Positions 1 through 64,000 of a stretch of DNA of 64,000 nt are shown here, piece after piece; within the stretch, counting starts at the first letter, position 1; the number at the start of each line of letters is the position of its first letter. The DNA lies in the NCBI RefSeq assembly GCF_000430585.1, contig NZ_AUMH01000004.1, positions 1 through 64,000 on the forward strand. The letters are read 5' to 3'. The notes beneath the pieces were generated by a model. The model did not search any database. It saw only the letters and a program-made list of their open reading frames with translations, and was not told where the DNA came from. Source of the stretch: Alicyclobacillus herbarius DSM 13609. GTDB taxonomy: Bacteria; Bacillota; Bacilli; Alicyclobacillales; Alicyclobacillaceae. A program made the translations under genes and the position numbers.

Positions 1-297
<297 letters not shown>

Positions 298-478
298 TTC
301 GCCTCCCGGAGTCCAGCGCCCCAAAGGGAGCGCTTGCACCCCGGTCCTTGGCTCTTATTGCGAATCACATCCGTGTTCGCAAGACTCTCTGTGCGTGTTT
401 AGTTTTCAAGGAACCTCATTGACTTGCTTCACCTGTTCCCGCAGTGACCGGGCTATCCGGTCGCAAGCGGCATCGTTC
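298..478 (-). other. rRNA operon leader
   Basis: This is the transcribed leader between the P2 promoter and the 16S 5' end. It holds a CCTTGAAAACTAAACA stretch (about 397-412, minus strand) that resembles the conserved leader/boxA-type sequence of Bacillus rRNA operons involved in antitermination and processing. A 71-codon minus-strand frame (406-621) crosses the promoters and is judged non-coding. Positions 603-777, upstream of P1, show no feature I can support. Confidence 0.55.
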
Positions 479-507
479 ATCGTATCACCCACGCGCCCTA
501 ATGGCAA
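479..507 (-). promoter_or_regulatory. rRNA promoter P2 (sigma-A type)
   Basis: On the minus strand, TTGCCA (502-507) and TACGAT (479-484) are separated by exactly 17 bases. The site lies 95 bases downstream of a second promoter-like pair, matching the tandem P1/P2 arrangement usual for Bacillus rRNA operons. The hexamers are imperfect, so this is a good but untested prediction. Confidence 0.6.
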
Positions 508-573
508 GCGGTAGATGATGGATGCCGATGTTTTGCGGTTTTCAGGGTCGCCGGTCGATTGGCGACGCTGACT

Positions 574-602
574 AATATAGCACGGATTGAAAGAGAGATC
601 AA
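574..602 (-). promoter_or_regulatory. rRNA promoter P1 (sigma-A type)
   Basis: On the minus strand, TTGATC (597-602) and TATATT (574-579) are separated by exactly 17 bases, about 275 bases upstream of the 16S 5' end. The hexamer quality, spacing and pairing with P2 support an rRNA promoter. Confidence 0.65.
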
Positions 603-777
603 ATGGAATCTTATGGAGCAAGATGCTTGCTGGGGAGCAGCATTCAACTCAGGAGTCGCAACGAAACTAGAGACATCATAACAACATGGATTAAAGAAGG
701 CGCTGCCCCCTCCCCCATCTTACGATGAGTTGTGGAACAGCCCCGTTTTCTAGCCACGGAGTGATGAGATCATAAAG

Positions 778-1521
778 TCATTCTACATAAATCATTTTGC
801 GCGTCATGCCCCCATCGAGCACCAGGTTCACCCCGGTCAGGAAATCATTCTCGGGATCCGTCAGGTAGAAGCAGGCACGTGCCACGTCCTCGGGCCGACC
901 CACACGGCCCGCCGGGTGTTGGGCGTGATCGGCCTGGGTTAACGCCCCATAATCGCCCGTCTCAATCCAGCCCGGGCTGATGCAATTGACGCGAATGCGC
1001 TTATCTCCGAGGGAGACAGCCAGGGCGTGGGTGAGGGCCACAATCCCCCCTTTGGAAGCAGCATATGCCTCGCTGTTGGGTTCGGACATGAGCGCCCGCG
1101 TCGAAGCGATGTTGACAATACATCCGCCCTCAGGCATCTCCTTCGCCACTTCGCGGGCGCATAAAAACGCCCCGCGCAGGTTCGTATTGAGCACCGAATC
1201 CCACTCGTCTACCGTGAGTTCCAACGGCGATTTCCAAATCCCAATGCCGGCATTGTTGATGACGATGTCGATCCGCCCGAAGCGCTGCACGGCGGTATTG
1301 ACCATCTGCACCACCTGGTCGGGTACGCGCAGGTCGCATACCACCGAGGCGATAGACGCGTTGTGCAGGGATGCGGTGGCCTCAGCCAGCAGATTGGCGT
1401 CCTTGTCTGCGAAAACGACGTACGCGCCGGCTTCCACATACGCTGTGGCCACCACCCGGCCGATGCCGCGACCGGCCCCCGTAACCAAAACGACTCGATT
1501 TGCAAAACGGTCTTTCGTCAT
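778..1521 (-). CDS. SDR-family NAD(P)-dependent oxidoreductase
   Basis: A 247-residue classical short-chain dehydrogenase/reductase. It shows the cofactor-binding TGAGRGIGR motif near residue 14, the structural NNAG motif near residue 90, a catalytic YAASK (Tyr-x3-Lys) near residue 154, and the family's C-terminal DGG motif. The full classical length and intact catalytic residues indicate an active enzyme, but the substrate cannot be read from the sequence. Close families are annotated as glucose 1-dehydrogenase-like or 3-oxoacyl-ACP reductase-like. The ATG has GGAGG about 10 bases upstream. It follows the MFS transporter gene by 36 bases on the same strand, so the two are probably co-transcribed. 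Confidence 0.88.
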   Translation of the reverse strand: MTKDRFANRVVLVTGAGRGIGRVVATAYVEAGAYVVFADKDANLLAEATASLHNASIASVVCDLRVPDQVVQMVNTAVQRFGRIDIVINNAGIGIWKSPLELTVDEWDSVLNTNLRGAFLCAREVAKEMPEGGCIVNIASTRALMSEPNSEAYAASKGGIVALTHALAVSLGDKRIRVNCISPGWIETGDYGALTQADHAQHPAGRVGRPEDVARACFYLTDPENDFLTGVNLVLDGGMTRKMIYVE

Positions 1522-1557
1522 AAGAATTCGTCCCTCCGTTCCGGAATCGTAGAACGA

Positions 1558-2766
1558 TTAAGTGATGATTCGGGCCCGATGAACGGAGCTTGCGGATTGT
1601 CGGCCGGTCGAAAACCAGGCCACCCCCGCCACTAGGAGTAAGAGCCCACCCGTGCACCAAAACAAGCTGTGAATGGAATAGGCGCCGCCAATCCAACCAC
1701 CGACCAGCGGGCCAAGCGTGTTTCCAATCTGATTGGCGGTCTGGTTCAGACCAAATGCGCGGCCGCGAAACTCGGGCGTCGTGCAGCGGACGACTAGACC
1801 GTTAATGGCCGGAAACACCGCGCAGAAGAACGCCCCATAGATAAAACGCACCAGGGCAAATGTCCACACTTGATGAAACGGGATCTGCGCCAAGGTCCAC
1901 ACCCCGCCGCCCACCAAGCCAATCAGCAGTACACGGCGAAACGTCGTTTTGTCCGCCAGTTTTCCCCACATCGGAGCAAACACCACGCTCGCGATGCCTG
2001 CCAGCGAGAAAACGACGCCGGACAGGAGCGACGCATCGCGCATCGATCCGGACAATTGCGCTACATAAAGCGTCAAAACGGGCTCCACGGTCATAATCGA
2101 AAAGGCGGTCAGTGCATTCAACCCGAGCGCGGAAAGGAGTGGTTTGTTCTGCCACGCGTCACGAAACGCGCCAAACACGGATGTACGCTGCTTGGTCGGC
2201 TCAAATTTTTCCTCGCGGACCCAGAAGATAACCAGCAGCGTCGAACAAAAGACCAACAGACCCGCGCTAGCAAACGCGATACGGTTGCCGAGCAAATGCG
2301 CGATGCCTCCACCAATCAAAGGGCCAATAATGCCTCCCGTCGCCGTAGCAGCAGAAATCATGGAGAGAGCATACCCCACCTTGTTCTCCGGTGTATTGGT
2401 GCCCACGAGCGCGATCGAACCGGGGATATATCCAGACAAGAGACCCTGCAGAATGCGCAGGCCCAAAACTTCGTATGGATTGGTCGTGAATGCCGTGAGG
2501 GTGTAGACCACAAACAACACAAACCCCGCTCGGACAATCATCGGTTTGCGCCCGTATTTATCGGCCATCGATCCCCAAAACGGAGACGAGATGGCCCCCG
2601 CCACAAACGCCACGCTGTACAACAGGCCAGACCACATTTCCGTGTGCGTATGCACGCCAATCTGAATCAGGAACAAAGGTAAAAATGGAACGACCATCGA
2701 AAAGCTCGCCGAAGTGACCAAACAGCCAATCCATAACACTGCCAGGTTGCGCCGCCACGTCTCCAT
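1558..2766 (-). CDS. MFS transporter, multidrug-efflux type
   Basis: About 402 residues with 12 predicted membrane segments and a cytoplasmic loop after segment 6. The segment 2-3 loop carries the MFS signature GSMADKYGRKP, and the second half has the related GKLADKTTFRR. I placed the start at the ATG at 2766 (AGAGG nine bases upstream, first helix beginning four residues later) rather than at longer in-frame starts that add a basic, non-conserved tail. It resembles MdtG/TetA-like exporters of the DHA1 type; the substrate is unknown. It heads a probable two-gene unit with the downstream SDR enzyme. A 5-bp inverted repeat (CATGT-N6-ACATG, 2837-2852) upstream is a weak candidate operator. Confidence 0.85.
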   Translation of the reverse strand: METWRRNLAVLWIGCLVTSASFSMVVPFLPLFLIQIGVHTHTEMWSGLLYSVAFVAGAISSPFWGSMADKYGRKPMIVRAGFVLFVVYTLTAFTTNPYEVLGLRILQGLLSGYIPGSIALVGTNTPENKVGYALSMISAATATGGIIGPLIGGGIAHLLGNRIAFASAGLLVFCSTLLVIFWVREEKFEPTKQRTSVFGAFRDAWQNKPLLSALGLNALTAFSIMTVEPVLTLYVAQLSGSMRDASLLSGVVFSLAGIASVVFAPMWGKLADKTTFRRVLLIGLVGGGVWTLAQIPFHQVWTFALVRFIYGAFFCAVFPAINGLVVRCTTPEFRGRAFGLNQTANQIGNTLGPLVGGWIGGAYSIHSLFWCTGGLLLLVAGVAWFSTGRQSASSVHRARIIT

Positions 2767-2905
2767 GCTGCTTCGCCTCTTTACCCTGTATCTTCTTTCA
2801 CTCATTCTACAAGGTTTTTCAGACGGAAGCATCTTACATGTTACGCGACATGAAAATTCCGCGGGTTGAAGGATAGGCGGACGATCCGCCCGTGAGGCCA
2901 CGTTC

Positions 2906-3010
2906 TTAACGCGACCAAAGGTCCAAATGAAGAAACTCCTGCGCCTCCAACATCAAGAAGAAAATGACTGCCAGCAGGATGACGATCGCGGCCACATGCT
3001 TTGTTTTCAT
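2906..3010 (-). CDS. Small single-pass membrane peptide (34 aa)
   Basis: A short frame starting at the ATG at 3010, with TGAGGAG 10-11 bases upstream. It encodes a basic N-terminus (MKTKH), one strongly hydrophobic stretch (about residues 6-20), and a polar tail ending in LWSR. A longer in-frame start at 3094 has no ribosome binding site. No family is recognised. It lies between the MFS gene and the restriction operon, reading in their direction. The case rests on the ribosome binding site plus a clean transmembrane pattern, so it remains tentative. Confidence 0.45.
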   Translation of the reverse strand: MKTKHVAAIVILLAVIFFLMLEAQEFLHLDLWSR

Positions 3011-3160
3011 GAATACCGGTCTCCTCACAATAAGATGAGGATAGGATACCCAAATGATGGACGGTTCATAAAGGAGGTCGATGTAATTTGACATAACAGG
3101 TTTTCGTACGGATCGGGCCAGTTTTCGACCTACCAGTGGCGCCCCAACAAGAGACTCCGG

Positions 3161-6100
3161 TTATTCATCCAGGTCTTCCGACTCGTTTTCTGCGAGCAAT
3201 TCCGCCTGTTGAATCACGAGGTCAATGGCCATTTTCTCAAGGTCGGGTGGATACCCGTATTTCTTTAGTAGCCTTTTGACGGTGACCCGCATCTGCGCAC
3301 GTACATTTTCACGCAAAGTCCAATCCACGGTGATGTTCTTCTTGATGGCTTGGGTTAACTCGTGCGCGATTTGCTTGAGTACTAAGTCACCCATCAACTC
3401 CTTGGCCGAATCGTTCGCAGATAAGGCCTCGTAGAACGCGGCTTCTTCCTTCACGAGACCAAGGTCTTCGCCGCGCTTGACGGCCTCGTTCATCTCTTTG
3501 GCCATCTGAATCAATTCTTCAATCACTTGCGTCGTTTCAATCGTACGGTTGTTGTACTTGCGAATGGCTTGCTCGAGCATCTCGGAGAACTTCCGGGATT
3601 GCACGATGCTGGTGCGCGAGACCGCCTTCACCTTGCCTTGCAGGAGCCTGCGCAGCAATTCCACCGCGAGGTTCTTCTGCTTTAAGCCCCGGACGTGCTC
3701 TAAGAACTCATCCGACAGGATGGCGATGTTTGGCTTTTGCAACCCGACGGCGTCGAGGATGTCCACAACTTCCTCGGAGACGATAGACTTGGAGATCAGC
3801 TGATTGAGCTGGGCATCCAGCTCGCGGGTTGTTTTCTTCTTGTTCTCCGTTGTGATGAGTTTGACGATGCCAGATTTGACGGCCTTGAAGAAGCTGATCT
3901 CCAGATTGACCTCTTCGGCAGCGGCTGTGGTCGCACACAAGGCGTACGCCCGGGCCAGCTCCGTCGTCCAGTTGAGGAAGTTCTGCTTGCCCTCCTCTCC
4001 AAGGCCAAGGACATAGTCCACCGTTTCCACAATGGCTTTCATCCTGTCCGCTGCCCTCTCCGAAGTGAACCTGCTGTAGTCGTGCCCGTGCAGCAGCTCG
4101 CGAATGAGTTGCAGCTTCTCCAGCATAAAGTCCACTGCGGCGTCTGTGTCGATGCCGGCCGTTTTCCGGTCGTTTTCCGTGTACTGCTGCAGCGCCGACT
4201 TCAGCATGTCCGCAATCCCGATGTAATCCACAATCAGGCCACCCGGCTTATCCCGAAAGACTCGGTTGACGCGCGCAATCGCCTGCATCAGGTTATGGCC
4301 TTTCATCGGCTTGTCGATGTACATGGTGTTCAGGCACGGCACGTCAAACCCAGTCAGCCACATGTCACGGACTATCACAATCTGGAGCGGATCGTCCACA
4401 TCTTTCATCCGCTTCGCCAAGTACTCGCGGCGGCGCTTGGTGCCAATGTAAGGTTGCCATTCCTCCGGATCGCTCGAGTTGCCGGTCATGACGATTTTGA
4501 TTTTGCCCTCGCTGTCGTCGTCGCTGTGCCACTGCGGGCGTAGCGCGACGATGGCCTTGTATAGGTCGATGGCAATGCGACGAGACATCACGACAATCAT
4601 CACCTTGCCGAACATAGCCGCCTGGCGCTGCTCAAAGTGCTCCACGATGTCTTTCGCGATCTGTTTGACCCGTTTTTCCGATCCCGCTAGTGCCTCCAAC
4701 CTGGCCCACTTGGACTTGAGACGCTCACGCTGGGTGTATTCCTGGTACTCCGTAATCTCCTCGTACTCGTCGTCGATGACTGGCCGCTCCGCCTCGGACA
4801 GCTCCAACCGGGCGATGCGGCTCTCGTAATAGATCTTAACCGTGGTCCCGTCCTCCACCGCGCGTGTCATGTCATACACGTCGATGTAGTCGCCGAAGAC
4901 CGCCGGCGTATTCTTGTCGGTCAACTCGACGGGCGTCCCCGTGAACCCGATGTACGATGCGTTGGGCAGGGCGTCCCGCATGTACTTGGCGTAGCCGTAT
5001 GTAATTTCCGCCCCGTTCTGACGCGCGACGATTTCCGCCTGAAATCCGTACTGGCTGCGGTGCGCTTCGTCTGCGATGACGATGACATTTTTTCGGTCGG
5101 TTAGAACAGGGAGCGTGTCCTCATCATCGTCTGGCGCAAACTTTTGCACGGTCGTGAAGATGATGCCGCCTGATTCCACGGACAGCAATTCGCGTAGATG
5201 TGCACGGCTCTCAGCCTGTTGGGGCATCTGTCGAAGCAAGTCCTGTGATTTACTGAAAGTGGTAAACAATTGGTCATCGAGATCGTTCCTGTCCGTCACC
5301 ACGACGATGGTGGGATTGTCGAGCGTGAGTACCAGCTTTCCCGTATAGAAGACCATGGACAGGCTTTTTCCCGACCCTTGCGTGTGCCAGACGACGCCAA
5401 TCTTCCTATCCCCTTCGTCCATGGTAGCGCGCAGGGTGCTCTCGATGGCCTTGTTGGTCGCATGGTACTGGTGGTAGCCGGCCAGAATCTTGATGAGGTT
5501 TTCTCCGTCCGTCTGAAACAGGACAAAGTGCTTCATGATGTCGAGCAAGCGCCGCTTCTCGAACATCCCCTTAATTAGCACTTCGAGCTGAGGCAGCGAA
5601 GACGGCGCGACGTCGTCGCCATCCACCGTGCGCCACATCATGAAACGGTCTTCGTCGGCTGTTAGCGTGCCAGCGCGAGCGTTGACCCCGTCGCTGATGA
5701 CGAGGAACGAGTTATACGTAAACAGTGACGGAATCGCGCTTTTGTAGGTTTGCACTTGGTTGTACGCGTCGCTGATGCCGACTTCCTCGTTGGAAGCGTT
5801 TTTCAGCTCCACCACCGCAATCGGGAGCCCGTTCACGAACACAACGATATCTGGCCGCTTCTCCTGATTCTCCACCACAGTAAACTGATTGACCACTAGA
5901 AAGTCGTTGTTCTCCACGCGATCCGGATCTGTCTCGAACACCCAGACCTTTTCGGTCCGGTACTCACCGTTACCTGCGGGAACCTGCACGTCGATGCCGT
6001 CCGTGATCATCTTTTGAAACGCCCGGTTATTGATGAGCAGGCTGGGACTCTGTGGCACCTCGATGAGGCGAATCGCCTCTTCGATGGCTTCCTGAGGCAC

Positions 6101-6307
6101 GCGTCGGTTGATGCGCTGCAAAGCCTCACGCAGTCGATCTTTCAAAATCACGTCGTGATAGGATTCCCGCTCTGGGTATTCGCCGCCCGGCGAGATTTCC
6201 GGACCGTATGCCCGGTCGTAGTTTAATTCCTCGAACCACTCCAACGCAGCCTGTTCGAGGTCGCTCTCGTTATAGGATGGGTGGTACACTGCGGCGCGTT
6301 CGGACAT
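3161..6307 (-). CDS. hsdR: Type I restriction enzyme, R subunit
   Basis: A 1048-residue HsdR, the DNA-translocating and cleaving subunit of a type I restriction-modification complex. The N-terminal nuclease domain has a PD-(D/E)xK core (D153, E167, K169). The SF2 motor carries Walker A HTQGSGKS (about 308-315) and a DEAH box (413-416), followed by helicase-type domain 2 with the TGFDVP and QAIARVNR motifs. The C-terminal helical region, which usually contacts the methylase core, is present, and length is normal. Its start overlaps the hsdS stop by one base (TGATG), implying translational coupling. It is the last gene of a four-gene operon and appears intact. Confidence 0.96.
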
Positions 6308-7677
6308 CAGCGCATCTCCTCTAGCTCTGCCTCTTCTATTGGCACACGGATTTCCCCGGACATGAGTTTGGGGAGCAGGGCGTCGCGGATTTCGGCAAGT
6401 TTATGGGCTTGTGCCCCCAACAACTGTATAGTCCTATATAACTCGTGAAACATGCTTGCATATTGCCTGGCGACTTCTATCGTCGGAATGGCCACGCGAT
6501 GGACATTGAGCAAACTCGTGATGTCAAGGTTCTTGATCCCTGTCGTACCGTTCTCATATTGAAAAAGGATACCTTCTTGGTACAAATAGGACAGGTAGCT
6601 GTAGAGATAATCACCGTAATCAGATAACGGTTTAATGACTCGACAAAAGTTGGTGCATATCAATGGCGCTTCAAATTTCTGTAGGATTTCGTCCACAATC
6701 AGCACCGCTCTCCCCGTCGACTGTGTTGGGCTACCTCCTGAAATCTCAATCACGATGTCGCCATGCGATAGAACTTTCCTTGAAACATTCTTAGGTAGGA
6801 TGAAACGGCGTGGAACCTTTCCAAGTGCACCCTTTCTAAGTTCGGGGATGTCTGCTCCACGGATACAAGATACTTCGTGCACGTGATTTCCTTGCGGACT
6901 GTCTTTCCCCCAATCTCCACCTGATATTGCGATAATTAAGTCTTGGATACTCCCAACCTGCCATCCCTTCGGGATGGGACCCAACTCACTTTCCTCAAAC
7001 TCGCCGCCACTCGCCTTGTACGGATCTCCATCCTCATTCGGAAACTCAAAGTCGACGAACCAGCGCTTAAAGAGGGCCTGGGCTATTTCCTCGAGGTTCT
7101 TGTTGATGGCGTTGTTAAGTTCTATTTTGTCGTCCAGAGACGACAATATGGATGTAATTGCGATTTGATCAGCTAACTTGGGCGCTTTAATCTCCAAATT
7201 AGCCATTATTTTCGTATTTAACGAAGGCATGGTAGCCCCGACTGCAATATTGCGAACGTGCTCCTTAAAAGTTTCAAGCCCAAAATAATAGGATAGATAC
7301 CTGGGATATATTCGCTTGGTATCGATCACACGTACACGTAAACACCGACCAGAAAACAGCCATCCATCTTCCTTTCGAGAAACGTATGCCCGCCTATCAA
7401 CAGAACCGACCCTGCTGAATACAATGTCGCCCTCTCTGAGGGTATATTTGTTTAGCCGAGTTGCGTCTTCGTCGGATACAAATGGAGTATTCTCATGGAT
7501 TATCCTATTCTCACCCAGATGTTCAACGGTAATAATAGGAGTCCCGCTCTCTACATAGTCTTCCTTGTGCAGCTGGCTTCCAAAAGGCCCCGTCTGTACA
7601 TTGGCGATATCGCCAATTTTGAATGTTTCCCACTCAAAACTCAAACCCAATCCCCCCCAATCGCTTGCGAATTTCAT
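6307..7677 (-). CDS. hsdS: Type I restriction-modification specificity subunit S
   Basis: A 456-residue HsdS with the usual two-repeat plan: target recognition domain 1 (about 15-165), central conserved helix (about 170-240, containing [13 protein letters not shown]), TRD2 (about 250-410), and a C-terminal conserved helix ending in [12 protein letters not shown]. Each TRD reads half of a bipartite DNA site, and the helices set the spacer. The first ~15 codons overlap the 3' end of hsdM. The ATG at 7677 lacks a good ribosome binding site, while an in-frame TTG about 33 bases later follows a G-rich run, so the true start may be slightly internal. The stop overlaps the hsdR start. Confidence 0.94.
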
Positions 7678-9157
7678 CTTCCAATTGCCGCGACTTCGCG
7701 AACTGCTCAGCCAGTTCTGCCGTCAAGCGAGCCATTTTCTCCTCAAACGGTTCGCCATCTTCCTCGACCTCTTCGATACCGACATACCGGCCCGGGGTCA
7801 AAATGTACTCGTGCTCCTGGACTTCAGCAAGCTTGGCCGCATAGCAGAATCCCTTCACATCCTCGTACGTCCCGGCTTCACTCTGCCCGCGCCACGCGTG
7901 ATATGTATCGGCAATCTTGCGGATGTCGTCCGGTGTCAGCTCGCGATGCGTGCGGTCCACCATCTGCCCCATCTTGCGGGCATCGATGAACAGGATTTCG
8001 TTACGGCGATCCCGCAACCCCTTCGGCGCTTTGTTCTTCGCGATGAACCACAGGCATACCGGGATTTGCGTCGAGTAGAAGAGCTGTCCGGGCAACGTGA
8101 CGATGCAGTCCACAAGCCCCGCCTCGACAAGATTTTTCCGAATCTCGAACTCGGCGGTCGTGCTGGTCGACATCGATCCGTTCGCTAACACAAACCCGGC
8201 CACGCCGCTCGGAGCCAATTTGTTCACGATGTGCTGAATCCACGCGTAGTTGGCGTTCCCGGCTGGAGGCACACCGTACGTCCAGCGAGCGTCTTCGGTA
8301 AGCCGTTCACCGCCCCAGTCGCTCACGTTAAACGGCGGATTGGCAAGGATGAAGTCGGCCTTCAGGTGCTTGTGCAGGTCGTTGTGAAACGTGTCTGCAT
8401 TGTGTGGGCCCAAGTTGCCGTCAATCCCGCGAATGGCCAGGTTCATTTTGCACAGCCGCCAGGTGGTGGGATTGGACTCCTGACCGTACACCGCAATGTC
8501 GCCGATTTTCCCCTGATGCTCTTCCACAAATTTTTCACTTTGGACAAACATACCGCCCGATCCGCAGCAGGGATCGTACACACGCCCCTTAAACGGCTGA
8601 ATCATCTCTACGAGCAGTCGCACCACGCAGGTAGGGGTGTAGAATTCGCCGCCGTTTTTCCCTTCGGCGCTGGCGAATTTGCTCAGGAAGTACTCGTATA
8701 CCCGTCCCAACACATCCTTGGCGCGGCTCTCCCGGTCGCCCACCTTGAACGAAAACAGGTCAATCACTCCGCCGAGCCGCGTCTTGTCGAGCGCCGGCCG
8801 CGCGTAATCCTTCGGCAGTACACCCTTGAGTGACGGGTTTTCCTTTTCAATCGCAATCATCGCGTTGTCGATGATTTGGCCAATCTCCGGCTTCTTTGCG
8901 TTGGCCTGAATGTGACTCCAACGCGCCTCTTTTGGCACCCAGAAAATGTTTGCCGCAGTGTATTCGTCACGGTCTTCCGGATCGGCATAGGGCTCATGCT
9001 TTAACGCCTCGTACTTTTCCTCAAAGGCGTCTGAGACGTACTTTAAAAACAACAGTCCAAGCACGACGTGTTTGTATTCCGCCGCGTCCATGCTGCCACG
9101 GAGCTTGTCGGCCATACTCCACAGCTTTTCTTCAAATCCGATATTTGCCGTCGCCAC
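7634..9157 (-). CDS. hsdM: Type I restriction-modification DNA methyltransferase M subunit
   Basis: A 507-residue N6-adenine methyltransferase. An N-terminal helical domain precedes the SAM-binding motif I ([10 protein letters not shown], about 195-204) and the catalytic motif IV NPPF (273-276). It would methylate adenines in the site read by the S subunit, protecting host DNA and forming the core of the restriction complex. The start is a GTG with AAGGAGG about 10 bases upstream, 14 bases after the preceding gene. The 3' end overlaps hsdS by 44 bases. All key motifs are intact, in contrast to the methylase-like protein encoded just upstream. Confidence 0.96.
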
Positions 9158-9171
9158 GGTCTATGTCCTCC

Positions 9172-10767
9172 TTAGTACAACTCACAGTAGAGTTGGTTTT
9201 TGACCTGCTCCCACCGGGTGGTCGCGTCCCGAATGGCAGATAAATAGCGTTCTTTCTCTTTTAAATAGCGTTCAATGATGCTGCGCTGTTGCTCTTCCGA
9301 AATCAAAGGCACCTCGATGTCCCCGACGTCGGCCGCGTTTAAGTTCATCACCGTTGTTCCCCTCTGGAAACGCTGAATCAGCGCTGTACCCGTCGGGCTT
9401 TCGAGGAATATTTTTGCGAAATGGCTCAAAATAGCCTTCTTAAATCGCAGAACCAGAATATTGGCGGACGCGATGACCATGCCGTCGGTCTCCGGAAAGA
9501 CGGCAAGTTTTGTCACAGTCCCACGGCATGTTATGACCAAATCCCCAGGTAGAATCTCGTAGCGCTTCACTTTGCGCTCTTCCTCATCGATGGTGTCCAA
9601 TCCACGCAAGTCTACCTCTCCATCCTGGAGATTCGATATGTTCAACACACGTATATTTCCAGCCTTTATGTCCTGCTTCAAAATGGACTTGCCACGGAAG
9701 ATATCCGCCACATCCCGCAGCTTCACCTTAGGAGTCGCAGCTTGTTGGTAATCACGGAGTACATCCTCATTGACATCAAGTAATACGTCAATCCGCCAAT
9801 TATCCAGCAGCCGAAACTTGTCCGGATGAACGGAAACCTGTTGTTCCGGGACCAGCTTCGTACTTTCCAGTGCAAACCGTCCAAGAACAACCTCGTCAGG
9901 AGGGGTGTTTCCAAATTCAACCTGATACGTTTTCACAGACGTAAAAGGACGGAACAACCCTTCGGGTAGTGCATAAATCGAGTGTACTGGAGCTTGTTCA
10001 TTCGTTTTTTGCCGCCAAGCGGCGATATCTCCAGATTGGAAAACCACGCGCGCAGGAAGGGTGGTACTGAGTCGACCGCCCCCCCGCAGCAACGGTAGGA
10101 GATGATTTATCGCGACAGCCTCAGCTTCCCTGGTCGTGGTTTCGAGGCCCTCGCTCACCTTTGTGCCGAAGTCCGGGATCGTCAAAATGGCGTCAAATCT
10201 AGTCTCAAGCGGCAGCGGCTGATAAATGGAGCCTTGAATTACGGTGACATTGGGGAACGGATCGAAATACGTTTTCAACAACCGCCCGAGGACATAGTTT
10301 TGCGTCAGCAACGTCATCGAGAACGGCTGTAGATAACACTTGGTTTCCATCAAACCCCATATGTATTTCTCCGCCTCACAGAACAGCAAGGACTGATACC
10401 GTCGTTTCCGACACGTTTCAATAAATCGCTCGACGATTCCAGGATGAACCATGACGGTCCCCGTCACTCTATCGCGTCGCAGGGTTTCGCAGGCGTACTC
10501 CAGTAAGTCTAAATCCTTGCCGGCGTGGTACAACTTGAAGAATAAGTCCTGGTCACCAGGAAAGTGGCCAAATTCCCGTTCCCCGACTCCTTCCTTCATA
10601 AAGCGAAAGAGTTGCTCCGGATTCGAAGAGATCTCTTCTCCATTCTCGGTCTGCTCTAATTCTTGTTTGGTCCGTCCGACGCGAGCGGCTTCCCGGAGCA
10701 GTTGATCCCGAGAGGTTATTTCATGCAACAGGCAGATGTTCCAAAACGAATCCTTCACCTGGCTCAC
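9172..10767 (-). CDS. Degenerate N6-methylase/HsdS single-TRD fusion, first gene of the restriction operon
   Basis: A 531-residue protein. Residues ~100-300 follow the layout of an HsdM catalytic domain, with FDAILTIPDF at 191-200 where active enzymes have a (D/N)PPF tetrapeptide. The motif I region (around LLFCEAEK) has no Gly-rich SAM loop. Residues ~347-530 resemble one HsdS recognition half: VKLRDVADIFRGKSI, then NISNLQDGEVDL, then a late helix with QQRSIIERYL. I infer a catalytically dead methylase fused to one DNA-recognition domain, possibly an alternative specificity or regulatory subunit for the M/S/R genes downstream. The start is a GTG with only a weak ribosome binding site in a ~20-base leader. 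No named family is claimed. Confidence 0.75.
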   Translation of the reverse strand: MSQVKDSFWNICLLHEITSRDQLLREAARVGRTKQELEQTENGEEISSNPEQLFRFMKEGVGEREFGHFPGDQDLFFKLYHAGKDLDLLEYACETLRRDRVTGTVMVHPGIVERFIETCRKRRYQSLLFCEAEKYIWGLMETKCYLQPFSMTLLTQNYVLGRLLKTYFDPFPNVTVIQGSIYQPLPLETRFDAILTIPDFGTKVSEGLETTTREAEAVAINHLLPLLRGGGRLSTTLPARVVFQSGDIAAWRQKTNEQAPVHSIYALPEGLFRPFTSVKTYQVEFGNTPPDEVVLGRFALESTKLVPEQQVSVHPDKFRLLDNWRIDVLLDVNEDVLRDYQQAATPKVKLRDVADIFRGKSILKQDIKAGNIRVLNISNLQDGEVDLRGLDTIDEEERKVKRYEILPGDLVITCRGTVTKLAVFPETDGMVIASANILVLRFKKAILSHFAKIFLESPTGTALIQRFQRGTTVMNLNAADVGDIEVPLISEEQQRSIIERYLKEKERYLSAIRDATTRWEQVKNQLYCELY

Positions 10768-10793
10768 TCATTTCGCTTTCGGTTCTTGCATGA

Positions 10794-10828
10794 ATTATAC
10801 ATACTCAGATTTAGTATCGCAATACTAA
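10794..10828 (-). promoter_or_regulatory. Restriction operon promoter with embedded inverted repeat
   Basis: On the minus strand, TTGCGA (10817-10822) and a perfect TATAAT (10794-10799) are separated by exactly 17 bases, placing the transcript start about 20 bases before the first gene of the restriction operon. The -35 hexamer lies in a perfect 7-bp inverted repeat, TTAGTAT (10811-10817) and ATACTAA (10822-10828), with a 4-base centre. That is a typical position for a repressor or autoregulator operator. The binding protein is unknown. Confidence 0.7.
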
Positions 10829-10902
10829 TCGCAGTGGTCATCGGGCATTCTAAGTGGGGGAGACGAATTTATTCATTTCCGGCGTATTCATACCAGTTTA
10901 GT

Positions 10903-10912
10903 ATGCTATAAT
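10903..10912 (+). promoter_or_regulatory. cysK promoter, extended -10 type
   Basis: TATAAT (10907-10912) preceded by TG one base upstream forms an extended -10 element. No convincing -35 is seen, which is common for extended -10 promoters. It lies 54 bases before the cysK start and diverges from the restriction operon promoter. I see no S-box or T-box structure in this short leader. Confidence 0.6.
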
Positions 10913-10965
10913 GGGCACGAGGCTCAGAAATCTGAACCCGGAGCAACGGAAGGAAGGTTGAGATT

Positions 10966-11919
10966 ATGTCCGAGTCGCTTAAAATCCCTCCTCGTCCGAA
11001 AATTGCCCGCAACATCACGGAACTGATTGGCCACACCCCTTTGGTTCGGCTCAACCAGATTAGCGATGCCAGCGGAGCAGAAGTTTTGGCCAAGCTGGAG
11101 TATTTCAATCCGCTGGGCAGCGTCAAAGACCGTATTGGGTATGCGATGATTGCCGCGGCTGAGGCGGAAGGCCGCATCAACAAGGATACCGTCATCATCG
11201 AGCCGACCAGCGGTAACACCGGCATTGCTTTGGCGTTTGTCTGTGCCGCGAAAGGGTATCGGTGCATCCTTTGCATGCCGGAAACCATGAGCATCGAACG
11301 TCGTAAGCTGTTAAAGGCGCTCGGCGCGGAGCTGGTTCTGACCGAAGGCCCCAAGGGTATGAAGGGTGCCATCGCCAAGGCCGAAGAACTCGCCAAGGAG
11401 ACCCCGAACTCCTTCATCCCTCAGCAGTTTTCAAACCCGGCTAACCCGGAAATCCACCGCAAGACAACCGCTGAGGAGATTTGGGCGGATACCGATGGCA
11501 AGGTCGACATCCTCATCAGCGGCATCGGTACCGGTGGAACCATTACGGGCATTGCGGAAGTCATCAAACAACGCAAGCCTTCCTTCAAGGCGATTGCCGT
11601 GGAGCCGACCGATTCGCCAGTACTCTCCGGCGGACAGCCTGGCCCGCATAAGATTCAGGGGATTGGCGCTGGATTTATCCCTGATGTTCTGAATACGGAA
11701 ATCTACGATGAAGTCGTTCAGGTTTCCAACGACGAAGCGTTCCAGGCTGCGCGCAAGTTGGCCCGTGAAGAAGGCGTCCTCGTCGGCATCTCGTCAGGCG
11801 CAGCACTGCATGCGGCAGCGACCGTCGCCAATCGGCCAGAAAACCGTGGCAAGACGATTGTCGCCATCCTGCCGGACACCGGCGAGCGGTATTTGTCGAC
11901 AGCTTTGTTTGAGGAGTAA
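10966..11919 (+). CDS. cysK: Cysteine synthase A (O-acetylserine sulfhydrylase), copy 1
   Basis: A 317-residue PLP enzyme that makes cysteine from O-acetylserine and sulfide. It shows the PLP-binding lysine in GSVKDRIG, the substrate loop TSGNTGIA, and the phosphate-binding GTGGT loop in a [11 protein letters not shown] context. Length is normal. The ATG has AAGGAAGG about 10 bases upstream. It is a single-gene unit with its own promoter and a strong terminator. A second, shorter cysK-type gene sits at 49654-50574 beside thiamine genes, so the genome has at least two paralogues that may differ in regulation or in preferred donor. Confidence 0.95.
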
Positions 11920-11968
11920 GTCCGGTATTCTTGTTGTGGTTGCGAGTCAAAGCACGAAGATAATCGTG

Positions 11969-12000
11969 AGCGGGGAGTTGTGAGTCTCCCCGCTCTTTGT
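11969..12000 (+). terminator. Intrinsic terminator of cysK
   Basis: A perfect 9-bp stem, AGCGGGGAG (11969-11977) and CTCCCCGCT (11986-11994), with an 8-base loop and a CTTTGT tail. It lies 50 bases after the cysK stop. Confidence 0.85.
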
Positions 12001-12161
12001 ATGAACGATTAAACAGCCAGGTTCCCGACCCTATCTTATGACAGTGCCATGCCGGGTTTTTGTTCAACGTACCCTCTCAGGCAGATTATCACGACACGCA
12101 ACCGTTGAAGGCGGTTGAGACAACTTGGGTAAGCTCACTTCACGGCGGTTCTGCTACGCCA

Positions 12162-15032
12162 TTACATAAAACGGTATTCCTTTAGTTTACGATATAATGT
12201 GGTACGCGACATACCGAGATACTGTGCGGTTCGACTGATGTTCCCGCCGAATTCGTTCAGATAGTATTGAATCTTATCTCGCTCGGATGCTATATTGAGG
12301 TTTCGTATCTCATATAAGTTTGACAGCCGGGACCGAATACCCCTCCGTTCTAAACTCTCATGGCGCACATGACCCGCGTTATTCACATAAAGATGCTCTG
12401 GCAGATGATTAAGCTGTAACTGTTTGGATTCTCCGGCTAGATAAAACGCACGTTCTATAACGTTTTGCAATTCACGGACGTTCCCGGGCCAGCTATAGCT
12501 CAGAAAAATTTTCATTACATCTTTCGAGATTGTTTTTCTTGGTAATTTAGAACGCTCACTTAATCGTTGTATAAAATGATATGTGAGTTCAGGAATATCC
12601 TCTTTTCTGTTACGCAAAGGCACAAGCTCGATTGAAAAAACATTGAGTCGATAGTACAGATCCCCCCGAAACGTCCCTCCAGCGACTTCCTGGGTGAGAT
12701 CACGATGTGTGGCTGCAATCACACGTACGTCCACACAAATCGGTTGGTTATCCCCAACTCTTACGACTTCCTTTTCCTGTAACACCCTCAATAGCACGGC
12801 CTGCTGTTCGGCAGGCATGTCTCCAATCTCATCAAGAAACAACGTCCCGCCACTAGCGGCTTCAAATTTACCTTTGCTGCCTCCCTTTCTAGCCCCCGTA
12901 AATGCGCCTTCCACATAACCAAACAACTCTGCAGTCAAGAGATCTCCGGACAACGCAGCGCAATTAACAGGGATAAACGGTCCATTCCTTCGTGAACTCA
13001 GCTGGTGGATGGTTTTCGCAAACAGTTCTTTCCCAGTCCCACTCTCGCCAAGAATGAGCACGTTCGCATCAATCTTCGAGGCCAAGTGGGCGAGTTCGAG
13101 ATTCCGCACGAAAGCAGGACTGTGACCAATCAGTATCGGCTCTTCAACCGATGTTGTAGCTACCTTTCGGCTAGCAACTGTGCGACACACGAGATGGAGA
13201 AACTCCCCGTCTCGATGACTCTCAACTTGGACTACATGGTTGTCGATGGTGTCCAGTCGGAAAGATATATCATATTTTTCTTTCGACAGGCGCGACAGAA
13301 TCCGAGGGAGCAAGGAACAATCCTTTTCTACCAAACGCCTCCCAGTCTGATTCGCGATTAGCAACTCACCACTTTTCACCAACAGATGAGGTTCTTGATC
13401 CTGTTCAAGCACCGACTGGAGCATTTCCTCCGCCTGCGCGAGTTTATCTTTTGTCTGTTCCAATCGCATAATAGTGTCCAATACCGTCCGCCCTGCATCT
13501 CGCAAAGTATCTATAGCCTCCCGTGACATGGCTCGAAGCGGAACGAACACGCCAACGATTGCTCGTAGATCGCCGCCAGGAAGACGTATAGGGAGACCAA
13601 TACTTACCCAATCCCGAAGTTCTTCTCGTGTATGCGAAGATCCCCACACCGTGGTATCACTGCGGCTCTTGAGGGCTAACACAAGACCGCAAGTGCCAAT
13701 CAATTCCTCTCGGACATAGATCCCTGGTTGCAGAAATGCAGGGAGTTCAGGCACCGAGGCATCGCTACGTACAGAGCGTACAACCAATCCATCTGCTGTA
13801 CAGAATACAAGATGCCCATGAAACAGCGTGATCAGTCGCTCGACGTCATTCACAAACGACTGCATGTGATCCAACTGCTTCCTTAACTCATCACTGGACG
13901 CCACTGTACGAACAGGAGTTGCTTCCAAACTGCTTACAGTGTTTACGTCGTTCAGAAATGGAATCGGGCGAATTGGTCGCTCTGACGCCCACACGATTTC
14001 AAATCGTCCCTGTCTATTGATCCTTCCAATTCGTGAATACAGCCACATGTGCTGGTTGTCCGGGTCAACCTTTATTGTCCCTTGTGGAGCCGAGAACGTC
14101 ATACCTCGAAGGGTCGATCTCAGTGTGTCCGTGTTGGTCGTCCCGGATTTCTCAATTGCCTGTGCCAACAAGTAAACACTGTAGTAAGCGCTTTCCATAA
14201 CAAAACTTAATACGTCAGTTCCATAGACCATCTGATAGTTGTGGACGAAAGCCTCATTCTCTCGTGTCTTTACACTCGAGAAATACGGAAATGAGGTATA
14301 GTGTCCAACCGCATATTCTGCCCCTATGGCAGCAACCTCGGTCTCTGCCGTAATGCCACTCGCAATCGGTATGCCTATTTGCGCGTGATAGAATTGCTGA
14401 TAAAAGGCGACGGCGCTATCTCCGACTAACGTAGAAAAAACGACACTCGGTTTACGGGAACGTAGTTCATCCAGTACATGTTGAAACTTCTGGTTTCCCA
14501 ACTGGACATACGTCTCCCCGCATACCCTGCCATGCTGTACACGAAGGAGACGGCGAACGTGTTTGTTCGTTTCACGTGGATAAACATAATCAGAGCCAAT
14601 CAAATAGAAATCTCGCCCGCATTTTTCAATCAACCACGGAATAAAATATTCTAGCTGCTGATTGGGTACCGGTCCGCAATAAAACACATATGGTGAGAAC
14701 TCCTCTCCCTCATAGAGGGCCGGATAGAAAAGTAGTCGATTATACTTTTCTAGTACAGGGATAACAACTTTCCGACATGCGGACGTATACAGGCCGACCA
14801 AAGCCGCGACCTTATCCTCACGTATCAATTTCTCTGCCTTGCGAGCGGCGGTCACCGGATCTGATCCGATGTCCTCCGTAACCGGTATAATCCTTCGACC
14901 TAGAGGCCCGCCTCCCTGATTGATTTCACGAACGGCCAGCAAGGCAGCTTGATACTGCCCCCGCTCTGTGACACTTGTTGTACCAGTCAGAGAAAATAAT
15001 AGCCCCAATTTGATGGCCTGGTTCTCCGACAT
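12162..15032 (-). CDS. Sigma-54 activator with fused AmiC/urea-binding-type receptor domain
   Basis: A 956-residue regulator. Residues ~5-370 match the periplasmic-binding fold of AmiC/UrtA/FmdD amide and urea receptors (KLGLLFSLTGTTSV start) but without a signal peptide, so it should act in the cytosol. Then come a GAF-like sensor (~385-525), a PAS-like segment (~530-615), and the sigma-54 AAA+ domain (~635-865) with Walker A GESGTGKE, the sigma-contacting GAFTGA loop and Walker B TLFLDEIGD. A Fis-type helix-turn-helix ends at 956 (NISRTAQYLGMSRTTLYRKL). The divergent amiE has a sigma-54 promoter, so this is inferred to be its ligand-responsive activator. The ATG has a GAGGTG ribosome site. 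Reading frame and motifs are intact. Confidence 0.9.
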   Translation of the reverse strand: MSENQAIKLGLLFSLTGTTSVTERGQYQAALLAVREINQGGGPLGRRIIPVTEDIGSDPVTAARKAEKLIREDKVAALVGLYTSACRKVVIPVLEKYNRLLFYPALYEGEEFSPYVFYCGPVPNQQLEYFIPWLIEKCGRDFYLIGSDYVYPRETNKHVRRLLRVQHGRVCGETYVQLGNQKFQHVLDELRSRKPSVVFSTLVGDSAVAFYQQFYHAQIGIPIASGITAETEVAAIGAEYAVGHYTSFPYFSSVKTRENEAFVHNYQMVYGTDVLSFVMESAYYSVYLLAQAIEKSGTTNTDTLRSTLRGMTFSAPQGTIKVDPDNQHMWLYSRIGRINRQGRFEIVWASERPIRPIPFLNDVNTVSSLEATPVRTVASSDELRKQLDHMQSFVNDVERLITLFHGHLVFCTADGLVVRSVRSDASVPELPAFLQPGIYVREELIGTCGLVLALKSRSDTTVWGSSHTREELRDWVSIGLPIRLPGGDLRAIVGVFVPLRAMSREAIDTLRDAGRTVLDTIMRLEQTKDKLAQAEEMLQSVLEQDQEPHLLVKSGELLIANQTGRRLVEKDCSLLPRILSRLSKEKYDISFRLDTIDNHVVQVESHRDGEFLHLVCRTVASRKVATTSVEEPILIGHSPAFVRNLELAHLASKIDANVLILGESGTGKELFAKTIHQLSSRRNGPFIPVNCAALSGDLLTAELFGYVEGAFTGARKGGSKGKFEAASGGTLFLDEIGDMPAEQQAVLLRVLQEKEVVRVGDNQPICVDVRVIAATHRDLTQEVAGGTFRGDLYYRLNVFSIELVPLRNRKEDIPELTYHFIQRLSERSKLPRKTISKDVMKIFLSYSWPGNVRELQNVIERAFYLAGESKQLQLNHLPEHLYVNNAGHVRHESLERRGIRSRLSNLYEIRNLNIASERDKIQYYLNEFGGNISRTAQYLGMSRTTLYRKLKEYRFM

Positions 15033-15298
15033 TACACCTCATCCTCCCCGTAACATCCCGACGCTACGTCATATTCGAGAAGGAATACACACCAAATCGA
15101 AGGCATTTTGGCTTAATTTTCTGGCGCGTAAACGAACGCTTCCCCCGCTCTTTTCCATGTGAATTAAGAGGTGTTGTAGTTAAAAACCCCATTCGACGTG
15201 TACACCGACAGGGAGTGGTGCCGCGTTACCCTTATACGAGGATTCGATGAAGCTGCAGAAACTCCTCCTATCTAGCCCTTAATGGCCTCTTCGTCATT

Positions 15299-15516
15299 TC
15301 AAGTGGGTAGGTCGAGCTCCAGTTTGCCGAGCAACAAGTAGATGATAGTGATAAAGTTGTCTACATTTCTGTACCCTCTGGCCCTGCGCTTTGCGGCTTG
15401 AATCAAACCGTTTAAGTTTTCAAGGAGTGCGTTTGTGACATACGTGTCGAACCAGGACAGAATGCCCTCTTGGTGTCGACGAATGGTCTTCGCTGCTTGA
15501 ATCATCGGCTGTAAAC
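15299..15516 (-). pseudogene. ISL3 transposase, C-terminal fragment
   Basis: About 70 codons matching the end of ISL3 transposases, including a WFDTYVTNALLENLN-like catalytic-end segment and AAKRRARGYRN. The upstream part of the same protein is at 17028-18092. Removing the IS3 element and one copy of the GTAAAC duplication joins the two frames at ...HSRL-QPMIQAAK..., the order expected for the family. The stop lies within the element's left end. Confidence 0.88.
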
Positions 15517-15587
15517 CTCTTAAGCCCCGTAATCGAGTTGGACAATCTCCCTAATCCATGAGACCATTAGGTCAGGAGGTTGTTCAC

Positions 15588-15929
15588 GTGGAACGTCGGA
15601 AATTTACTCCAGAGTTCAAACGCCAAGTTGTCGAACAGGCGATCGCCGCCGGGAACAATTCCGTTGTGGCTCGGAAGTACGATATCCGTCCGAATCTTGT
15701 TAGCCGATGGGTCCGCCAGTATAAAGCTGGCCAATCCATGCAGGGCAGCAGTCCGAAAGGAAACGCTACCCATGTCACCCAGCAGGAACATGCTCAACTC
15801 GTCGCAGAGAACCGTGAATTGGACAAGCAAAATGCCCATCTCAAACAGCTTCTGGGCGAGAAAGACCTTGAAATTGCCATTTTGCGTGACCTGCTAAAAA
15901 AACAGAGCCCTCACTTGCGGATAAAGTAG
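15588..15929 (+). CDS. IS3-family transposase OrfA (DNA-binding part)
   Basis: 113 residues from a GTG with AGGAGG eight bases upstream. It has an N-terminal helix-turn-helix (RRKFTPEFKRQVVEQAI then VARKYDIRPNLVSRWVRQY), followed by a leucine-rich coiled coil (LVAENRELDKQNAHLKQLL) as in other IS3 OrfA proteins. It would bind the element's ends and regulate transposition. A longer in-frame start at 15558 lacks a ribosome site. The reading frame ends 27 bases after the slip site, where a -1 shift leads into OrfB. Confidence 0.9.
   Translation: MERRKFTPEFKRQVVEQAIAAGNNSVVARKYDIRPNLVSRWVRQYKAGQSMQGSSPKGNATHVTQQEHAQLVAENRELDKQNAHLKQLLGEKDLEIAILRDLLKKQSPHLRIK
15896..15902 (+). other. Probable programmed -1 frameshift site
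   Basis: A run of seven A residues is read in the OrfA frame as A-AAA-AAA and followed by C, a canonical slippery heptamer. The -1 frame is open from here through the orfB start region to 16858, so slippage would yield the OrfAB fusion transposase, as in other IS3 elements. Confidence 0.75.
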
Positions 15930-15973
15930 CCATTGCGCACAAGTGGATCACAGCCGGGTATAACGCTACTCTC

Positions 15974-16858
15974 GTGCTGCGCATAGTGGGGGTCTCTCGA
16001 TCCACTTATTACTATCAGTTAACACACGAGCCAAAACCGCACACTACCTCGGGTGGGCGCCCGATTCCTGGGTACTCACTAACTGCGGAGGGCCGCAAGG
16101 TCAGCGATGAGCAGATCAAGGAATGGATTATGGAGTCCATTGCCGGAGATGGTTACGCCTACGGGTACCGCAAGCTGACCCACATGCTCAGACAAGACCA
16201 TGGACTCGTGATCAACGAGAAAAAGGTGTACCGCCTGTGTAAGGAACTGGATATCCTGCGGCCGCAACGGAAACTCCGTCATACACACCCGAGGAAGCTG
16301 GCACAGAACCGTACCATCACGGCACCAAACCAGCTCTGGGAGGTGGACGTCAAGTACGGGTACATCGCAGGAGAGGACCGCTTCTTCTTCGTACTGTCGT
16401 ACATCAACGTGTATGACAGGCAGATTGTGGGATACCATATCGGTTTAACCTGCGAAGCCAGACATGCCGTCGAGACGTTTCGAGCAGCACTGTGGAAGCG
16501 TCAGATTCTTCAGTGTCATATACCGTTGCCCACCGTCCGTTCGGATAACGGCCCGCAGTTCGTGAGCAATTTATTTGAATCGGAGTGTGAACGATGGAAT
16601 GTCGTACACGAGCGTATACCACCCAAAACGCCAAATATGAACGCCTACATCGAGTCGTATCACAGGCTCCTGGAGGATGAGTGCTTGTCAATGTACGAGT
16701 TTCAGACCTACGCAGAGGCGTATCAGGCGGTCGTCGAATTCGTGACCCGATACAACAACCGCCGGCTGCACTCGAGCCTGCATTACCTGTCCCCGTCGGA
16801 GTTCTACCGCCGTCATATCGAGACAGGGCTCGAGCCTAGACGCCCTGTGAGGGTGTGA
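15974..16858 (+). CDS. IS3-family transposase OrfB (catalytic part)
   Basis: A 294-residue integrase-core transposase. After an HTH_21-type region (GDGYAYGYRKLTHML), the rve catalytic domain shows the DDE triad: D in LWEVDVKYG, D in VRSDNGPQF, and E in AYIESYHRLLEDE about 35 residues later, then a typical C-terminal YNNRRLHSSL. The listed GTG at 15974 may not be the main start, because the frame is open back to the slip site at 15896-15902 and the active protein is probably the OrfAB fusion. All catalytic residues are present. Confidence 0.9.
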   Translation: MLRIVGVSRSTYYYQLTHEPKPHTTSGGRPIPGYSLTAEGRKVSDEQIKEWIMESIAGDGYAYGYRKLTHMLRQDHGLVINEKKVYRLCKELDILRPQRKLRHTHPRKLAQNRTITAPNQLWEVDVKYGYIAGEDRFFFVLSYINVYDRQIVGYHIGLTCEARHAVETFRAALWKRQILQCHIPLPTVRSDNGPQFVSNLFESECERWNVVHERIPPKTPNMNAYIESYHRLLEDECLSMYEFQTYAEAYQAVVEFVTRYNNRRLHSSLHYLSPSEFYRRHIETGLEPRRPVRV

Positions 16859-17027
16859 CGCACGTCGGTGTGTATCCCGGACCTTTGCCCCTAACTGCCC
16901 AAAGGCCAGAGGGCGGAGGGGCGGTCAAGGGGAACCGAAGGTTCAGCGACAGCGGCCCTTGACGGACCGACGACCGATGGCAATTTGTGGCCCAGGGCAA
17001 AGGCCAAAAGAAAAACTGTGATTGAGC

Positions 17028-18092
17028 TCAATATCGGGAGCATGTGTCCAATCTACGGGTGTTAATCCGTAAACGTGAATGGGTGGCCCAGAAATACCAT
17101 TTGTCCAGAAACGGTTTGGCCAGAACTTTCGGTTGCTGCCATAATTCTTTGAAGTTCATTTGCAAGTGGTACGCCCGCACGGTTTTGAGATTCTGTTTAC
17201 TCAGCGTCGAAAGCATTTTGGATTGAGCTGCCGTCAGCTTGTTTGGATTCTTGAGCCAAACATAGCGGGAACGTTTCAGTTCCGGATGTTTGCGTTGCTC
17301 GTCCCTACGAACCGCGTCCACTGCCTCGGATAGAACCTTGACCACATGGAACTTGTCAAACGTAATCGTGGCATTCGGGAACACTTGCTTGGTACCCGTA
17401 ATAAAGGCTGGAGACATATCGCAGGAGACGGTCGTTACATTCTCGGGATGTCCCTTATGGCTCCGAAAGTCCTTGGCAAAAGCCTCTACAGTCGCGGCAT
17501 CCTTGCCTGGTGTGACAAACAAAACCTTTCGCTCATCAATATCGGCAACAACGGTGACGTACTGATGTCCGCGTGCCACAGAGGTTTCATCGATGGAAAT
17601 GCGGCTGACGTTGGAGAAATCCTCTTTGTCACGGGCCTTTTGAACGTAATGCTGGATGATACGCCAGATTCGTTTATCTCGTTCACCAACAAGTCGGCCG
17701 ACGGAACTGACAGACATCTCCCTGGCCAATTGAATCACGTATGCCTCAAACAACTTGGTGAAATGACTGGACTTTCTCGACCATGGAACGTTTACCAGCC
17801 TGACACCGTTGCTACTTTCACTTGAGCAGTCATGACACCACACACGTGGTACTCGGGCATGCAAGTGTGTTTGATGCTCAAAATAGTTGACATGACGCCA
17901 TGTGTGCTCCTTCCGGTCATAAATGTCTGTGTTTGTTCCACCGCATTCAGAACAGGGGAATTTTGCGCCTTTGCGATAATCAAGCTGGATATCCAGGCGT
18001 TTTTGCGCTCGACTAAACTCTACGGAAGAGACGTACCATGGTTCGTCGATGCCAAGCGACTCCGTGAACAAAGCCAGAACTGGATCATGCAT
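17028..18092 (-). pseudogene. ISL3 transposase, N-terminal fragment
   Basis: 354 codons covering the N-terminal zinc-ribbon region (CSECGGTNTDIYD and CHDC), the helix-turn-helix, and most of the DDE domain (SIDETSVARGHQYVTVVADI, FDKFHVVKVLSEAVD). The last ~19 codons, after WATHSRL, come from inside the IS3 element and are foreign. The missing C-terminal ~70 residues lie at 15299-15516. Interruption rather than decay caused the loss: no other frameshift or stop is seen, which points to recent disruption. Confidence 0.9.
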
Positions 18093-18385
18093 GTGAATCG
18101 GCTCCTAGAGGTCAAGAGACCGTGGAATACCGAAGCGAAGCGAGGATATGCCGCGAAAGCTCTTGACCGATAGTTCTTGGGCAAAATCTGATTCAGAGAA
18201 GGGCCGACTATAGGGAGGCCTTCTCCTAACCCTCCTGCCTCAATCTCTTTCTATCCACATGCTTGACATCTTCAACCCATTTCAACCGACGAAGCGCCCC
18301 TTAATGCCCTTATAGACCATCGGCACACGTGTGAGAAGAATGGATAGTCCCGTCCCGCAGGCTTTATCCCATTGTTATTACATTA

Positions 18386-18420
18386 TGTCCCAATGTGTTA
18401 GAAAGCTGTCCGATGGTGTT
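18386..18420 (+). promoter_or_regulatory. Candidate enhancer repeats upstream of amiE
   Basis: Two direct repeats that match at 11 of 14 positions, TGTCCCAATGTGTT (18386-18399) and TGTCCGATGGTGTT (18407-18420), start exactly 21 bases apart (two helical turns). They lie about 200 bases upstream of the sigma-54 promoter, a usual distance for an activator binding site. A third related copy, TGTCCAAATGG, is at 18550-18560. I infer they are binding sites for the receptor-fused activator. The rest of 18307-18619 shows no gene. Confidence 0.45.
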
Positions 18421-18619
18421 CCACGTCTCTTCCTACGCTACGCCTCATAAAACACTATCGCATATTCAATGACAAAGGTGAACACGTATGAACACCCACA
18501 AGTAACGCCGTCCCTGATTCCATATGTGACCGCTCGCCCTGTCTATTTGTGTCCAAATGGCTGCAATAAAGGTCTTAATCACCTGTAACCCTTCAGTAGA
18601 AAACCGTCTTATGTCTTAA

Positions 18620-18635
18620 TGGCACGATAATTGCA
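18620..18635 (+). promoter_or_regulatory. Sigma-54 (-24/-12) promoter of the amide operon
   Basis: The sequence TGGCACGATAATTGCA carries the invariant GG (18621-18622) and GC (18633-18634) of sigma-54 promoters and matches the TGGCACG-N4-TTGCA consensus at every defined position. It lies 48 bases before the amiE start, and a sigma-54 activator gene lies on the other side of the IS nest. Transcription should begin near 18646. Confidence 0.9.
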
Positions 18636-18682
18636 TTCAAAATTGAGCGACAGCAAAATCCCAATGAAGGAGTGTTACACGT

Positions 18683-19729
18683 ATGCGACATGGGGACATA
18701 TCGAGCAGTCCGGATACTGTAGGCGTAGCAGTAGTCAACTACAAAATGCCCCGACTCCATTCTCGGGAAGAAGTCATTGAAAACGCACACAAGATTGCCG
18801 ATATGGTGGTTGGCATGAAGCAAGGACTGCCTGGGATGGACCTAGTTGTATTTCCGGAGTACAGCACGCAAGGAATTATGTATGACCCGAAGGAAATGTT
18901 CGAAACAGCATCTCTTATCCCCGGCGAAGAAACAGAAATTTTTGGGGAGGCGTGCAGACAGGCGAATACGTGGGGTGTCTTCTCACTGACTGGTGAACGC
19001 CATGAGGAGCATCCGAAAAAATGGCCCTACAACACGTTAGTCCTTATTAATAATAAAGGAGAGATAGTACAAAAATATCGAAAGATACTTCCGTGGAACC
19101 CTATTGAGGGATGGTATCCTGGCGACAAGACATATGTGTCTGAAGGACCTAAGGGGCTTAAGATCAGCCTCATTATCTGCGATGATGGAAACTACCCCGA
19201 AATCTGGCGCGACTGCGCTATGAAGGGAGCAGAGCTCATCGTACGTCCGCAGGGCTATATGTATCCGGCTAAGGAACAGCAGATTATGATGTCCAAGGTC
19301 ATGGCTTGGGCCAACAACTGCTATGTGGCTGTTGCCAATGCTACAGGCTTCGATGGTGTTTACTCCTACTTCGGACACTCTGCCATCATCGGATTCGATG
19401 GCCGTACATTGGGTGAGTGCGGCGAAGAGGAATACGGAATTCAGTACGCCGAGCTTTCGCTGTCGCAAATTCGCGACGCACGTGCGAACTGGCAGTCCCA
19501 GAACCAATTGTTCAAGCTGCTGCACCGTGGATATACGGGAATCTTCAACTCCGGAGACGGAGATAAAGGTGTTGCAGACTGTCCGTTCGATTTCTATCGT
19601 ACGTGGGTTCTGGATGCCGAAAGGGCTCGTGAAAACGTCGAGAAGATCACTCGTGCCACGGTAGGTGTGGCTTGTTGCCCAGTCGGCAATCTGCCGAGAC
19701 CAGAGCGGGAAATGGAAGAGACCCGATGA
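18683..19729 (+). CDS. amiE: Aliphatic amidase
   Basis: A 348-residue nitrilase-superfamily amidase that hydrolyses short aliphatic amides (acetamide, propionamide) to the acid plus ammonia. The catalytic triad is Glu59 ([10 protein letters not shown]), Lys134 (KYRKILPW) and Cys166 ([11 protein letters not shown]), the same numbering as Pseudomonas aeruginosa AmiE. The start MRHGDISSS is also the family's. The ATG has AAGGAG about 9-10 bases upstream. It heads an operon with amiB- and amiS-like genes under a sigma-54 promoter. A strong hairpin follows its stop. The protein appears complete. Confidence 0.97.
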
Positions 19730-19742
19730 AACGTCTGCAACA

Positions 19743-19774
19743 AGCAAGGGCCGGAATATACCCCGGCTCTTGCT
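19743..19774 (+). other. Intercistronic RNA hairpin between amiE and amiB
   Basis: Positions 19743-19754 pair with 19763-19774 (AGCAAGGGCCGG with CCGGCTCTTGCT), a 12-bp stem with one G-U pair and an 8-base loop, starting 14 bases after the amiE stop. No T-run follows, so it is not a standard terminator. It may stabilise the amiE transcript or set a lower level for the downstream genes. Confidence 0.7.
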
Positions 19775-19822
19775 ATCGGTGAATTCGATGGACATTGGTG
19801 CTAGCGAAAGGAGCCTAATTGC

Positions 19823-21013
19823 ATGCCTTTCATTAACGAGATGGTCGACAGTTTTTCGAACCGCAGTAGAGAAAATAGGGGACAGACGTCTAACGAACCC
19901 GCTACGGAAGAGAATCTCAGGCCCGCGACGGTTACCCGGATGGTCACTCGGTTTCGATTTGACCCGCAACAGGTTTTGCGATATTTGCGTGACCGTCTCG
20001 CGGGTCAGGACGAAGCCCTAACTGCCATATACTCGATGCTGCGATTGATCCGTGTTGATATCACTGACCCTTCTCGCCCACTGTATGTTGCATTACTACT
20101 AGGTCCGACCGGCGTGGGCAAGACAGAATTGGTTCGTGTGCTGGCCGAAGCCATCCATGGTCGGAGAGACGCCTTATGCCGAATCGACATGAACACGTTG
20201 TCACAAGAACATTACGCTGCATCACTTACGGGGGCACCACCAGGTTATGTGGGTAGTAAAGAGGGAATAACATTGCTGGAAAAGGAAAAGATTGAAGGTT
20301 CCTTTAGTGCCCCGGGCATTGTATTGTTTGATGAGGTCGAAAAGGCAAGTGAAACTGTACTACAGACCCTCTTAAACGTTTTTGACAATGGTCTCATGAC
20401 AGTTGCATCTGGTCAACAAACGATCAATTTTCGTAACAGCATCATCTTTATGACGAGTAACGTCGCGGCTCGTGAACTCCAGCAATACGCCAAGGAACAA
20501 AAGGCGGACACAAACAAGCATCCGCATTCGGACGACGAAAATGATTCATATCGTAACACTCGTGGGCTCTCCATTTTGGGAACTGTAAAAAACGAAACTC
20601 GACAAATCGTTGAAAAGAGGTTAGAAGAGGTATTCTCACCAGAGTTCCTCAATCGAATCGATGACATCATTACATTCAACTGGCTGGACGAGCATACGAT
20701 AGATTCGATTATTCAAATGGAGCTGTCTCGGTTAAACCAACGGCTCACAAAGCATGGGTATCAGGTCAGTTTAGACGAATCGGCCATCTCTTTACTGAGA
20801 GAAATCGGATTCGACACACGCTTCGGAGCGCGTTCCCTCAAGCGGTGTCTAAGAAGATACGTGGAGCTGCCGCTCGCAGATTTTCTGTTTGACCACGAAA
20901 ACCAACTGAACCAACAAAGAGAGGAGGCTGAGATTGAACAGCAGCTGCCTTTGGAACGAGCGATTGTTCTCATAGGTTCCCGATCCGGAGACACCGTCTA
21001 CTTTCATCTGTAA
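19823..21013 (+). CDS. amiB: AmiB-like AAA+ (Clp family) ATPase
   Basis: A 396-residue ClpB/ClpX-type ATPase. Walker A is GPTGVGKT (94-101), Walker B is IVLFDE (166-171), a pore-loop-like GAPPGYVG lies at about 137-144, and a C-terminal small domain contains GARSLKR (sensor 2). It lacks the ClpX zinc finger and the N-domains of ClpB. In the Pseudomonas amiEBCRS operon, AmiB is a chaperone-like ATPase of unclear role, and the position after amiE makes the same identity likely here. Possible roles are folding or remodelling of the amidase or channel. The ATG follows GAAAGGAG by about 10 bases. The N-terminal ~35 residues are polar and probably disordered. Confidence 0.85.
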   Translation: MPFINEMVDSFSNRSRENRGQTSNEPATEENLRPATVTRMVTRFRFDPQQVLRYLRDRLAGQDEALTAIYSMLRLIRVDITDPSRPLYVALLLGPTGVGKTELVRVLAEAIHGRRDALCRIDMNTLSQEHYAASLTGAPPGYVGSKEGITLLEKEKIEGSFSAPGIVLFDEVEKASETVLQTLLNVFDNGLMTVASGQQTINFRNSIIFMTSNVAARELQQYAKEQKADTNKHPHSDDENDSYRNTRGLSILGTVKNETRQIVEKRLEEVFSPEFLNRIDDIITFNWLDEHTIDSIIQMELSRLNQRLTKHGYQVSLDESAISLLREIGFDTRFGARSLKRCLRRYVELPLADFLFDHENQLNQQREEAEIEQQLPLERAIVLIGSRSGDTVYFHL

Positions 21014-21041
21014 TATGAATTCCCAGATTGGGGGTGAGCAT

Positions 21042-21656
21042 ATGAGCAATGTCGGACTCATGTATGTTGGAGCCGTGCTGTTCATCAACGCACTGATGCT
21101 ACTGAACAAAATCGATAATAAGAGTGCAGGAGTGTTCAACCTGTTTGTTGGTAGTTTGCAAGTATTGACACCTATCTACATAATATTTAGCACTCAAGAT
21201 TCCTGGACCATATGGTCCGCCTCTGGAATTTTTCTATTTGGATTCACCTATCTGTATGTGGGCCTCACAAACCTCTGTAAACTTAGCACCACAGGCCTAG
21301 GCTGGTATTGCCTGTGGGTTTGCATCCTCGCTATCGGTTATTCGATCGTAAATTTTGTACATTTCCACGACTTGAAATTTGGTATTATCTGGATGATGTG
21401 GTCATTCCTTTGGGGGCTCTTCTATCTACTGCTCGCGCAAAATCGTGACATCGCCCTGTTCACGGGCTGGGTGACGTTCATCGAGGCGTGGGTTACGTGC
21501 ACAATCCCCGCTTTCCTGTCCATGGTAGGACTGTGGAAAGCCATCGGCCCCACTCTCGTGTGGATTTCTACTGCCATTATAATAGTTTCCTTCGCCGTCG
21601 TATTTATTCGTACACACTCACCCAGTGAACGCCACCCTACAGCGTCCGCGCCTTAA
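21042..21656 (+). CDS. amiS: AmiS/UreI-family amide channel
   Basis: 204 residues with six to seven membrane helices and the AmiS/UreI pattern, from an N-terminal GLMYVGAVLFINALMLL helix to a final helix near residue 180. The family includes the H. pylori urea channel UreI and amide permeases. Here it would let short amides enter for AmiE. I chose the ATG at 21042 (GGGGGTGA five bases upstream); the frame is open further upstream but without a ribosome site. It follows amiB by 28 bases and ends the operon. I see no strong terminator right after it. Confidence 0.9.
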   Translation: MSNVGLMYVGAVLFINALMLLNKIDNKSAGVFNLFVGSLQVLTPIYIIFSTQDSWTIWSASGIFLFGFTYLYVGLTNLCKLSTTGLGWYCLWVCILAIGYSIVNFVHFHDLKFGIIWMMWSFLWGLFYLLLAQNRDIALFTGWVTFIEAWVTCTIPAFLSMVGLWKAIGPTLVWISTAIIIVSFAVVFIRTHSPSERHPTASAP

Positions 21657-21767
21657 CCTGCTTCACGAAAAAAATCTTACCAAGGCGTTTTAGCAATGTA
21701 GAGAGTGATCCAAACCCAGCAGGTATAACGCATATTACGAAGCAGTGCGCGTCGATTTGGCTACTAG

Positions 21768-21808
21768 AAACAAAACGGGAACCTCGCAAACTAACTCGCG
21801 AGATTCCC
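21768..21808 (-). terminator. Terminator of tRNA-Leu
   Basis: On the minus strand, an 11-bp stem with one mismatch (21777-21787 with 21798-21808), a 10-base loop, and a GTTTTGTTTC tail, placed 27 bases after the tRNA 3' end. The T-rich tail lies only on the minus strand side. Confidence 0.7.
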
Positions 21809-21834
21809 TATGCCATTTGGCTTTCGATCTTCCG

Positions 21835-21919
21835 TGGTGTCGAGGACGGGACTTGAACCCGTACGGGTTTCCCCACACGCCCCTCAAACGTGCGCGTCTG
21901 CCGATTCCGCCACCTCGAC
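21835..21919 (-). tRNA. tRNA-Leu (anticodon GAG)
   Basis: An 85-base tRNA with a 7-bp acceptor stem (GTCGAGG/CCTCGAC), discriminator A, encoded CCA, a five-pair anticodon stem around the TTGAGGG loop, a long variable arm (class II, as in Leu), and GTTCAAGTC in the T-loop. The GAG anticodon reads CTC/CTT leucine codons. It is a single tRNA gene with its own terminator. Confidence 0.95.
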
Positions 21920-22003
21920 ATGGATGAAGTGGGTACCACCTAATGCCCAATACCATTCAATCGACAGACTTTATTATACGGACGGGATGAGCGTTTGTCA
22001 ACC

Positions 22004-22639
22004 TTATGTGGGCATTTTCCATGCCGCGTCCGATCCGTAGATCCGCTTGTACAGCATATAATTATAAAAGACTCGGTCCACAAAGTGCCGTGTCTCGCCC
22101 ACCGGAATCTGCTGTACGTCGGCCAGTTGACCGTTCCAAGTGCCGTCCTTCAGCCAGGTGCTGACGCGCCGGGGACCGGCGTTATACGCCGCAATGGCGG
22201 CGGTTTGGTTGCCGTGGAAGGCAGCCATGAGATAGTGAATATACCAACTGCCGATTCGGATGTTGGTGCGTGGATTGTGTAGGTCAAGCTGGCCTTCTAG
22301 CACCGGATCCTGGTCTCCGTGCTGGCGCATCTGAACGCGAATCCACTGGGCGGTGCCGGGCATCAATTGCATGAGTCCGACGGCGCCAGCATGTGAAACA
22401 TCGTTTGTATTAAACTTACTCTCCACGCGGATGACACTCGCGACCAGGAGCGGATCGACATGAGCCGCGCGGGCCGCCTGCTGAATCTCCGCAGTATACC
22501 CGATGGGATATATCCACTGCCAAAACCGGTTGGAACTCATCAACCCAATCAAAGCCACAAGCAAAATCAGGCTGATGAGAATGCGTCGGTTTACGATGAA
22601 AATCCGCAGCCGGCCGCCTCGCTGCGAATGCTGTTCCAT
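22004..22639 (-). CDS. Lytic transglycosylase (SLT domain), membrane-anchored
   Basis: A 211-residue protein with an N-terminal membrane helix (about 18-36) and an extracellular SLT domain. The catalytic Glu lies in VIRVESKFN, followed by GAVGLMQLMPGTA and AYNAGPRRV, all family signatures. It cleaves the glycan strands of peptidoglycan to anhydro-muropeptides and so remodels the wall. The start lies inside the 3' end of coaE (49-base overlap) with a weak ribosome site, suggesting translational coupling. It is the last gene of the polA-mutM-coaE series. Confidence 0.92.
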   Translation of the reverse strand: MEQHSQRGGRLRIFIVNRRILISLILLVALIGLMSSNRFWQWIYPIGYTAEIQQAARAAHVDPLLVASVIRVESKFNTNDVSHAGAVGLMQLMPGTAQWIRVQMRQHGDQDPVLEGQLDLHNPRTNIRIGSWYIHYLMAAFHGNQTAAIAAYNAGPRRVSTWLKDGTWNGQLADVQQIPVGETRHFVDRVFYNYMLYKRIYGSDAAWKMPT

Positions 22640-23220
22640 ATCCGTTCAACCTGCTCTCTGGTAAGGTCTAGGGTTCCCGTATTATCAATGACGTAATCGG
22701 CCAGGCGTCGTTTCTCCTCGATGGACATCTGCGCGCGGATGCGGGCTTTCGCTTCCGCCTCCGAATAGCCGTTGCGGGCCATCAGACGGGCGAGTTGGGT
22801 GGCTTCGTCGGTGTAGACGACAATCGTACGCTGGACTAGGTGGCGTGTTTCCCCTTCAAAAAGGAGCGGTACATCCCAAACGACGGGGTTGCCCGGATGC
22901 TCGGACAGGTACGCTTTGGTCTCGGCCATCATTCCGCTCCGCACACGCGGATGCGTGATGGCGTTCAACCGCTGCCTGGCCGCCTCGTCCTGAAAGACGA
23001 TGGCCGCCAGAGCGCCCCGGTCCAGGCTCCCATCGGATCGCAAGATGCGGTCCCCGAACGCCGCCACCACCTCGCGCAGCCCCTCGGACCCCGGTTCCAC
23101 CACCTTGCGTGCCCAAACGTCCGCATCCACGACATACGCGCCCAGCTCCCGCAGCATGCCTGTAACGGTACTCTTGCCGGTGGCGATGCCACCGGTCAAC
23201 CCGACGATGAGCCCGTTCAT
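22591..23220 (-). CDS. coaE: Dephospho-CoA kinase
   Basis: A 209-residue P-loop kinase that phosphorylates the 3'-hydroxyl of dephospho-CoA, the last step of coenzyme A synthesis. Walker A GGIATGKST is at residues 10-18; the CoA-domain motif DADVWAR and the lid region (RLNAITHPRVR) are present. Length is normal. The start overlaps the mutM stop by 4 bases (ATGA), and the 3' end overlaps the transglycosylase gene. The neighbourhood matches the polA-mutM-coaE order of Bacillus. Confidence 0.96.
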   Translation of the reverse strand: MNGLIVGLTGGIATGKSTVTGMLRELGAYVVDADVWARKVVEPGSEGLREVVAAFGDRILRSDGSLDRGALAAIVFQDEAARQRLNAITHPRVRSGMMAETKAYLSEHPGNPVVWDVPLLFEGETRHLVQRTIVVYTDEATQLARLMARNGYSEAEAKARIRAQMSIEEKRRLADYVIDNTGTLDLTREQVERIWNSIRSEAAGCGFSS

Positions 23221-24119
23221 GTGCCGATCCCCTCATCTTCCTTTGTTCGTCTAGGGCTTTTCCGGCTTGCCGCAGCACGTTTCTTCGCGGGCCGGGGCGG
23301 GCGCTGGCAGTTCGGACAAAAGTGCGTACCGCGGCCGGCCACCCGCGTCTTGACGATGGTCGACTGACATACGCGGCAGGCCTGCCCTTCGCGAGCGTAG
23401 ACGTTCAGCTCCATTTGGAAACCACCATGCCGTCCATATCCATCCACGTACGTGCTGACGGACGATCCGCCCGCGGCGATGGCGCGGGTCAGCACATCCC
23501 GCACGGCGTCCAACAGTTCGCTGCATTGGCGACGGGTGAGTTTTTCCGCCGCACGCTCCGGATGAATGCGGGCGAGGAACAACGCCTCGTCCACATAGAT
23601 GTTGCCCAGACCGGCCAGGCACGTCTGATCCAACAATACCGCCTTGATGGGCGCCCGACGTCCGTGAATGCGCCGATAGAGGGCGGCCCCATCCAAGTCT
23701 TCCGCAAACGGTTCGGGCCCCAGACTGGTGAGTCCCTTCGGCAGGGGTTCGCCCATGCCGACGAGGTCCATCGTGCCAAACTGGCGCACGTCACGATACC
23801 GCAACTCGGTTCCGTCGGTGAAGTGAAAGATGACGTGGGTGTGCGGGCGCTCTGCGTCTCCGTGCGGATGCAGCCGATACTGTCCCTCCATACGCAGGTG
23901 GGACACGAGCTGATACGGCGGCACCCGGAAAATGAGATACTTTCCTCGTCGATCCACCCCCTCAATGCGACAGCCTGCTAACTCCGCGGCAAACCGCTCT
24001 GCGTCATCGGGGGTACGCACGATACGCGGCAATCGAACCTCCACACGTTCAATGGTCTTCCCGACGACAAGTGTCTCGAGGCTGCGGCGGACGTTCTCCA
24101 CCTCGGGCAGTTCGGGCAC
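23217..24119 (-). CDS. mutM: Formamidopyrimidine-DNA glycosylase (Fpg)
   Basis: A 300-residue base-excision repair enzyme removing 8-oxoguanine and related lesions. The mature N-terminal PELPEVE carries the catalytic proline and glutamate, Lys57 lies in RRGKYL, and the H2TH region (GLGNIYVDEALF) and C-terminal zinc finger (CRVC...CPNC) are intact. The start is GTG with AAGGGGG upstream. The last ~25 residues form a Lys/Arg-rich tail beyond the normal end, probably an extra DNA-contact extension. It sits between polA and coaE, as in other Bacilli. Confidence 0.96.
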   Translation of the reverse strand: MPELPEVENVRRSLETLVVGKTIERVEVRLPRIVRTPDDAERFAAELAGCRIEGVDRRGKYLIFRVPPYQLVSHLRMEGQYRLHPHGDAERPHTHVIFHFTDGTELRYRDVRQFGTMDLVGMGEPLPKGLTSLGPEPFAEDLDGAALYRRIHGRRAPIKAVLLDQTCLAGLGNIYVDEALFLARIHPERAAEKLTRRQCSELLDAVRDVLTRAIAAGGSSVSTYVDGYGRHGGFQMELNVYAREGQACRVCQSTIVKTRVAGRGTHFCPNCQRPPRPAKKRAAASRKSPRRTKEDEGIGT

Positions 24120-24245
24120 GGCTCATCCCCCTTTCTCGCGTGTCAATCATGGTTGCTTCACTCGTTAAATCGCGGCGCGTCACTTGTTACACCACGCTGG
24201 CTTTACTTATGGAACAGGCCCGTTGCGTCACTGTCGCTCGTTGCG

Positions 24246-26990
24246 TCACTTGGCTTCGTACCACGTCTTCCCGGCGTGGACATCCACTTTTAAAGGTACG
24301 CTAAGCACCATCGCGTTCTCCATCTTCTCCTCGACCAAATCACGCAGGGCGTCAAGCTCGTCGTCGGGACACTCGAAGATCAGCTCGTCATGCACCTGCA
24401 GCAGCATGCGGGCCTTGAGGCCGGAGTTGTGTAGGGCCTCGTCGATGCGCACCATCGCCAACTTGATGATGTCGGCGGCGGTCCCCTGAATCGGCGTGTT
24501 CATGGCGGTGCGTTCGGCGAAACTCCGCAGATTGTAGTTGCGGCTCCGGATATCCGGCAGGTAGCGACGGCGGTTGAGCAGAGTGGTCACGTACCCTTGC
24601 TGTTTGGCCGTCTCGACGATCTCGTCCATGTACCGTTTCACGCCAGGGAACTTGGCGAAATACCCTTCGATAAATTCGGCCGCCTGTTTGCGCGGGATGC
24701 CGAGGTTCTGCGACAGACCGTAGTCGCTAATACCATAGACGATGCCAAAGTTAACCGCCTTGGCCTGTCGGCGCATCAGTGGCGTGACCTCGTCCGGGCT
24801 GACTTCAAACACGTCGGCGGCGGTGCGGGTATGGATGTCCATGCCCTGCCGGAACGCCTCTATCAATGCCTCGTCTCCAGAGAGGTGGGCGAGAATGCGT
24901 AATTCAATCTGCGAGTAATCGGCCGACAGAATCGACCAATCCTCGTAGCTGGCGGCAAACGCTTGACGTAAGCGACGCCCCTCTTCCATCCGAATTGGGA
25001 TGTTCTGCAGGTTCGGATCGCTGCTGGATAGCCGTCCCGTAGCCGTCAAGGTCTGGTGAAAGCGGGTGTGGACGCGGCCGGTCTCGGGGCGGATGACCTT
25101 GAGCAGGCCATCCACGTACGTGGATTGCAGCTTGCCCAACTGGCGAAACTCCAAAATCCGCTCCACGACTTCGTGATACGGAGCCAGTTTCTCTAACACA
25201 TCCGCGCTGGTGGAATAGCCGGTTTTGGTCTTTTTCATCGCCGGTAGGCCCAGCTTGTCAAATAATACGTCCCCCAGCTGCTTAGGCGAATTGATGTTGA
25301 ACTCGCAGCCCGCCAGCCGGTAGATCTCCTGTTCCAGTGCCGCAATCCGTCCGGTCAGCTCTTTGCCATAGTCGCGCAGCCAGTCAGCATTGACAGAAAA
25401 GCCCAAGGCTTCCATGCGAGCCAACACCAAGGCGAGCGGCAGCTCGACGTCTCGGTATAACCCATCGAGGTCTTGAGCCGAAAGGGCGTCCTGAATGTGT
25501 TCATTCAGTTGGAGCAAAAGCGACGCGATGCGGGCGGCCGCCTCTGCCGCCTGCTCCTCGGCATCCGTAGCCTGACCCTCGCTTGCCGTCTTTTTGTCTC
25601 GCCCTCCGGCCATGATGGCCGTACGGCCTGTCACCTTGGCGCCCGCCGCGCGGCGCAACGTACCATCCAAGCGCACCTGCAGTTCCCGTTCCAGAATGTC
25701 CGCCAGTGACGGCTCACCGTCGGACGGGTTGAGCAGATAACTGCCAATCATTGTATCGTCCCACGTGTCGTCCAATGTTAACGTGTGGCCGTGACTATCG
25801 AGCGCGACCGCCAGGGCCTTGATGTCAAACACGACCTTATCCACGTCATCGCTCCACAGCCGCTCCACGTCTGCCACGCCCAGGTCACCGGCAAACGAAA
25901 TGTAGTACCCCTTATCACGCAGGCCGATGGCGATACCGCGGATGTCCGCCGTCTGATAATCGCCCTCCGCAAAATCGATCAGCACGCCACAAGGACTGCG
26001 CAGCGAGTCCCAAAAGGCGGTCAGCTGTTCGGAATGGGTGATAACGTCCACCGGCAAATCCGCTGCGGCTGCCCTTCGGTCCTCCTCTATAACGCCCGTC
26101 TCGTCCGGATTGTCAATTTCCCCGGAAATCCTGTCGACCAGTGACTGAAATCCCAAATCGAGAAAAACACGGCGGACGGCGGACGGATCGTACCCTGAAT
26201 ACTTCAACTCATCCAGTGTGACGTCAATCGGCGCCTCACGGCAAATGGTAGCCAGTTGCTTGGAGAGCAGGGCCTCCTCGCGGTGTTCCTTGAGGCGTTC
26301 CTGAAGCTTCTTCCCAGAAACTTCTTCGATATGGTTGAGGACGTTCTCCACCGTCTCATACTGTTTCAGCAGCTTGATCGCCGTCTTCTCCCCGACCCCA
26401 GGCACCCCCGGAATGTTATCCGAACTATCCCCCATCAGTCCCTTTAGATCGACAATTTGTGCGGGCGACAGCTCAAAACGGGCGCGCACCGCCTCGACGT
26501 CGTACCTATCCATTTCCGTGATGCCTTTGCGGGTGACGGCGGCGTGTACGGTATCGCTGACGAGTTGAAGGAGATCCCTGTCCCCAGAGACGACCAGGGT
26601 ATATAGGCCCTGGGCCTCCGCGATGCGGGATAAGGTGCCAATGAGGTCGTCCGCCTCATAGTTTTCCAACTCGATGATGGGGATGCGAAACGCTTTTAGC
26701 ACCTCGCGAACGAGCGGAAACTGTTCTGACAGTTCGCTGGGAGTCTTCTGGCGTGTTCCTTTGTATGCGTCAAACACCTGGTGACGAAACGTGGTCTTGC
26801 CTACGTCGAACGCCACGGCGATGTGTGTCGGTTGTTCATCTTGGAGCAATCGCAACAGCATCTGTGTGAAGCCAAACACCGCATTCGTAAACTGTCCCCG
26901 CGCGTTGGACAACGACGGCAGCGCGAAAAACGCACGATACGTGATGCTGTTTCCGTCAATCAGGACCAGTTTCGATGATGGGCTGGTCAT
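24246..26990 (-). CDS. polA: DNA polymerase I
   Basis: A 914-residue family A polymerase for Okazaki-fragment processing and repair. Residues ~1-290 form the 5'-3' flap nuclease (VVSGDRDLLQLV; GIPGVGEKTA-type helix-hairpin-helix region). The middle 3'-5' exonuclease-like domain (~315-490) lacks the DxE metal ligands (VLIDFAEGD), so proofreading is probably lost, as in other Firmicute Pol I. The polymerase domain has DYSQIELRILAH, KAVNFGIVYG and QVHDELIFE. A charged, Ala-rich insertion (KKTASEGQATDAEEQAAEAA) joins the middle and C-terminal parts. The ATG has GAGGTG upstream. Confidence 0.97.
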   Translation of the reverse strand: MTSPSSKLVLIDGNSITYRAFFALPSLSNARGQFTNAVFGFTQMLLRLLQDEQPTHIAVAFDVGKTTFRHQVFDAYKGTRQKTPSELSEQFPLVREVLKAFRIPIIELENYEADDLIGTLSRIAEAQGLYTLVVSGDRDLLQLVSDTVHAAVTRKGITEMDRYDVEAVRARFELSPAQIVDLKGLMGDSSDNIPGVPGVGEKTAIKLLKQYETVENVLNHIEEVSGKKLQERLKEHREEALLSKQLATICREAPIDVTLDELKYSGYDPSAVRRVFLDLGFQSLVDRISGEIDNPDETGVIEEDRRAAAADLPVDVITHSEQLTAFWDSLRSPCGVLIDFAEGDYQTADIRGIAIGLRDKGYYISFAGDLGVADVERLWSDDVDKVVFDIKALAVALDSHGHTLTLDDTWDDTMIGSYLLNPSDGEPSLADILERELQVRLDGTLRRAAGAKVTGRTAIMAGGRDKKTASEGQATDAEEQAAEAAARIASLLLQLNEHIQDALSAQDLDGLYRDVELPLALVLARMEALGFSVNADWLRDYGKELTGRIAALEQEIYRLAGCEFNINSPKQLGDVLFDKLGLPAMKKTKTGYSTSADVLEKLAPYHEVVERILEFRQLGKLQSTYVDGLLKVIRPETGRVHTRFHQTLTATGRLSSSDPNLQNIPIRMEEGRRLRQAFAASYEDWSILSADYSQIELRILAHLSGDEALIEAFRQGMDIHTRTAADVFEVSPDEVTPLMRRQAKAVNFGIVYGISDYGLSQNLGIPRKQAAEFIEGYFAKFPGVKRYMDEIVETAKQQGYVTTLLNRRRYLPDIRSRNYNLRSFAERTAMNTPIQGTAADIIKLAMVRIDEALHNSGLKARMLLQVHDELIFECPDDELDALRDLVEEKMENAMVLSVPLKVDVHAGKTWYEAK

Positions 26991-27041
26991 ATGGGCACCT
27001 CACACTCCCAAACGGGGCCGAATCCTCGGCATACTTTTTTC

Positions 27042-27050
27042 ATTGTACCA
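27042..27050 (-). promoter_or_regulatory. polA promoter, extended -10 type
   Basis: On the minus strand, TGGTACAAT gives an extended -10 about 50 bases before the polA start. No clear -35 is seen in the GC-rich sequence upstream. The remaining gap to the mdh terminator holds nothing else I can support. Confidence 0.45.
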
Positions 27051-27152
27051 TACCCCCATCCCCGGGTTGCGCCAACCGCGCATGCGGTATAAGGTATCTG
27101 GAATGTCGTAGGGTGGATTTGTATCACCGGTCATGGGGATGAACACGGATGG

Positions 27153-27185
27153 CCAACAAAAGAGCCCGCACGAAACGCGCGGGCT
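27153..27185 (-). terminator. Intrinsic terminator of icd-mdh
   Basis: On the minus strand, a perfect 7-bp stem AGCCCGC/GCGGGCT (27163-27169 with 27179-27185) with a 9-base loop and a CTTTTGTT tail, about 37 bases after the mdh stop. Confidence 0.8.
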
Positions 27186-27222
27186 TGCGAATGCTTTTGT
27201 GAGTCTTTTGGCGGCCGTCGAG

Positions 27223-28167
27223 TTATCGCTTCGTCTTCACCACATTAATGACGTTGCGAACCGACTGAGCCGACTTATCGAGGGCCTCCTTCTCTTCGGG
27301 CAGCAGGTCAACCTCGATAATCTTCTCAAGGCCATTGCCACCGAGAATAGTCGGCACACCCAAGAACAGATCCTGATATCCATACTCGCCCTCAAGGTAG
27401 GCGATGGCAGGCAACAGACGCCGCTTGTCCTTCAGAATGGCTTCGGCCATTTGAGCCAGCGAAGCGGCTGGCGCGTAATACGCGCTGCCGTTGCCAAGCA
27501 GGTTCACGATTTCACCGCCGCCTTTACGGGTCCGCTCGACGATGGCATCAATCTTGTCCTTCGAGAGCAGCTTCTCCAGCGGGACACCGCCGACATAGGA
27601 GTAGCGAATGAGCGGAACCATGTCGTCCCCGTGGACACCCAAGACAAATCCCGACACATCCTCGACCGACACCCCCACTTCCTCCGCCACGAAGGTGCGG
27701 AAACGAGCGGTGTCAAGCACACCGGCCTGGCCGATGACGCGGTTCTTCGGAAAGCCGGAGGTCTTGTACGCCACGTAAGTCATGGCGTCTACCGGGTTGC
27801 TCAGCACGATGATGATGCAGTCGGGCGAAAACTTGACCACCTGCTCCGTCACCGACCGAACGATGCCCGCGTTGGTTGCGACGAGATCGTCGCGGCTCAT
27901 GCCGGGCTTACGGGCAACACCTGCGGTAATAATCACCAGGTCCGATCCGGCCGTGTCTTCGTAGCTCGAGGTGCCGATGACGTGGACGTCCTTGCCGACT
28001 ACCGGCAACGCCTCGGCCATATCCAGGGCCTTGCCGCGCGTCGGGTTTTCCAACTGAGGAATGTCCACGAGGATGACGTCGCCCAATTCCTTCAATGCCA
28101 ACATGAAGGCCGTTGTTGACCCCGTGAACCCAGCGCCAATCACGGAAATCTTTTTCCGCTTCAACAT
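27223..28167 (-). CDS. mdh: Malate dehydrogenase
   Basis: A 314-residue NAD-dependent malate dehydrogenase of the lactate-dehydrogenase-like type found in Bacilli; it oxidises malate to oxaloacetate in the TCA cycle. It has the Rossmann GAGFTGS motif, the acidic NAD-binding VDIPQ, substrate arginines in [13 protein letters not shown], and the catalytic histidine in GVHGDDM. I chose the ATG at 28167, with AAGGAGG eight bases upstream, over the listed longer start. It follows icd by 66 bases, as in the Bacillus icd-mdh pair. Confidence 0.96.
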
Positions 28168-28233
28168 TTTCAATTCCTCCTTGAATGCCATGCCTCGCAG
28201 TCCCTTCCGCGGCCTTGCCCATACTAGACCGAG

Positions 28234-29526
28234 TTACAGATTGGCAATCAGTGCATCGCCAAACTCAGACGTCTTGACTTCCTTGGCGCCTTCCATCAGG
28301 CGAGCAAAGTCGTACGTGACCACTTTTTGTTCAATCGTCTTCTCCAGGGCCTTCGTGATGGCGTCTGCCACCTCTTGCCAGCCCAAGTATTCAAACATCA
28401 TCACGCCAGACAAAATGACGGAACCAGGATTGACCTTGTCCAAACCGGCGTACTTAGGCGCGGTGCCATGGGTGGCTTCAAACACGGCGTGCCCGGAGTC
28501 GTAGTTAATATTGGCTCCCGGCGCGATTCCAATGCCGCCAACCTGTGCCGCCAACGCATCGGAGATGTAGTCCCCGTTCAGGTTGAGGGTCGCGATGACA
28601 TCGTACTCTGCCGGACGCAACAGGATTTGCTGTAGGAAGGCGTCGGCAATGACGTCCTTGACAATCAATTTCCCGGCGGCAACGGCGTCGGCCTGCGCTT
28701 TGTCTGCCGCCTCCTTGCCCTGTTCCGCTTTAATGCGGTCATACTGTGCCCAGGTGAAGACCTTGTCCGCGTACTCTCGCTCGGCCACCTCGTAGCCCCA
28801 GTTCTTGAACGCGCCTTCAGTGAACTTCATGATGTTGCCTTTGTGCACCAACGTCACGCTCTTGCGGCCGTGCGCCAGCGCGTAGTCAATGGCCGCGCGA
28901 ACCAGCCGTTCCGTGCCCTCGCGGGAAACCGGTTTGACCCCGATGCCCGACGTTTCTGGGAAGCGGATTTTGCTGACCTTCATCTCATTGCGCAAGAAGT
29001 CAATTACCTTTTTGACTTCCTCGGTTCCTTCCGCCCATTCCACGCCAGCGTAGATGTCTTCGGAGTTCTCCCGGAAGATGACCATATCGACCAGTTCGGG
29101 GTGCTTAACCGGGGAAGGGACACCAGAGAACCAGCGAACCGGGCGCTGACAGACGTACAGGTCGAGTTCCTGCCGCAGCGCCACGTTAAGAGAGCGGATG
29201 CCGCCGCCGACGGGAGTGGTCAGCGGTCCTTTGATGCCCACCAAATACGTGGACAGCGCTGTGAGCGTATCCTCCGGCAGCCATTCGCCAAACTTGTTGA
29301 AGGCCTTTTCACCGGCGTAAACCTCATACCAGGCAATGCGCCGCTTGCCGCCATACACCTTAGCTACTGCGGCATCAAACACACGCTGAGAGGCTCTCCA
29401 GATATCAGGGCCTGTCCCGTCGCCCTCGATAAACGGAATGATGGGTACATCCGGAACCTGCAACTTACCCGCTTGCTTTGTAATCGGTTCTCCTTCAACC
29501 GGAGGTTGATAGGTCTTGAACGCCAT
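28234..29526 (-). CDS. icd: Isocitrate dehydrogenase, NADP-dependent
   Basis: A 430-residue TCA enzyme converting isocitrate to 2-oxoglutarate. The substrate site includes the regulatory serine in [10 protein letters not shown]. Metal-binding aspartates lie in the NLNGDYISD region, with a GIAPGANIN stretch near the cofactor site. The NADP specificity is inferred from the family. Start chosen at the ATG at 29526 (GGGAGG nine bases upstream); the longer frame adds a non-family leader. It is first in the icd-mdh unit. A citrate synthase gene, often next to it in Bacilli, is not here. Confidence 0.95.
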
Positions 29527-29567
29527 TGCCGCTGCCTCCCTTTGCACGCGTGGTTTGTCTCCTATGA

Positions 29568-29576
29568 ATCTTACCA
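29568..29576 (-). promoter_or_regulatory. Possible icd promoter (extended -10)
   Basis: On the minus strand, TGGTAAGAT gives an extended -10 about 42 bases before the icd start, in an AT-rich gap. There is no convincing -35. Weak prediction. Confidence 0.35.
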
Positions 29577-29666
29577 CAGGCAATTTTCAAAGAAAAATCA
29601 CATATTGTTCAGAAGAAATCCTTGTATTGACAAGAAATGTTTACAGGAAGAAACCTTTCCACAGAT

Positions 29667-30854
29667 TCAACCCAACTGCTTATCCTGCCGCAGGTGCGGC
29701 ACGCGCACTTCCGTCCGCACCAAGTGCTGAGCGACTTCAATCCGAAATTCTCCGCCCATCGTCTTGGCCAGACGACGCACGATGTGCAGACCAAACCCGT
29801 GTGTCCCTCCCGTGTCCGCGACGGACCCGAGAGCCTGCGACTCGTTTTCGACGCGGAAGACAACTTCGCCCTCCTCAGGGGCGAGACGCCAGGTGGCACG
29901 ACTGCCTGGTCGGGCGTGATCGACCACGTTTTTGAGCAGGGTGCTGATTAAACGCCGCCATTCGTCCGGAACAGCCAACACGTACAGCCCTTGCACCGCC
30001 GACCCAGTCAGATTGATTCCTTGCCGATGCGCCAGCCACCCGATTTGGTCGGCAACTTCCTCGGTCAAATCGGAGACGGCGACCGGCTCTGGTTCCTGGC
30101 GCGGCATCCCCTCCAGGCGGGACAAGTAGAGGATGTCGCTGACCAAGTCAGACGCGCGGTGGATTTCCCGCATCAGCCGACGCCGCACGTCCAAATCACG
30201 GACCTGACCGGCCGCCAAAGCGTTCATGGTGGCCAAGGGAGTCTGTAATTCGTGCGACAACTCCACGATCATCCTCTGCTGAGCCTGCCAAGACTCCCGG
30301 GCTGGGCGCAGGACAAGCCGACTCAACCAGAGATAGAACAGACAAGCGAGAATAGCGCCGAGGGAGCCGGACAGGATAATCAGGCGCAAGGCATGACGCA
30401 AAACCTGGCGCTCATTGGCAATCGACTGATATAGGTACAGCTTGTACACCTGGCCGTGGTAGTGCCAGGCGGTGGCAACGAGGCGATATGGCTCGCGGTG
30501 GTATTCAATCACGCGATACGCCAGTTCGTCTTCCTCCGCCGGGATGACACTGCGCAAACGAGCGCTCGGAATTGGCGGGTGGTATGATTCAATGCGTAGG
30601 GAGCCGCGTTTAAACACGGCGAAATACAGGTGCTGGCCACGGTCGTCCGCCAGATCGGACCTGACCGGGACGCTTTTTTCCGAGGTGGGTGACAACGAGG
30701 TAATGAGCGCCTGCAGTTCGGTGAGGTCGGTCTGCAGGTCCCCTTCGGCGTCTTTGGCCATTTGCACCTTCAGCTCGATGTATACAATCGATCCGACCAG
30801 CAACAAGATGGTCAACATGCTGCCGGTCAAGATGGTCACTATCTGGAGATACAT
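29667..30854 (-). CDS. Sensor histidine kinase
   Basis: About 395 residues if begun at the ATG at 30854. Two membrane helices (about residues 3-25 and 155-180) flank an extracytoplasmic loop of ~130 residues. Next is HisKA with the phosphorylated His in ELSHELQTPLA, then HATPase with a short N-box (LLKNVVDHA) and G-box GTHGFGLHIV. There is no clear HAMP or PAS domain, so it is not a close PhoR match although it lies near icd-mdh-polA. The signal is unknown. The frame overlaps the response regulator, and a TTG with a GGGG run near 30905 is an alternative start. Confidence 0.88.
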   Translation of the reverse strand: MYLQIVTILTGSMLTILLLVGSIVYIELKVQMAKDAEGDLQTDLTELQALITSLSPTSEKSVPVRSDLADDRGQHLYFAVFKRGSLRIESYHPPIPSARLRSVIPAEEDELAYRVIEYHREPYRLVATAWHYHGQVYKLYLYQSIANERQVLRHALRLIILSGSLGAILACLFYLWLSRLVLRPARESWQAQQRMIVELSHELQTPLATMNALAAGQVRDLDVRRRLMREIHRASDLVSDILYLSRLEGMPRQEPEPVAVSDLTEEVADQIGWLAHRQGINLTGSAVQGLYVLAVPDEWRRLISTLLKNVVDHARPGSRATWRLAPEEGEVVFRVENESQALGSVADTGGTHGFGLHIVRRLAKTMGGEFRIEVAQHLVRTEVRVPHLRQDKQLG

Positions 30855-30894
30855 ACGGCGGAATATACGTTGACCGGTAAAAGTAAGTGGAGTA

Positions 30895-31569
30895 TCAGAC
30901 GGTTTCAATCCGATACCCCTGCCCGCGCACGGTGTGGATGAAGTTCTTAAGCCCCAACCGTGCCAATTTTCGGCGGAGAAAATAGACGTACGTGTCCAAA
31001 GCACTGTCTGCTACCTCCGCGTCCGGACCCCATAGGTGCATCACCAGCTGCTCCCGGGTCAATACCTGGCCCGGGTGGCGCATCAGGTACTCCATCAAGA
31101 GAAACTCCTTGCTGGAGAGCTCCACCGACTTCTGGTTGACCTCGAGTGTCCGTGAGGCACGCCAGAGGATGGCTGGGCCCCATGTCAGGCAATCCACCTT
31201 TTGGTCACGGGCGGATCGCCGAACGAGGGCATGGATGCGGGCAATCAGCTCCTCTAGGTGAAACGGTTTGCCGAGGTAATCGTCGGCCCCGGCGTTGAGC
31301 CCACGCACCCGGTCCACGGTTTCGTTCAGCACGGTCAACATCAAAATCGGGGTAGCGCAGTCCGCCTCGCGCAGATCCCGGACCAAATCGACGCCGCTCC
31401 CGTCCGGAAGCATCACATCGATCACCAGACAGTCGTAGGCGCCAGAGACCGCTTTGTCAAACCCATCCTCCACGGTAGCAGCCCAGTCTACCACCATCTG
31501 CTGGGCGCTGAGCGCCTCTTGCACCGCCCTGGCCAGGCTCGCCTCATCTTCGACCATCAACACCCTCAC
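30895..31569 (-). CDS. OmpR-family response regulator
   Basis: A 224-residue two-component regulator. The receiver domain has acidic residues in VEDEA, the phosphorylated Asp51 in LVIDVMLPDGSG, and the conserved Lys in DDYLGKPF. The C-terminal winged helix (about 130-222) has YIDTYVYFLRRKL-type recognition (SALDTYVYFLRRKLA) and ends VRGQGYRIE. It starts at GTG with GGGGAGAG upstream. It is cotranscribed with the kinase downstream; targets unknown. It lies 31 bases upstream of the neighbouring trpS stop on the same strand. Confidence 0.93.
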   Translation of the reverse strand: MRVLMVEDEASLARAVQEALSAQQMVVDWAATVEDGFDKAVSGAYDCLVIDVMLPDGSGVDLVRDLREADCATPILMLTVLNETVDRVRGLNAGADDYLGKPFHLEELIARIHALVRRSARDQKVDCLTWGPAILWRASRTLEVNQKSVELSSKEFLLMEYLMRHPGQVLTREQLVMHLWGPDAEVADSALDTYVYFLRRKLARLGLKNFIHTVRGQGYRIETV

Positions 31570-31600
31570 GGGTCTTCTCTCCCCTCGTGCTGGGAGCCAT

Positions 31601-33079
<1,479 letters not shown>

Positions 33080-33085
33080 GCCTCC

Positions 33086-33114
33086 ATCATAGCGGAGTGC
33101 GGGGATGCCTGCAA
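33086..33114 (-). promoter_or_regulatory. trpS promoter (sigma-A type)
   Basis: On the minus strand, TTGCAG (33109-33114) and TATGAT (33086-33091) are spaced by exactly 17 bases, just upstream of the T-box leader and just after the pcp stop region. Confidence 0.75.
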
Positions 33115-33141
33115 GTGCGTTTCAGAGGTTGTCCAGACAAC

Positions 33142-33804
33142 CTAGCACTCGCGCCCGGCCGTCAGCGGAACGTCCGTAGCATACTCTGCACTCACCTGGA
33201 CGGCGAATTCCAGGCCGCGCACGATGTCCGACAGGCTCATGCTCGGGGCCTCGCGCTGGACCGTCTGCTCCGGCAAAAACGGGATGTGAATAAAGCCACC
33301 GCGCACCCCTGGAAACTCGGTGGCCAGAAGGTGCATCAAGCCGTAGAACAAGTGGTTGCAAACGTAAGTCCCCGCCGTGTTGGAGACTGCGGCCGGGATG
33401 CCGGCCTCGCGCAGCGTCTGGACGATCCGTTTGATAGGGAGGCGGCTAAAGTAAGCCGCGGGCCCATCGGGGACGATGGGCTCATCCACCGGCTGTTGAC
33501 CCTCGTTGTCGGGGATACGCGCATCGTCTACATTGATAGCCACTCGCTCCGGGGTGATGGCGTATCGTCCACCGGCCTGCCCCACCGCCACCACAACGTC
33601 CGGCCGATGGCGGACTATCGCCTGCCGGAGCACCTGAATCGATTTATGGAAGACCGTCGGTATGGGCTCGGACTGAATCGAAACGGTGCGAGGGCCAACC
33701 TGCAGACGTCGACCGTGCAGCTGTTTCGCCGCCTCTAGGGCCGGATTGACCGCATCGCCGTCAAATGGTTCAAACCCGGTGACAAGGACGCGCGTTTCCG
33801 TCAT
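33142..33804 (-). CDS. pcp: Pyrrolidone-carboxylate peptidase
   Basis: A 220-residue cysteine peptidase (family C15) that removes N-terminal pyroglutamate from peptides in the cytosol. The family start VLVTGFEPFDGDAVNPA is present, and the catalytic Cys is in TAGTYVCNHLFY, with the His in GFIHIPFLPEQ. Start set at the ATG at 33804, nine bases after AGGAG. Its stop is only 28 bases from the trpS promoter; it appears to be a single-gene unit. Confidence 0.93.
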   Translation of the reverse strand: MTETRVLVTGFEPFDGDAVNPALEAAKQLHGRRLQVGPRTVSIQSEPIPTVFHKSIQVLRQAIVRHRPDVVVAVGQAGGRYAITPERVAINVDDARIPDNEGQQPVDEPIVPDGPAAYFSRLPIKRIVQTLREAGIPAAVSNTAGTYVCNHLFYGLMHLLATEFPGVRGGFIHIPFLPEQTVQREAPSMSLSDIVRGLEFAVQVSAEYATDVPLTAGREC

Positions 33805-33894
33805 CGGTTTCATCTCCTCTCGACGTTTCGTGCGTGTCCGTGACGTAATAATATTATCGCACGAATAGTCATTGTAAGCACGGCCATGCCGGGC

Positions 33895-33926
33895 GCACAA
33901 AAGCGAGCCGCCCTGTGGGGGCGGCT
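33895..33926 (-). terminator. Terminator of the 98-aa membrane protein gene
   Basis: On the minus strand, an 8-bp stem AGCCGCCC/GGGCGGCT with a 5-base loop and a CGCTTTTGTG tail, 30 bases after the stop of the 33957-34253 gene. Confidence 0.75.
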
Positions 33927-33956
33927 TGCGCGAACCAAAGCGTGTCCCAAAACGGT

Positions 33957-34253
33957 TCAGGAACGAACTCGACGCAGTAGGTCTTGTAGGGTGCGTATGA
34001 CAATCAAAGCGGCTGCGACATAGTACCAGGCCCGCATAATGATGTGGGTGGGGTCAACGATCGTCAGCCAGGACAACAGGATGAGCGGCAAGGCGTCCAG
34101 CAAGATGGGGCGCGTTACCGCCTGCGCCAGATTTGGCCAGTTCACCGATTGGCGCAGGTCCATGGCACCGATGACGAGAATGCGAATGGCGATGAGGGCA
34201 AGAACGACTTGCAGGGCGACCAACATGCCAGCGTGTCCTAAAAGGGTGCTCAT
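33957..34253 (-). CDS. Small integral membrane protein (98 aa), unknown function
   Basis: 98 residues from an ATG with GAGGAGG about nine bases upstream. Three hydrophobic stretches are visible (about 8-30, 48-66, 70-88) and a basic C-terminus (LLRRVRS). No family is recognised. It has its own terminator and lies between pcp and another short membrane peptide, so it looks like an independent small gene. Confidence 0.65.
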   Translation of the reverse strand: MSTLLGHAGMLVALQVVLALIAIRILVIGAMDLRQSVNWPNLAQAVTRPILLDALPLILLSWLTIVDPTHIIMRAWYYVAAALIVIRTLQDLLRRVRS

Positions 34254-34359
34254 GAGTCCAACCTCCTCAGTCTGGAATGAAGGATGATTTCCCTTCACCA
34301 GTATGGCGGCGCCATGCGGTCGGACTCCGATAAACGCCCAGCATCCGGCCTATTTTCAT

Positions 34360-34392
34360 TGCAAAACGGCAGCCCGAACCTTCAGGCTGCCG
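34360..34392 (-). terminator. Terminator of the 32-aa peptide gene
   Basis: On the minus strand, an 8-bp stem CGGCAGCC/GGCTGCCG (34385-34392 with 34367-34374) with a 10-base loop and a TTTTGC tail, 22 bases after the peptide gene's stop. Confidence 0.75.
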
Positions 34393-34414
34393 CTTGGCGA
34401 AAGTGTCGTTCCAT

Positions 34415-34513
34415 TCAATAAGCGGCCCCGTAGGGAACCAGAAGGATGAACAGTACGAAGATGATCAGAAACACTACGGCCCAACGGGTGTAGGCACCGA
34501 ACACTCCGTCCAT
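34415..34513 (-). CDS. YjcZ-like single-pass membrane peptide (32 aa)
   Basis: A very short gene: the ATG at 34513 has GGAGGGG six to nine bases upstream and encodes 32 residues, a short polar N-terminus (MDGVFGAYTR), then a helix rich in Val, Leu, Ile and Phe, ending PYGAAY. This pattern resembles the YjcZ-type sporulation-associated membrane peptides of Bacilli, though the match is only by overall character. A clear terminator follows at 34360-34392, supporting a real transcript. Confidence 0.65.
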   Translation of the reverse strand: MDGVFGAYTRWAVVFLIIFVLFILLVPYGAAY

Positions 34514-34624
34514 TGCCACCCCTCCCTTCGTCGGAAGCTAAGAAAGTATATGTCTTCTTGTCCTCCGACGTATGGGCGGGTGACTACACCTCCGGCTCTC
34601 TGTGGCGAGCGCAATTTCCGCCGC

Positions 34625-36379
34625 TCAGAGCACCTGTGCACGCCCGCGGTAGACCAGACCGCGCGCCGGATCGACCGTGATGACCTCTCCGTCCTGAATG
34701 CGACGGGTTGCCTCGTGGGCACCGACAATGACCGGTTTGCCTAGGCTCAGACCGACCACCGCCGGGTGCGAAGTCAAACCGCCTTCCTCCGTGATGATGG
34801 CAGCCGCTCGTTCCATGGCCGGCACTGCGTCCGCATCCGTCGCGGTGGTGATAAGGATGTCCCCTTCCTGGACACGCTGCAGCAGCTCTTCCGTGCGCGT
34901 AGCGACGACCGCTCGGCCGCTGACCGCCTTTTGGCCAAGCCCCTGCCCCTGCGCGACCACTTCACCGATGGTGTGCACCTTGATGAGGTTGGTGGTACCC
35001 TGTTGGCCGACCGGCACACCGGCGATGATAATCACCATGTCGCCGGGCTCGACGTATCCGGCCGACAGCGCCCCGTCGACGGCCGTCTCCAGCACCTCGT
35101 CGGTCGTCTGCGCCTGTTCTACAACCACAGGACGCACTCCAAACGACACCGCCAACCGACGCGCCACCTTATCCGACGGAGTGGCCGCGATAATCTGCGC
35201 GTTGGGGCGGTGCTTCGAGATCATGCGGGCCGTGTGACCGGACGTGGTGGCCGTGACCACCGCGCGCACGCCGAGATCGGCCGCCATCGTCTCGACCGCG
35301 TGGCCAATCACATCTGTCACCGTCTTCTCCACCCCGGTCCGGTGGCGGGTGGCCACCTCATCCTCTGCCAACGCCCGCTCGGCCCGTTCCGCAATCTGCG
35401 CCATCGTTCGCACAGCTTCCAGAGGATAGCGACCAGCCGCCGTTTCCCCACTAAGCATAATCGCGTCCGTGCCGTCGAAGATGGCGTTGGCCACATCACT
35501 CGCCTCGGCTCGAGTGGGACGGGGGTTGCGCTGCATCGAATCGAGCATCTGCGTGGCCGTGATGACCGGCTTGCCGGCCTGATTGCACAGGCGAATCATC
35601 CGTTTTTGTGCCAACGGCACTTCCTCAGTCGGTATTTCTACCCCCAGGTCGCCGCGGGCCACCATGATGCCGTCGGAGACTGCGATGATTTCCTCCAACC
35701 GGTCCAAGCCTTCCTGGGTTTCAATCTTGGAGATGATGTCCGCCTGATAGTTCTGTTCCTCTAGCAGCCGCCGCACCTCGAGCACGTCGGCCGCCTTACG
35801 GACAAACGAGGCGGCAATCAGGTCGACCCCCTGCTCAATACCAAACCGAATGTCTGCCACGTCTTTTTCGGTGACCCCCGGAATGCGCAGAGTCACGCCG
35901 GGAACATTGATGCCTTTGCGGTCTTTGAGCACTCCTCCGTTAGTCACGCGGCAGAGGATGTCGTGACCCTCGACCTTTTCCACCACTAGGCCAATCAATC
36001 CGTCGTCAATCCGAATCGGCGCGCCAGGATAGACGTCTTCGACCAAGCCCTTGTAAGAAATCTCCACGCGATCCGCCGTGCCGTATTCGACCGGGTCAAT
36101 CGTCAAGGTGATGAGGGCTCCGTCGACCAACTCCACTTGGCCGCCTTGAATTTTCCCGGTGCGAATCTTCGGCCCTTTGATGTCCAACATGATGGCAACG
36201 TGCTTGCCGACCGTCGCCGCGGCTTCCCGAATGCGGCGGATACGCTCCGCATGCTCCTCGTGCGAGCCATGTGAAAAGTTGAGCCGCGCCACGTCCATTC
36301 CGGCCGCGATGAGAGACTGGAGCACCTCCGGCGATTCGCTGGCAGGTCCTATGGTACAAACAATTTTTGTCTTGCGCAT
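34625..36379 (-). CDS. pyk: Pyruvate kinase
   Basis: A 584-residue glycolytic enzyme turning PEP and ADP into pyruvate and ATP. The N-terminal barrel has KTKIVCTIGPASES, the active-site ISKIETQEGLD segment and MVARGDLGVEIP. A ~110-residue C-terminal extension resembles the PEP-utilising phosphohistidine domain (GGLTSHPAVVGLSLGKPVIV), as in Bacillus pyruvate kinases. The start is the ATG at 36379 with GAGGAGG upstream. pfkA lies 15 bases upstream on the same strand, forming the standard pfkA-pyk pair. Confidence 0.97.
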   Translation of the reverse strand: MRKTKIVCTIGPASESPEVLQSLIAAGMDVARLNFSHGSHEEHAERIRRIREAAATVGKHVAIMLDIKGPKIRTGKIQGGQVELVDGALITLTIDPVEYGTADRVEISYKGLVEDVYPGAPIRIDDGLIGLVVEKVEGHDILCRVTNGGVLKDRKGINVPGVTLRIPGVTEKDVADIRFGIEQGVDLIAASFVRKAADVLEVRRLLEEQNYQADIISKIETQEGLDRLEEIIAVSDGIMVARGDLGVEIPTEEVPLAQKRMIRLCNQAGKPVITATQMLDSMQRNPRPTRAEASDVANAIFDGTDAIMLSGETAAGRYPLEAVRTMAQIAERAERALAEDEVATRHRTGVEKTVTDVIGHAVETMAADLGVRAVVTATTSGHTARMISKHRPNAQIIAATPSDKVARRLAVSFGVRPVVVEQAQTTDEVLETAVDGALSAGYVEPGDMVIIIAGVPVGQQGTTNLIKVHTIGEVVAQGQGLGQKAVSGRAVVATRTEELLQRVQEGDILITTATDADAVPAMERAAAIITEEGGLTSHPAVVGLSLGKPVIVGAHEATRRIQDGEVITVDPARGLVYRGRAQVL

Positions 36380-36394
36380 GATTTTCCTCCTCAA

Positions 36395-37375
<981 letters not shown>

Positions 37376-37453
37376 CTATCTGCCCAACCTGGGCACTGCG
37401 GATTTACCGTCTTAAACCTCGACGCCGTCCCTCGAAACGGTACCGGACGGCTA

Positions 37454-37603
37454 TCACCGGAACGATTTTCGTCCCGGAGGGACGTAAAGTGTCCCTTCAG
37501 AACAATACACCTCTTCGTCGCAATGGTTTGAGATGGGCCTCTCGTCCATGAGACGACAAGAACCGAGCGGATTGTAGACCTCATCCACAGCCCAACCTGG
37601 CAT
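37454..37603 (-). CDS. Possible 49-aa Cys-containing leader ORF upstream of pfkA
   Basis: A frame in the accA-pfkA gap that would start at the ATG at 37603 with only a weak AGGGA ribosome site. It encodes a hydrophilic product with three Cys (GSC, NHC, VYC) ending VPPGRKSFR. No family is recognised. Its composition is protein-like and it starts just after the accA terminator, but nothing else supports it. The remainder of 37355-37727 shows no feature beyond that terminator. Confidence 0.25.
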   Translation of the reverse strand: MPGWAVDEVYNPLGSCRLMDERPISNHCDEEVYCSEGTLYVPPGRKSFR

Positions 37604-37621
37604 TCCCTGGTTCTGGACCCG

Positions 37622-37658
37622 TAAAAGCGGGGCGGCCTTTTGCGCTGTATGCCGCCCC
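37622..37658 (-). terminator. Terminator of accD-accA
   Basis: On the minus strand, a perfect 8-bp stem GGGGCGGC/GCCGCCCC (37651-37658 with 37629-37636) with a 14-base loop and a GCTTTTAC tail, 70 bases after the accA stop. The T-run is short. Confidence 0.65.
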
Positions 37659-37727
37659 GTCTCCCGGACCGTTGTCGTGCTCTGAGTCACCTCGCCGCGC
37701 GAGATGCATACCGATTCCGACAAATCC

Positions 37728-38684
37728 TCATGACTCCGAATAAACACCCATCTGGCGATATTTATCATAGCGCTCCGCCAACAGCTGTTCAAGCGGCTTT
37801 GCGACCAATTCTCGCAAGGCGGCCACAGCTTTATCCGCTACGCGGGCAATCATCTCTTGAGGATTTTTTTGCGCCCCGCCGAGGGGTTCCGGGATGACCT
37901 CGTCTGCTACCCCTAATTCGACCAAATTCCGGGCGCCGATGCGCATCATCTCGGCTGCGCGGGGTCCCAGCGCACTGTCTTTCCATAGGATGGCGGCCGC
38001 CGACTCGGGGGCAATCACCGAATACCAGGCGTATTCCAGCACGTAGATCCGGTCAGTGAGTCCCAGCCCTAATGCGCCGCCGCTACCGCCTTCACCCGTG
38101 ACAAAACAGATGGTCGGCACGCGCAGGCCAGACATTTCCACCAGGTTGCGCGCAATCGCCTCACTCTGCCCGCGCTCTTCCGCCGACATGCCAGGATATG
38201 CCCCTGCTGTATCAATAAATAGGACCACAGGGCGATGAAATTTCTCCGCCTGCTTCATCAGGCGTAACGCCTTGCGGTACCCTTCCGGATTGGCCATACC
38301 AAAGTTACGATAGACGTTTTCCTTCGTGTCGCGCCCCTTCTGGGTTCCGATGACAGTCACGGGCTGGTCATCGATCAGACCAATGCCCCCAATCACGGCC
38401 GGATCATCCCGGTAGTTGCGGTCCCCGTGCAGTTCGATAAACTCGCTGCACAACCCACGTATGTAGTCGAGCGTCGTCGGGCGGCCAGGTTGGCGCGCGA
38501 TTTGCACACGTTGCCACGGTGTCAATTCTCCGTATACCTTGGCGGTGACCTGTTCCAATTCGGCCTCTAAGCGGGCGACCTCCTCCGACAGGTCAATGCC
38601 GTGCTGGTGCATGAACGCCCGGACTTCGGACAGCTTCTTGGTCAGCTCCTCAATGGGGCGCTCAAACTCCAACTGCCCCGCCAT
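37728..38684 (-). CDS. accA: Acetyl-CoA carboxylase carboxyltransferase, alpha subunit
   Basis: A 318-residue subunit of the carboxyltransferase that transfers CO2 from biotin to acetyl-CoA, making malonyl-CoA for fatty acids. It has the family start [12 protein letters not shown] and acyl-CoA-binding segments such as [15 protein letters not shown]. Start chosen at the ATG at 38684 (AAGGGGGTGG upstream); it overlaps the accD 3' end by 23 bases. The pairing with accD, and dnaE further upstream, is the standard Bacilli order. Confidence 0.96.
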
Positions 38685-39576
38685 CTCGCCACCCCCTTGC
38701 CGCGTGGATGCGCAGGATGGCTGAGAGCGTTTCGCGCATCTGTTTGCGGTGCACCACCTTATCAATCATTCCGTGCTTGAGCATGAATTCGGCGGTCTGA
38801 AAGTCGTCTGGGAGCTTCTGGCGGATGGTCTGCTCAATCACCCGCCGACCGGCAAAACCAAACAGAGCCCCCGGTTCAGCCAGGATGATGTCGCCGACAC
38901 TGGCAAAGCTGGCACTGACCCCGCCTGTGGTCGGGTGGGTAATGACACTGACATAGAGGATTCCGGCCTCGTGCATGCGGTGAAGCGCTGCACTCGTCTT
39001 GGCCATTTGCATCAGCGACAAAATGCCTTCCTGCATGCGGGCGCCGCCCGAAGCCGTGAACAGCACCAGCGGGCAGCGCCGCTTGAGGGCCTCCTCCATG
39101 GCGCGGGTGAGCTTTTCGCCCACGGCTGACCCCATGCTGCCCATGATAAACCGAGAGTCCATGACGCCGACCACGAGAGGTTGGCCTTCAATGCGGCCCG
39201 CCCCGGTCACGACTCCCTCTGCCAGGTTGGTCGCCTGCTTGGCCTTCTCGACCTTTTCCAAGTAACCTGGAAATCCCAACGGGTCTTTCGACGTGAGAGA
39301 CGCGTCAAACTCCTCAAACGATCCGTCGTCCAAAAGAAGCGTCAGTCTGTCCGGAGCGCCGATAGGAAAGTGATAGTCGCATTGTGGACAGGTATACGCG
39401 TGTTTTTGCAGTTCTCGGGCCATCAAGAGTGCGCCGCAGCCTTTGCACTTCTCGACGAGTCCCTTGGGCACGTCACGCGGCGGGACCTCATCCGGAATCT
39501 CCGGCCGTGGGCGCCGGTCCGTCTGGGCCACCGTCGCGTAACGGTGTCGTTTCTTATAAAACAAGTCCTTCAGCAC
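38662..39576 (-). CDS. accD: Acetyl-CoA carboxylase carboxyltransferase, beta subunit
   Basis: A 304-residue partner of AccA. The N-terminal four-cysteine zinc ribbon (CKGCGA...CPQC, about residues 43-65) is complete. The catalytic crotonase fold includes [15 protein letters not shown], and [12 protein letters not shown] near residue 235. Starts at GTG with GAGGTG upstream. It overlaps accA, so the two subunits should be made in balance. Confidence 0.96.
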
Positions 39577-39652
39577 CTTCTCACCTCGGTCGTTGCCGGT
39601 TGCGAAGACGCCCCCACAGAGCGGGGCGGTCCCGTGCCCCGGACTGGGCCGC

Positions 39653-39850
39653 TTACGGATTCGAGGCGTGCAGGATGTCGTTCAGCACCTCTTGCACCTC
39701 GTCCAATTCCGCCTCAGGAACGACGATTTCAAACTGCTGCCGGGACACGCGGGTCTGTCGAACCTTCGCCAGAAAGCCCTCTGCGGCCAGTCGGTCGACA
39801 ATCTGCCGAGCCTGTTTTTCGGATTGCGCGATGTAGATGACCGTCCACAT
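39653..39850 (-). CDS. Conserved small protein of unknown function (65 aa)
   Basis: 65 residues starting [14 protein letters not shown], from the ATG at 39850 with AGGGG eight bases upstream (longer starts lack support). A beta-alpha-beta-like pattern with an [15 protein letters not shown] helix at the end resembles small putative signal-transducing or glutamate-decarboxylase-like domain proteins (DUF2007-like) next to dnaE/accD in other Bacilli. The family assignment is from memory and tentative. It lies between pgpA and accD in the same orientation. Confidence 0.65.
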
Positions 39851-39924
39851 ACACATCGCCCCTGTCAGCATCGATAACTCCATGAATTATACCATGTCCA
39901 GCAGACAATCGGAAAAGCAGGGAG

Positions 39925-40425
39925 TTATACGTTCACGTCACCTGCGTCGTACGACTGCGCCCGGTGGTGGTGCGCAATCCGCGCCGCAGCTGAAGCCGCC
40001 ACACTCGCCACCAAATCGTCGAGAAAGACATGGATGCGGCCGGAGTGATTGTTCAAAACACCGATGACCCCCAGCTTCGTCTTGTCGAGGTAGCCGAAGT
40101 TCGTCAGTCCGATGGATCCGTACACGTTGGTGATGGACAAAGCAAGGATTTCATCCACGCCGTACAGGGGCTCATCCTCCTCCATGATCCGCTGGAGGGG
40201 CGAGGGCAAGGCTTTGGCTTCCGCCAGCATGTCGAGCGCCACACCCGTGAATATGGCGTGCTGTACCTCGCGTTTGGCGAGCACGTGTAGAACGCTCTCC
40301 TGGCAATCTGTGAGTGTCAAGTCGGGATGATAAGGCCGTTGTAAATCATAGACGATTTGCGCAATCTGGTTCACTTCCACGCCCCGCTCCTGCAGCAGTG
40401 CGACGACTTTCTCGACCACGGGCAT
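39925..40425 (-). CDS. Phosphatidylglycerophosphatase A-family protein (YutG-like)
   Basis: 166 residues matching the PgpA/YutG family: an N-terminal region (VALLQERGVEVNQIAQIVYDLQ), then a core with LALSITNVYGSIGLTNFGYLDK, and NNHSGRIHVFLDDLVASVAASAAARI. PgpA enzymes dephosphorylate phosphatidylglycerophosphate, but the short YutG group often lacks clear membrane helices, so the exact reaction is uncertain. It is 12 bases downstream of dnaE with an AAAGGA ribosome site, so cotranscription is likely. Confidence 0.8.
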   Translation of the reverse strand: MPVVEKVVALLQERGVEVNQIAQIVYDLQRPYHPDLTLTDCQESVLHVLAKREVQHAIFTGVALDMLAEAKALPSPLQRIMEEDEPLYGVDEILALSITNVYGSIGLTNFGYLDKTKLGVIGVLNNHSGRIHVFLDDLVASVAASAAARIAHHHRAQSYDAGDVNV

Positions 40426-40437
40426 CCAGTCCTTTCG

Positions 40438-43400
40438 TCAAGGTGACGCTGGGCTCTGCCGCTTTGGCAGCCGTCCCACGCGGGCGTTACCAAGCCCTAC
40501 AACTTCCTCCAGCGCCCCAATTAAATCGGGGGACAGCGCCACCGACCACGACTCTGGCAACAGCCGTGCGCGCCGTCTCTTTTCATCATATAATGCAACC
40601 CGCAGATTGCCCGGGTGGGACCGGAGCACCTCGCGCACAGCCTCCAGTCCGTTTCCGGGAAGCCTCTCGGCGTGGTAGCGAACAAACAAGACCTGACCTT
40701 CGGCGGCGTCGTCCACTCGGGAACGCCGGTGAAGCAGGTCTGGTTCGGCAGCCGGCTCGGAGGGTACGGCCGGCCCTTGCGCCCCATTCCGTGCAGGTCC
40801 CGCACTCAGCACCGGATCGAACGTGAGACCGAGCCCCGTCGTCTTTCCACCCTGGCCCGACTCGAGATAGGCCTCTTCGAGAATCTGCCGTTTGGCCTCC
40901 GGGGAAGCTTGACTCGGCAGGAACACGTCCAGCGCCCCCGCATCACACAGGCTTTCCATCGCTTTCCGATTGCAACGGCGCGGGTGAACGCGCGTCACGA
41001 CGTCCACCAGCGAAGTGAACGGCTTCTCCTTGCGCGCCTCCAGAATTGCCTCGACGGCACCTCGGCCTACGTTGCGTACGGATAACAGCCCTGTCCGGAT
41101 CTGCCGCTCCCCGGCCACGGTATACAGGGGCCCGCTGTCCTGAACGGAAGGCGGGAGGACCTCGATGCCAAGGCGCCGCGCGTCGCGCAGGTATTCCGCG
41201 TGCTTGGCCGGATTGCCCGCATCCAAGGAGAGGAGCGCGGCCAAAAAGTCGGCCGGGAAATGCGCCCGCAGATACGCGGTCCGGTAGCAGAGCACCGCAT
41301 ACGCGGCCGCATGGCTGCGATTAAAGCCGTAATCGGCGAAGCGGACAATCAAGTCGTATACCTCGTGAGCCGTCGCCTCCGCATAGCCGCGGGCCACACA
41401 ACCTTCGACAAACCGCGTGCGCTGCTGGTCCAGCACGTCCCGCTTCTTCTTGCTTACAGCGCGCCGCAATAAATCCGCCTGACCGAGCGAAAACCCGGCC
41501 ATCCGCGCCGCAATCTGCATGATTTGTTCCTGATAAACGATGACTCCGTACGTGTCGCGAAGAATCGGCTCCAAATCAGGGTGTGGATACGTGATGGCGG
41601 CTTTCCCCTGTCGAGCCGCCAAAAACGTCGGGATGTTCTCCATCGGACCCGGTCGATACAATGAGATGACCGCAATCAGGTCCTCCAGACGACTTGGCCG
41701 CATCTGGCGCAAAATTCGCCGCACGCCGGACGACTCCAGTTGAAAACAGCCGTTGGTTTCACCACGCCCGAGCATGGCGAACGTCGCCTCATCGCCATCG
41801 GGCAGCCGGCGGACATCTAGATCTTGGCCGGTGCGGCGCTTTACGCTATCCACACACGTGTCAATGAGAGTCAATGTGCGCAGCCCGAGAAAGTCCATCT
41901 TCATCAGCCCGAGGCGTTCCACGTCCTCCATGGCGTACTGTGTGACCGCCACGCCATCCGGCCCCGGTTGCGTCGGAACGAGAGAAGACAGGGGCACTGG
42001 AGAAATGACCACACCCGCGGCATGAATCGAAGTATGGCGGGGTAACCCTTCAATGGCGGCTGCCGCTTGCCACAACGGACGCAGACGCGGCTCTTCCGCC
42101 AACAGCTCGGAAATCGCCGGCACCTCCTGTTGCGCCCGGGCCAACGTCATCCCCGGTCCAGAAGGAATCCGCCGCGCCAGTTTGTCCACGAGGGGCAGCG
42201 GGGTCCCCAGCGCCCGTCCAGCGTCGCGTACGGCAGCCCGAGCTGCGAGCGTCCCAAACGTGCCAATCTGTGCGACATGGTCTGCGCCGTACCGCTCCAC
42301 TACATACCGAATGACCTCCCCGCGCCGCTCGTACTCAAAGTCGGTGTCGATATCCGGCCAACTGACCCGTTCCGGGTTAAGGAAGCGTTCGAACAACAGG
42401 TGATTGGCAAGCGGATCGACATCGGTGATACGTAAACAGTAGGCAACGAGGCTACCGGCGGCCGAGCCGCGGCCGGGGCCGGTCGAAATGCCTTGCTTAT
42501 GGGCAAAGCGGATGAAGTCGGCGACCACCAGGAAATAATCTGCGAAGCCTAACTGCTCAATGATGCCAAGTTCGTATTCAAGCCGCTGGGAAACCTCGTT
42601 TGTAAGCTGCCCATAGCGCTGCCGGGCCCCCGCCGTCGCTGCTTGACGCAGTACCCGCGCGGCGGTTTCCCCGGGCGGTACCGGGTAGCGCGGCTGGCGC
42701 AGTTGTCCCAGGGGTAACTCAACGCGGCAACGCTCGGCAATGGCCAGGGTGTTGGCCAGCGCGTCCGGCAGGGCGGCAAAACGCCGCGCCATTTCGGCCG
42801 GATCGGCAAATCCGTAGGTGTCGGCCTGCAATGGGCGATGCTCCGAACCCGCGTCGATGTTCGCCAGCAGGCGCTGCACCGGGGCATCCGCGGCATCCAA
42901 ATAATGGACGTCATTGGTCGCGACCAAATCGAGACCGTAGCGGCGGGCCGCATAGAGGAGTCCAGCCAAGCCCCGCCTTTCTTCGGGCACCCCATGATCT
43001 TGCACATCGAGAAACAGGCTGCCTTTAGGTATAACCGCCGCCCAAGCGTTCAGCCAGGTCTGTCCAGACGCCTCGTCGCCAGTGGCAAACAGGCGGAGCA
43101 AGGCCGACTCCCCACCCCCGACGAGGGCAATCAAGCCGTCAGACCGCTCGCCAATCTCCGCCATGGTCACAGCCACCAAGCGCGGCCGCGAGTGAGCCCG
43201 TGTCACCAGGTCCACGAGGTGCGCATACCCGGTCAGGTTCTCTGCCAAAAGCACCGCAGTATCCATCGCCTCGGCCGGTGGTCGACCTGGCTGTTCAAAC
43301 ACTGCGGCATCCTGGACCACCGACAACTGCGCCCCGAGAATCGGCTGAATCCCCGCCTTTTGTGCCAGCGTGTAGAAAGAAACCGCCCCGTAGAGGGCGT

Positions 43401-43527
43401 TCGTGTCCGTCACAGCCACGGCGGGCATCCCGAGTTGGGCCGCCCGCTCCACCAATTGCGTCAAACGCAGCGGGGCCTGACGCAGCGAATATTCGCTGTG
43501 CACGTGCAGATGGACAAAGGTATCCAT
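40438..43527 (-). CDS. dnaE: DNA polymerase III alpha subunit (DnaE), shortened C-terminal region
   Basis: A 1029-residue C-family replicative polymerase. The N-terminal PHP domain (HLHVHSEYSL) has DTN where the usual motif has DHG, so its metal site is probably degraded. The palm carries GPGRGSAAGSLVAYCL and the catalytic PDIDTDFEYERR; the helix-hairpin-helix region (VRNVGRGAVEAI) follows. After residue ~900, the usual EKEVLG-type segment and OB-fold are absent. A low-complexity Pro/Ala stretch leads straight to a ~100-residue end domain. It is therefore ~90 residues shorter than a typical DnaE. ATG with AAGGGGGAG upstream. Confidence 0.93.
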   Translation of the reverse strand: MDTFVHLHVHSEYSLRQAPLRLTQLVERAAQLGMPAVAVTDTNALYGAVSFYTLAQKAGIQPILGAQLSVVQDAAVFEQPGRPPAEAMDTAVLLAENLTGYAHLVDLVTRAHSRPRLVAVTMAEIGERSDGLIALVGGGESALLRLFATGDEASGQTWLNAWAAVIPKGSLFLDVQDHGVPEERRGLAGLLYAARRYGLDLVATNDVHYLDAADAPVQRLLANIDAGSEHRPLQADTYGFADPAEMARRFAALPDALANTLAIAERCRVELPLGQLRQPRYPVPPGETAARVLRQAATAGARQRYGQLTNEVSQRLEYELGIIEQLGFADYFLVVADFIRFAHKQGISTGPGRGSAAGSLVAYCLRITDVDPLANHLLFERFLNPERVSWPDIDTDFEYERRGEVIRYVVERYGADHVAQIGTFGTLAARAAVRDAGRALGTPLPLVDKLARRIPSGPGMTLARAQQEVPAISELLAEEPRLRPLWQAAAAIEGLPRHTSIHAAGVVISPVPLSSLVPTQPGPDGVAVTQYAMEDVERLGLMKMDFLGLRTLTLIDTCVDSVKRRTGQDLDVRRLPDGDEATFAMLGRGETNGCFQLESSGVRRILRQMRPSRLEDLIAVISLYRPGPMENIPTFLAARQGKAAITYPHPDLEPILRDTYGVIVYQEQIMQIAARMAGFSLGQADLLRRAVSKKKRDVLDQQRTRFVEGCVARGYAEATAHEVYDLIVRFADYGFNRSHAAAYAVLCYRTAYLRAHFPADFLAALLSLDAGNPAKHAEYLRDARRLGIEVLPPSVQDSGPLYTVAGERQIRTGLLSVRNVGRGAVEAILEARKEKPFTSLVDVVTRVHPRRCNRKAMESLCDAGALDVFLPSQASPEAKRQILEEAYLESGQGGKTTGLGLTFDPVLSAGPARNGAQGPAVPSEPAAEPDLLHRRSRVDDAAEGQVLFVRYHAERLPGNGLEAVREVLRSHPGNLRVALYDEKRRRARLLPESWSVALSPDLIGALEEVVGLGNARVGRLPKRQSPASP

Positions 43528-43542
43528 CCCTCTCCCCCTTTC

Positions 43543-44865
43543 TCACCCCCGATTTCCGATTCTATCCAACGTCTGCGCGGTCAGCAGGGCTTTGGCCATG
43601 CACTCCCCTTGCTCGTAAACCTCGACATCCACCTTCGCAAACCGGCGACCGCTATCGAGAATCCTGGACCGAACTTCCACGCGCGCGTCGACCGAGATCG
43701 GCCGGAGGAAATATAACGTAACGTTCTCTACCCGCATGTCCCCGTGCCGGTTCCGCTCTAGGCAAAGCATGGCACCGTGTTCAATCAGGGTCATCAGCGG
43801 CCCTGTTGCCAGGGTTCCGACCGAGTTGGTCATCTGCGGAGTGACATCCCCGATTAAACAGGTCGATCCGTCCCCTGCCCGCTCCTCCCGGAAGCCACGC
43901 AGGGCCATGTCGGTTAGGGTTTCTGCCACTTGCGGCTGGCGGTTCATCAGCTGCAGGGCCTTAATGACGTCCTGGCGGCTGACCACCCCCACGAGGCGCC
44001 TTTGTTCTACCACCGGCAATAGCTCAATCCCCTCCCACACCATGCGGTGTGCAGCCGAGGCTACCGTGGCGTTGGGAGACACGGAGAACGGGTGGCGGCG
44101 CATGTACTCCTCCACGCGCGCCTCCGGTTTCGCCTCCGCGACATCGCGGGCGGTCAAAATGCCGACCAGGCGTCGGTGTTCGTCAATCACCGGGATGCGG
44201 GCGTGTCCGGTCGATTCGACCAGGCTCAAGTAGTCACGGACCGTCTGCTCCGGCCTAAGGGTGGCCAGGGAACGACGAACGACAATGTCCTTCACATAAA
44301 GAATATCCTTCTTAATCAAGCGGTCGTAAATAGCCCGGTTGATGAGCGAGGCCGTCGTGAAAGTGTCGTAGGAACAGGAGAGAAGCGGTAGCTTGCGCTC
44401 GTTGGCGAGCCGCTGCACCTCTTCGGAAGCCTCAAATCCCCCGGTGATGAGCACCGCCGCCCCGTGTTCGAGAGACAGACGCTGCACCTGTTCACGGTTG
44501 CCGACCAACATCAGGCTGCCCGGGGTAATGTAGCGGACAATGTCTGGGAGCTGCATCGCCCCAATCACAAACTTCTGCAGTGTCTTGTGCAGCCCGTCGC
44601 GCCCGCCCAGGACGGTGCCCTCGACAATGCCGACCACCTCTGCAAAAGTGAGCCGCTCGATATCTCGCCGTTCCTGGCGGTCGATACGCACCGTGCCAAT
44701 GCGGTCGATGGAGCTGACCCATCCGCGCAGCTCCGCTTCCTTAATGGCCCGATACGCTGTACCTTCGCTGACGCCGAGTTCGCGGGCGATACCTCGTACA
44801 GAGATGCGCTCACCCACCTGTAAATTCTGTATATACTCTAGGATCTGCTCGTGTTTTGTCGTCAT
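43543..44865 (-). CDS. ytoI: YtoI-like HTH-DRTGG-CBS-hotdog regulator
   Basis: A 440-residue multidomain protein. It has an N-terminal winged-helix segment (RISVRGIARELGVSEGTAYRAIKEAE), a DRTGG domain (~70-185, with LMLVGNREQVQRLSLEHGAAVLITGGF), two CBS repeats (~195-315) that commonly bind adenine nucleotides, and a C-terminal hotdog thioesterase-like domain (~330-440). This is the B. subtilis YtoI plan; it may sense nucleotide or acyl-CoA state and control its own gene. A palindrome over its promoter fits autoregulation. It lies 15 bases upstream of dnaE. Confidence 0.9.
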   Translation of the reverse strand: MTTKHEQILEYIQNLQVGERISVRGIARELGVSEGTAYRAIKEAELRGWVSSIDRIGTVRIDRQERRDIERLTFAEVVGIVEGTVLGGRDGLHKTLQKFVIGAMQLPDIVRYITPGSLMLVGNREQVQRLSLEHGAAVLITGGFEASEEVQRLANERKLPLLSCSYDTFTTASLINRAIYDRLIKKDILYVKDIVVRRSLATLRPEQTVRDYLSLVESTGHARIPVIDEHRRLVGILTARDVAEAKPEARVEEYMRRHPFSVSPNATVASAAHRMVWEGIELLPVVEQRRLVGVVSRQDVIKALQLMNRQPQVAETLTDMALRGFREERAGDGSTCLIGDVTPQMTNSVGTLATGPLMTLIEHGAMLCLERNRHGDMRVENVTLYFLRPISVDARVEVRSRILDSGRRFAKVDVEVYEQGECMAKALLTAQTLDRIGNRG

Positions 44866-44902
44866 CGCGCAACCTCCGGCCCGCTGGTTATGACCAATTC
44901 CA

Positions 44903-44937
44903 TATGTCCATTATATACAGACATAAGTCTTCACCAA
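44903..44937 (-). promoter_or_regulatory. ytoI promoter with overlapping operator-like palindrome
   Basis: On the minus strand, TTGGTG (44932-44937) and TATAAT (44910-44915) are spaced by 16 bases. A perfect 6-bp inverted repeat, TATGTC (44903-44908) and GACATA (44920-44925), brackets the -10 box, a suitable place for repression. The bound protein is inferred, most simply YtoI itself. Confidence 0.6.
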
Positions 44938-45067
44938 TTTGCCATCAACCGTACGCTCCCGTCGCGAGAGAATCATATACACTCTTGCTTGTGGCACACT
45001 AGAGAACACGATTAGCACCGTGCCTCCGTCGTGCCCCACTTGATTTGCGGAGAGGAAGGGTTTGTGC

Positions 45068-45967
45068 ATGGTTGAGCAAGCCATCACACAGTCGCGCCCG
45101 ATGAAAAAACTGAGGCAATCCAAGGGATACCCGGTCTGGGCTACCTTGGCCCGCCTTGTGGTCATCTTGTTTGCCGACCTGTTAGCCGCCGTTTCACTCG
45201 AAAACTTCCTCGTCCCAGCCAACATCCTGTCCGGTGGTATCACCGGCGTGACCCAGCTCATTTATCACTTGACCGGCTGGCCCATCGGGATTCTCTATCT
45301 CTTGTTCAATGTGCCCCTGTTTATCTTGGGTTACAAGTACCTTGGGAAGCGGTTCATCCTGCTCACTGGGGTGGGGATTGTCGGCTTTTCCCTGATGACC
45401 GACTGGGTACACTTGAATCTCAATCTTCCTCTTCAGGACCCGCTCATCATCAGCCTGTACGGCGGTGTACTCGCCGGATTGGCCTCTGGATTGGTCATTC
45501 GCGTGGGCGGATCGCTCGGCGGGACCGATATCCTCAGTCTAGTCATCAACCGAGTGACCGGGAAAAGCGTTGGCGGCGTGTCGTTTGCCGTCAACGTCGT
45601 GGTGGTTCTGTTATCGCTGGGGGTATTCGGAATCAAGGCCGGCATGTACACGCTGGTCTCAATGTTTGCGGCCGCGCGTGTGGTGAACGCCCTGCTCCAC
45701 TTTCAAGCACGCAAGACCGCCCTTATCATCTCTCCCAAATCGGCAGAGATCTCCGAAGCCATCACCAAGCGGCTGAACCGGGGCAGCACCTTTATTCAAG
45801 GCCACGGGACGTATACGAAAGCCGATTTGGGCGTTTTGGTCTGTGTCCTGACACACCTCGAATTGCCGGAACTGCGCGCGTTGGCCACCGAGATCGATCC
45901 GAACGTGTTTATCACCGTCCTCGACACGGGCGAAGTGGTCGGCCACTTTCGCCGCCTGCCCATCTAG
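45068..45967 (+). CDS. YitT-family membrane protein (DUF2179 C-terminus)
   Basis: 299 residues: five to six membrane helices in the DUF161 region (ILSGGITGVTQLIYHLTGWPIG), then a soluble DUF2179 domain (about 215-299, with LNRGSTFIQGHGTYT and TEIDPNVFITVLD). YitT proteins are common in Bacilli, but their transported molecule is unknown. The start is the ATG at 45068 with AGGAAGG upstream. It is transcribed divergently from ytoI and likely forms a single-gene unit. Confidence 0.92.
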   Translation: MVEQAITQSRPMKKLRQSKGYPVWATLARLVVILFADLLAAVSLENFLVPANILSGGITGVTQLIYHLTGWPIGILYLLFNVPLFILGYKYLGKRFILLTGVGIVGFSLMTDWVHLNLNLPLQDPLIISLYGGVLAGLASGLVIRVGGSLGGTDILSLVINRVTGKSVGGVSFAVNVVVVLLSLGVFGIKAGMYTLVSMFAAARVVNALLHFQARKTALIISPKSAEISEAITKRLNRGSTFIQGHGTYTKADLGVLVCVLTHLELPELRALATEIDPNVFITVLDTGEVVGHFRRLPI

Positions 45968-46133
45968 CTGACCCCTCCCTCTCAAGTATTTAAAACGGCA
46001 AAAAAGTGCATTCCCATATGTCTATCCGGTTTATTTTCTTGCGAACTGGGTGATAACGTAACTAGACCCGGCCGGCTCTGGGCGGCCACTGGCCTGTCCC
46101 GGGACCGGCGAGACTTGGCAAGGAGTGAACCGG

Positions 46134-46352
46134 ATGAAACAAGTACCTTTAACCCTCGTCCTGATGGCGGTCTGCCTGGTCGCTGTCAATTGGCCATCGA
46201 TACAAACGTGGGCGACGGCGAACATGATTCACCACTACCTGGCACACGGTCTGTACCTCATCGCAGGAGCTTGTTTGGGGCTGCAAACCAGCCGCTGGTT
46301 GACCTCCACACGTAGCGACGTGATTTCCGAAGACCCGGGGGTGAGTTCATGA
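46134..46352 (+). CDS. Short two-helix membrane protein, tandem copy 1 (72 aa)
   Basis: 72 residues from an ATG nine bases after AAGGAG. Two hydrophobic helices (about 7-22 and 33-50); the second starts with a histidine-rich stretch, MIHHYLAHGLYLIAG. Length, layout and the His pattern are shared with the overlapping next gene, so the pair looks like a split or duplicated unit. A DUF1404-like archaeal/acidophile membrane family has a comparable His motif, but that link is tentative. Function unknown. Confidence 0.7.
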   Translation: MKQVPLTLVLMAVCLVAVNWPSIQTWATANMIHHYLAHGLYLIAGACLGLQTSRWLTSTRSDVISEDPGVSS

Positions 46353-46567
46353 AACGCCGCTCGACCAACGCTGCGCTGGCAGCCTACTTCGGTGCACTGC
46401 TGATTGTTATCTGCTTCTATCCGGACCTAGACAGCGTGCTCAATCAGCACTTGTTCTTGCATGCGCTCTGGCACATCTCGATTTTCACGGGTGCTACGCT
46501 GCTCGTCTATGGACTGGAAAGCCTGCGTACGTACGCGCGACAATCGCGTCGCATAACGAGCATGTAA
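46349..46567 (+). CDS. Short two-helix membrane protein, tandem copy 2 (72 aa)
   Basis: 72 residues. The start overlaps the previous gene's stop by four bases (ATGA), a sign of translational coupling, and GGGGGTGA precedes it. Helices at about 8-25 and 36-55, with the matching histidine-rich start LFLHALWHISIFTG. The C-terminus is basic. The regularly spaced histidines in both proteins could bind haem or metal as a heterodimer; this is an inference. A terminator follows. Confidence 0.7.
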   Translation: MKRRSTNAALAAYFGALLIVICFYPDLDSVLNQHLFLHALWHISIFTGATLLVYGLESLRTYARQSRRITSM

Positions 46568-46586
46568 GCACATTGATGAATTTCCG

Positions 46587-46645
46587 GAGCCCACGCGTCC
46601 CGTCCGTCTCGGTGGAAGGTATGCGTGGGCTCATATTTTGTCGGT
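46587..46645 (+). terminator. Terminator of the tandem membrane protein genes
   Basis: A perfect 10-bp stem GAGCCCACGC/GCGTGGGCTC (46587-46596 with 46623-46632) with a 26-base loop and an ATATTTTG tail. The stem is strong; the loop is long. Confidence 0.7.
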
Positions 46646-46747
46646 TTCTTATCGGTTTTGCAAAAGCTACCCTCAATCCTCTTCCCATTGCCACGCATCT
46701 ACACGAATCTATGAATTACAAACCGGTCGATGAATGAGGAGGCGAAT

Positions 46748-47035
46748 ATGACAGGTCGATTCTGGAGCCACTGGAGCATGAAGCTGATGACTGGGGCGAG
46801 CAGCAGTCAACAATGCGGTTGCCGCGGCGAAATCCGTTTTGGCCCAGCTCCAATCTGCGAAGAAAGCCCAGGCTCTGACAACTGCGGCTCAACACCTGCA
46901 GGCTTTAGTGGAAACCTGAACCAGGCATTGGCTGATACATCCAGCCCGGCATCCACGGGAACAGACAATTCCGCTGGACAAGCTTCCGGTTTAGGACAGG
47001 TGACGGTTTCGGTGACAGACACTACGAGTAACTGA
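46748..47035 (+). pseudogene. Small Ala-rich ORF with two apparent compensating frameshifts
   Basis: The listed frame starts at an ATG with GAGGAGG upstream (46748). From about 46797 to 46912, however, a different frame reads as a typical Ala-rich helix (NAVAAAKSVLAQLQ ... AAQHLQALVET) and then hits a stop, while the original frame resumes sensibly (LNQALADTSSPAS ... VSVTDTTSN). Joining the parts gives one coherent ~95-residue protein. Either the gene carries two compensating indels or the sequence has errors. It resembles short surface or secreted Ala/Thr-rich proteins; no family is recognised. Confidence 0.5.
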
Positions 47036-47207
47036 AACTCCATCTGCGGTTAACACAGCCGAGCCCCCAGCCAGGTTATGTTGGGACTATGCACCCACAC
47101 CGTCCAGCATGAATCGCACCGGAGACGTAGAACACAGTTCGTTTATGTATTTCATCTTATCTCCTGCATGTCTCCCCCGCTAGAAAATAGAACGCGGTAC
47201 ACATTCT

Positions 47208-47849
47208 CTATACATCTTCCATAAACAATGCCAGGAGCTCCGCCGTGGCGACGTCCGGTTGAGGGGCGCTCATGACGGCCGAGACCACGGCCAGGCCATC
47301 GGCGCCATGGCGCAGCACGTCCGAGGCGTTACCGCGATGAATTCCCCCAATGGCCACGACCGGGATGTGGACTGCCTCGACAATTTCCTTCAGTCCAGAC
47401 AAGCCGGTGTAGCCTGCGTCGGGCTTGGATTGCGTGGGGAAAACGGCACCCACGCCTAGGTAGTCGGCACCATCCGCTTCCGCCTGGCGCGCCTCAGTCA
47501 CGGTCTCCGCCGACACCCCAATCACCTTGTCCGGTCCCAAAAGACGCCTGGCGTCCCGGCACGAGATGTCGTCCTGGCCGATGTGCACGCCGTCCGCGTC
47601 CACCACCATCGCGACGTCGACCCGGTCATTGATGAAAAAGAGCGCCCCGTGGTCATGGGCAAGCTGGCGTAAAGCCCGCCCCAGTTCAACAAATCGGCGG
47701 CCGAGCTCCTGTTTGCGGCGGAGCTGAATGGCGGTAGCCCCGCCCGCCAAGGCCAGCCGCACCGTATCAACCAGCGTCTCTGCATCTGGACGCTCGTCCG
47801 TCACCACATACACCCGCAATCGCCTGGCCAGCTCGCATGACACACTCAT
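47208..47849 (-). CDS. thiE: Thiamine-phosphate synthase
   Basis: A 213-residue TIM barrel that joins HMP diphosphate with thiazole phosphate to give thiamine phosphate. It has TAIQLRRKQELGRR (the usual QLRxK), FINDRVDVAMVVDADGVHIGQDD, and the phosphate-binding AIGGIHRGN. The start is the ATG at 47849, which overlaps the thiM stop by four bases (ATGA); a longer frame lacks a ribosome site. It is last in thiD-thiM-thiE. I see no TPP riboswitch before the cluster. Confidence 0.95.
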   Translation of the reverse strand: MSVSCELARRLRVYVVTDERPDAETLVDTVRLALAGGATAIQLRRKQELGRRFVELGRALRQLAHDHGALFFINDRVDVAMVVDADGVHIGQDDISCRDARRLLGPDKVIGVSAETVTEARQAEADGADYLGVGAVFPTQSKPDAGYTGLSGLKEIVEAVHIPVVAIGGIHRGNASDVLRHGADGLAVVSAVMSAPQPDVATAELLALFMEDV

Positions 47850-48688
47850 GCGCCCTCGCCTCCCCAAATCCGGATGTGCGCCCGGGCCGCCACGACTTCT
47901 GGCCGCAAGTGATACAAGGCATCAAATAGAGCCGCCTGGAACGTGCCGGGGCCCTCTGCGCGCTGTGCCGCCAGCTCCCCGGCCACGTTGTACGCCGTCA
48001 GCGCGGCCACTGTGGCGTGCGCCAGCTCAGTGGGCCCGGCATGACGTCCCGCTGTCGCCGCAAAAGCGCCGAGAATCCCCGTCGCCATACACCCCGAACC
48101 GGTGATGGCCGCGAGCAGCGAGTGTCCGTTTTGAAGCGCCCAGACCGTCTCCCCGTCGGTGACATAATCGGTTTCCCCGGTGGCTACGACCACCATCTGA
48201 TGCGTCTTTGCGTACCGTTGCATCACAGCCGGCAAACGGTCACTGGCACCGGCCGCGTCGACACCCTTGACCTCGCCTCCGGCGCCGAGGAGCACACCCA
48301 TCTCCCCCGCGTTCCCGCGCAAGATGTCGACCTTGACATCTGACAGCACCTTGTCCGCCGCCTGATTTCGGAACCCGGTCGCACCGACGCCGACCGGATC
48401 GAACACGACCGGTACACCGACCTCGTTTGCCGCCTGCCCGGCCAAACAAATCGCCGTCAGCACCGCGCTGTCAAGCGTCCCCATATTCAACGCCAAGCCG
48501 CCCGCAATCCGGGCCATATCCGCCACCTCTTCTTGAGCATAAGCCATCACCGGGGACGCCCCCACTGCCAGCAGCGCATTGGCGACGATATTCGTCACCA
48601 CCCAATTGGTGATATTGTGCACCAGCGGGCGTTCTTGCCGCACCTTCTCCAGCCACGTGGCCACATCGATGGACGAGGTTCTGTCCAT
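47846..48688 (-). CDS. thiM: Hydroxyethylthiazole kinase
   Basis: A 280-residue kinase phosphorylating 4-methyl-5-hydroxyethylthiazole, a salvage step for thiamine. Signature segments are VHNITNWVVTNIVANALLA near the start, VFDPVGVGAT, and AITGSGCMATGILGAF, which holds the catalytic Cys. ATG at 48688 with GAGGGGGAGG upstream. It is followed by thiE with a coupled start. With thiD and no thiazole-making genes visible, this cluster suggests salvage of thiamine precursors. Confidence 0.95.
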   Translation of the reverse strand: MDRTSSIDVATWLEKVRQERPLVHNITNWVVTNIVANALLAVGASPVMAYAQEEVADMARIAGGLALNMGTLDSAVLTAICLAGQAANEVGVPVVFDPVGVGATGFRNQAADKVLSDVKVDILRGNAGEMGVLLGAGGEVKGVDAAGASDRLPAVMQRYAKTHQMVVVATGETDYVTDGETVWALQNGHSLLAAITGSGCMATGILGAFAATAGRHAGPTELAHATVAALTAYNVAGELAAQRAEGPGTFQAALFDALYHLRPEVVAARAHIRIWGGEGA

Positions 48689-48706
48689 ACCCAAGCCTCC
48701 CCCTCC

Positions 48707-49630
48707 TCAGGTTTCCCCTATCGCTTGCCAACGGTCATCCTGCCAGACATACACGTACCCAGGCTCTAGACCCCGAAAGCCCTGCACAGGAGCGGAGTGA
48801 TCCGTCGGTCCATGGCCGTGTCCGACATCCCAGTCCTGGGCCCTCCGGATGGCTCGGTCAATGAACACCTTGGCGCTGGCCACCGCGTCCGTCACATTGG
48901 CGCCCAGAGCCATGGCAGCGGCGGCAGCCGAGGAGAACGTGCAACCTGTGCCATGAGTCTTTTCAGTCTCCGTCCGCTCGCAGGCCAGAATCGTATAATG
49001 AGTGCCGTCGTAGAGGACGTCCGCCGCCATCTGCTGGGTCAACTGGGGCCAGGGCGAATCCATCCACAGCGCGTCGGCGGCGTGGCCGCCTTTGAGGATG
49101 ACCGCCTTCGCCCCTTTACCTACGAGCTCGGCGCACACGTCCAAGGCGTTTTGCCAGGTGCGGATTTCGCGTCCATAGAGCACCTCGGCTTCCGGCAGGT
49201 TTGGAGTCACCAGTGCCGCCAAGGGCAGCAGCTTGTCCACCAGGGTGGCCACCGCATCCTCATCCATCAGCCGGGCACCCCCCTTGGCCACCATCACCGG
49301 ATCGAGCACAATCGGAACCGATACCTTGGTCAACTCCGCAGCCACGGTCCCCATAATCTGGACGCTGCCAAGCATCCCCAACTTGATTGCATCCGTGCCC
49401 AAATCCTCCAGGACCGAGCGAATCTGTGCCCGGACGACACCCTCGTCCAGGTATTCGACCGCTTGTACCCCGAGCGTGTTTTGCGCCGTGACCGCCGTGA
49501 TGGCCGACATGCCAAACACCCCGTAGGCGGCAAACGTCTTCAAATCCGCCTGGATGCCGGCTCCACCGCCGCTATCCGATCCCGCGATGGTCAGCGCCCG
49601 CACGACGTGTCCGGTGGCTGTTTTCCTCAT
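48707..49630 (-). CDS. thiD: Hydroxymethylpyrimidine/phosphomethylpyrimidine kinase
   Basis: A 307-residue kinase that phosphorylates HMP twice for thiamine assembly. It begins LTIAGSDSGGGAGIQADLKT, with PIVLDPVMVAKGGARL and HGTGCTFSSAAAAAMALG at the ATP site. It is ~35-40 residues longer than usual: after VASAKVFIDRAI it carries a tail with HGHGPTDH and a C-terminal VYVWQDDRWQAIGE. That tail could be a small added domain; it reads in frame without disruption. It starts 23 bases after the cysK-type gene and may share its transcript. Confidence 0.94.
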   Translation of the reverse strand: MRKTATGHVVRALTIAGSDSGGGAGIQADLKTFAAYGVFGMSAITAVTAQNTLGVQAVEYLDEGVVRAQIRSVLEDLGTDAIKLGMLGSVQIMGTVAAELTKVSVPIVLDPVMVAKGGARLMDEDAVATLVDKLLPLAALVTPNLPEAEVLYGREIRTWQNALDVCAELVGKGAKAVILKGGHAADALWMDSPWPQLTQQMAADVLYDGTHYTILACERTETEKTHGTGCTFSSAAAAAMALGANVTDAVASAKVFIDRAIRRAQDWDVGHGHGPTDHSAPVQGFRGLEPGYVYVWQDDRWQAIGET

Positions 49631-49653
49631 CCCGATTCCCCTTTCACGGACGA

Positions 49654-50574
49654 TCAGGCAAATAAATCGGAGGACAGGTACCGCTCCCCCGTATCCGGCG
49701 CGAGGAACAGGACCCGTTGGTCTTTGTTCATCTCTGCCGCAATCTTGACCGCAAAGTACGCGGACGCTGCGGCCGAAGCTCCGACAAAGATACCTTCCTC
49801 GCGCGCCAGTCGCCGGGCCATCTCCTGCGCGTCCTCGTCCTCGATGTGCAGCAGGTCATCGTAGATGTTTCGGTTTAAGATTTTCGGGATAAATCCGGGG
49901 CCTGTACCGGGAATCTTGTGTGGTCCTGGTTGTCCCCCCGCCAATACGGGCGATCCGGCCGGCTCCACGACGTAAATGCGAAGGCCCGGAATTTTCTCCT
50001 TGAGGACCTCCCCGGTTCCGGTCACGGTGCCGCCGGTACCCGCGGTCAACACGAATACGTCAAGTTTTCCACCGAAATCCTCGTAGATTTCGATGGCGGT
50101 CGTCGTCCGATGGGCATCCGGGTTGGCCGGATTCTCAAACTGCATGGGGATGAAGCTGTCCGGAATTTCGGCCGCAAGTTTATTGGCGGCATCGATGGCC
50201 CCCTGCATACGCAGTGCAGCCGGAGTCAGGTGAACTTCCGCTCCATAGGCCTTGAGAATTTTCACCCGCTCTGCGGTCGCATTGTCCGGCATCGTGATGA
50301 TGCATCGGTACCCTTTGGCCGCACACACCATGGCCAAACCGATACCGGTGTTACCCGATGTCGGTTCGATAATCGTGCTTTGGCCGGGTCGAATCTGCCC
50401 GGCACGCTCGGCAGCCTCAATCATATTCAAGGCCGGGCGGTCTTTGACGCTCCCCCCGGGGTTGAAGGATTCGAGCTTGACATACACCTGTGCCCCATTG
50501 GGGTCAGGAATCCGATTCAACTTGACCGTCGGCGTCCTTCCGACCAGGTCTAACACAGAGTTATACAACGACAT
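49654..50574 (-). CDS. cysK: Cysteine synthase, copy 2
   Basis: A 306-residue O-acetylserine sulfhydrylase-type PLP enzyme. It has the PLP lysine in GGSVKDRPALNMI, TSGNTGIGLAMV, and the phosphate-binding GTGGTVTG. It is closer to the classical CysK core length than the copy at 10966-11919 and differs around the active site. RBS AAAGAGGAG. Its position upstream of thiD-thiM-thiE may only reflect a shared operon, although sulfur supply also feeds thiamine synthesis. Whether it prefers sulfide or another donor cannot be read here. Confidence 0.94.
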   Translation of the reverse strand: MSLYNSVLDLVGRTPTVKLNRIPDPNGAQVYVKLESFNPGGSVKDRPALNMIEAAERAGQIRPGQSTIIEPTSGNTGIGLAMVCAAKGYRCIITMPDNATAERVKILKAYGAEVHLTPAALRMQGAIDAANKLAAEIPDSFIPMQFENPANPDAHRTTTAIEIYEDFGGKLDVFVLTAGTGGTVTGTGEVLKEKIPGLRIYVVEPAGSPVLAGGQPGPHKIPGTGPGFIPKILNRNIYDDLLHIEDEDAQEMARRLAREEGIFVGASAAASAYFAVKIAAEMNKDQRVLFLAPDTGERYLSSDLFA

Positions 50575-50674
50575 GCCATTCTCCTCTTTCCATTCAAATC
50601 TTGGATGCTGGTCAAGTCTTCGGGAGTATCGTCTGGATGGGGTTTATCCGTATATCGAAGACCAAGGCGCCTCA

Positions 50675-51112
50675 TCAAGTCAAATCGTTCTCCAGACGGA
50701 TGGCTGACGCTTCGTCCTGACAGATGAGCAGGAGCGTATCGTCACCAGCGATGGTCCCAATCAGCCCCTCAATCGAAACCGCGTCAATCATCGCCGCAAT
50801 CGCGTGGGCGTTGCCCGGCATCACCTTGAGCACCAATAGGTTCTGTGCCCGTCCGAGCGAGACGAATACGTCCGCCAACCGCCGTCTCAACGCATCCAGG
50901 TTGACTGGCGGAGAGACCGCAGGAATGGCATATTTATAACGGCCGTTGCTGCCGATCACTTTAATCAATTGCAGCTCCTTGATGTCTCGGGATACGGTGG
51001 CCTGAGTGACATTGAATCCCGACTCCTCAAGGTGGCGAATGAGCTCTTCCTGGGTTTCGATGTCATATTGGCTGACGATTTCGCGAATCCGCATCTGGCG
51101 TTTGTCTTTCAC
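50675..51112 (-). CDS. argR: Arginine repressor
   Basis: A 145-residue ArgR/AhrC regulator. The N-terminal winged helix has ETQEELIRHLEESGFNVTQATVSRDIKELQL, the standard ARG-box reader. The C-terminal domain has ALRRRLADVFVSLGRAQNLLVLKVMPGNAHAIAAMIDA and GTIAGDDTLLLIC, which bind arginine and form hexamers. The start is GTG with AGGAGG upstream. It represses arginine synthesis genes and can activate catabolic ones. No ARG box is obvious near it. Confidence 0.96.
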   Translation of the reverse strand: MKDKRQMRIREIVSQYDIETQEELIRHLEESGFNVTQATVSRDIKELQLIKVIGSNGRYKYAIPAVSPPVNLDALRRRLADVFVSLGRAQNLLVLKVMPGNAHAIAAMIDAVSIEGLIGTIAGDDTLLLICQDEASAIRLENDLT

Positions 51113-51141
51113 TCACGCGACCTCCTGCCTGCTGCGCGGCA

Positions 51142-51696
51142 TCAGTGAATGGTATGCGCCTTCCCCAGCGGCCAGATGACCATATCTGCCCGTCCGATGA
51201 TGGCCGACCTGGCGACGTAGCGGTGCTGCCAGAACCGACTGTCATCGGAGACGTTGCGATTGTCACCCATCATGAAGTATTCACCGGCTGGGACTTTATA
51301 CGGTCCATAATCGCCTTTCGTGCCGCCGGGAGCCACGTACGGTTCATACAACTCTTTGCCGTTGCGATAGACGTGTCCATCGTGCACGACAATGGTATCC
51401 CCCGGCATGCCGATTATACGCTTGACGAAAATCTTGGAGGGGTCATCCGGCCAGTGAAACAACACGACCTCTCCCTCGTAGGGGGCGTGAAACTCCGTCG
51501 CCAAATGGTCCACGAGGACGTAACACGGATTGTTGATGGTTGGATACATCGATTCGGAAGGGACCATCGCCACGCCGAAAATCCATTTCTGAATACCCCA
51601 GGCGACCAGACATCCGAGGGCGATGGGCCACACCCACTCCCATACCGTCCGCCAAAGCGGGGACCGACGGTTCGACTCACGTTCGGACAGCTCCAT
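51142..51696 (-). CDS. lepB: Signal peptidase I
   Basis: A 184-residue type I signal peptidase that removes Sec signal peptides outside the membrane. One N-terminal helix (about 17-35) precedes the catalytic Ser in VPSESMYPTI and the catalytic Lys in VKRIIGMPGD. The GDNR-type box is MMGDNRNVSDDSR. Length fits the Bacillus SipS/SipT group. RBS GAGGTG. It reads toward argR with 29 bases between. Confidence 0.96.
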   Translation of the reverse strand: MELSERESNRRSPLWRTVWEWVWPIALGCLVAWGIQKWIFGVAMVPSESMYPTINNPCYVLVDHLATEFHAPYEGEVVLFHWPDDPSKIFVKRIIGMPGDTIVVHDGHVYRNGKELYEPYVAPGGTKGDYGPYKVPAGEYFMMGDNRNVSDDSRFWQHRYVARSAIIGRADMVIWPLGKAHTIH

Positions 51697-51770
51697 GAAG
51701 TCACCTCGTCCACTTACATCATCCCGTGTTCAGTGCCTTGGCTTGAGAGCCGCACTGGGATGGCAACAAG

Positions 51771-52778
51771 TTAAGTATGACGGAAAATCCATCGAGATGC
51801 CAGCGAGTCCCCGATGCTAGACGCGCGGTGCGAACGGGGCTGGTGGCGTAGCCGCAGGCGTTCCCAAGCGGCCGCCCATCCGGGCGCCATCAGCGAGACA
51901 GACACCGCTAAAGCGGCACCTGTCAGGTCGTCCGTAAAGTAGTGCATGCGCAGGTACAGCGTTGAAAAGATGATGAGTGCCGCAAATGGGCTATAAAACC
52001 ACGCCCACCGCCGCCGAAAGCGCCACACGTAAATAACCATCACCAAGGAAATCGCCGTGTGCAAACTCGGAAAGCAGTCGCGTGGGATAGTCAGGCGGTG
52101 GGTCGTAAAGACGGGCGCAATGTCGCCCACCGTATGCGAGAAATGCATCGTATATCCCGGCCCCACAACCGGCACCAGGATATAGCAGACGTACCCCATG
52201 TAAAACGCGGCCAGCGAGGTAAGGACATACTCGGCGGCCGCCCGACGCGAGTGCGTGAGCATCAACAGGATGGTCAAAAACAATAGCCAAAACCACGACA
52301 CGTAACAGACGGTCATCAGGTGCGTCAACCAGGGCCGAACCAGCGGATCGAGCCACTGACTGCCAACGCGCCCAAAGAGAAGTGCCTTGTCCATCGTTTG
52401 TATGACCGGATCGCGCAGGCCCGGATGGAGAACGGGCACATAGAAATTGATGATCCGAAACACAACCAGCAAGGCGCAATAGGAGAGGAAGATTCGCAGC
52501 CCGTAGCGAAACCGTGCCAACGCCTGCCTCCCGCCGACACGCAGCCACCAGGCAGCCAGTGCGGTCAGCAGACCTCCAACGAGCAACGCCCAGGGAATAA
52601 ACCGCCCGTAGATGGAGAGGATTTGCAGCACCACTTGCCAGTGGTAGCCACGCGAACCCTCCAACTGGTCTAAGGCGGCACCCTTGACAAAAAACAGACA
52701 GAGCGCAGGGATGGACGCCACGAGACCGATGACTTCATATAGTTCTAGAGAAAGTAGCGCTGAAATGAGACGCGCCAC
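51771..52778 (-). CDS. PAP2-superfamily membrane phosphatase
   Basis: 335 residues from a GTG with AAAGGAG about nine bases upstream (the listed longer frame runs into the intergenic region). Six to eight membrane helices; the PAP2 signature appears as PSLHTAISL (HPSxHT-type) and HYFTDDLTGA with the second catalytic His. The layout matches inositol-phosphorylceramide-synthase-like and lipid phosphatase proteins in the membrane. A likely lipid diphosphate substrate is inferred; none is proven. The 324-base gap to dinB holds the SOS promoter. Confidence 0.85.
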   Translation of the reverse strand: MARLISALLSLELYEVIGLVASIPALCLFFVKGAALDQLEGSRGYHWQVVLQILSIYGRFIPWALLVGGLLTALAAWWLRVGGRQALARFRYGLRIFLSYCALLVVFRIINFYVPVLHPGLRDPVIQTMDKALLFGRVGSQWLDPLVRPWLTHLMTVCYVSWFWLLFLTILLMLTHSRRAAAEYVLTSLAAFYMGYVCYILVPVVGPGYTMHFSHTVGDIAPVFTTHRLTIPRDCFPSLHTAISLVMVIYVWRFRRRWAWFYSPFAALIIFSTLYLRMHYFTDDLTGAALAVSVSLMAPGWAAAWERLRLRHQPRSHRASSIGDSLASRWIFRHT

Positions 52779-53013
52779 GCCCCCCCGCTCCTTTCTTATG
52801 CTGAAACGCTTTAAGCGCAACTTCGATGCATGCAACCTATGATTATACAACAAACGCCCGATTGCACGGAAAGGCACCCCGGTCGCTGGTACACAAGGCT
52901 TGGACACTTCGCGCTGCGATGATAACCATCGAACCTTGAAATTTCCCCAAAAGGGACGCTCGATGAGTGCACGTGACGAGGTGAACACGGGGCGAAGTTG
53001 GAGCACACAAAGA

Positions 53014-53048
53014 GAACATGTGTTCCCACCGCCTCAGCGTGGTACAAT
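53014..53048 (+). promoter_or_regulatory. LexA-type operator and promoter of dinB
   Basis: GAACATGTGTTC (53014-53025) has the GAAC-N4-GTTC form of Bacillus LexA (DinR) boxes. An extended -10, TGGTACAAT, ends at 53048, and the operator covers its -35 region. This would place dinB under SOS control. The rest of 52779-53102 shows no feature. Confidence 0.75.
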
Positions 53049-53102
53049 CAGACCAGCAAAACTTCTTGTAGCCGGCAGTTTCTGAGCTTGGAGGCATTCG
53101 AC

Positions 53103-54434
53103 GTGGTTGAACGGGACATCCTCCACATCGACATGAACGCGTTCTACTGCTCGTGCCATGCAGCGGCCCATCCGGCCCGCTACCGCGGCAAGCCGACTGC
53201 GGTCGCGGGCAGTCCGGAAACGCGGCACGGCGTGGTCGTTACGGCCAGCTACGAGGCGCGGAGGCTCGGGGTGCGGGCCACGATGACCGTCCCAGAGGCG
53301 CTGCGCGCCTGTCCGTCCCTCATCCTGATTCAGCCTGACTTCTCGCTCTACCGTAGATACTCGCGCAAAGTCATGGACATCGTACGCGAATACACCCCAC
53401 TGGTCGAGGTGTTCAGCATCGACGAATGCTTTGCGGACGTGAGCGGAAGCCATCGTCTGGGGAATGCACGGGAGATGGCTAAAAACATCCAAGACCGCCT
53501 CTACCAGGAACTCCAGCTGCCGTGTTCGGTCGGCATCGGATCAAACAAGTTTCTGGCCAAAATGGCGAGCGACCGAAAGAAGCCGCTTGGAATCACGGAA
53601 ATCCGGCGAGCGGATATCCGCACCGAGCTCTGGCCTCTGCCACTGAGCGAGATGTTCGGCGTGGGGCGGCGGACCGCTGACCGCTTAGCAACACTTGGGA
53701 TAACCCGCATCGGGGACCTCGCCGCCGCTAATCCGCTGCGCATGGAACGCCTTTTGGGCAAGCGTGGCGTCGAGCTGTGGCAGTTGGCAAACGGCAAAGA
53801 CGACCGCCCCGTCTCACCGACAAGGCCGCCGAACAAGAGCGTCGGTCATTCCATCACGATGCCCCGCGACGTAGTGCAGTTTGACGAGATTCAAACCGTG
53901 CTCTTGAACCTGGCGGATCAAGTCGGGCGGCGCCTGCGCAGGCACGGCGCGCGAGCCCGGAGCGTACAAGTGACGATCCGCTATTCCAACCGGCAGACCA
54001 TCACCCGCGCCAAGACCCTGGTACATGCGAGCGATGTGACGGAGGACCTGTATACGGCGGCCGTCGAGCTGGCGCGAGTGCACTGGGAACGGGGGCGGCC
54101 CGTGCGGCTTTTGGGGATAAGCGCCCAGCAGCTTTCCTACGACTTAAATCCGTCCTCCCCCACCGTGCAGCTCAGCTTGTTTTCGGATGCCGACGGGGCT
54201 GTGATGGCGGACGAGGGCAAAGCGAGAGAACGGTGGCAGCGACTGGACCGGGTCACCGATAGACTGCGTGACAAATACGGGGAAAACATCATCTTGCGGG
54301 GACGAATGTTGACCGCGCATGCGAGTGCAGAGCTCAGGGATCACGGCAAGCGCGGTACGTCCCTGCAAAAGGACATCCTAGACAATGCGGAATGGAACGG
54401 TGAAGAAGGCGGCTTCGGCGAAGATGGCTTTTGA
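53103..54434 (+). CDS. dinB: DNA polymerase IV (Y-family)
   Basis: A 443-residue translesion polymerase. The GTG at 53103 follows GGAGG by eight bases; earlier in-frame starts run through the promoter. Catalytic acidic residues are in HIDMNAFYCS and FSIDECFADVSG; thumb helix-hairpin-helix (VGRRTADRLATLGI), and the little-finger domain (TRAKTLVHASDVTEDLYTAAVEL) are complete. The last ~30 residues are an acidic Gly-rich tail (NGEEGGFGEDGF) with no typical clamp-binding motif that I can see. A LexA-type box upstream suggests damage induction. Confidence 0.93.
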   Translation: MVERDILHIDMNAFYCSCHAAAHPARYRGKPTAVAGSPETRHGVVVTASYEARRLGVRATMTVPEALRACPSLILIQPDFSLYRRYSRKVMDIVREYTPLVEVFSIDECFADVSGSHRLGNAREMAKNIQDRLYQELQLPCSVGIGSNKFLAKMASDRKKPLGITEIRRADIRTELWPLPLSEMFGVGRRTADRLATLGITRIGDLAAANPLRMERLLGKRGVELWQLANGKDDRPVSPTRPPNKSVGHSITMPRDVVQFDEIQTVLLNLADQVGRRLRRHGARARSVQVTIRYSNRQTITRAKTLVHASDVTEDLYTAAVELARVHWERGRPVRLLGISAQQLSYDLNPSSPTVQLSLFSDADGAVMADEGKARERWQRLDRVTDRLRDKYGENIILRGRMLTAHASAELRDHGKRGTSLQKDILDNAEWNGEEGGFGEDGF

Positions 54435-54452
54435 GATTCGGGAGGCGAAAGC

Positions 54453-54545
54453 ATGCAAGTGTTTGGCGGAGCGCTGGCGCCGATTCTGACGATACTAACG
54501 TGCCTGCTGGCGGCCGGCCTGTTCGTTCTGCGTGCGCGACGGTGA
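54453..54545 (+). CDS. Tiny membrane peptide (30 aa)
   Basis: A 30-residue frame 18 bases after the dinB stop; its ATG follows GGGAGG by seven bases. It encodes one hydrophobic helix (about 7-25: ALAPILTILTCLLAAGLF) and a basic end (VLRARR). Too short for family assignment. The ribosome site and signal-anchor-like layout suggest translation together with dinB. Type I toxin-like peptides share this look, but nothing else here supports a toxin. Confidence 0.5.
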   Translation: MQVFGGALAPILTILTCLLAAGLFVLRARR

Positions 54546-54550
54546 GAGGT

Positions 54551-54580
54551 TGACGTAAGCTGACGTAAGATGACGCAGGG
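54551..54580 (+). repeat. Three tandem 10-bp repeats (TGACGTAAGN)
   Basis: Consecutive units TGACGTAAGC, TGACGTAAGA and TGACGCAGGG, each exactly 10 bases long, one DNA turn. The first two are identical except for the last base, and the third keeps TGACG. They lie in the gap after the 30-aa peptide. Stacked binding sites or a slippage remnant are both possible. Confidence 0.7.
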
Positions 54581-54633
54581 CGCCCATAAGCCTTTGGCAG
54601 CCGGATGGGGACTCCCCCCCTCCGGCCACTTTA

Positions 54634-54924
54634 TCAAAGCAGGCCGCGTTGGGGCGCAGCGCGCGGCGTCTCTCCGGGCTCCGGGTGCGTGTCCATTTCT
54701 TCCAACATGCGGCTTCGCTCTTTATCGGCTCCGAACACGAAGTACAAATTGGCCGCGACACCCAGCCCCAAAAATAAGATCCACAAAAGCGCAAACGTGC
54801 CCGCCAGTCCGGGTTGCAAGCTCGGCAAGCGCGGAATCCCGTAGGCACCAAGCGCGATGAGCGCCGTAGCATACACCAGCGCCCGCCGTCGACTGTAACT
54901 ATCCGGTCGTGTGTGCCTGCGCAT
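54634..54924 (-). CDS. Small membrane protein, two helices (96 aa), unknown
   Basis: 96 residues from the ATG at 54924, with GGGGAGG seven bases upstream. The basic N-terminus (MRRHTRPDSYSRRR) is followed by two hydrophobic segments (about 15-30 and 45-65) and a charged tail (ADKERSRMLEEMD). No family is recognised. It faces the dinB operon tail-to-tail. Confidence 0.6.
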   Translation of the reverse strand: MRRHTRPDSYSRRRALVYATALIALGAYGIPRLPSLQPGLAGTFALLWILFLGLGVAANLYFVFGADKERSRMLEEMDTHPEPGETPRAAPQRGLL

Positions 54925-55092
54925 GGAACGACCTCCCCTTCGCATCTTGTCCGTCGCTACATGACTATGCTGTGCGGTGGTCCCTTATACCAGGCGGCCC
55001 GCTCTGGGCTGGGCGCACCTTTGCATACTTGGGCGCAAATTGCGGCACGCTGTCAGGTGAACCGAAATGTCATGAACTAGGAGGGAAACCGC

Positions 55093-55347
55093 ATGGACGT
55101 TCTCGAGAATTTCGAGCGATGGAAAGAGTTTCTCGGGGAACAAGTCAATAAGGCGCACGCCATGGGCATGTCGGAAGACCAGGTCGCATCCGTGGCGAAA
55201 AAAATGGGTGATTACCTGGCGAATAAGGTCGATCCGAAAAACGAACAAGAGCGCCTGCTGAAACAGATGTGGGACGTGGGTGACGAGCAGGATCGGCACG
55301 CGTTGGCTAAGATGATGATCCGCATGTCGGAGCAAAAGGTGCACTGA
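55093..55347 (+). CDS. DUF3243 protein (YmfJ-like)
   Basis: 84 residues matching DUF3243: a helical protein with LENFERWKEFLGEQVNKA at the start, then DQVASVAKKMGDYLANKVDPKN, and an RLLKQMWDVGDEQDRHALAKMMIRM C-terminal helix. The family is widespread in Bacilli and its function is unknown. RBS TAGGAGGG. Followed by a strong terminator, it is a single-gene unit. Confidence 0.9.
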   Translation: MDVLENFERWKEFLGEQVNKAHAMGMSEDQVASVAKKMGDYLANKVDPKNEQERLLKQMWDVGDEQDRHALAKMMIRMSEQKVH

Positions 55348-55361
55348 CGCGGGCATCCCTC

Positions 55362-55406
55362 GCCCTGCGGCCATTCTTGTGACCGGCCGGCCGCAGGGCT
55401 TTGCCT
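55362..55406 (+). terminator. Terminator of the DUF3243 gene
   Basis: A perfect 11-bp stem GCCCTGCGGCC/GGCCGCAGGGC (55362-55372 with 55389-55399), a 16-base loop, then TTTGCC. It may also act on the opposite strand for ytkL, which ends 36 bases further on. Confidence 0.8.
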
Positions 55407-55441
55407 GCTTTCGAAGCGAGACCTCTCAGCGCTTACCGTGC

Positions 55442-56125
55442 TTAGACCTCAATGGTCTCGCCCGGTTTGACGACCGTTCCGCGCAGTCCCTTGTCCGCCA
55501 ACGCGCGCACAAAGGCGTCCGCGTCCTGGCGAATCAAGTCAAACGTGTTATAGTGTATCGGTATCACCCGCCCGGCCTTTAACCACTCTGCGGCCAACAG
55601 CGCATCTTCGGGGCCCATGGTGAAATTGTCGCCGATGGGCAGCGCCGCAACGTCGATGTGATTGAGCTCGCCGAGCAGCTTCATATCGCCAAACAAAGCC
55701 GTATCACCAGCATGATAGAACGTCTTGCCGCCCATGGTAATCAGAAAGCCGCATGGATTGCCGGCGTACAGCAGGTTGTTCCCATCTTCGAAGGCCGACC
55801 CGTGAAAGGCGATGGTCAGTTTCACTCGCCCAAACGGGAAGGTACGGGCTCCGCCCAGGTGCATCGGATGCACTTTGCAACCCCGTTGCCCATAGATCAT
55901 GGCCAGCTCGTTGGGAGCGATGATAAGCGCGTCATTCGCCTTGGCAATCGCCTCCGCGTCCGCCACATGGTCGCTGTGACCGTGGGTTAAGAGCACCGCT
56001 TCGCAGCGGATGTCTTCCGGTTTCGCCACCGCCGTAGGGTTTCCCGTCAGGAACGGATCGATCACAATCGTATGACCATCGGCTTCGACGACAAAACACG
56101 CTTGTCCATGAAACGTCAGTTTCAC
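55442..56125 (-). CDS. ytkL: Metal-dependent hydrolase, UPF0173 (YtkL-like)
   Basis: A 227-residue metallo-beta-lactamase-fold hydrolase. It has metal ligands in LTHGHSDHVAD, FYHAGDTALFGDM, and a final HYNTFDLI histidine. Started at the GTG at 56125 (GGGGG seven bases upstream), giving the family start KLTFHGQACF; a TTG two codons earlier is less likely. Substrate unknown. It is 17 bases downstream of the ylbF-like gene and probably cotranscribed with it. Confidence 0.92.
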   Translation of the reverse strand: MKLTFHGQACFVVEADGHTIVIDPFLTGNPTAVAKPEDIRCEAVLLTHGHSDHVADAEAIAKANDALIIAPNELAMIYGQRGCKVHPMHLGGARTFPFGRVKLTIAFHGSAFEDGNNLLYAGNPCGFLITMGGKTFYHAGDTALFGDMKLLGELNHIDVAALPIGDNFTMGPEDALLAAEWLKAGRVIPIHYNTFDLIRQDADAFVRALADKGLRGTVVKPGETIEV

Positions 56126-56142
56126 GTTCAATCCCCCTATCC

Positions 56143-56514
56143 TTATTCGTTTTCCTTGGTATCGCCAAGCCCCGGATGAGGCAGGAGCGCGTCCTCAACG
56201 ACTTTGGAAAGGATGTCCTGAATGTCCATCAGCATGACGGTCAGTTGCCGCTCCGCTTCCAGGTATTCGCTCACATCGCGGTTTAGGCGCACAATCTCCG
56301 CCAGCCGCGCAAGATTATCCTGCTCCTCCTGAGAGAGTTCCTGACCGTCGATGATTTTTGTCTGCAACTCCCACTCGCGAAGCCGGAAATCCTGCAGCAT
56401 ATGTAGAGTCGATGGGTCCTGCTCAATACGCTCGCGGGCGTCCTTGACCCTTTGGAATACGTCAGAGCTGCGGATTTCCTTGGCCAATTCATGCGCCCTG
56501 TCGTACGGATTCAT
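56143..56514 (-). CDS. YlbF/YmcA-family regulator
   Basis: 123 residues of the DUF964 (YlbF/YmcA) helical family: AHELAKEIRSSDVFQRVKDARERIEQDP, then DFRLREWELQTKIIDGQ and a long C-terminal helix. In B. subtilis such proteins help the Y-complex steer RNase Y and phosphorelay activity (known for the family, not shown here). Start at the ATG at 56514 with GGGAGG upstream. First gene of the ylbF-ytkL pair. Confidence 0.85.
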   Translation of the reverse strand: MNPYDRAHELAKEIRSSDVFQRVKDARERIEQDPSTLHMLQDFRLREWELQTKIIDGQELSQEEQDNLARLAEIVRLNRDVSEYLEAERQLTVMLMDIQDILSKVVEDALLPHPGLGDTKENE

Positions 56515-56759
56515 AGCTGACCTCCCATTTGACTCGCTGCCTGCCTGTTGGCAGGACCGACGCATCTGGTTTCAGTATAGCGGATTTGTGAGGCCAGAAC
56601 CATTCGATATACTATGGAATAGGAACAGAGCTTAACCGCTGTCGGCCTAACAAGCAGGGGTTGTCCAGAAAGAGGGGCCCCCAGGGCTATCGTCGGCCTC
56701 TACGCTCACTTTCCGGACACAAAATATATCAGGCTGTGCGCAGAAAAGGAGCATGTCCC

Positions 56760-57176
56760 ATGCGAGGAATTCCCAGTCCCGCAATCATCTATGAAATGGT
56801 TGGCGGTGCCGACACGATTCGTGAGCTGGTCAACCACTTTTATAACTACGTGGCAAAAGACCCGGACCTACGGCCGATATTTCCGGAGGATTTCACCGAG
56901 ATTCGAGAAAAGCAATACGCGTTTTTGACGCAATTCTTTGGTGGCCCGCCGCTCTACAGCCAGACGTATGGCCCCCCGATGATGCGGGCGCGACACCTGC
57001 CGCACCCGATTACCCCGCGGCGAGCAGAGGCCTGGCTGCGCTGCATGCAGCGCGCCATGGATGATACGGGGATTGAGGGTGAGGTGCGTCAATTCATGCT
57101 GCAACGGCTAACGTTGACAGCTCACCATATGGTCAATACCCCAGACGATGAGACCCCAGACGGTGAGTCAGAGTAA
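56760..57176 (+). CDS. Truncated haemoglobin, group II (YjbI-like)
   Basis: A 138-residue trHbO-type globin. It has the B10 tyrosine in NHFYNYV, the proximal histidine in RARHLPHPI, and the G8 Trp in EAWLRCM, all haem-pocket residues. Length is normal for the family. ATG at 56760, nine bases after AAAAGGAG; a longer frame enters a region without coding character. In Bacilli the neighbouring yjbH is a partner, but no yjbH is beside this copy. It likely binds O2 or NO. A single-gene unit. Confidence 0.9.
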   Translation: MRGIPSPAIIYEMVGGADTIRELVNHFYNYVAKDPDLRPIFPEDFTEIREKQYAFLTQFFGGPPLYSQTYGPPMMRARHLPHPITPRRAEAWLRCMQRAMDDTGIEGEVRQFMLQRLTLTAHHMVNTPDDETPDGESE

Positions 57177-57213
57177 GCAATAACCGGTTATCAAACAGAC
57201 AAGGAGGACCACG

Positions 57214-57765
57214 ATGCCGCTGAGACTGGCCGAGTGGCGTAAACAAAAAGGATGGACGCAGGCTCGCCTGGCGAAAGAGACGGGGATGTCGGCGAGTGCC
57301 ATCGCCATGTACGAGACCGGGCGGCGAACGCCCGACACAGGAGCGTTGGCGCGGCTGGCTGCCGCCCTTGGCGTCTCGATGGCCGATTTACAGGCCTCAC
57401 CGGTTGAGTCGAAGAGCGAATCGGACCCAGTGCATCCTCCTCAAGATGCGCCCAGCGTCCCCCGAGACACAGGTGTAACACCGACGGAAGTCCAGGAGAC
57501 GGCTGCCCCGTTCGAAACTCGCCCTGCCGGAAATAAAAACCCCGTTTCGTCTTTAGCAGCCAGTTCCTCGCCGTCGCCCGCCGCATCGCAGGGTTGGTCA
57601 CCAGCGACGGCCATCCCGCTCTCGGCGGATGAAGCGCGTATCGTGCTGTTCCTCCGCCTCCACCCAGAAGCGCTGTCCTTTCTCACGGAATACGTTCAAT
57701 CCCCGCCGGAGCGGCGCGAACAGCTACAAAAGACCTGGGATATGATTCGCCAATTCCCGATATAG
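57214..57765 (+). CDS. XRE-family transcriptional regulator with low-complexity tail
   Basis: A 183-residue regulator. The N-terminal helix-turn-helix (LAEWRKQKGWTQARLAKETGMSASAIAMYETGRRTP, residues 4-40) is typical of Cro/CI. Residues ~65-140 are Pro/Ser/Thr-rich and probably disordered. The C-terminus (ADEARIVLFLRLHPEALSFLTEYVQSPPER) is a helical region that may mediate dimerisation. The target is unknown. RBS AAGGAGG. It reads in the same direction as the haemoglobin gene, 37 bases after it. Confidence 0.85.
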   Translation: MPLRLAEWRKQKGWTQARLAKETGMSASAIAMYETGRRTPDTGALARLAAALGVSMADLQASPVESKSESDPVHPPQDAPSVPRDTGVTPTEVQETAAPFETRPAGNKNPVSSLAASSSPSPAASQGWSPATAIPLSADEARIVLFLRLHPEALSFLTEYVQSPPERREQLQKTWDMIRQFPI

Positions 57766-57803
57766 TACGCGCGGGGAAACGTCGGACAGGGCTTTCTGTC
57801 TAC

Positions 57804-58280
57804 TCAGAGGGAACGCACCTTCCTTAGGCGCGGGGAACGGGACAGATCGGCCGGAGAGGGAAAGCGCACCTCGGGACATAAATCCACACCCACAAAACGA
57901 TAGGCCTCACACCACAGAGTTGAGCAGATGCGCTTCCGAGGCGGTTCTTGAAATGGTAATATCAGATTAAAAAGATAGCGAATACCCTCCCACGCAATGA
58001 GCCAATAGTCGTAATCATAGCCATACTCACGCAGGACGTAGTCGCGGATGCCGGCGCGCTGATGGTCATCCAGCTCATCGCACGTGTACAAATCGGCCTT
58101 CCCCGCGTAGGTAGACATCGGCAGGTATCCCACGCGCCGCGACGCCCGCGCCTCCATTAACTGACCGGGAAACACCACACCGGCCACATGGCTGTACGGA
58201 CTGTGCGTGACCCGTTCAATCACCCTATCGAATAGGTGCACTCCGCGTAAAAAAACAAGGTCCGCGATACGATAATCCAA
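57804..58280 (-). CDS. YiiX/permuted papain-like cysteine hydrolase
   Basis: 158 residues of the NlpC/P60-like YiiX group: catalytic His in YSHVAGVVF near residue 30, then the helix YVLREYGYDYDYWLIAWEGIRYL, and the catalytic Cys in CSTLWCEAYR. Such proteins bind lipids or peptides and are often membrane associated. The start is TTG with GAGGGGG about 10 bases upstream, because the nearby ATG is in another frame. Function unknown. Confidence 0.75.
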   Translation of the reverse strand: MDYRIADLVFLRGVHLFDRVIERVTHSPYSHVAGVVFPGQLMEARASRRVGYLPMSTYAGKADLYTCDELDDHQRAGIRDYVLREYGYDYDYWLIAWEGIRYLFNLILPFQEPPRKRICSTLWCEAYRFVGVDLCPEVRFPSPADLSRSPRLRKVRSL

Positions 58281-58491
58281 TCCGGCATTCCCCCTCAGCC
58301 CGTCCCGCCGGACGGGGATAGAGCTTTCCCTCCCATTTGAACCACTTCACGGACGGAAAGCCGCGCTCAAGGGTTTAGTTTTACCGGGATAAGACCATCC
58401 GCATGCAGACCTAGAAGTTATCCGGACGCGACCCTTTTCGGACGCGCATTCTACGCGTGCGGCGTGTGCGCCCCAACGTGAACCGGCTCAA

Positions 58492-59178
58492 TCAACGCGC
58501 GCGATTGCGATAAGGAATCGGGTCGGTATAGCCGGCCTCGGCAAAACCTTTCAGGCGCAGTCGACAGCTGTCACACTCCCCACACGCCTCCTCCTGGCCG
58601 TTGTAGCAGGAGGTCGTGAGGTGATAGGGAACACCCAGTTTCATGCCAGCCGTAATGATCTCTGCTTTGGTTAGGTGCAGGAGCGGCGTCTCGATACGAA
58701 TCGGGTGACCTTCGACGCCCGCCTTGGTGCCCACCTTGAGCACCTGCTGAACCGCCTCAACGAACGCGGGACGGCAGTCTGGGTATCCGCTGTAATCCAG
58801 CGCATTGACGCCAATATAGATGGCTTTAGCACCCCGTGCCTCGGCGTAGGAGGCAGCGATGGAGAGAAAGAGCAGGTTGCGCCCCGGCACATACGTGACC
58901 GGGATTTCCTCCTCCGGCCCCACGCCTCCCGTCGGCACCGCCAGCGAGAGATCGGTCAGAGCGCTGCCGCCAAATTGGCCCAAAAAGTCGAGCCGAATCA
59001 CGCGATGCTCCACCACACCGTAATAGGCTGCCACCGCCTTGGCCTTTTCCAGTTCAATCCGGTGGCGTTGACCGTAGTCAAACGTGATGGGAAGCAGCTC
59101 ATAACCGGCCGCTTGCGCCATCCCCATACACGTGGTGCTGTCCAATCCGCCGCTGAGGATGACTACTGCCTGTGCGAT
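58492..59178 (-). CDS. queC: 7-cyano-7-deazaguanine synthase, non-canonical start
   Basis: The queuosine precursor enzyme converting carboxy-deazaguanine to preQ0. The PP-loop ATP motif reads VVILSGGLDSTT, and the C-terminal zinc cysteines are CYNGQEEACGECDSC. The usual ATG calls (59145 or later) would remove the PP-loop, so translation must begin upstream. Between the in-frame TAA (near 59240) and the PP-loop there is no ATG, GTG or TTG. An ATC at 59176-59178, seven bases after GGGGGG, is the best candidate, giving (M)AQAVVILSGG. It could also mark a sequencing error. Core intact. Confidence 0.85.
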   Translation of the reverse strand: MAQAVVILSGGLDSTTCMGMAQAAGYELLPITFDYGQRHRIELEKAKAVAAYYGVVEHRVIRLDFLGQFGGSALTDLSLAVPTGGVGPEEEIPVTYVPGRNLLFLSIAASYAEARGAKAIYIGVNALDYSGYPDCRPAFVEAVQQVLKVGTKAGVEGHPIRIETPLLHLTKAEIITAGMKLGVPYHLTTSCYNGQEEACGECDSCRLRLKGFAEAGYTDPIPYRNRAR

Positions 59179-59244
59179 GACGAATCCCCCCTTTAAGGTT
59201 CTCCGGACTCCCCTTTTCGGACACGCACGTTCAACCCGTCCTCG

Positions 59245-61824
59245 TTATCCCTGCGCCGAGTTGGTGGTCGAGGTTGTTTCGTTTGCCCCCGCGCTTGTAT
59301 TCCCCGAAGCGGAGTGGCCGGGGCTGTTTTTCTCGGATTGCCCGGCCGTTCCGCCCTTCACCTGGGGAGACGATCCGCCGGTGGCACCGCCGCCTCCTTC
59401 GGTATTCCCCGTCCCCGCCGGTCCGGTCGGGACGGTCTGGTTACCCGTGGCGTTCGTGGGCGGGGCGGTGTTTGTTGTCCCGTTGTTGGCCGGGGTGTTT
59501 CCCGTTGTGTTGTTCATGCCATTGTTTGGCGTCCCCGGGGTGACGGGGGGCGTGGAGTTTCCCTGACCAGCCCCGTTCCCCACCGAGTTGTCCGGGTTAG
59601 CCGGCGCCGCCACCTGGACCGTCAACGAAGCCGGGGCCCCCACTTTCGATCCGCTCGTCGGATCGACCGCCTGCACGGTATAGGTGTAGGTTTGGCCCGC
59701 GCTGACATTGGCGTCGTAGAAGTTTAGGCTCGCGGTTTCGCCAATCTGGGCCGGACTAGGACTGCCGCCGCCTTGGCGCGTGATGACGAAGTTCACCTGC
59801 CCGGTGAGGTCGGACTGCCACGCAAGTTCGACACTGCCGCGGTTCGCGTCCCAAGACGCGTGCAGTCCCTTGACGGCCGTCTTGGTCTGAGTTTGTGCGT
59901 GCGTTTGCGTCTGGGTCTGAGAACTCGTCTGGGACAGATGGAACTGTTCTGGCGCTCGCCCTTGTTCCGCCAGACGAATCACGTCGCCAAAGATCTCCGA
60001 GCACATATATGACGGCTGATCCACACTCAACATGTGGTACTCCGGCCCTTGGCCATCATAGTTCCAACCCATGTAGATGCTACCGACCATATTTGGCGTG
60101 TAGCCGTCAAACCAGGCCAAGCGGACCCAGTCTTTGTGCGATCCGTTAAGGGATGTGTCGTACTGTACGGTCCCCGTCTTGCCCGCGACACCCCAGCCCG
60201 GAAGCCTGGCGCCTGTGCCGGTACCATAGGCGACCACGTCCGTCATCAGGTCGGTCATCACCTGGGCTGTCTGCGTGCTCATCACCCGCTTGGCCGCCGG
60301 AGCAAAATCGTAAATCTCGTCCCCCGACTGGTTGACAATCCGTGTGATGAGGTGCGCTTGTTCCTCCACACCGTCGTTGTCGAAAGCCGTATAAGCCTGC
60401 GCCATCTGCAGCGGCGTAACCCCTTTTTGCATACCTCCGATGGCGATGCCAAGATGGGTATGGTCCGTCTTTGTAAACTGCAGCCCCATGTTCTCGGCAA
60501 ACTCAATGCCGTTGTCGATGCCAATCATCTGCAGCACCGTACAGGCAGCCACGTTGGCCGAGTGTGCCAGCGCCCATCGCACCGTCACCCGCGCCGGCAT
60601 CGGTTCGTCGTTCTGCGGGTAGAAGCCATTTCCGAAATCGTGCGGCTGGTTATCGAGCACGGTGTTCGGGGTAATCTTGCCTTCCTCGATGGCCGGCGCA
60701 TAGTCGAGAACCGGCTTGATGGACGAACCCGGCTGACCGTACTCGTAGACGCGGTCGTAACTGTAGATGGAATTCTTCCCGTGCCCCGTGGCCACGCCCA
60801 GGATGCCGCCGGTCTTCGGATCGACAAACACGGCTGCCGCCGGAACCGGCTGACCGTTTACCGCTGGTTCAAAGTGGTTGTTGTAGTTAGCGCTCTCGTA
60901 GAATACCTGATTGAGAGCCGACTGCACCTGTGGATCGACAGTCGTATAGACCTTTAGTCCCCCTTGCGACAGCAGGTCTTTATCGATGCCGTTTTTGTCG
61001 GCATAGTCAAACAGAAACTTGGCCAACATCGGGTTCTGATCCCAAATATCGCCCGGCAAGTTATGGAAGCTGGCCGGAATCTTCTCGGCCTCCACCTGCT
61101 TCGCGGTCGCCTCGCTGATATACCCGTACTTGACCATGTTCTCCAGCACCTGATTGCGCCGCTTTACCGCCGCATCCATGTGCAAAATCGGGTCGTAGGC
61201 GCTGGGTGCCTGGAGAAGACCAGCTAAGGTCGCCGCTTCGTTAAGGGTTAACTCATTTGGGTGTTTGGCCAGGTCCACCCCGAAGTAGCGGATGGCTGCC
61301 TCGCGAATCCCGGTCGCCCCCTCGCCGAAGTACGCCCGGTTTAAGTACATCGCGAGAATTTCCTGCTTGGTGAAGTGCCGGTCTATCTGAACGCCCAAGA
61401 CAATCTGCTGAAACTTGCGGGAAAACGTCTTTTTATCGGTCAAGTATACAATTTTCGCCAATTGTTCTTCAATCGTACTGCCGCCTTGGGCCATGCTGCC
61501 CGACCACAAGTCGACGAACGCAGCACGGAGCAGCCCCTTCACATCGATACTGCCGCTCTTCCAAAAATTATGGTCTTCCGTCGCCACCACCGCGTTCTGC
61601 AGGTTTTTTGGGATGTCCTGATAGGAGACATCGTTGCTACCTGGGGCATTGATGGTTGCGATTCGATGACCGTCTCTGTCATAAACCACCGTCGGCCTCG
61701 AATTGAGCTCCAACTTCGACGTGTCGAATGGCATCAATTCAAGTAAAGCCACGAACACGCCAGCAAAGATGACAACGACCGCCACGAAGGCGATCAGGCT
61801 GCGTGCGATATACTTTCCTTTCAC
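59245..61824 (-). CDS. Class A penicillin-binding protein (PBP1a type) with FN3 and Thr/Asn/Gly tail
   Basis: An 859-residue bifunctional cell-wall synthase. After one N-terminal membrane helix (~10-30), the glycosyltransferase domain holds the catalytic Glu in TEDHNFWK and GGSTIEEQLAK. The transpeptidase has SxxK in GSSIKP, SxN as HSAN and KTG in AGKTGTVQ. A fibronectin-III-like domain lies at about 650-745, then a ~110-residue tail rich in Gly, Asn, Thr and Pro, perhaps wall-spanning. All catalytic motifs are intact. It reads toward queC. Confidence 0.94.
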   Translation of the reverse strand: MKGKYIARSLIAFVAVVVIFAGVFVALLELMPFDTSKLELNSRPTVVYDRDGHRIATINAPGSNDVSYQDIPKNLQNAVVATEDHNFWKSGSIDVKGLLRAAFVDLWSGSMAQGGSTIEEQLAKIVYLTDKKTFSRKFQQIVLGVQIDRHFTKQEILAMYLNRAYFGEGATGIREAAIRYFGVDLAKHPNELTLNEAATLAGLLQAPSAYDPILHMDAAVKRRNQVLENMVKYGYISEATAKQVEAEKIPASFHNLPGDIWDQNPMLAKFLFDYADKNGIDKDLLSQGGLKVYTTVDPQVQSALNQVFYESANYNNHFEPAVNGQPVPAAAVFVDPKTGGILGVATGHGKNSIYSYDRVYEYGQPGSSIKPVLDYAPAIEEGKITPNTVLDNQPHDFGNGFYPQNDEPMPARVTVRWALAHSANVAACTVLQMIGIDNGIEFAENMGLQFTKTDHTHLGIAIGGMQKGVTPLQMAQAYTAFDNDGVEEQAHLITRIVNQSGDEIYDFAPAAKRVMSTQTAQVMTDLMTDVVAYGTGTGARLPGWGVAGKTGTVQYDTSLNGSHKDWVRLAWFDGYTPNMVGSIYMGWNYDGQGPEYHMLSVDQPSYMCSEIFGDVIRLAEQGRAPEQFHLSQTSSQTQTQTHAQTQTKTAVKGLHASWDANRGSVELAWQSDLTGQVNFVITRQGGGSPSPAQIGETASLNFYDANVSAGQTYTYTVQAVDPTSGSKVGAPASLTVQVAAPANPDNSVGNGAGQGNSTPPVTPGTPNNGMNNTTGNTPANNGTTNTAPPTNATGNQTVPTGPAGTGNTEGGGGATGGSSPQVKGGTAGQSEKNSPGHSASGNTSAGANETTSTTNSAQG

Positions 61825-62039
61825 CCGTCCTCCGTCTCCTTCCCAGCCAGGTTTATTCCCCGTGGCGAAGACTCCCTTTCCGAGGTGATCCGAAATCCCA
61901 CAATCTTACCTAACCCCTTGTCGGACACCCGCTTTCCCTGTCGGACGGCCTAGGGACTCTATGATAGAGTAACGTGGACCGAGAAGAAAAGTCGAGGGTC
62001 GCCCACCGGAAAAAGCGACCGTTTATCGACATTTCCGTC

Positions 62040-63929
62040 TCACCCCCTTGGGCGGATCGCCATCCAATACAACCAGACGGCCAAGAGCAGGTAGAGGACA
62101 AAGGCCACCCAGGGGCCAAAATGAGTGGTTTGCGGGAGGGGTACCTTGGCCGTGACCAGCCCGGCAATCAAGATGCCGACCAGGGACTCGCCGGCAATCA
62201 GGCCGGACGCGATGAGGATGCCCCGCTCTCCGGCCTCGTCTTGGCCGTTTGCGGTGGCGGCGCGCTGACGATGGCGGGCACTTAGCCAACGCAGGAGCCC
62301 GCCGAGGAAAATCGGTATCGAGGTGTGTATCGGCAAGTACACGCCGACCGCAAACGGCAGGGATTCCACCCCCAACAATTCCACAGCCACCGCGGTTGCG
62401 GCGCCGATGAACACCAGGTCCCAGGGCATGTTGGCATTCATGATGCCTTCGACAATCAGCTTCATCAAGACCGCCTTGGGGGCAGGCAGGTCTTTCGAGC
62501 CAAACCCGTACGCGTTATTGAGGAGTAAAAGCACCCAGCCGATGCACACCCCGGACGCAAGCACGCCGAGCAGCATCGCCAGCTGCTGTTTGCGCGGGGT
62601 GGCGCCGACCAGGAAGCCGGTCTTTAGGTCCTGTGAGATGTCTCCGGCAATCGCCAGGGCCGTGCAGATGATGGCGCCGACCACCAAGGAGAGGACCATC
62701 CCACCGAGCCCCGTGTGCCCGGTGAGGCGGTACACGGTCGCCACAATCAGAAGCGTCGCAATCGTCATTCCGGAGACCGGATCGGACGATGAACCCACAA
62801 TGCCGACGATGCGTGACGATACTGTGACAAACAGGAACCCGATGACAAGAATGCCAATGGCGCCGATGAGGGTCACCTGTAGCCCGGGCAGGAACGCGAT
62901 AACGAGCAGAATCACAATCGCGGCTGGGATGGTCCAATGGCTGGGGAGGTCCTGTTCCGTGCGCAAGCTGCGGTCGACTTCCGCCTCGCCCATTTCGTAG
63001 CTCTGCGCGCTCGCCCACATCCCGACGAGTGACCGCCATAAGGTTGGCAGGGTGCGGATTAGGCTGATGATGCCACCGGCCGCCACCGCGCCCGCGCCGA
63101 TGTAGCGAATGTAGTTGTCCCAAATCGCGAAGGCGTCCATGGTCCCGGGCGAACTACTCGCCGGCGCGATGGCCCCTGCCCCTTGGCCGAAGTAGGCAAT
63201 CATTGGGATGAAGACCAACCAGCCGAGCACCCCACCCGCCACCATCAGGCCGCCGATGCGCGGCCCGACGATAAAGCCGACCCCGAGCAAGGACGGCAGG
63301 GTATCCATCCCGACCAGACCCTGCCGGAGCCCGGCCACAGCCGTCGAGATTTCCGACGGAAACAGTTTGAGGGCGTCCATGACCGCCTTGAACACCCCAC
63401 CTACGAAGAGGCCCAAGAAGACCAACTTCGCGCGCGATCCGCCCTCTTCCCCGGCCATCAGCACGCGGGCGCACGCGGTGCCTTCCGGGTACGGCAGATT
63501 CCCGTGCTCTTTCACGACCAAGATTCGCCGCAACGGAATCATGAACAACACACCCAAGAAACCGCCCGTGAGCACAATCAGGGTGATTTTGTACAGGCTT
63601 GGGTTCGCCTTCCACAAAAACAGAGCCGGTAAGGTGAAGATGGCGCCTGACGCCAGCGCCTCGCCGGCGGTTGTCATCGTCTGTACGATGTTGTTTTCGA
63701 GAATGGAGTTGCGGCGGAGGATGCCGCGGATGATAGCCATGGAGATGACCGCCGCAGGAATTGAAGCGCTGATGGTCATGCCGATAATCAAACCGAGATA
63801 CGCATTGGCGGCGCCGAACACAATCGCGAGGATAATCCCGATGACGGCGGCCGTGAAGGTGAACTCAGGCGGCCGCTCGTCCGGGGAAACAAACGGTTTC
63901 AAGGAATTCGACGGACGCTCTTGACCCAT
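62040..63929 (-). CDS. OPT-family oligopeptide transporter
   Basis: A 629-residue membrane protein with about 15-16 helices and OPT-family segments near the start (PEFTFTAAVIGIILAIVFGAANAYLGL) and GTACARVLMAGEEGG. OPT proteins carry oligopeptides or metal-chelate complexes with protons; the substrate is unknown. The start is the ATG at 63929, nine bases after GGAG; a longer frame lacks support. It is the last gene before the window edge. An inverted repeat (ACTCTA-TGA-TAGAGT, 61956-61970) lies after it, upstream of the PBP gene. Confidence 0.9.
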   Translation of the reverse strand: MGQERPSNSLKPFVSPDERPPEFTFTAAVIGIILAIVFGAANAYLGLIIGMTISASIPAAVISMAIIRGILRRNSILENNIVQTMTTAGEALASGAIFTLPALFLWKANPSLYKITLIVLTGGFLGVLFMIPLRRILVVKEHGNLPYPEGTACARVLMAGEEGGSRAKLVFLGLFVGGVFKAVMDALKLFPSEISTAVAGLRQGLVGMDTLPSLLGVGFIVGPRIGGLMVAGGVLGWLVFIPMIAYFGQGAGAIAPASSSPGTMDAFAIWDNYIRYIGAGAVAAGGIISLIRTLPTLWRSLVGMWASAQSYEMGEAEVDRSLRTEQDLPSHWTIPAAIVILLVIAFLPGLQVTLIGAIGILVIGFLFVTVSSRIVGIVGSSSDPVSGMTIATLLIVATVYRLTGHTGLGGMVLSLVVGAIICTALAIAGDISQDLKTGFLVGATPRKQQLAMLLGVLASGVCIGWVLLLLNNAYGFGSKDLPAPKAVLMKLIVEGIMNANMPWDLVFIGAATAVAVELLGVESLPFAVGVYLPIHTSIPIFLGGLLRWLSARHRQRAATANGQDEAGERGILIASGLIAGESLVGILIAGLVTAKVPLPQTTHFGPWVAFVLYLLLAVWLYWMAIRPRG

Positions 63930-64000
63930 ACACTTCCACTCCTGCCAGTTCATATCTCGAGTTAGCCTACCCGAGTTGAAGGGTGGGTATCCGACAAGAG

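What the first reader, a model, noticed from the sequence alone, without database searches (positions are those of the whole stretch)
9172..10767. Dead-methylase/recognition-domain fusion heads a complete type I restriction operon
The operon has standard hsdM, hsdS and hsdR, so the first gene is extra. Its N-terminal half keeps the HsdM-like layout but replaces the catalytic (D/N)PPF with IPDF and lacks the Gly-rich SAM loop. Its C-terminal half is one HsdS-type recognition domain. It could swap specificity (a half-HsdS pairing with the normal chain), block restriction, or recognise modified or foreign DNA as a separate defence arm. This looks like an accessory subunit; novelty was not tested against databases.
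Basis: partly seen in the sequence, partly recalled or inferred. Interest (0 to 1): 0.75.

Follow-up and report, generated by a model that had tools for sequence, protein, structure and literature searches.

The report
Dead methylase regulating its restriction operon
A bacterial restriction (anti-virus) operon starts with a gene built from a burnt-out DNA methylase joined to one DNA-recognition domain, and comparative evidence suggests that this protein works as a switch binding a conserved palindrome in its own promoter to control the operon, a role for which restriction-enzyme recognition domains were not known.

Summary
The ORF is real. Residues 1-333 have an HsdM fold without the SAM loop or the catalytic (D/N)PPF. 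Residues 335-531 are a single HsdS-type recognition domain (TRD) plus a 40-residue helix. It heads hsdM-hsdS-hsdR, and where found in Bacilli it almost always sits just 5' of this hsdM type. Unlike HsdS, which varies freely, it co-evolves with HsdM and HsdR. New here: nearly every homologue has the palindrome TTRGTATnnnnATACYAA in its promoter, often centred on the -35 box (window 10811-10828, TTGCGA-17 bp-TATAAT). It was found in 23 of 24 initial loci and is perfect in 8 of 9 held-out ones. 18 hsdMSR loci lacking the gene do not have it. It also precedes stand-alone TRD genes in streptococci (orthologues of crystallised 'Esub1') and one orphan copy, so it follows the TRD, not hsdM/S/R. A half-HsdS homodimer should bind such a palindrome. 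Best reading: a catalytically dead methylase-TRD fusion acting as transcriptional autoregulator, probably repressor, of a type I restriction operon; like a C protein in role, not in fold. Binding and repression are inferred, not measured.

The parts
9172..10767 (-). Gene X: degenerate HsdM-like domain + single TRD + C-terminal helix, 531 aa; proposed autoregulator of the operon
9763..10767 (-). Residues 1-335: HsdM fold without SAM loop or catalytic motif
   Evidence: fold match 3lkd Z 25.2, 2okc Z 23.8; motif loss in all members
10165..10179 (-). IPDFG (residues 197-201) at the place of the catalytic NPPF motif IV
10366..10386 (-). LFCEAEK (residues 128-134; family consensus LIAEAEK) in the region where HsdM has the DPxxGSGG SAM loop
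9298..9762 (-). Residues 336-490: HsdS-type target recognition domain
   Evidence: Pfam Methylase_S; 8vsq/8vsr Esub1, E 3e-27, Z 25
9178..9297 (-). Residues 491-530: single long helix, proposed dimerisation arm
   Evidence: predicted structure; dimerisation inferred from half-HsdS precedent
10811..10828 (.). Palindrome TTAGTAT-nnnn-ATACTAA, proposed operator; the only match (up to 2 mismatches) in the window and the only perfect match in the genome
10817..10822 (-). -35 element TTGCGA, at the centre of the palindrome
10794..10799 (-). -10 element TATAAT, 17 bp from the -35
7634..9157 (-). hsdM (intact DPCCGSGG and NPPF)
6307..7677 (-). hsdS
3161..6307 (-). hsdR

Best explanation
Gene X encodes a catalytically dead, HsdM-derived protein that keeps one HsdS-type TRD. 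It is a sequence-specific DNA-binding autoregulator of the X-hsdM-hsdS-hsdR operon, most likely a repressor. Proposed mechanism: two X chains pair through the C-terminal helix, as half-HsdS chains are known to do, so that two identical TRDs face the palindrome RGTA-N6-TACY in inverted orientation. In the window that site surrounds the -35 box, so bound X blocks RNA polymerase. When X is scarce, as when the operon enters a new host, the promoter is open; accumulating X then limits restriction. SHOWN HERE: the anatomy, the loss of the methylase motifs, the conserved linkage to hsdMSR, the palindrome, its link to X and TRD-only genes and its absence from X-less operons, and its overlap with promoter elements. 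INFERRED: that X itself binds the site, that it binds as a dimer, and that binding represses (activation, or a C-protein-like dual effect, is possible where the site lies upstream of -35). The role of the dead methylase half is not known; it may clamp DNA or sense HsdM/HsdS.
For: (1) 23 of 24 promoters of X or TRD-only genes match at least 12 of 14 defined positions; 0.14 expected from Markov shuffles. (2) Held-out test: X genes found later, mostly outside Bacilli, have a perfect site in 8 of 9 assessable cases, and the ninth has 12/14 with one extra spacer base. Streptococcal TRD-only genes: 16 of 22 at 12/14 or better, 0.23 expected. (3) Controls: 18 loci with the same hsdM-S-R type but no X have no site of 13/14 or better. 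Whole genomes: perfect site in 20 of 30 with X or the TRD-only gene, 0 of 28 without. (4) The site follows X even where hsd genes are missing (L051), differ (L052), or where other genes sit between promoter and X (L035). The TRD is the only shared module. (5) Operator centre coincides with -35 in about two thirds of promoters, including TTGACA-18-TATAAT in L118, L120 and L121; information content falls off at the palindrome's edges. (6) The TRD of X is conserved and co-evolves with HsdM (r 0.93), unlike HsdS (r 0.30). (7) RGTA-N6-TACY has the bipartite geometry of type I sites, made palindromic as for a half-S dimer (established knowledge). (8) Fusions with a degenerate motif IV carry such a palindrome with one extra spacer base (L175 VPPF, L058 NVPF); fusions with intact NPPF (L055, L056) do not.
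Against: No binding, footprint or expression data exist here. In roughly a third of promoters the palindrome lies 18-29 bp upstream of -35, which fits activation or dual control as well as repression. The consensus was derived from the first set, so only the later sets are out of sample. Some streptococcal orthologues (L133-L135) show no clear site. The half-sites resemble those of the repressor FapR, though with a different spacing. The fold comparison shows an HsdM fold and does not by itself exclude SAM binding.
Confidence: 0.78

Rival explanations
1. X is an alternative or inhibitory specificity subunit: it pairs with HsdM/HsdS, redirects or blocks methylation and restriction, and the promoter palindrome is just its recognition site found by accident or a site for protective modification.
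For: X has an HsdS TRD and an HsdM fold that could engage the complex; strict co-inheritance with HsdM and HsdR.
Against: TRD not diversified. The site is kept at one place, the promoter, and is nearly unique in the genome; a methylation target would be spread over the genome. TRD-only genes and the orphan L051 have the site without hsdM. Methylase motifs are lost.
Confidence: 0.1
2. The palindrome is the operator of another regulator (a FapR-like or global factor), and X has an unrelated function.
For: FapR binds a similar 17-bp palindrome, TTAGTACCAGATACTAA (PMC5028935), in Bacilli.
Against: The FapR site is TTAGTA-N5-TACTAA; here the spacer is N6 in nearly all X promoters. FapR is reported only from Bacillus-related genera and C. 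difficile relatives (PMC5052256), yet the site is present in streptococci. X-less hsd operons of the same class lack it, and the perfect site is absent from 28 X-less genomes.
Confidence: 0.09
3. X binds the palindrome mainly as an activator, or as a C-protein-like dual switch (activates from an upstream site, represses from a -35 site). This is a variant of the best explanation, not exclusive of it.
For: About a third of promoters have the site 18-29 bp upstream of -35, some with a degenerate second copy near -35; L047 and L048 have two strong tandem sites 20 bp apart.
Against: In the window and most others the single site is centred on -35, and L118, L120 and L121 have a near-perfect sigma-70 promoter that needs no activator.
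Confidence: 0.25
4. X is a sensor of modified or foreign DNA forming a separate defence arm.
For: Location in a defence operon; it keeps a DNA recognition domain.
Against: No nuclease or effector domain was found; the conserved promoter site is unexplained.
Confidence: 0.03

Closest known systems
Esub1 of Streptococcus (PDB 8vsq, 8vsr; co-crystal with prophage protein Prx/paratox)
   Same: TRD plus helix homologous to X residues 335-531 (31-32% identity, Z 25); orthologous genes carry the same palindrome upstream.
   Different: Lacks the methylase half; its orthologues sit next to a DUF2130 gene, not hsdMSR. No function is stated in the entry titles; the paper behind them was not available.
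Type I HsdM (EcoKI, EcoR124I, StySJI)
   Same: Fold of residues 1-333.
   Different: No SAM loop, no NPPF; carries its own TRD.
Type I HsdS and half-HsdS
   Same: TRD of the Methylase_S family followed by a helix.
   Different: Only one TRD, fused to an M-like domain; conserved instead of variable.
C (controller) proteins of R-M systems, including the C homologue upstream of the hsd locus of Mycoplasma gallisepticum (PMC12707154)
   Same: First gene of the operon, palindromic operator at the promoter, proposed autogenous control.
   Different: C proteins are small HTH proteins; X has no HTH match and uses a TRD.
RptR, repressor of type I R-M islands (PMC12255303)
   Same: Encoded upstream of hsdM; represses its own promoter; site conserved with the gene.
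   Different: 9-kDa four-helix protein binding TAGCTA repeats, in Gammaproteobacteria.
Dual-function methylase repressors M.SsoII, M.Ecl18kI, M.EcoRII (PMC3978073, PMC12707154)
   Same: A methylase-derived protein controls its own R-M operon.
   Different: Methylases with an added repressor domain; X is dead by sequence and would bind through its target recognition domain.
CamA / M.TaqI-type methylase + TRD proteins
   Same: Overall layout of methylase then TRD.
   Different: Those are active enzymes.

Membership tests
HsdM / N6-adenine methyltransferase | HsdM-like fold | tested here: met
   3lkd_B Z 25.2, 3.3 A over 326 residues; 2okc_A Z 23.8
HsdM / N6-adenine methyltransferase | Motif I Gly-rich SAM loop and motif IV (D/N)PPF | tested here: not met
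   Absent in all 23 members: EAEK region and IPxF instead
HsdM / N6-adenine methyltransferase | Methylates DNA | not testable with these tools
   needs an assay or methylome
HsdS | Methylase_S TRD | tested here: met
   PF01420, E 7e-9; all 23 members match
HsdS | Two TRDs in one chain with two conserved helical regions | tested here: not met
   One TRD and one helix only
HsdS | Hypervariable recognition sequence between related operons | tested here: not met
   TRD of X median 52% identity, r 0.93 with HsdM; HsdS 33%, r 0.30
R-M controller (by role) | Gene co-transcribed at the head of the R-M operon | tested here: inconclusive
   Layout and promoter position fit; transcription not measured
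R-M controller (by role) | Conserved operator-like site overlapping its own promoter | tested here: met
   with controls
R-M controller (by role) | Binds the operator and changes transcription | not testable with these tools
   EMSA and reporter needed
C protein family (HTH) | HTH DNA-binding domain | tested here: not met
   No HTH family in Pfam or NCBIfam scans; the model is HsdM fold + TRD
Esub1-like TRD proteins | Homologous TRD + helix and same upstream palindrome | tested here: met
Esub1-like TRD proteins | Binding by prophage protein Prx | not tested
   known for Esub1 from the PDB entry title only

The most novel reading that the evidence does not exclude
Restriction-enzyme recognition domains have given rise to a new class of transcription factor. 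A graded series runs from intact methylase-TRD fusions, through decayed ones, to the dead X proteins and finally TRD-only proteins such as streptococcal Esub1. The degenerate members regulate their own promoters through a type-I-like bipartite palindrome, and X does so as the controller of type I restriction operons across Bacillota.
Probability: 0.6. Interest if true: 0.85.

Novelty: new variant of a known kind. Interest (0 to 1): 0.74.

Why it matters
How type I restriction operons control their expression, above all on entering a new host, is largely unknown; only a C homologue in a Mycoplasma and RptR in Gammaproteobacteria are reported in the papers read (PMC12707154, PMC12255303). If true, this is a third and mechanistically different controller, spread through Bacillota. 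It shows that a TRD can work as a transcription factor, offers a function for the crystallised protein Esub1, and gives a short, directly testable operator. It also warns that genes annotated 'N-6 DNA methylase' or 'subunit S' next to hsdMSR may be regulators.

Tried and rejected
Literature searches for Esub1, its PDB codes and for type I autoregulation by TRD or HsdS-like proteins found no description; the paper behind the paratox-Esub1 structures is not held. FapR was considered as the binder of the palindrome and set aside on spacing and distribution. MADS was considered because of weak matches to MAD5 (36 bits against a cut-off of 400) and set aside. cysK, divergent from X in the window, was considered as the target of the palindrome; the neighbours upstream of X differ between many loci while the palindrome stays with X. 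A first upstream scan of the held-out loci used the wrong strand for minus-strand matches and was redone. Upstream scans of partial matches (L124-L128, L153) fell inside the ORF and were redone from the ORF start. Of the control loci, L102 has a 12/14 hit 25 bp before hsdM, but with a broken core (GTTT/ATAG), and was counted as background.

Full report
WHAT IS THERE. The ORF at 9172-10767 (-) encodes 531 aa and heads an operon-like run of genes X, hsdM, hsdS, hsdR. Pfam sees one Methylase_S domain (347-498) and a sub-threshold N6_Mtase trace. The AlphaFold model is confident (pLDDT 89.6). Its residues 1-333 match HsdM structures (3lkd Z 25.2, 7vru 24.9, 2okc 23.8), and 335-531 match Esub1 (8vsq Z 25.0). 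In hhalign against an HsdM profile, the HsdM NPPF falls on IPDF and the Gly-rich loop has no counterpart. Across 23 members from several families of Bacilli both motifs are gone, yet P198, F200 and K134 are invariant. Judged by sequence, the protein has long been dead as a methylase but kept under selection.

HOW COMMON AND WITH WHAT. 22 of 399 sampled Bacilli genomes have a full-length X. None of the other 40 genomes of the window's family does, so the window copy was probably acquired horizontally. In 20 of 22 inspected loci X lies directly 5' of an hsdM of the same class (followed by hsdS and hsdR where the contig reaches and the genes are intact), in some with a small 170-aa gene between. 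L051 is an orphan X. L052 has only distant hsdM genes downstream. Over 17 operons the pairwise identities of X follow those of HsdM (r 0.91) and HsdR (r 0.92), whereas HsdS does not follow HsdM (r 0.30). The TRD of X is better conserved (median 52%) than HsdS (33%). That argues against a role as a variable specificity subunit.

THE PALINDROME. Reading the upstream regions showed one palindrome before nearly every X gene. The consensus is TTRGTATnnnnATACYAA. It reaches 12/14 or better in 23 of 24 loci (0.14 expected) and 13/14 or better in 21 (0.0 expected). In the window it is at 10811-10828, is the only match with up to 2 mismatches, and is the only perfect one in the 3.3-Mb genome. Its centre is the -35 hexamer TTGCGA, 17 bp from TATAAT. 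About two thirds of the promoters share this arrangement; L118, L120 and L121 have TTGACA inside the palindrome and TATAAT 18 bp on. In the rest the site lies 18-29 bp upstream of -35, sometimes with a weaker second copy, and L047/L048 have two strong tandem copies.

IS IT TIED TO X? Three tests. (a) Held-out X genes, mostly from other classes of the phylum and found later, have a perfect site in 8 of 9 assessable cases; L116 has 12/14 with a one-base longer spacer and L123 ends at a contig edge. (b) 18 operons with the same hsdM type (56-87% identity), hsdS and hsdR but no X have no site of 13/14 or better anywhere in the stretch; the one 12/14 hit close to an hsdM start (L102) has a broken core. 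(c) Whole genomes: a perfect site in 20 of 30 with X or the TRD-only gene, and in 0 of 28 without.

THE TRD IS THE COMMON FACTOR. In streptococci a 198-aa protein that is only the TRD and helix, orthologous to Esub1, carries the same core palindrome upstream: 16 of 22 new loci at 12/14 or better, 0.23 expected. It has no hsdM match in the 1.5-kb flanks and lies near a DUF2130 gene in 20 of 24 loci. A third architecture, 600-680-aa methylase-TRD fusions, also often precedes hsdM-S-R. In the fusions examined, intact NPPF (L055, L056) goes with no such palindrome; altered motif IV (L058 NVPF, L175 VPPF) goes with the palindrome with one extra spacer base; L057/L059 (SPPF) have a related inverted repeat; L173 (HPPL) and L174 (NFPF) have none. 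The numbers are small, so this trend is a lead.

MECHANISM. Type I sites are two 3-4-bp half-sites split by 6-8 bp, one per TRD, and a homodimer of half-HsdS chains reads a palindrome (established knowledge). RGTA-N6-TACY is such a site. The simplest model is an X dimer reading it and, in the window, covering -35 to repress the operon. The anatomy, the site and its link to X are shown; binding, dimerisation and repression are inferred. An activator or dual switch is open, above all for promoters with the site upstream of -35.

WHAT IT IS CLOSE TO. In role it resembles C proteins and RptR (PMC12707154, PMC12255303). In idea it resembles methylase-repressors such as M.SsoII (PMC3978073), which use an added regulatory domain. 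In parts it is HsdM plus half an HsdS. None of these uses a TRD as a transcription factor. From memory only, not checked here: the work behind 8vsq/8vsr reported Esub1 as one of several DNA-binding-type partners of the prophage protein paratox. FapR's 17-bp site (PMC5028935) is the nearest known look-alike and differs in spacing and distribution (PMC5052256).

VERDICT. It is an unusual type of controller and worth a direct binding test.

Noticed in passing
L129-L132, about 480 bp downstream of the promoter site: A second perfect copy of the palindrome lies inside the TRD-only gene in the four closest streptococcal orthologues; possible intragenic operator or coding coincidence.
   Followed up: partly
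L176:2301, L178:2359, L177:2591, L180:2562: Further perfect palindromes in two Streptococcus genomes: before a membrane-protein gene (L176), before a transporter-component-like gene (L178), and at the pyrF 3' end in both species; perhaps a wider Esub1 regulon.
   Followed up: partly
L035:3675-8185: A sigma-70-like factor and a helicase-like gene sit between the palindrome and X, making a longer operon (judged from translations).
   Followed up: partly
L041:9193-9705, also L035:9870-10379: A 170-aa protein without Pfam match lies between X and hsdM in several loci; a RhuM-like gene lies between hsdM and hsdS in L041.
   Followed up: partly
L055-L059, L173-L175: Methylase-TRD fusions with progressively degenerate SAM and NPPF motifs, several 5' of hsdM-S-R, some on plasmids.
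   Followed up: partly
L129-L152: TRD-only gene near a DUF2130 gene in 20 of 24 streptococcal loci; DUF2130 function unknown.
   Followed up: no
window 15558-16858 and 17028-18092: Two transposase-type genes (IS3-like pair; ISL3-like 354 aa, perhaps truncated) a few kb from the restriction operon, consistent with a mobile neighbourhood (judged from translations).
   Followed up: no
L039:8252-9768: hsdM next to X is split into two ORFs in this genome while X and its palindrome stay intact.
   Followed up: no
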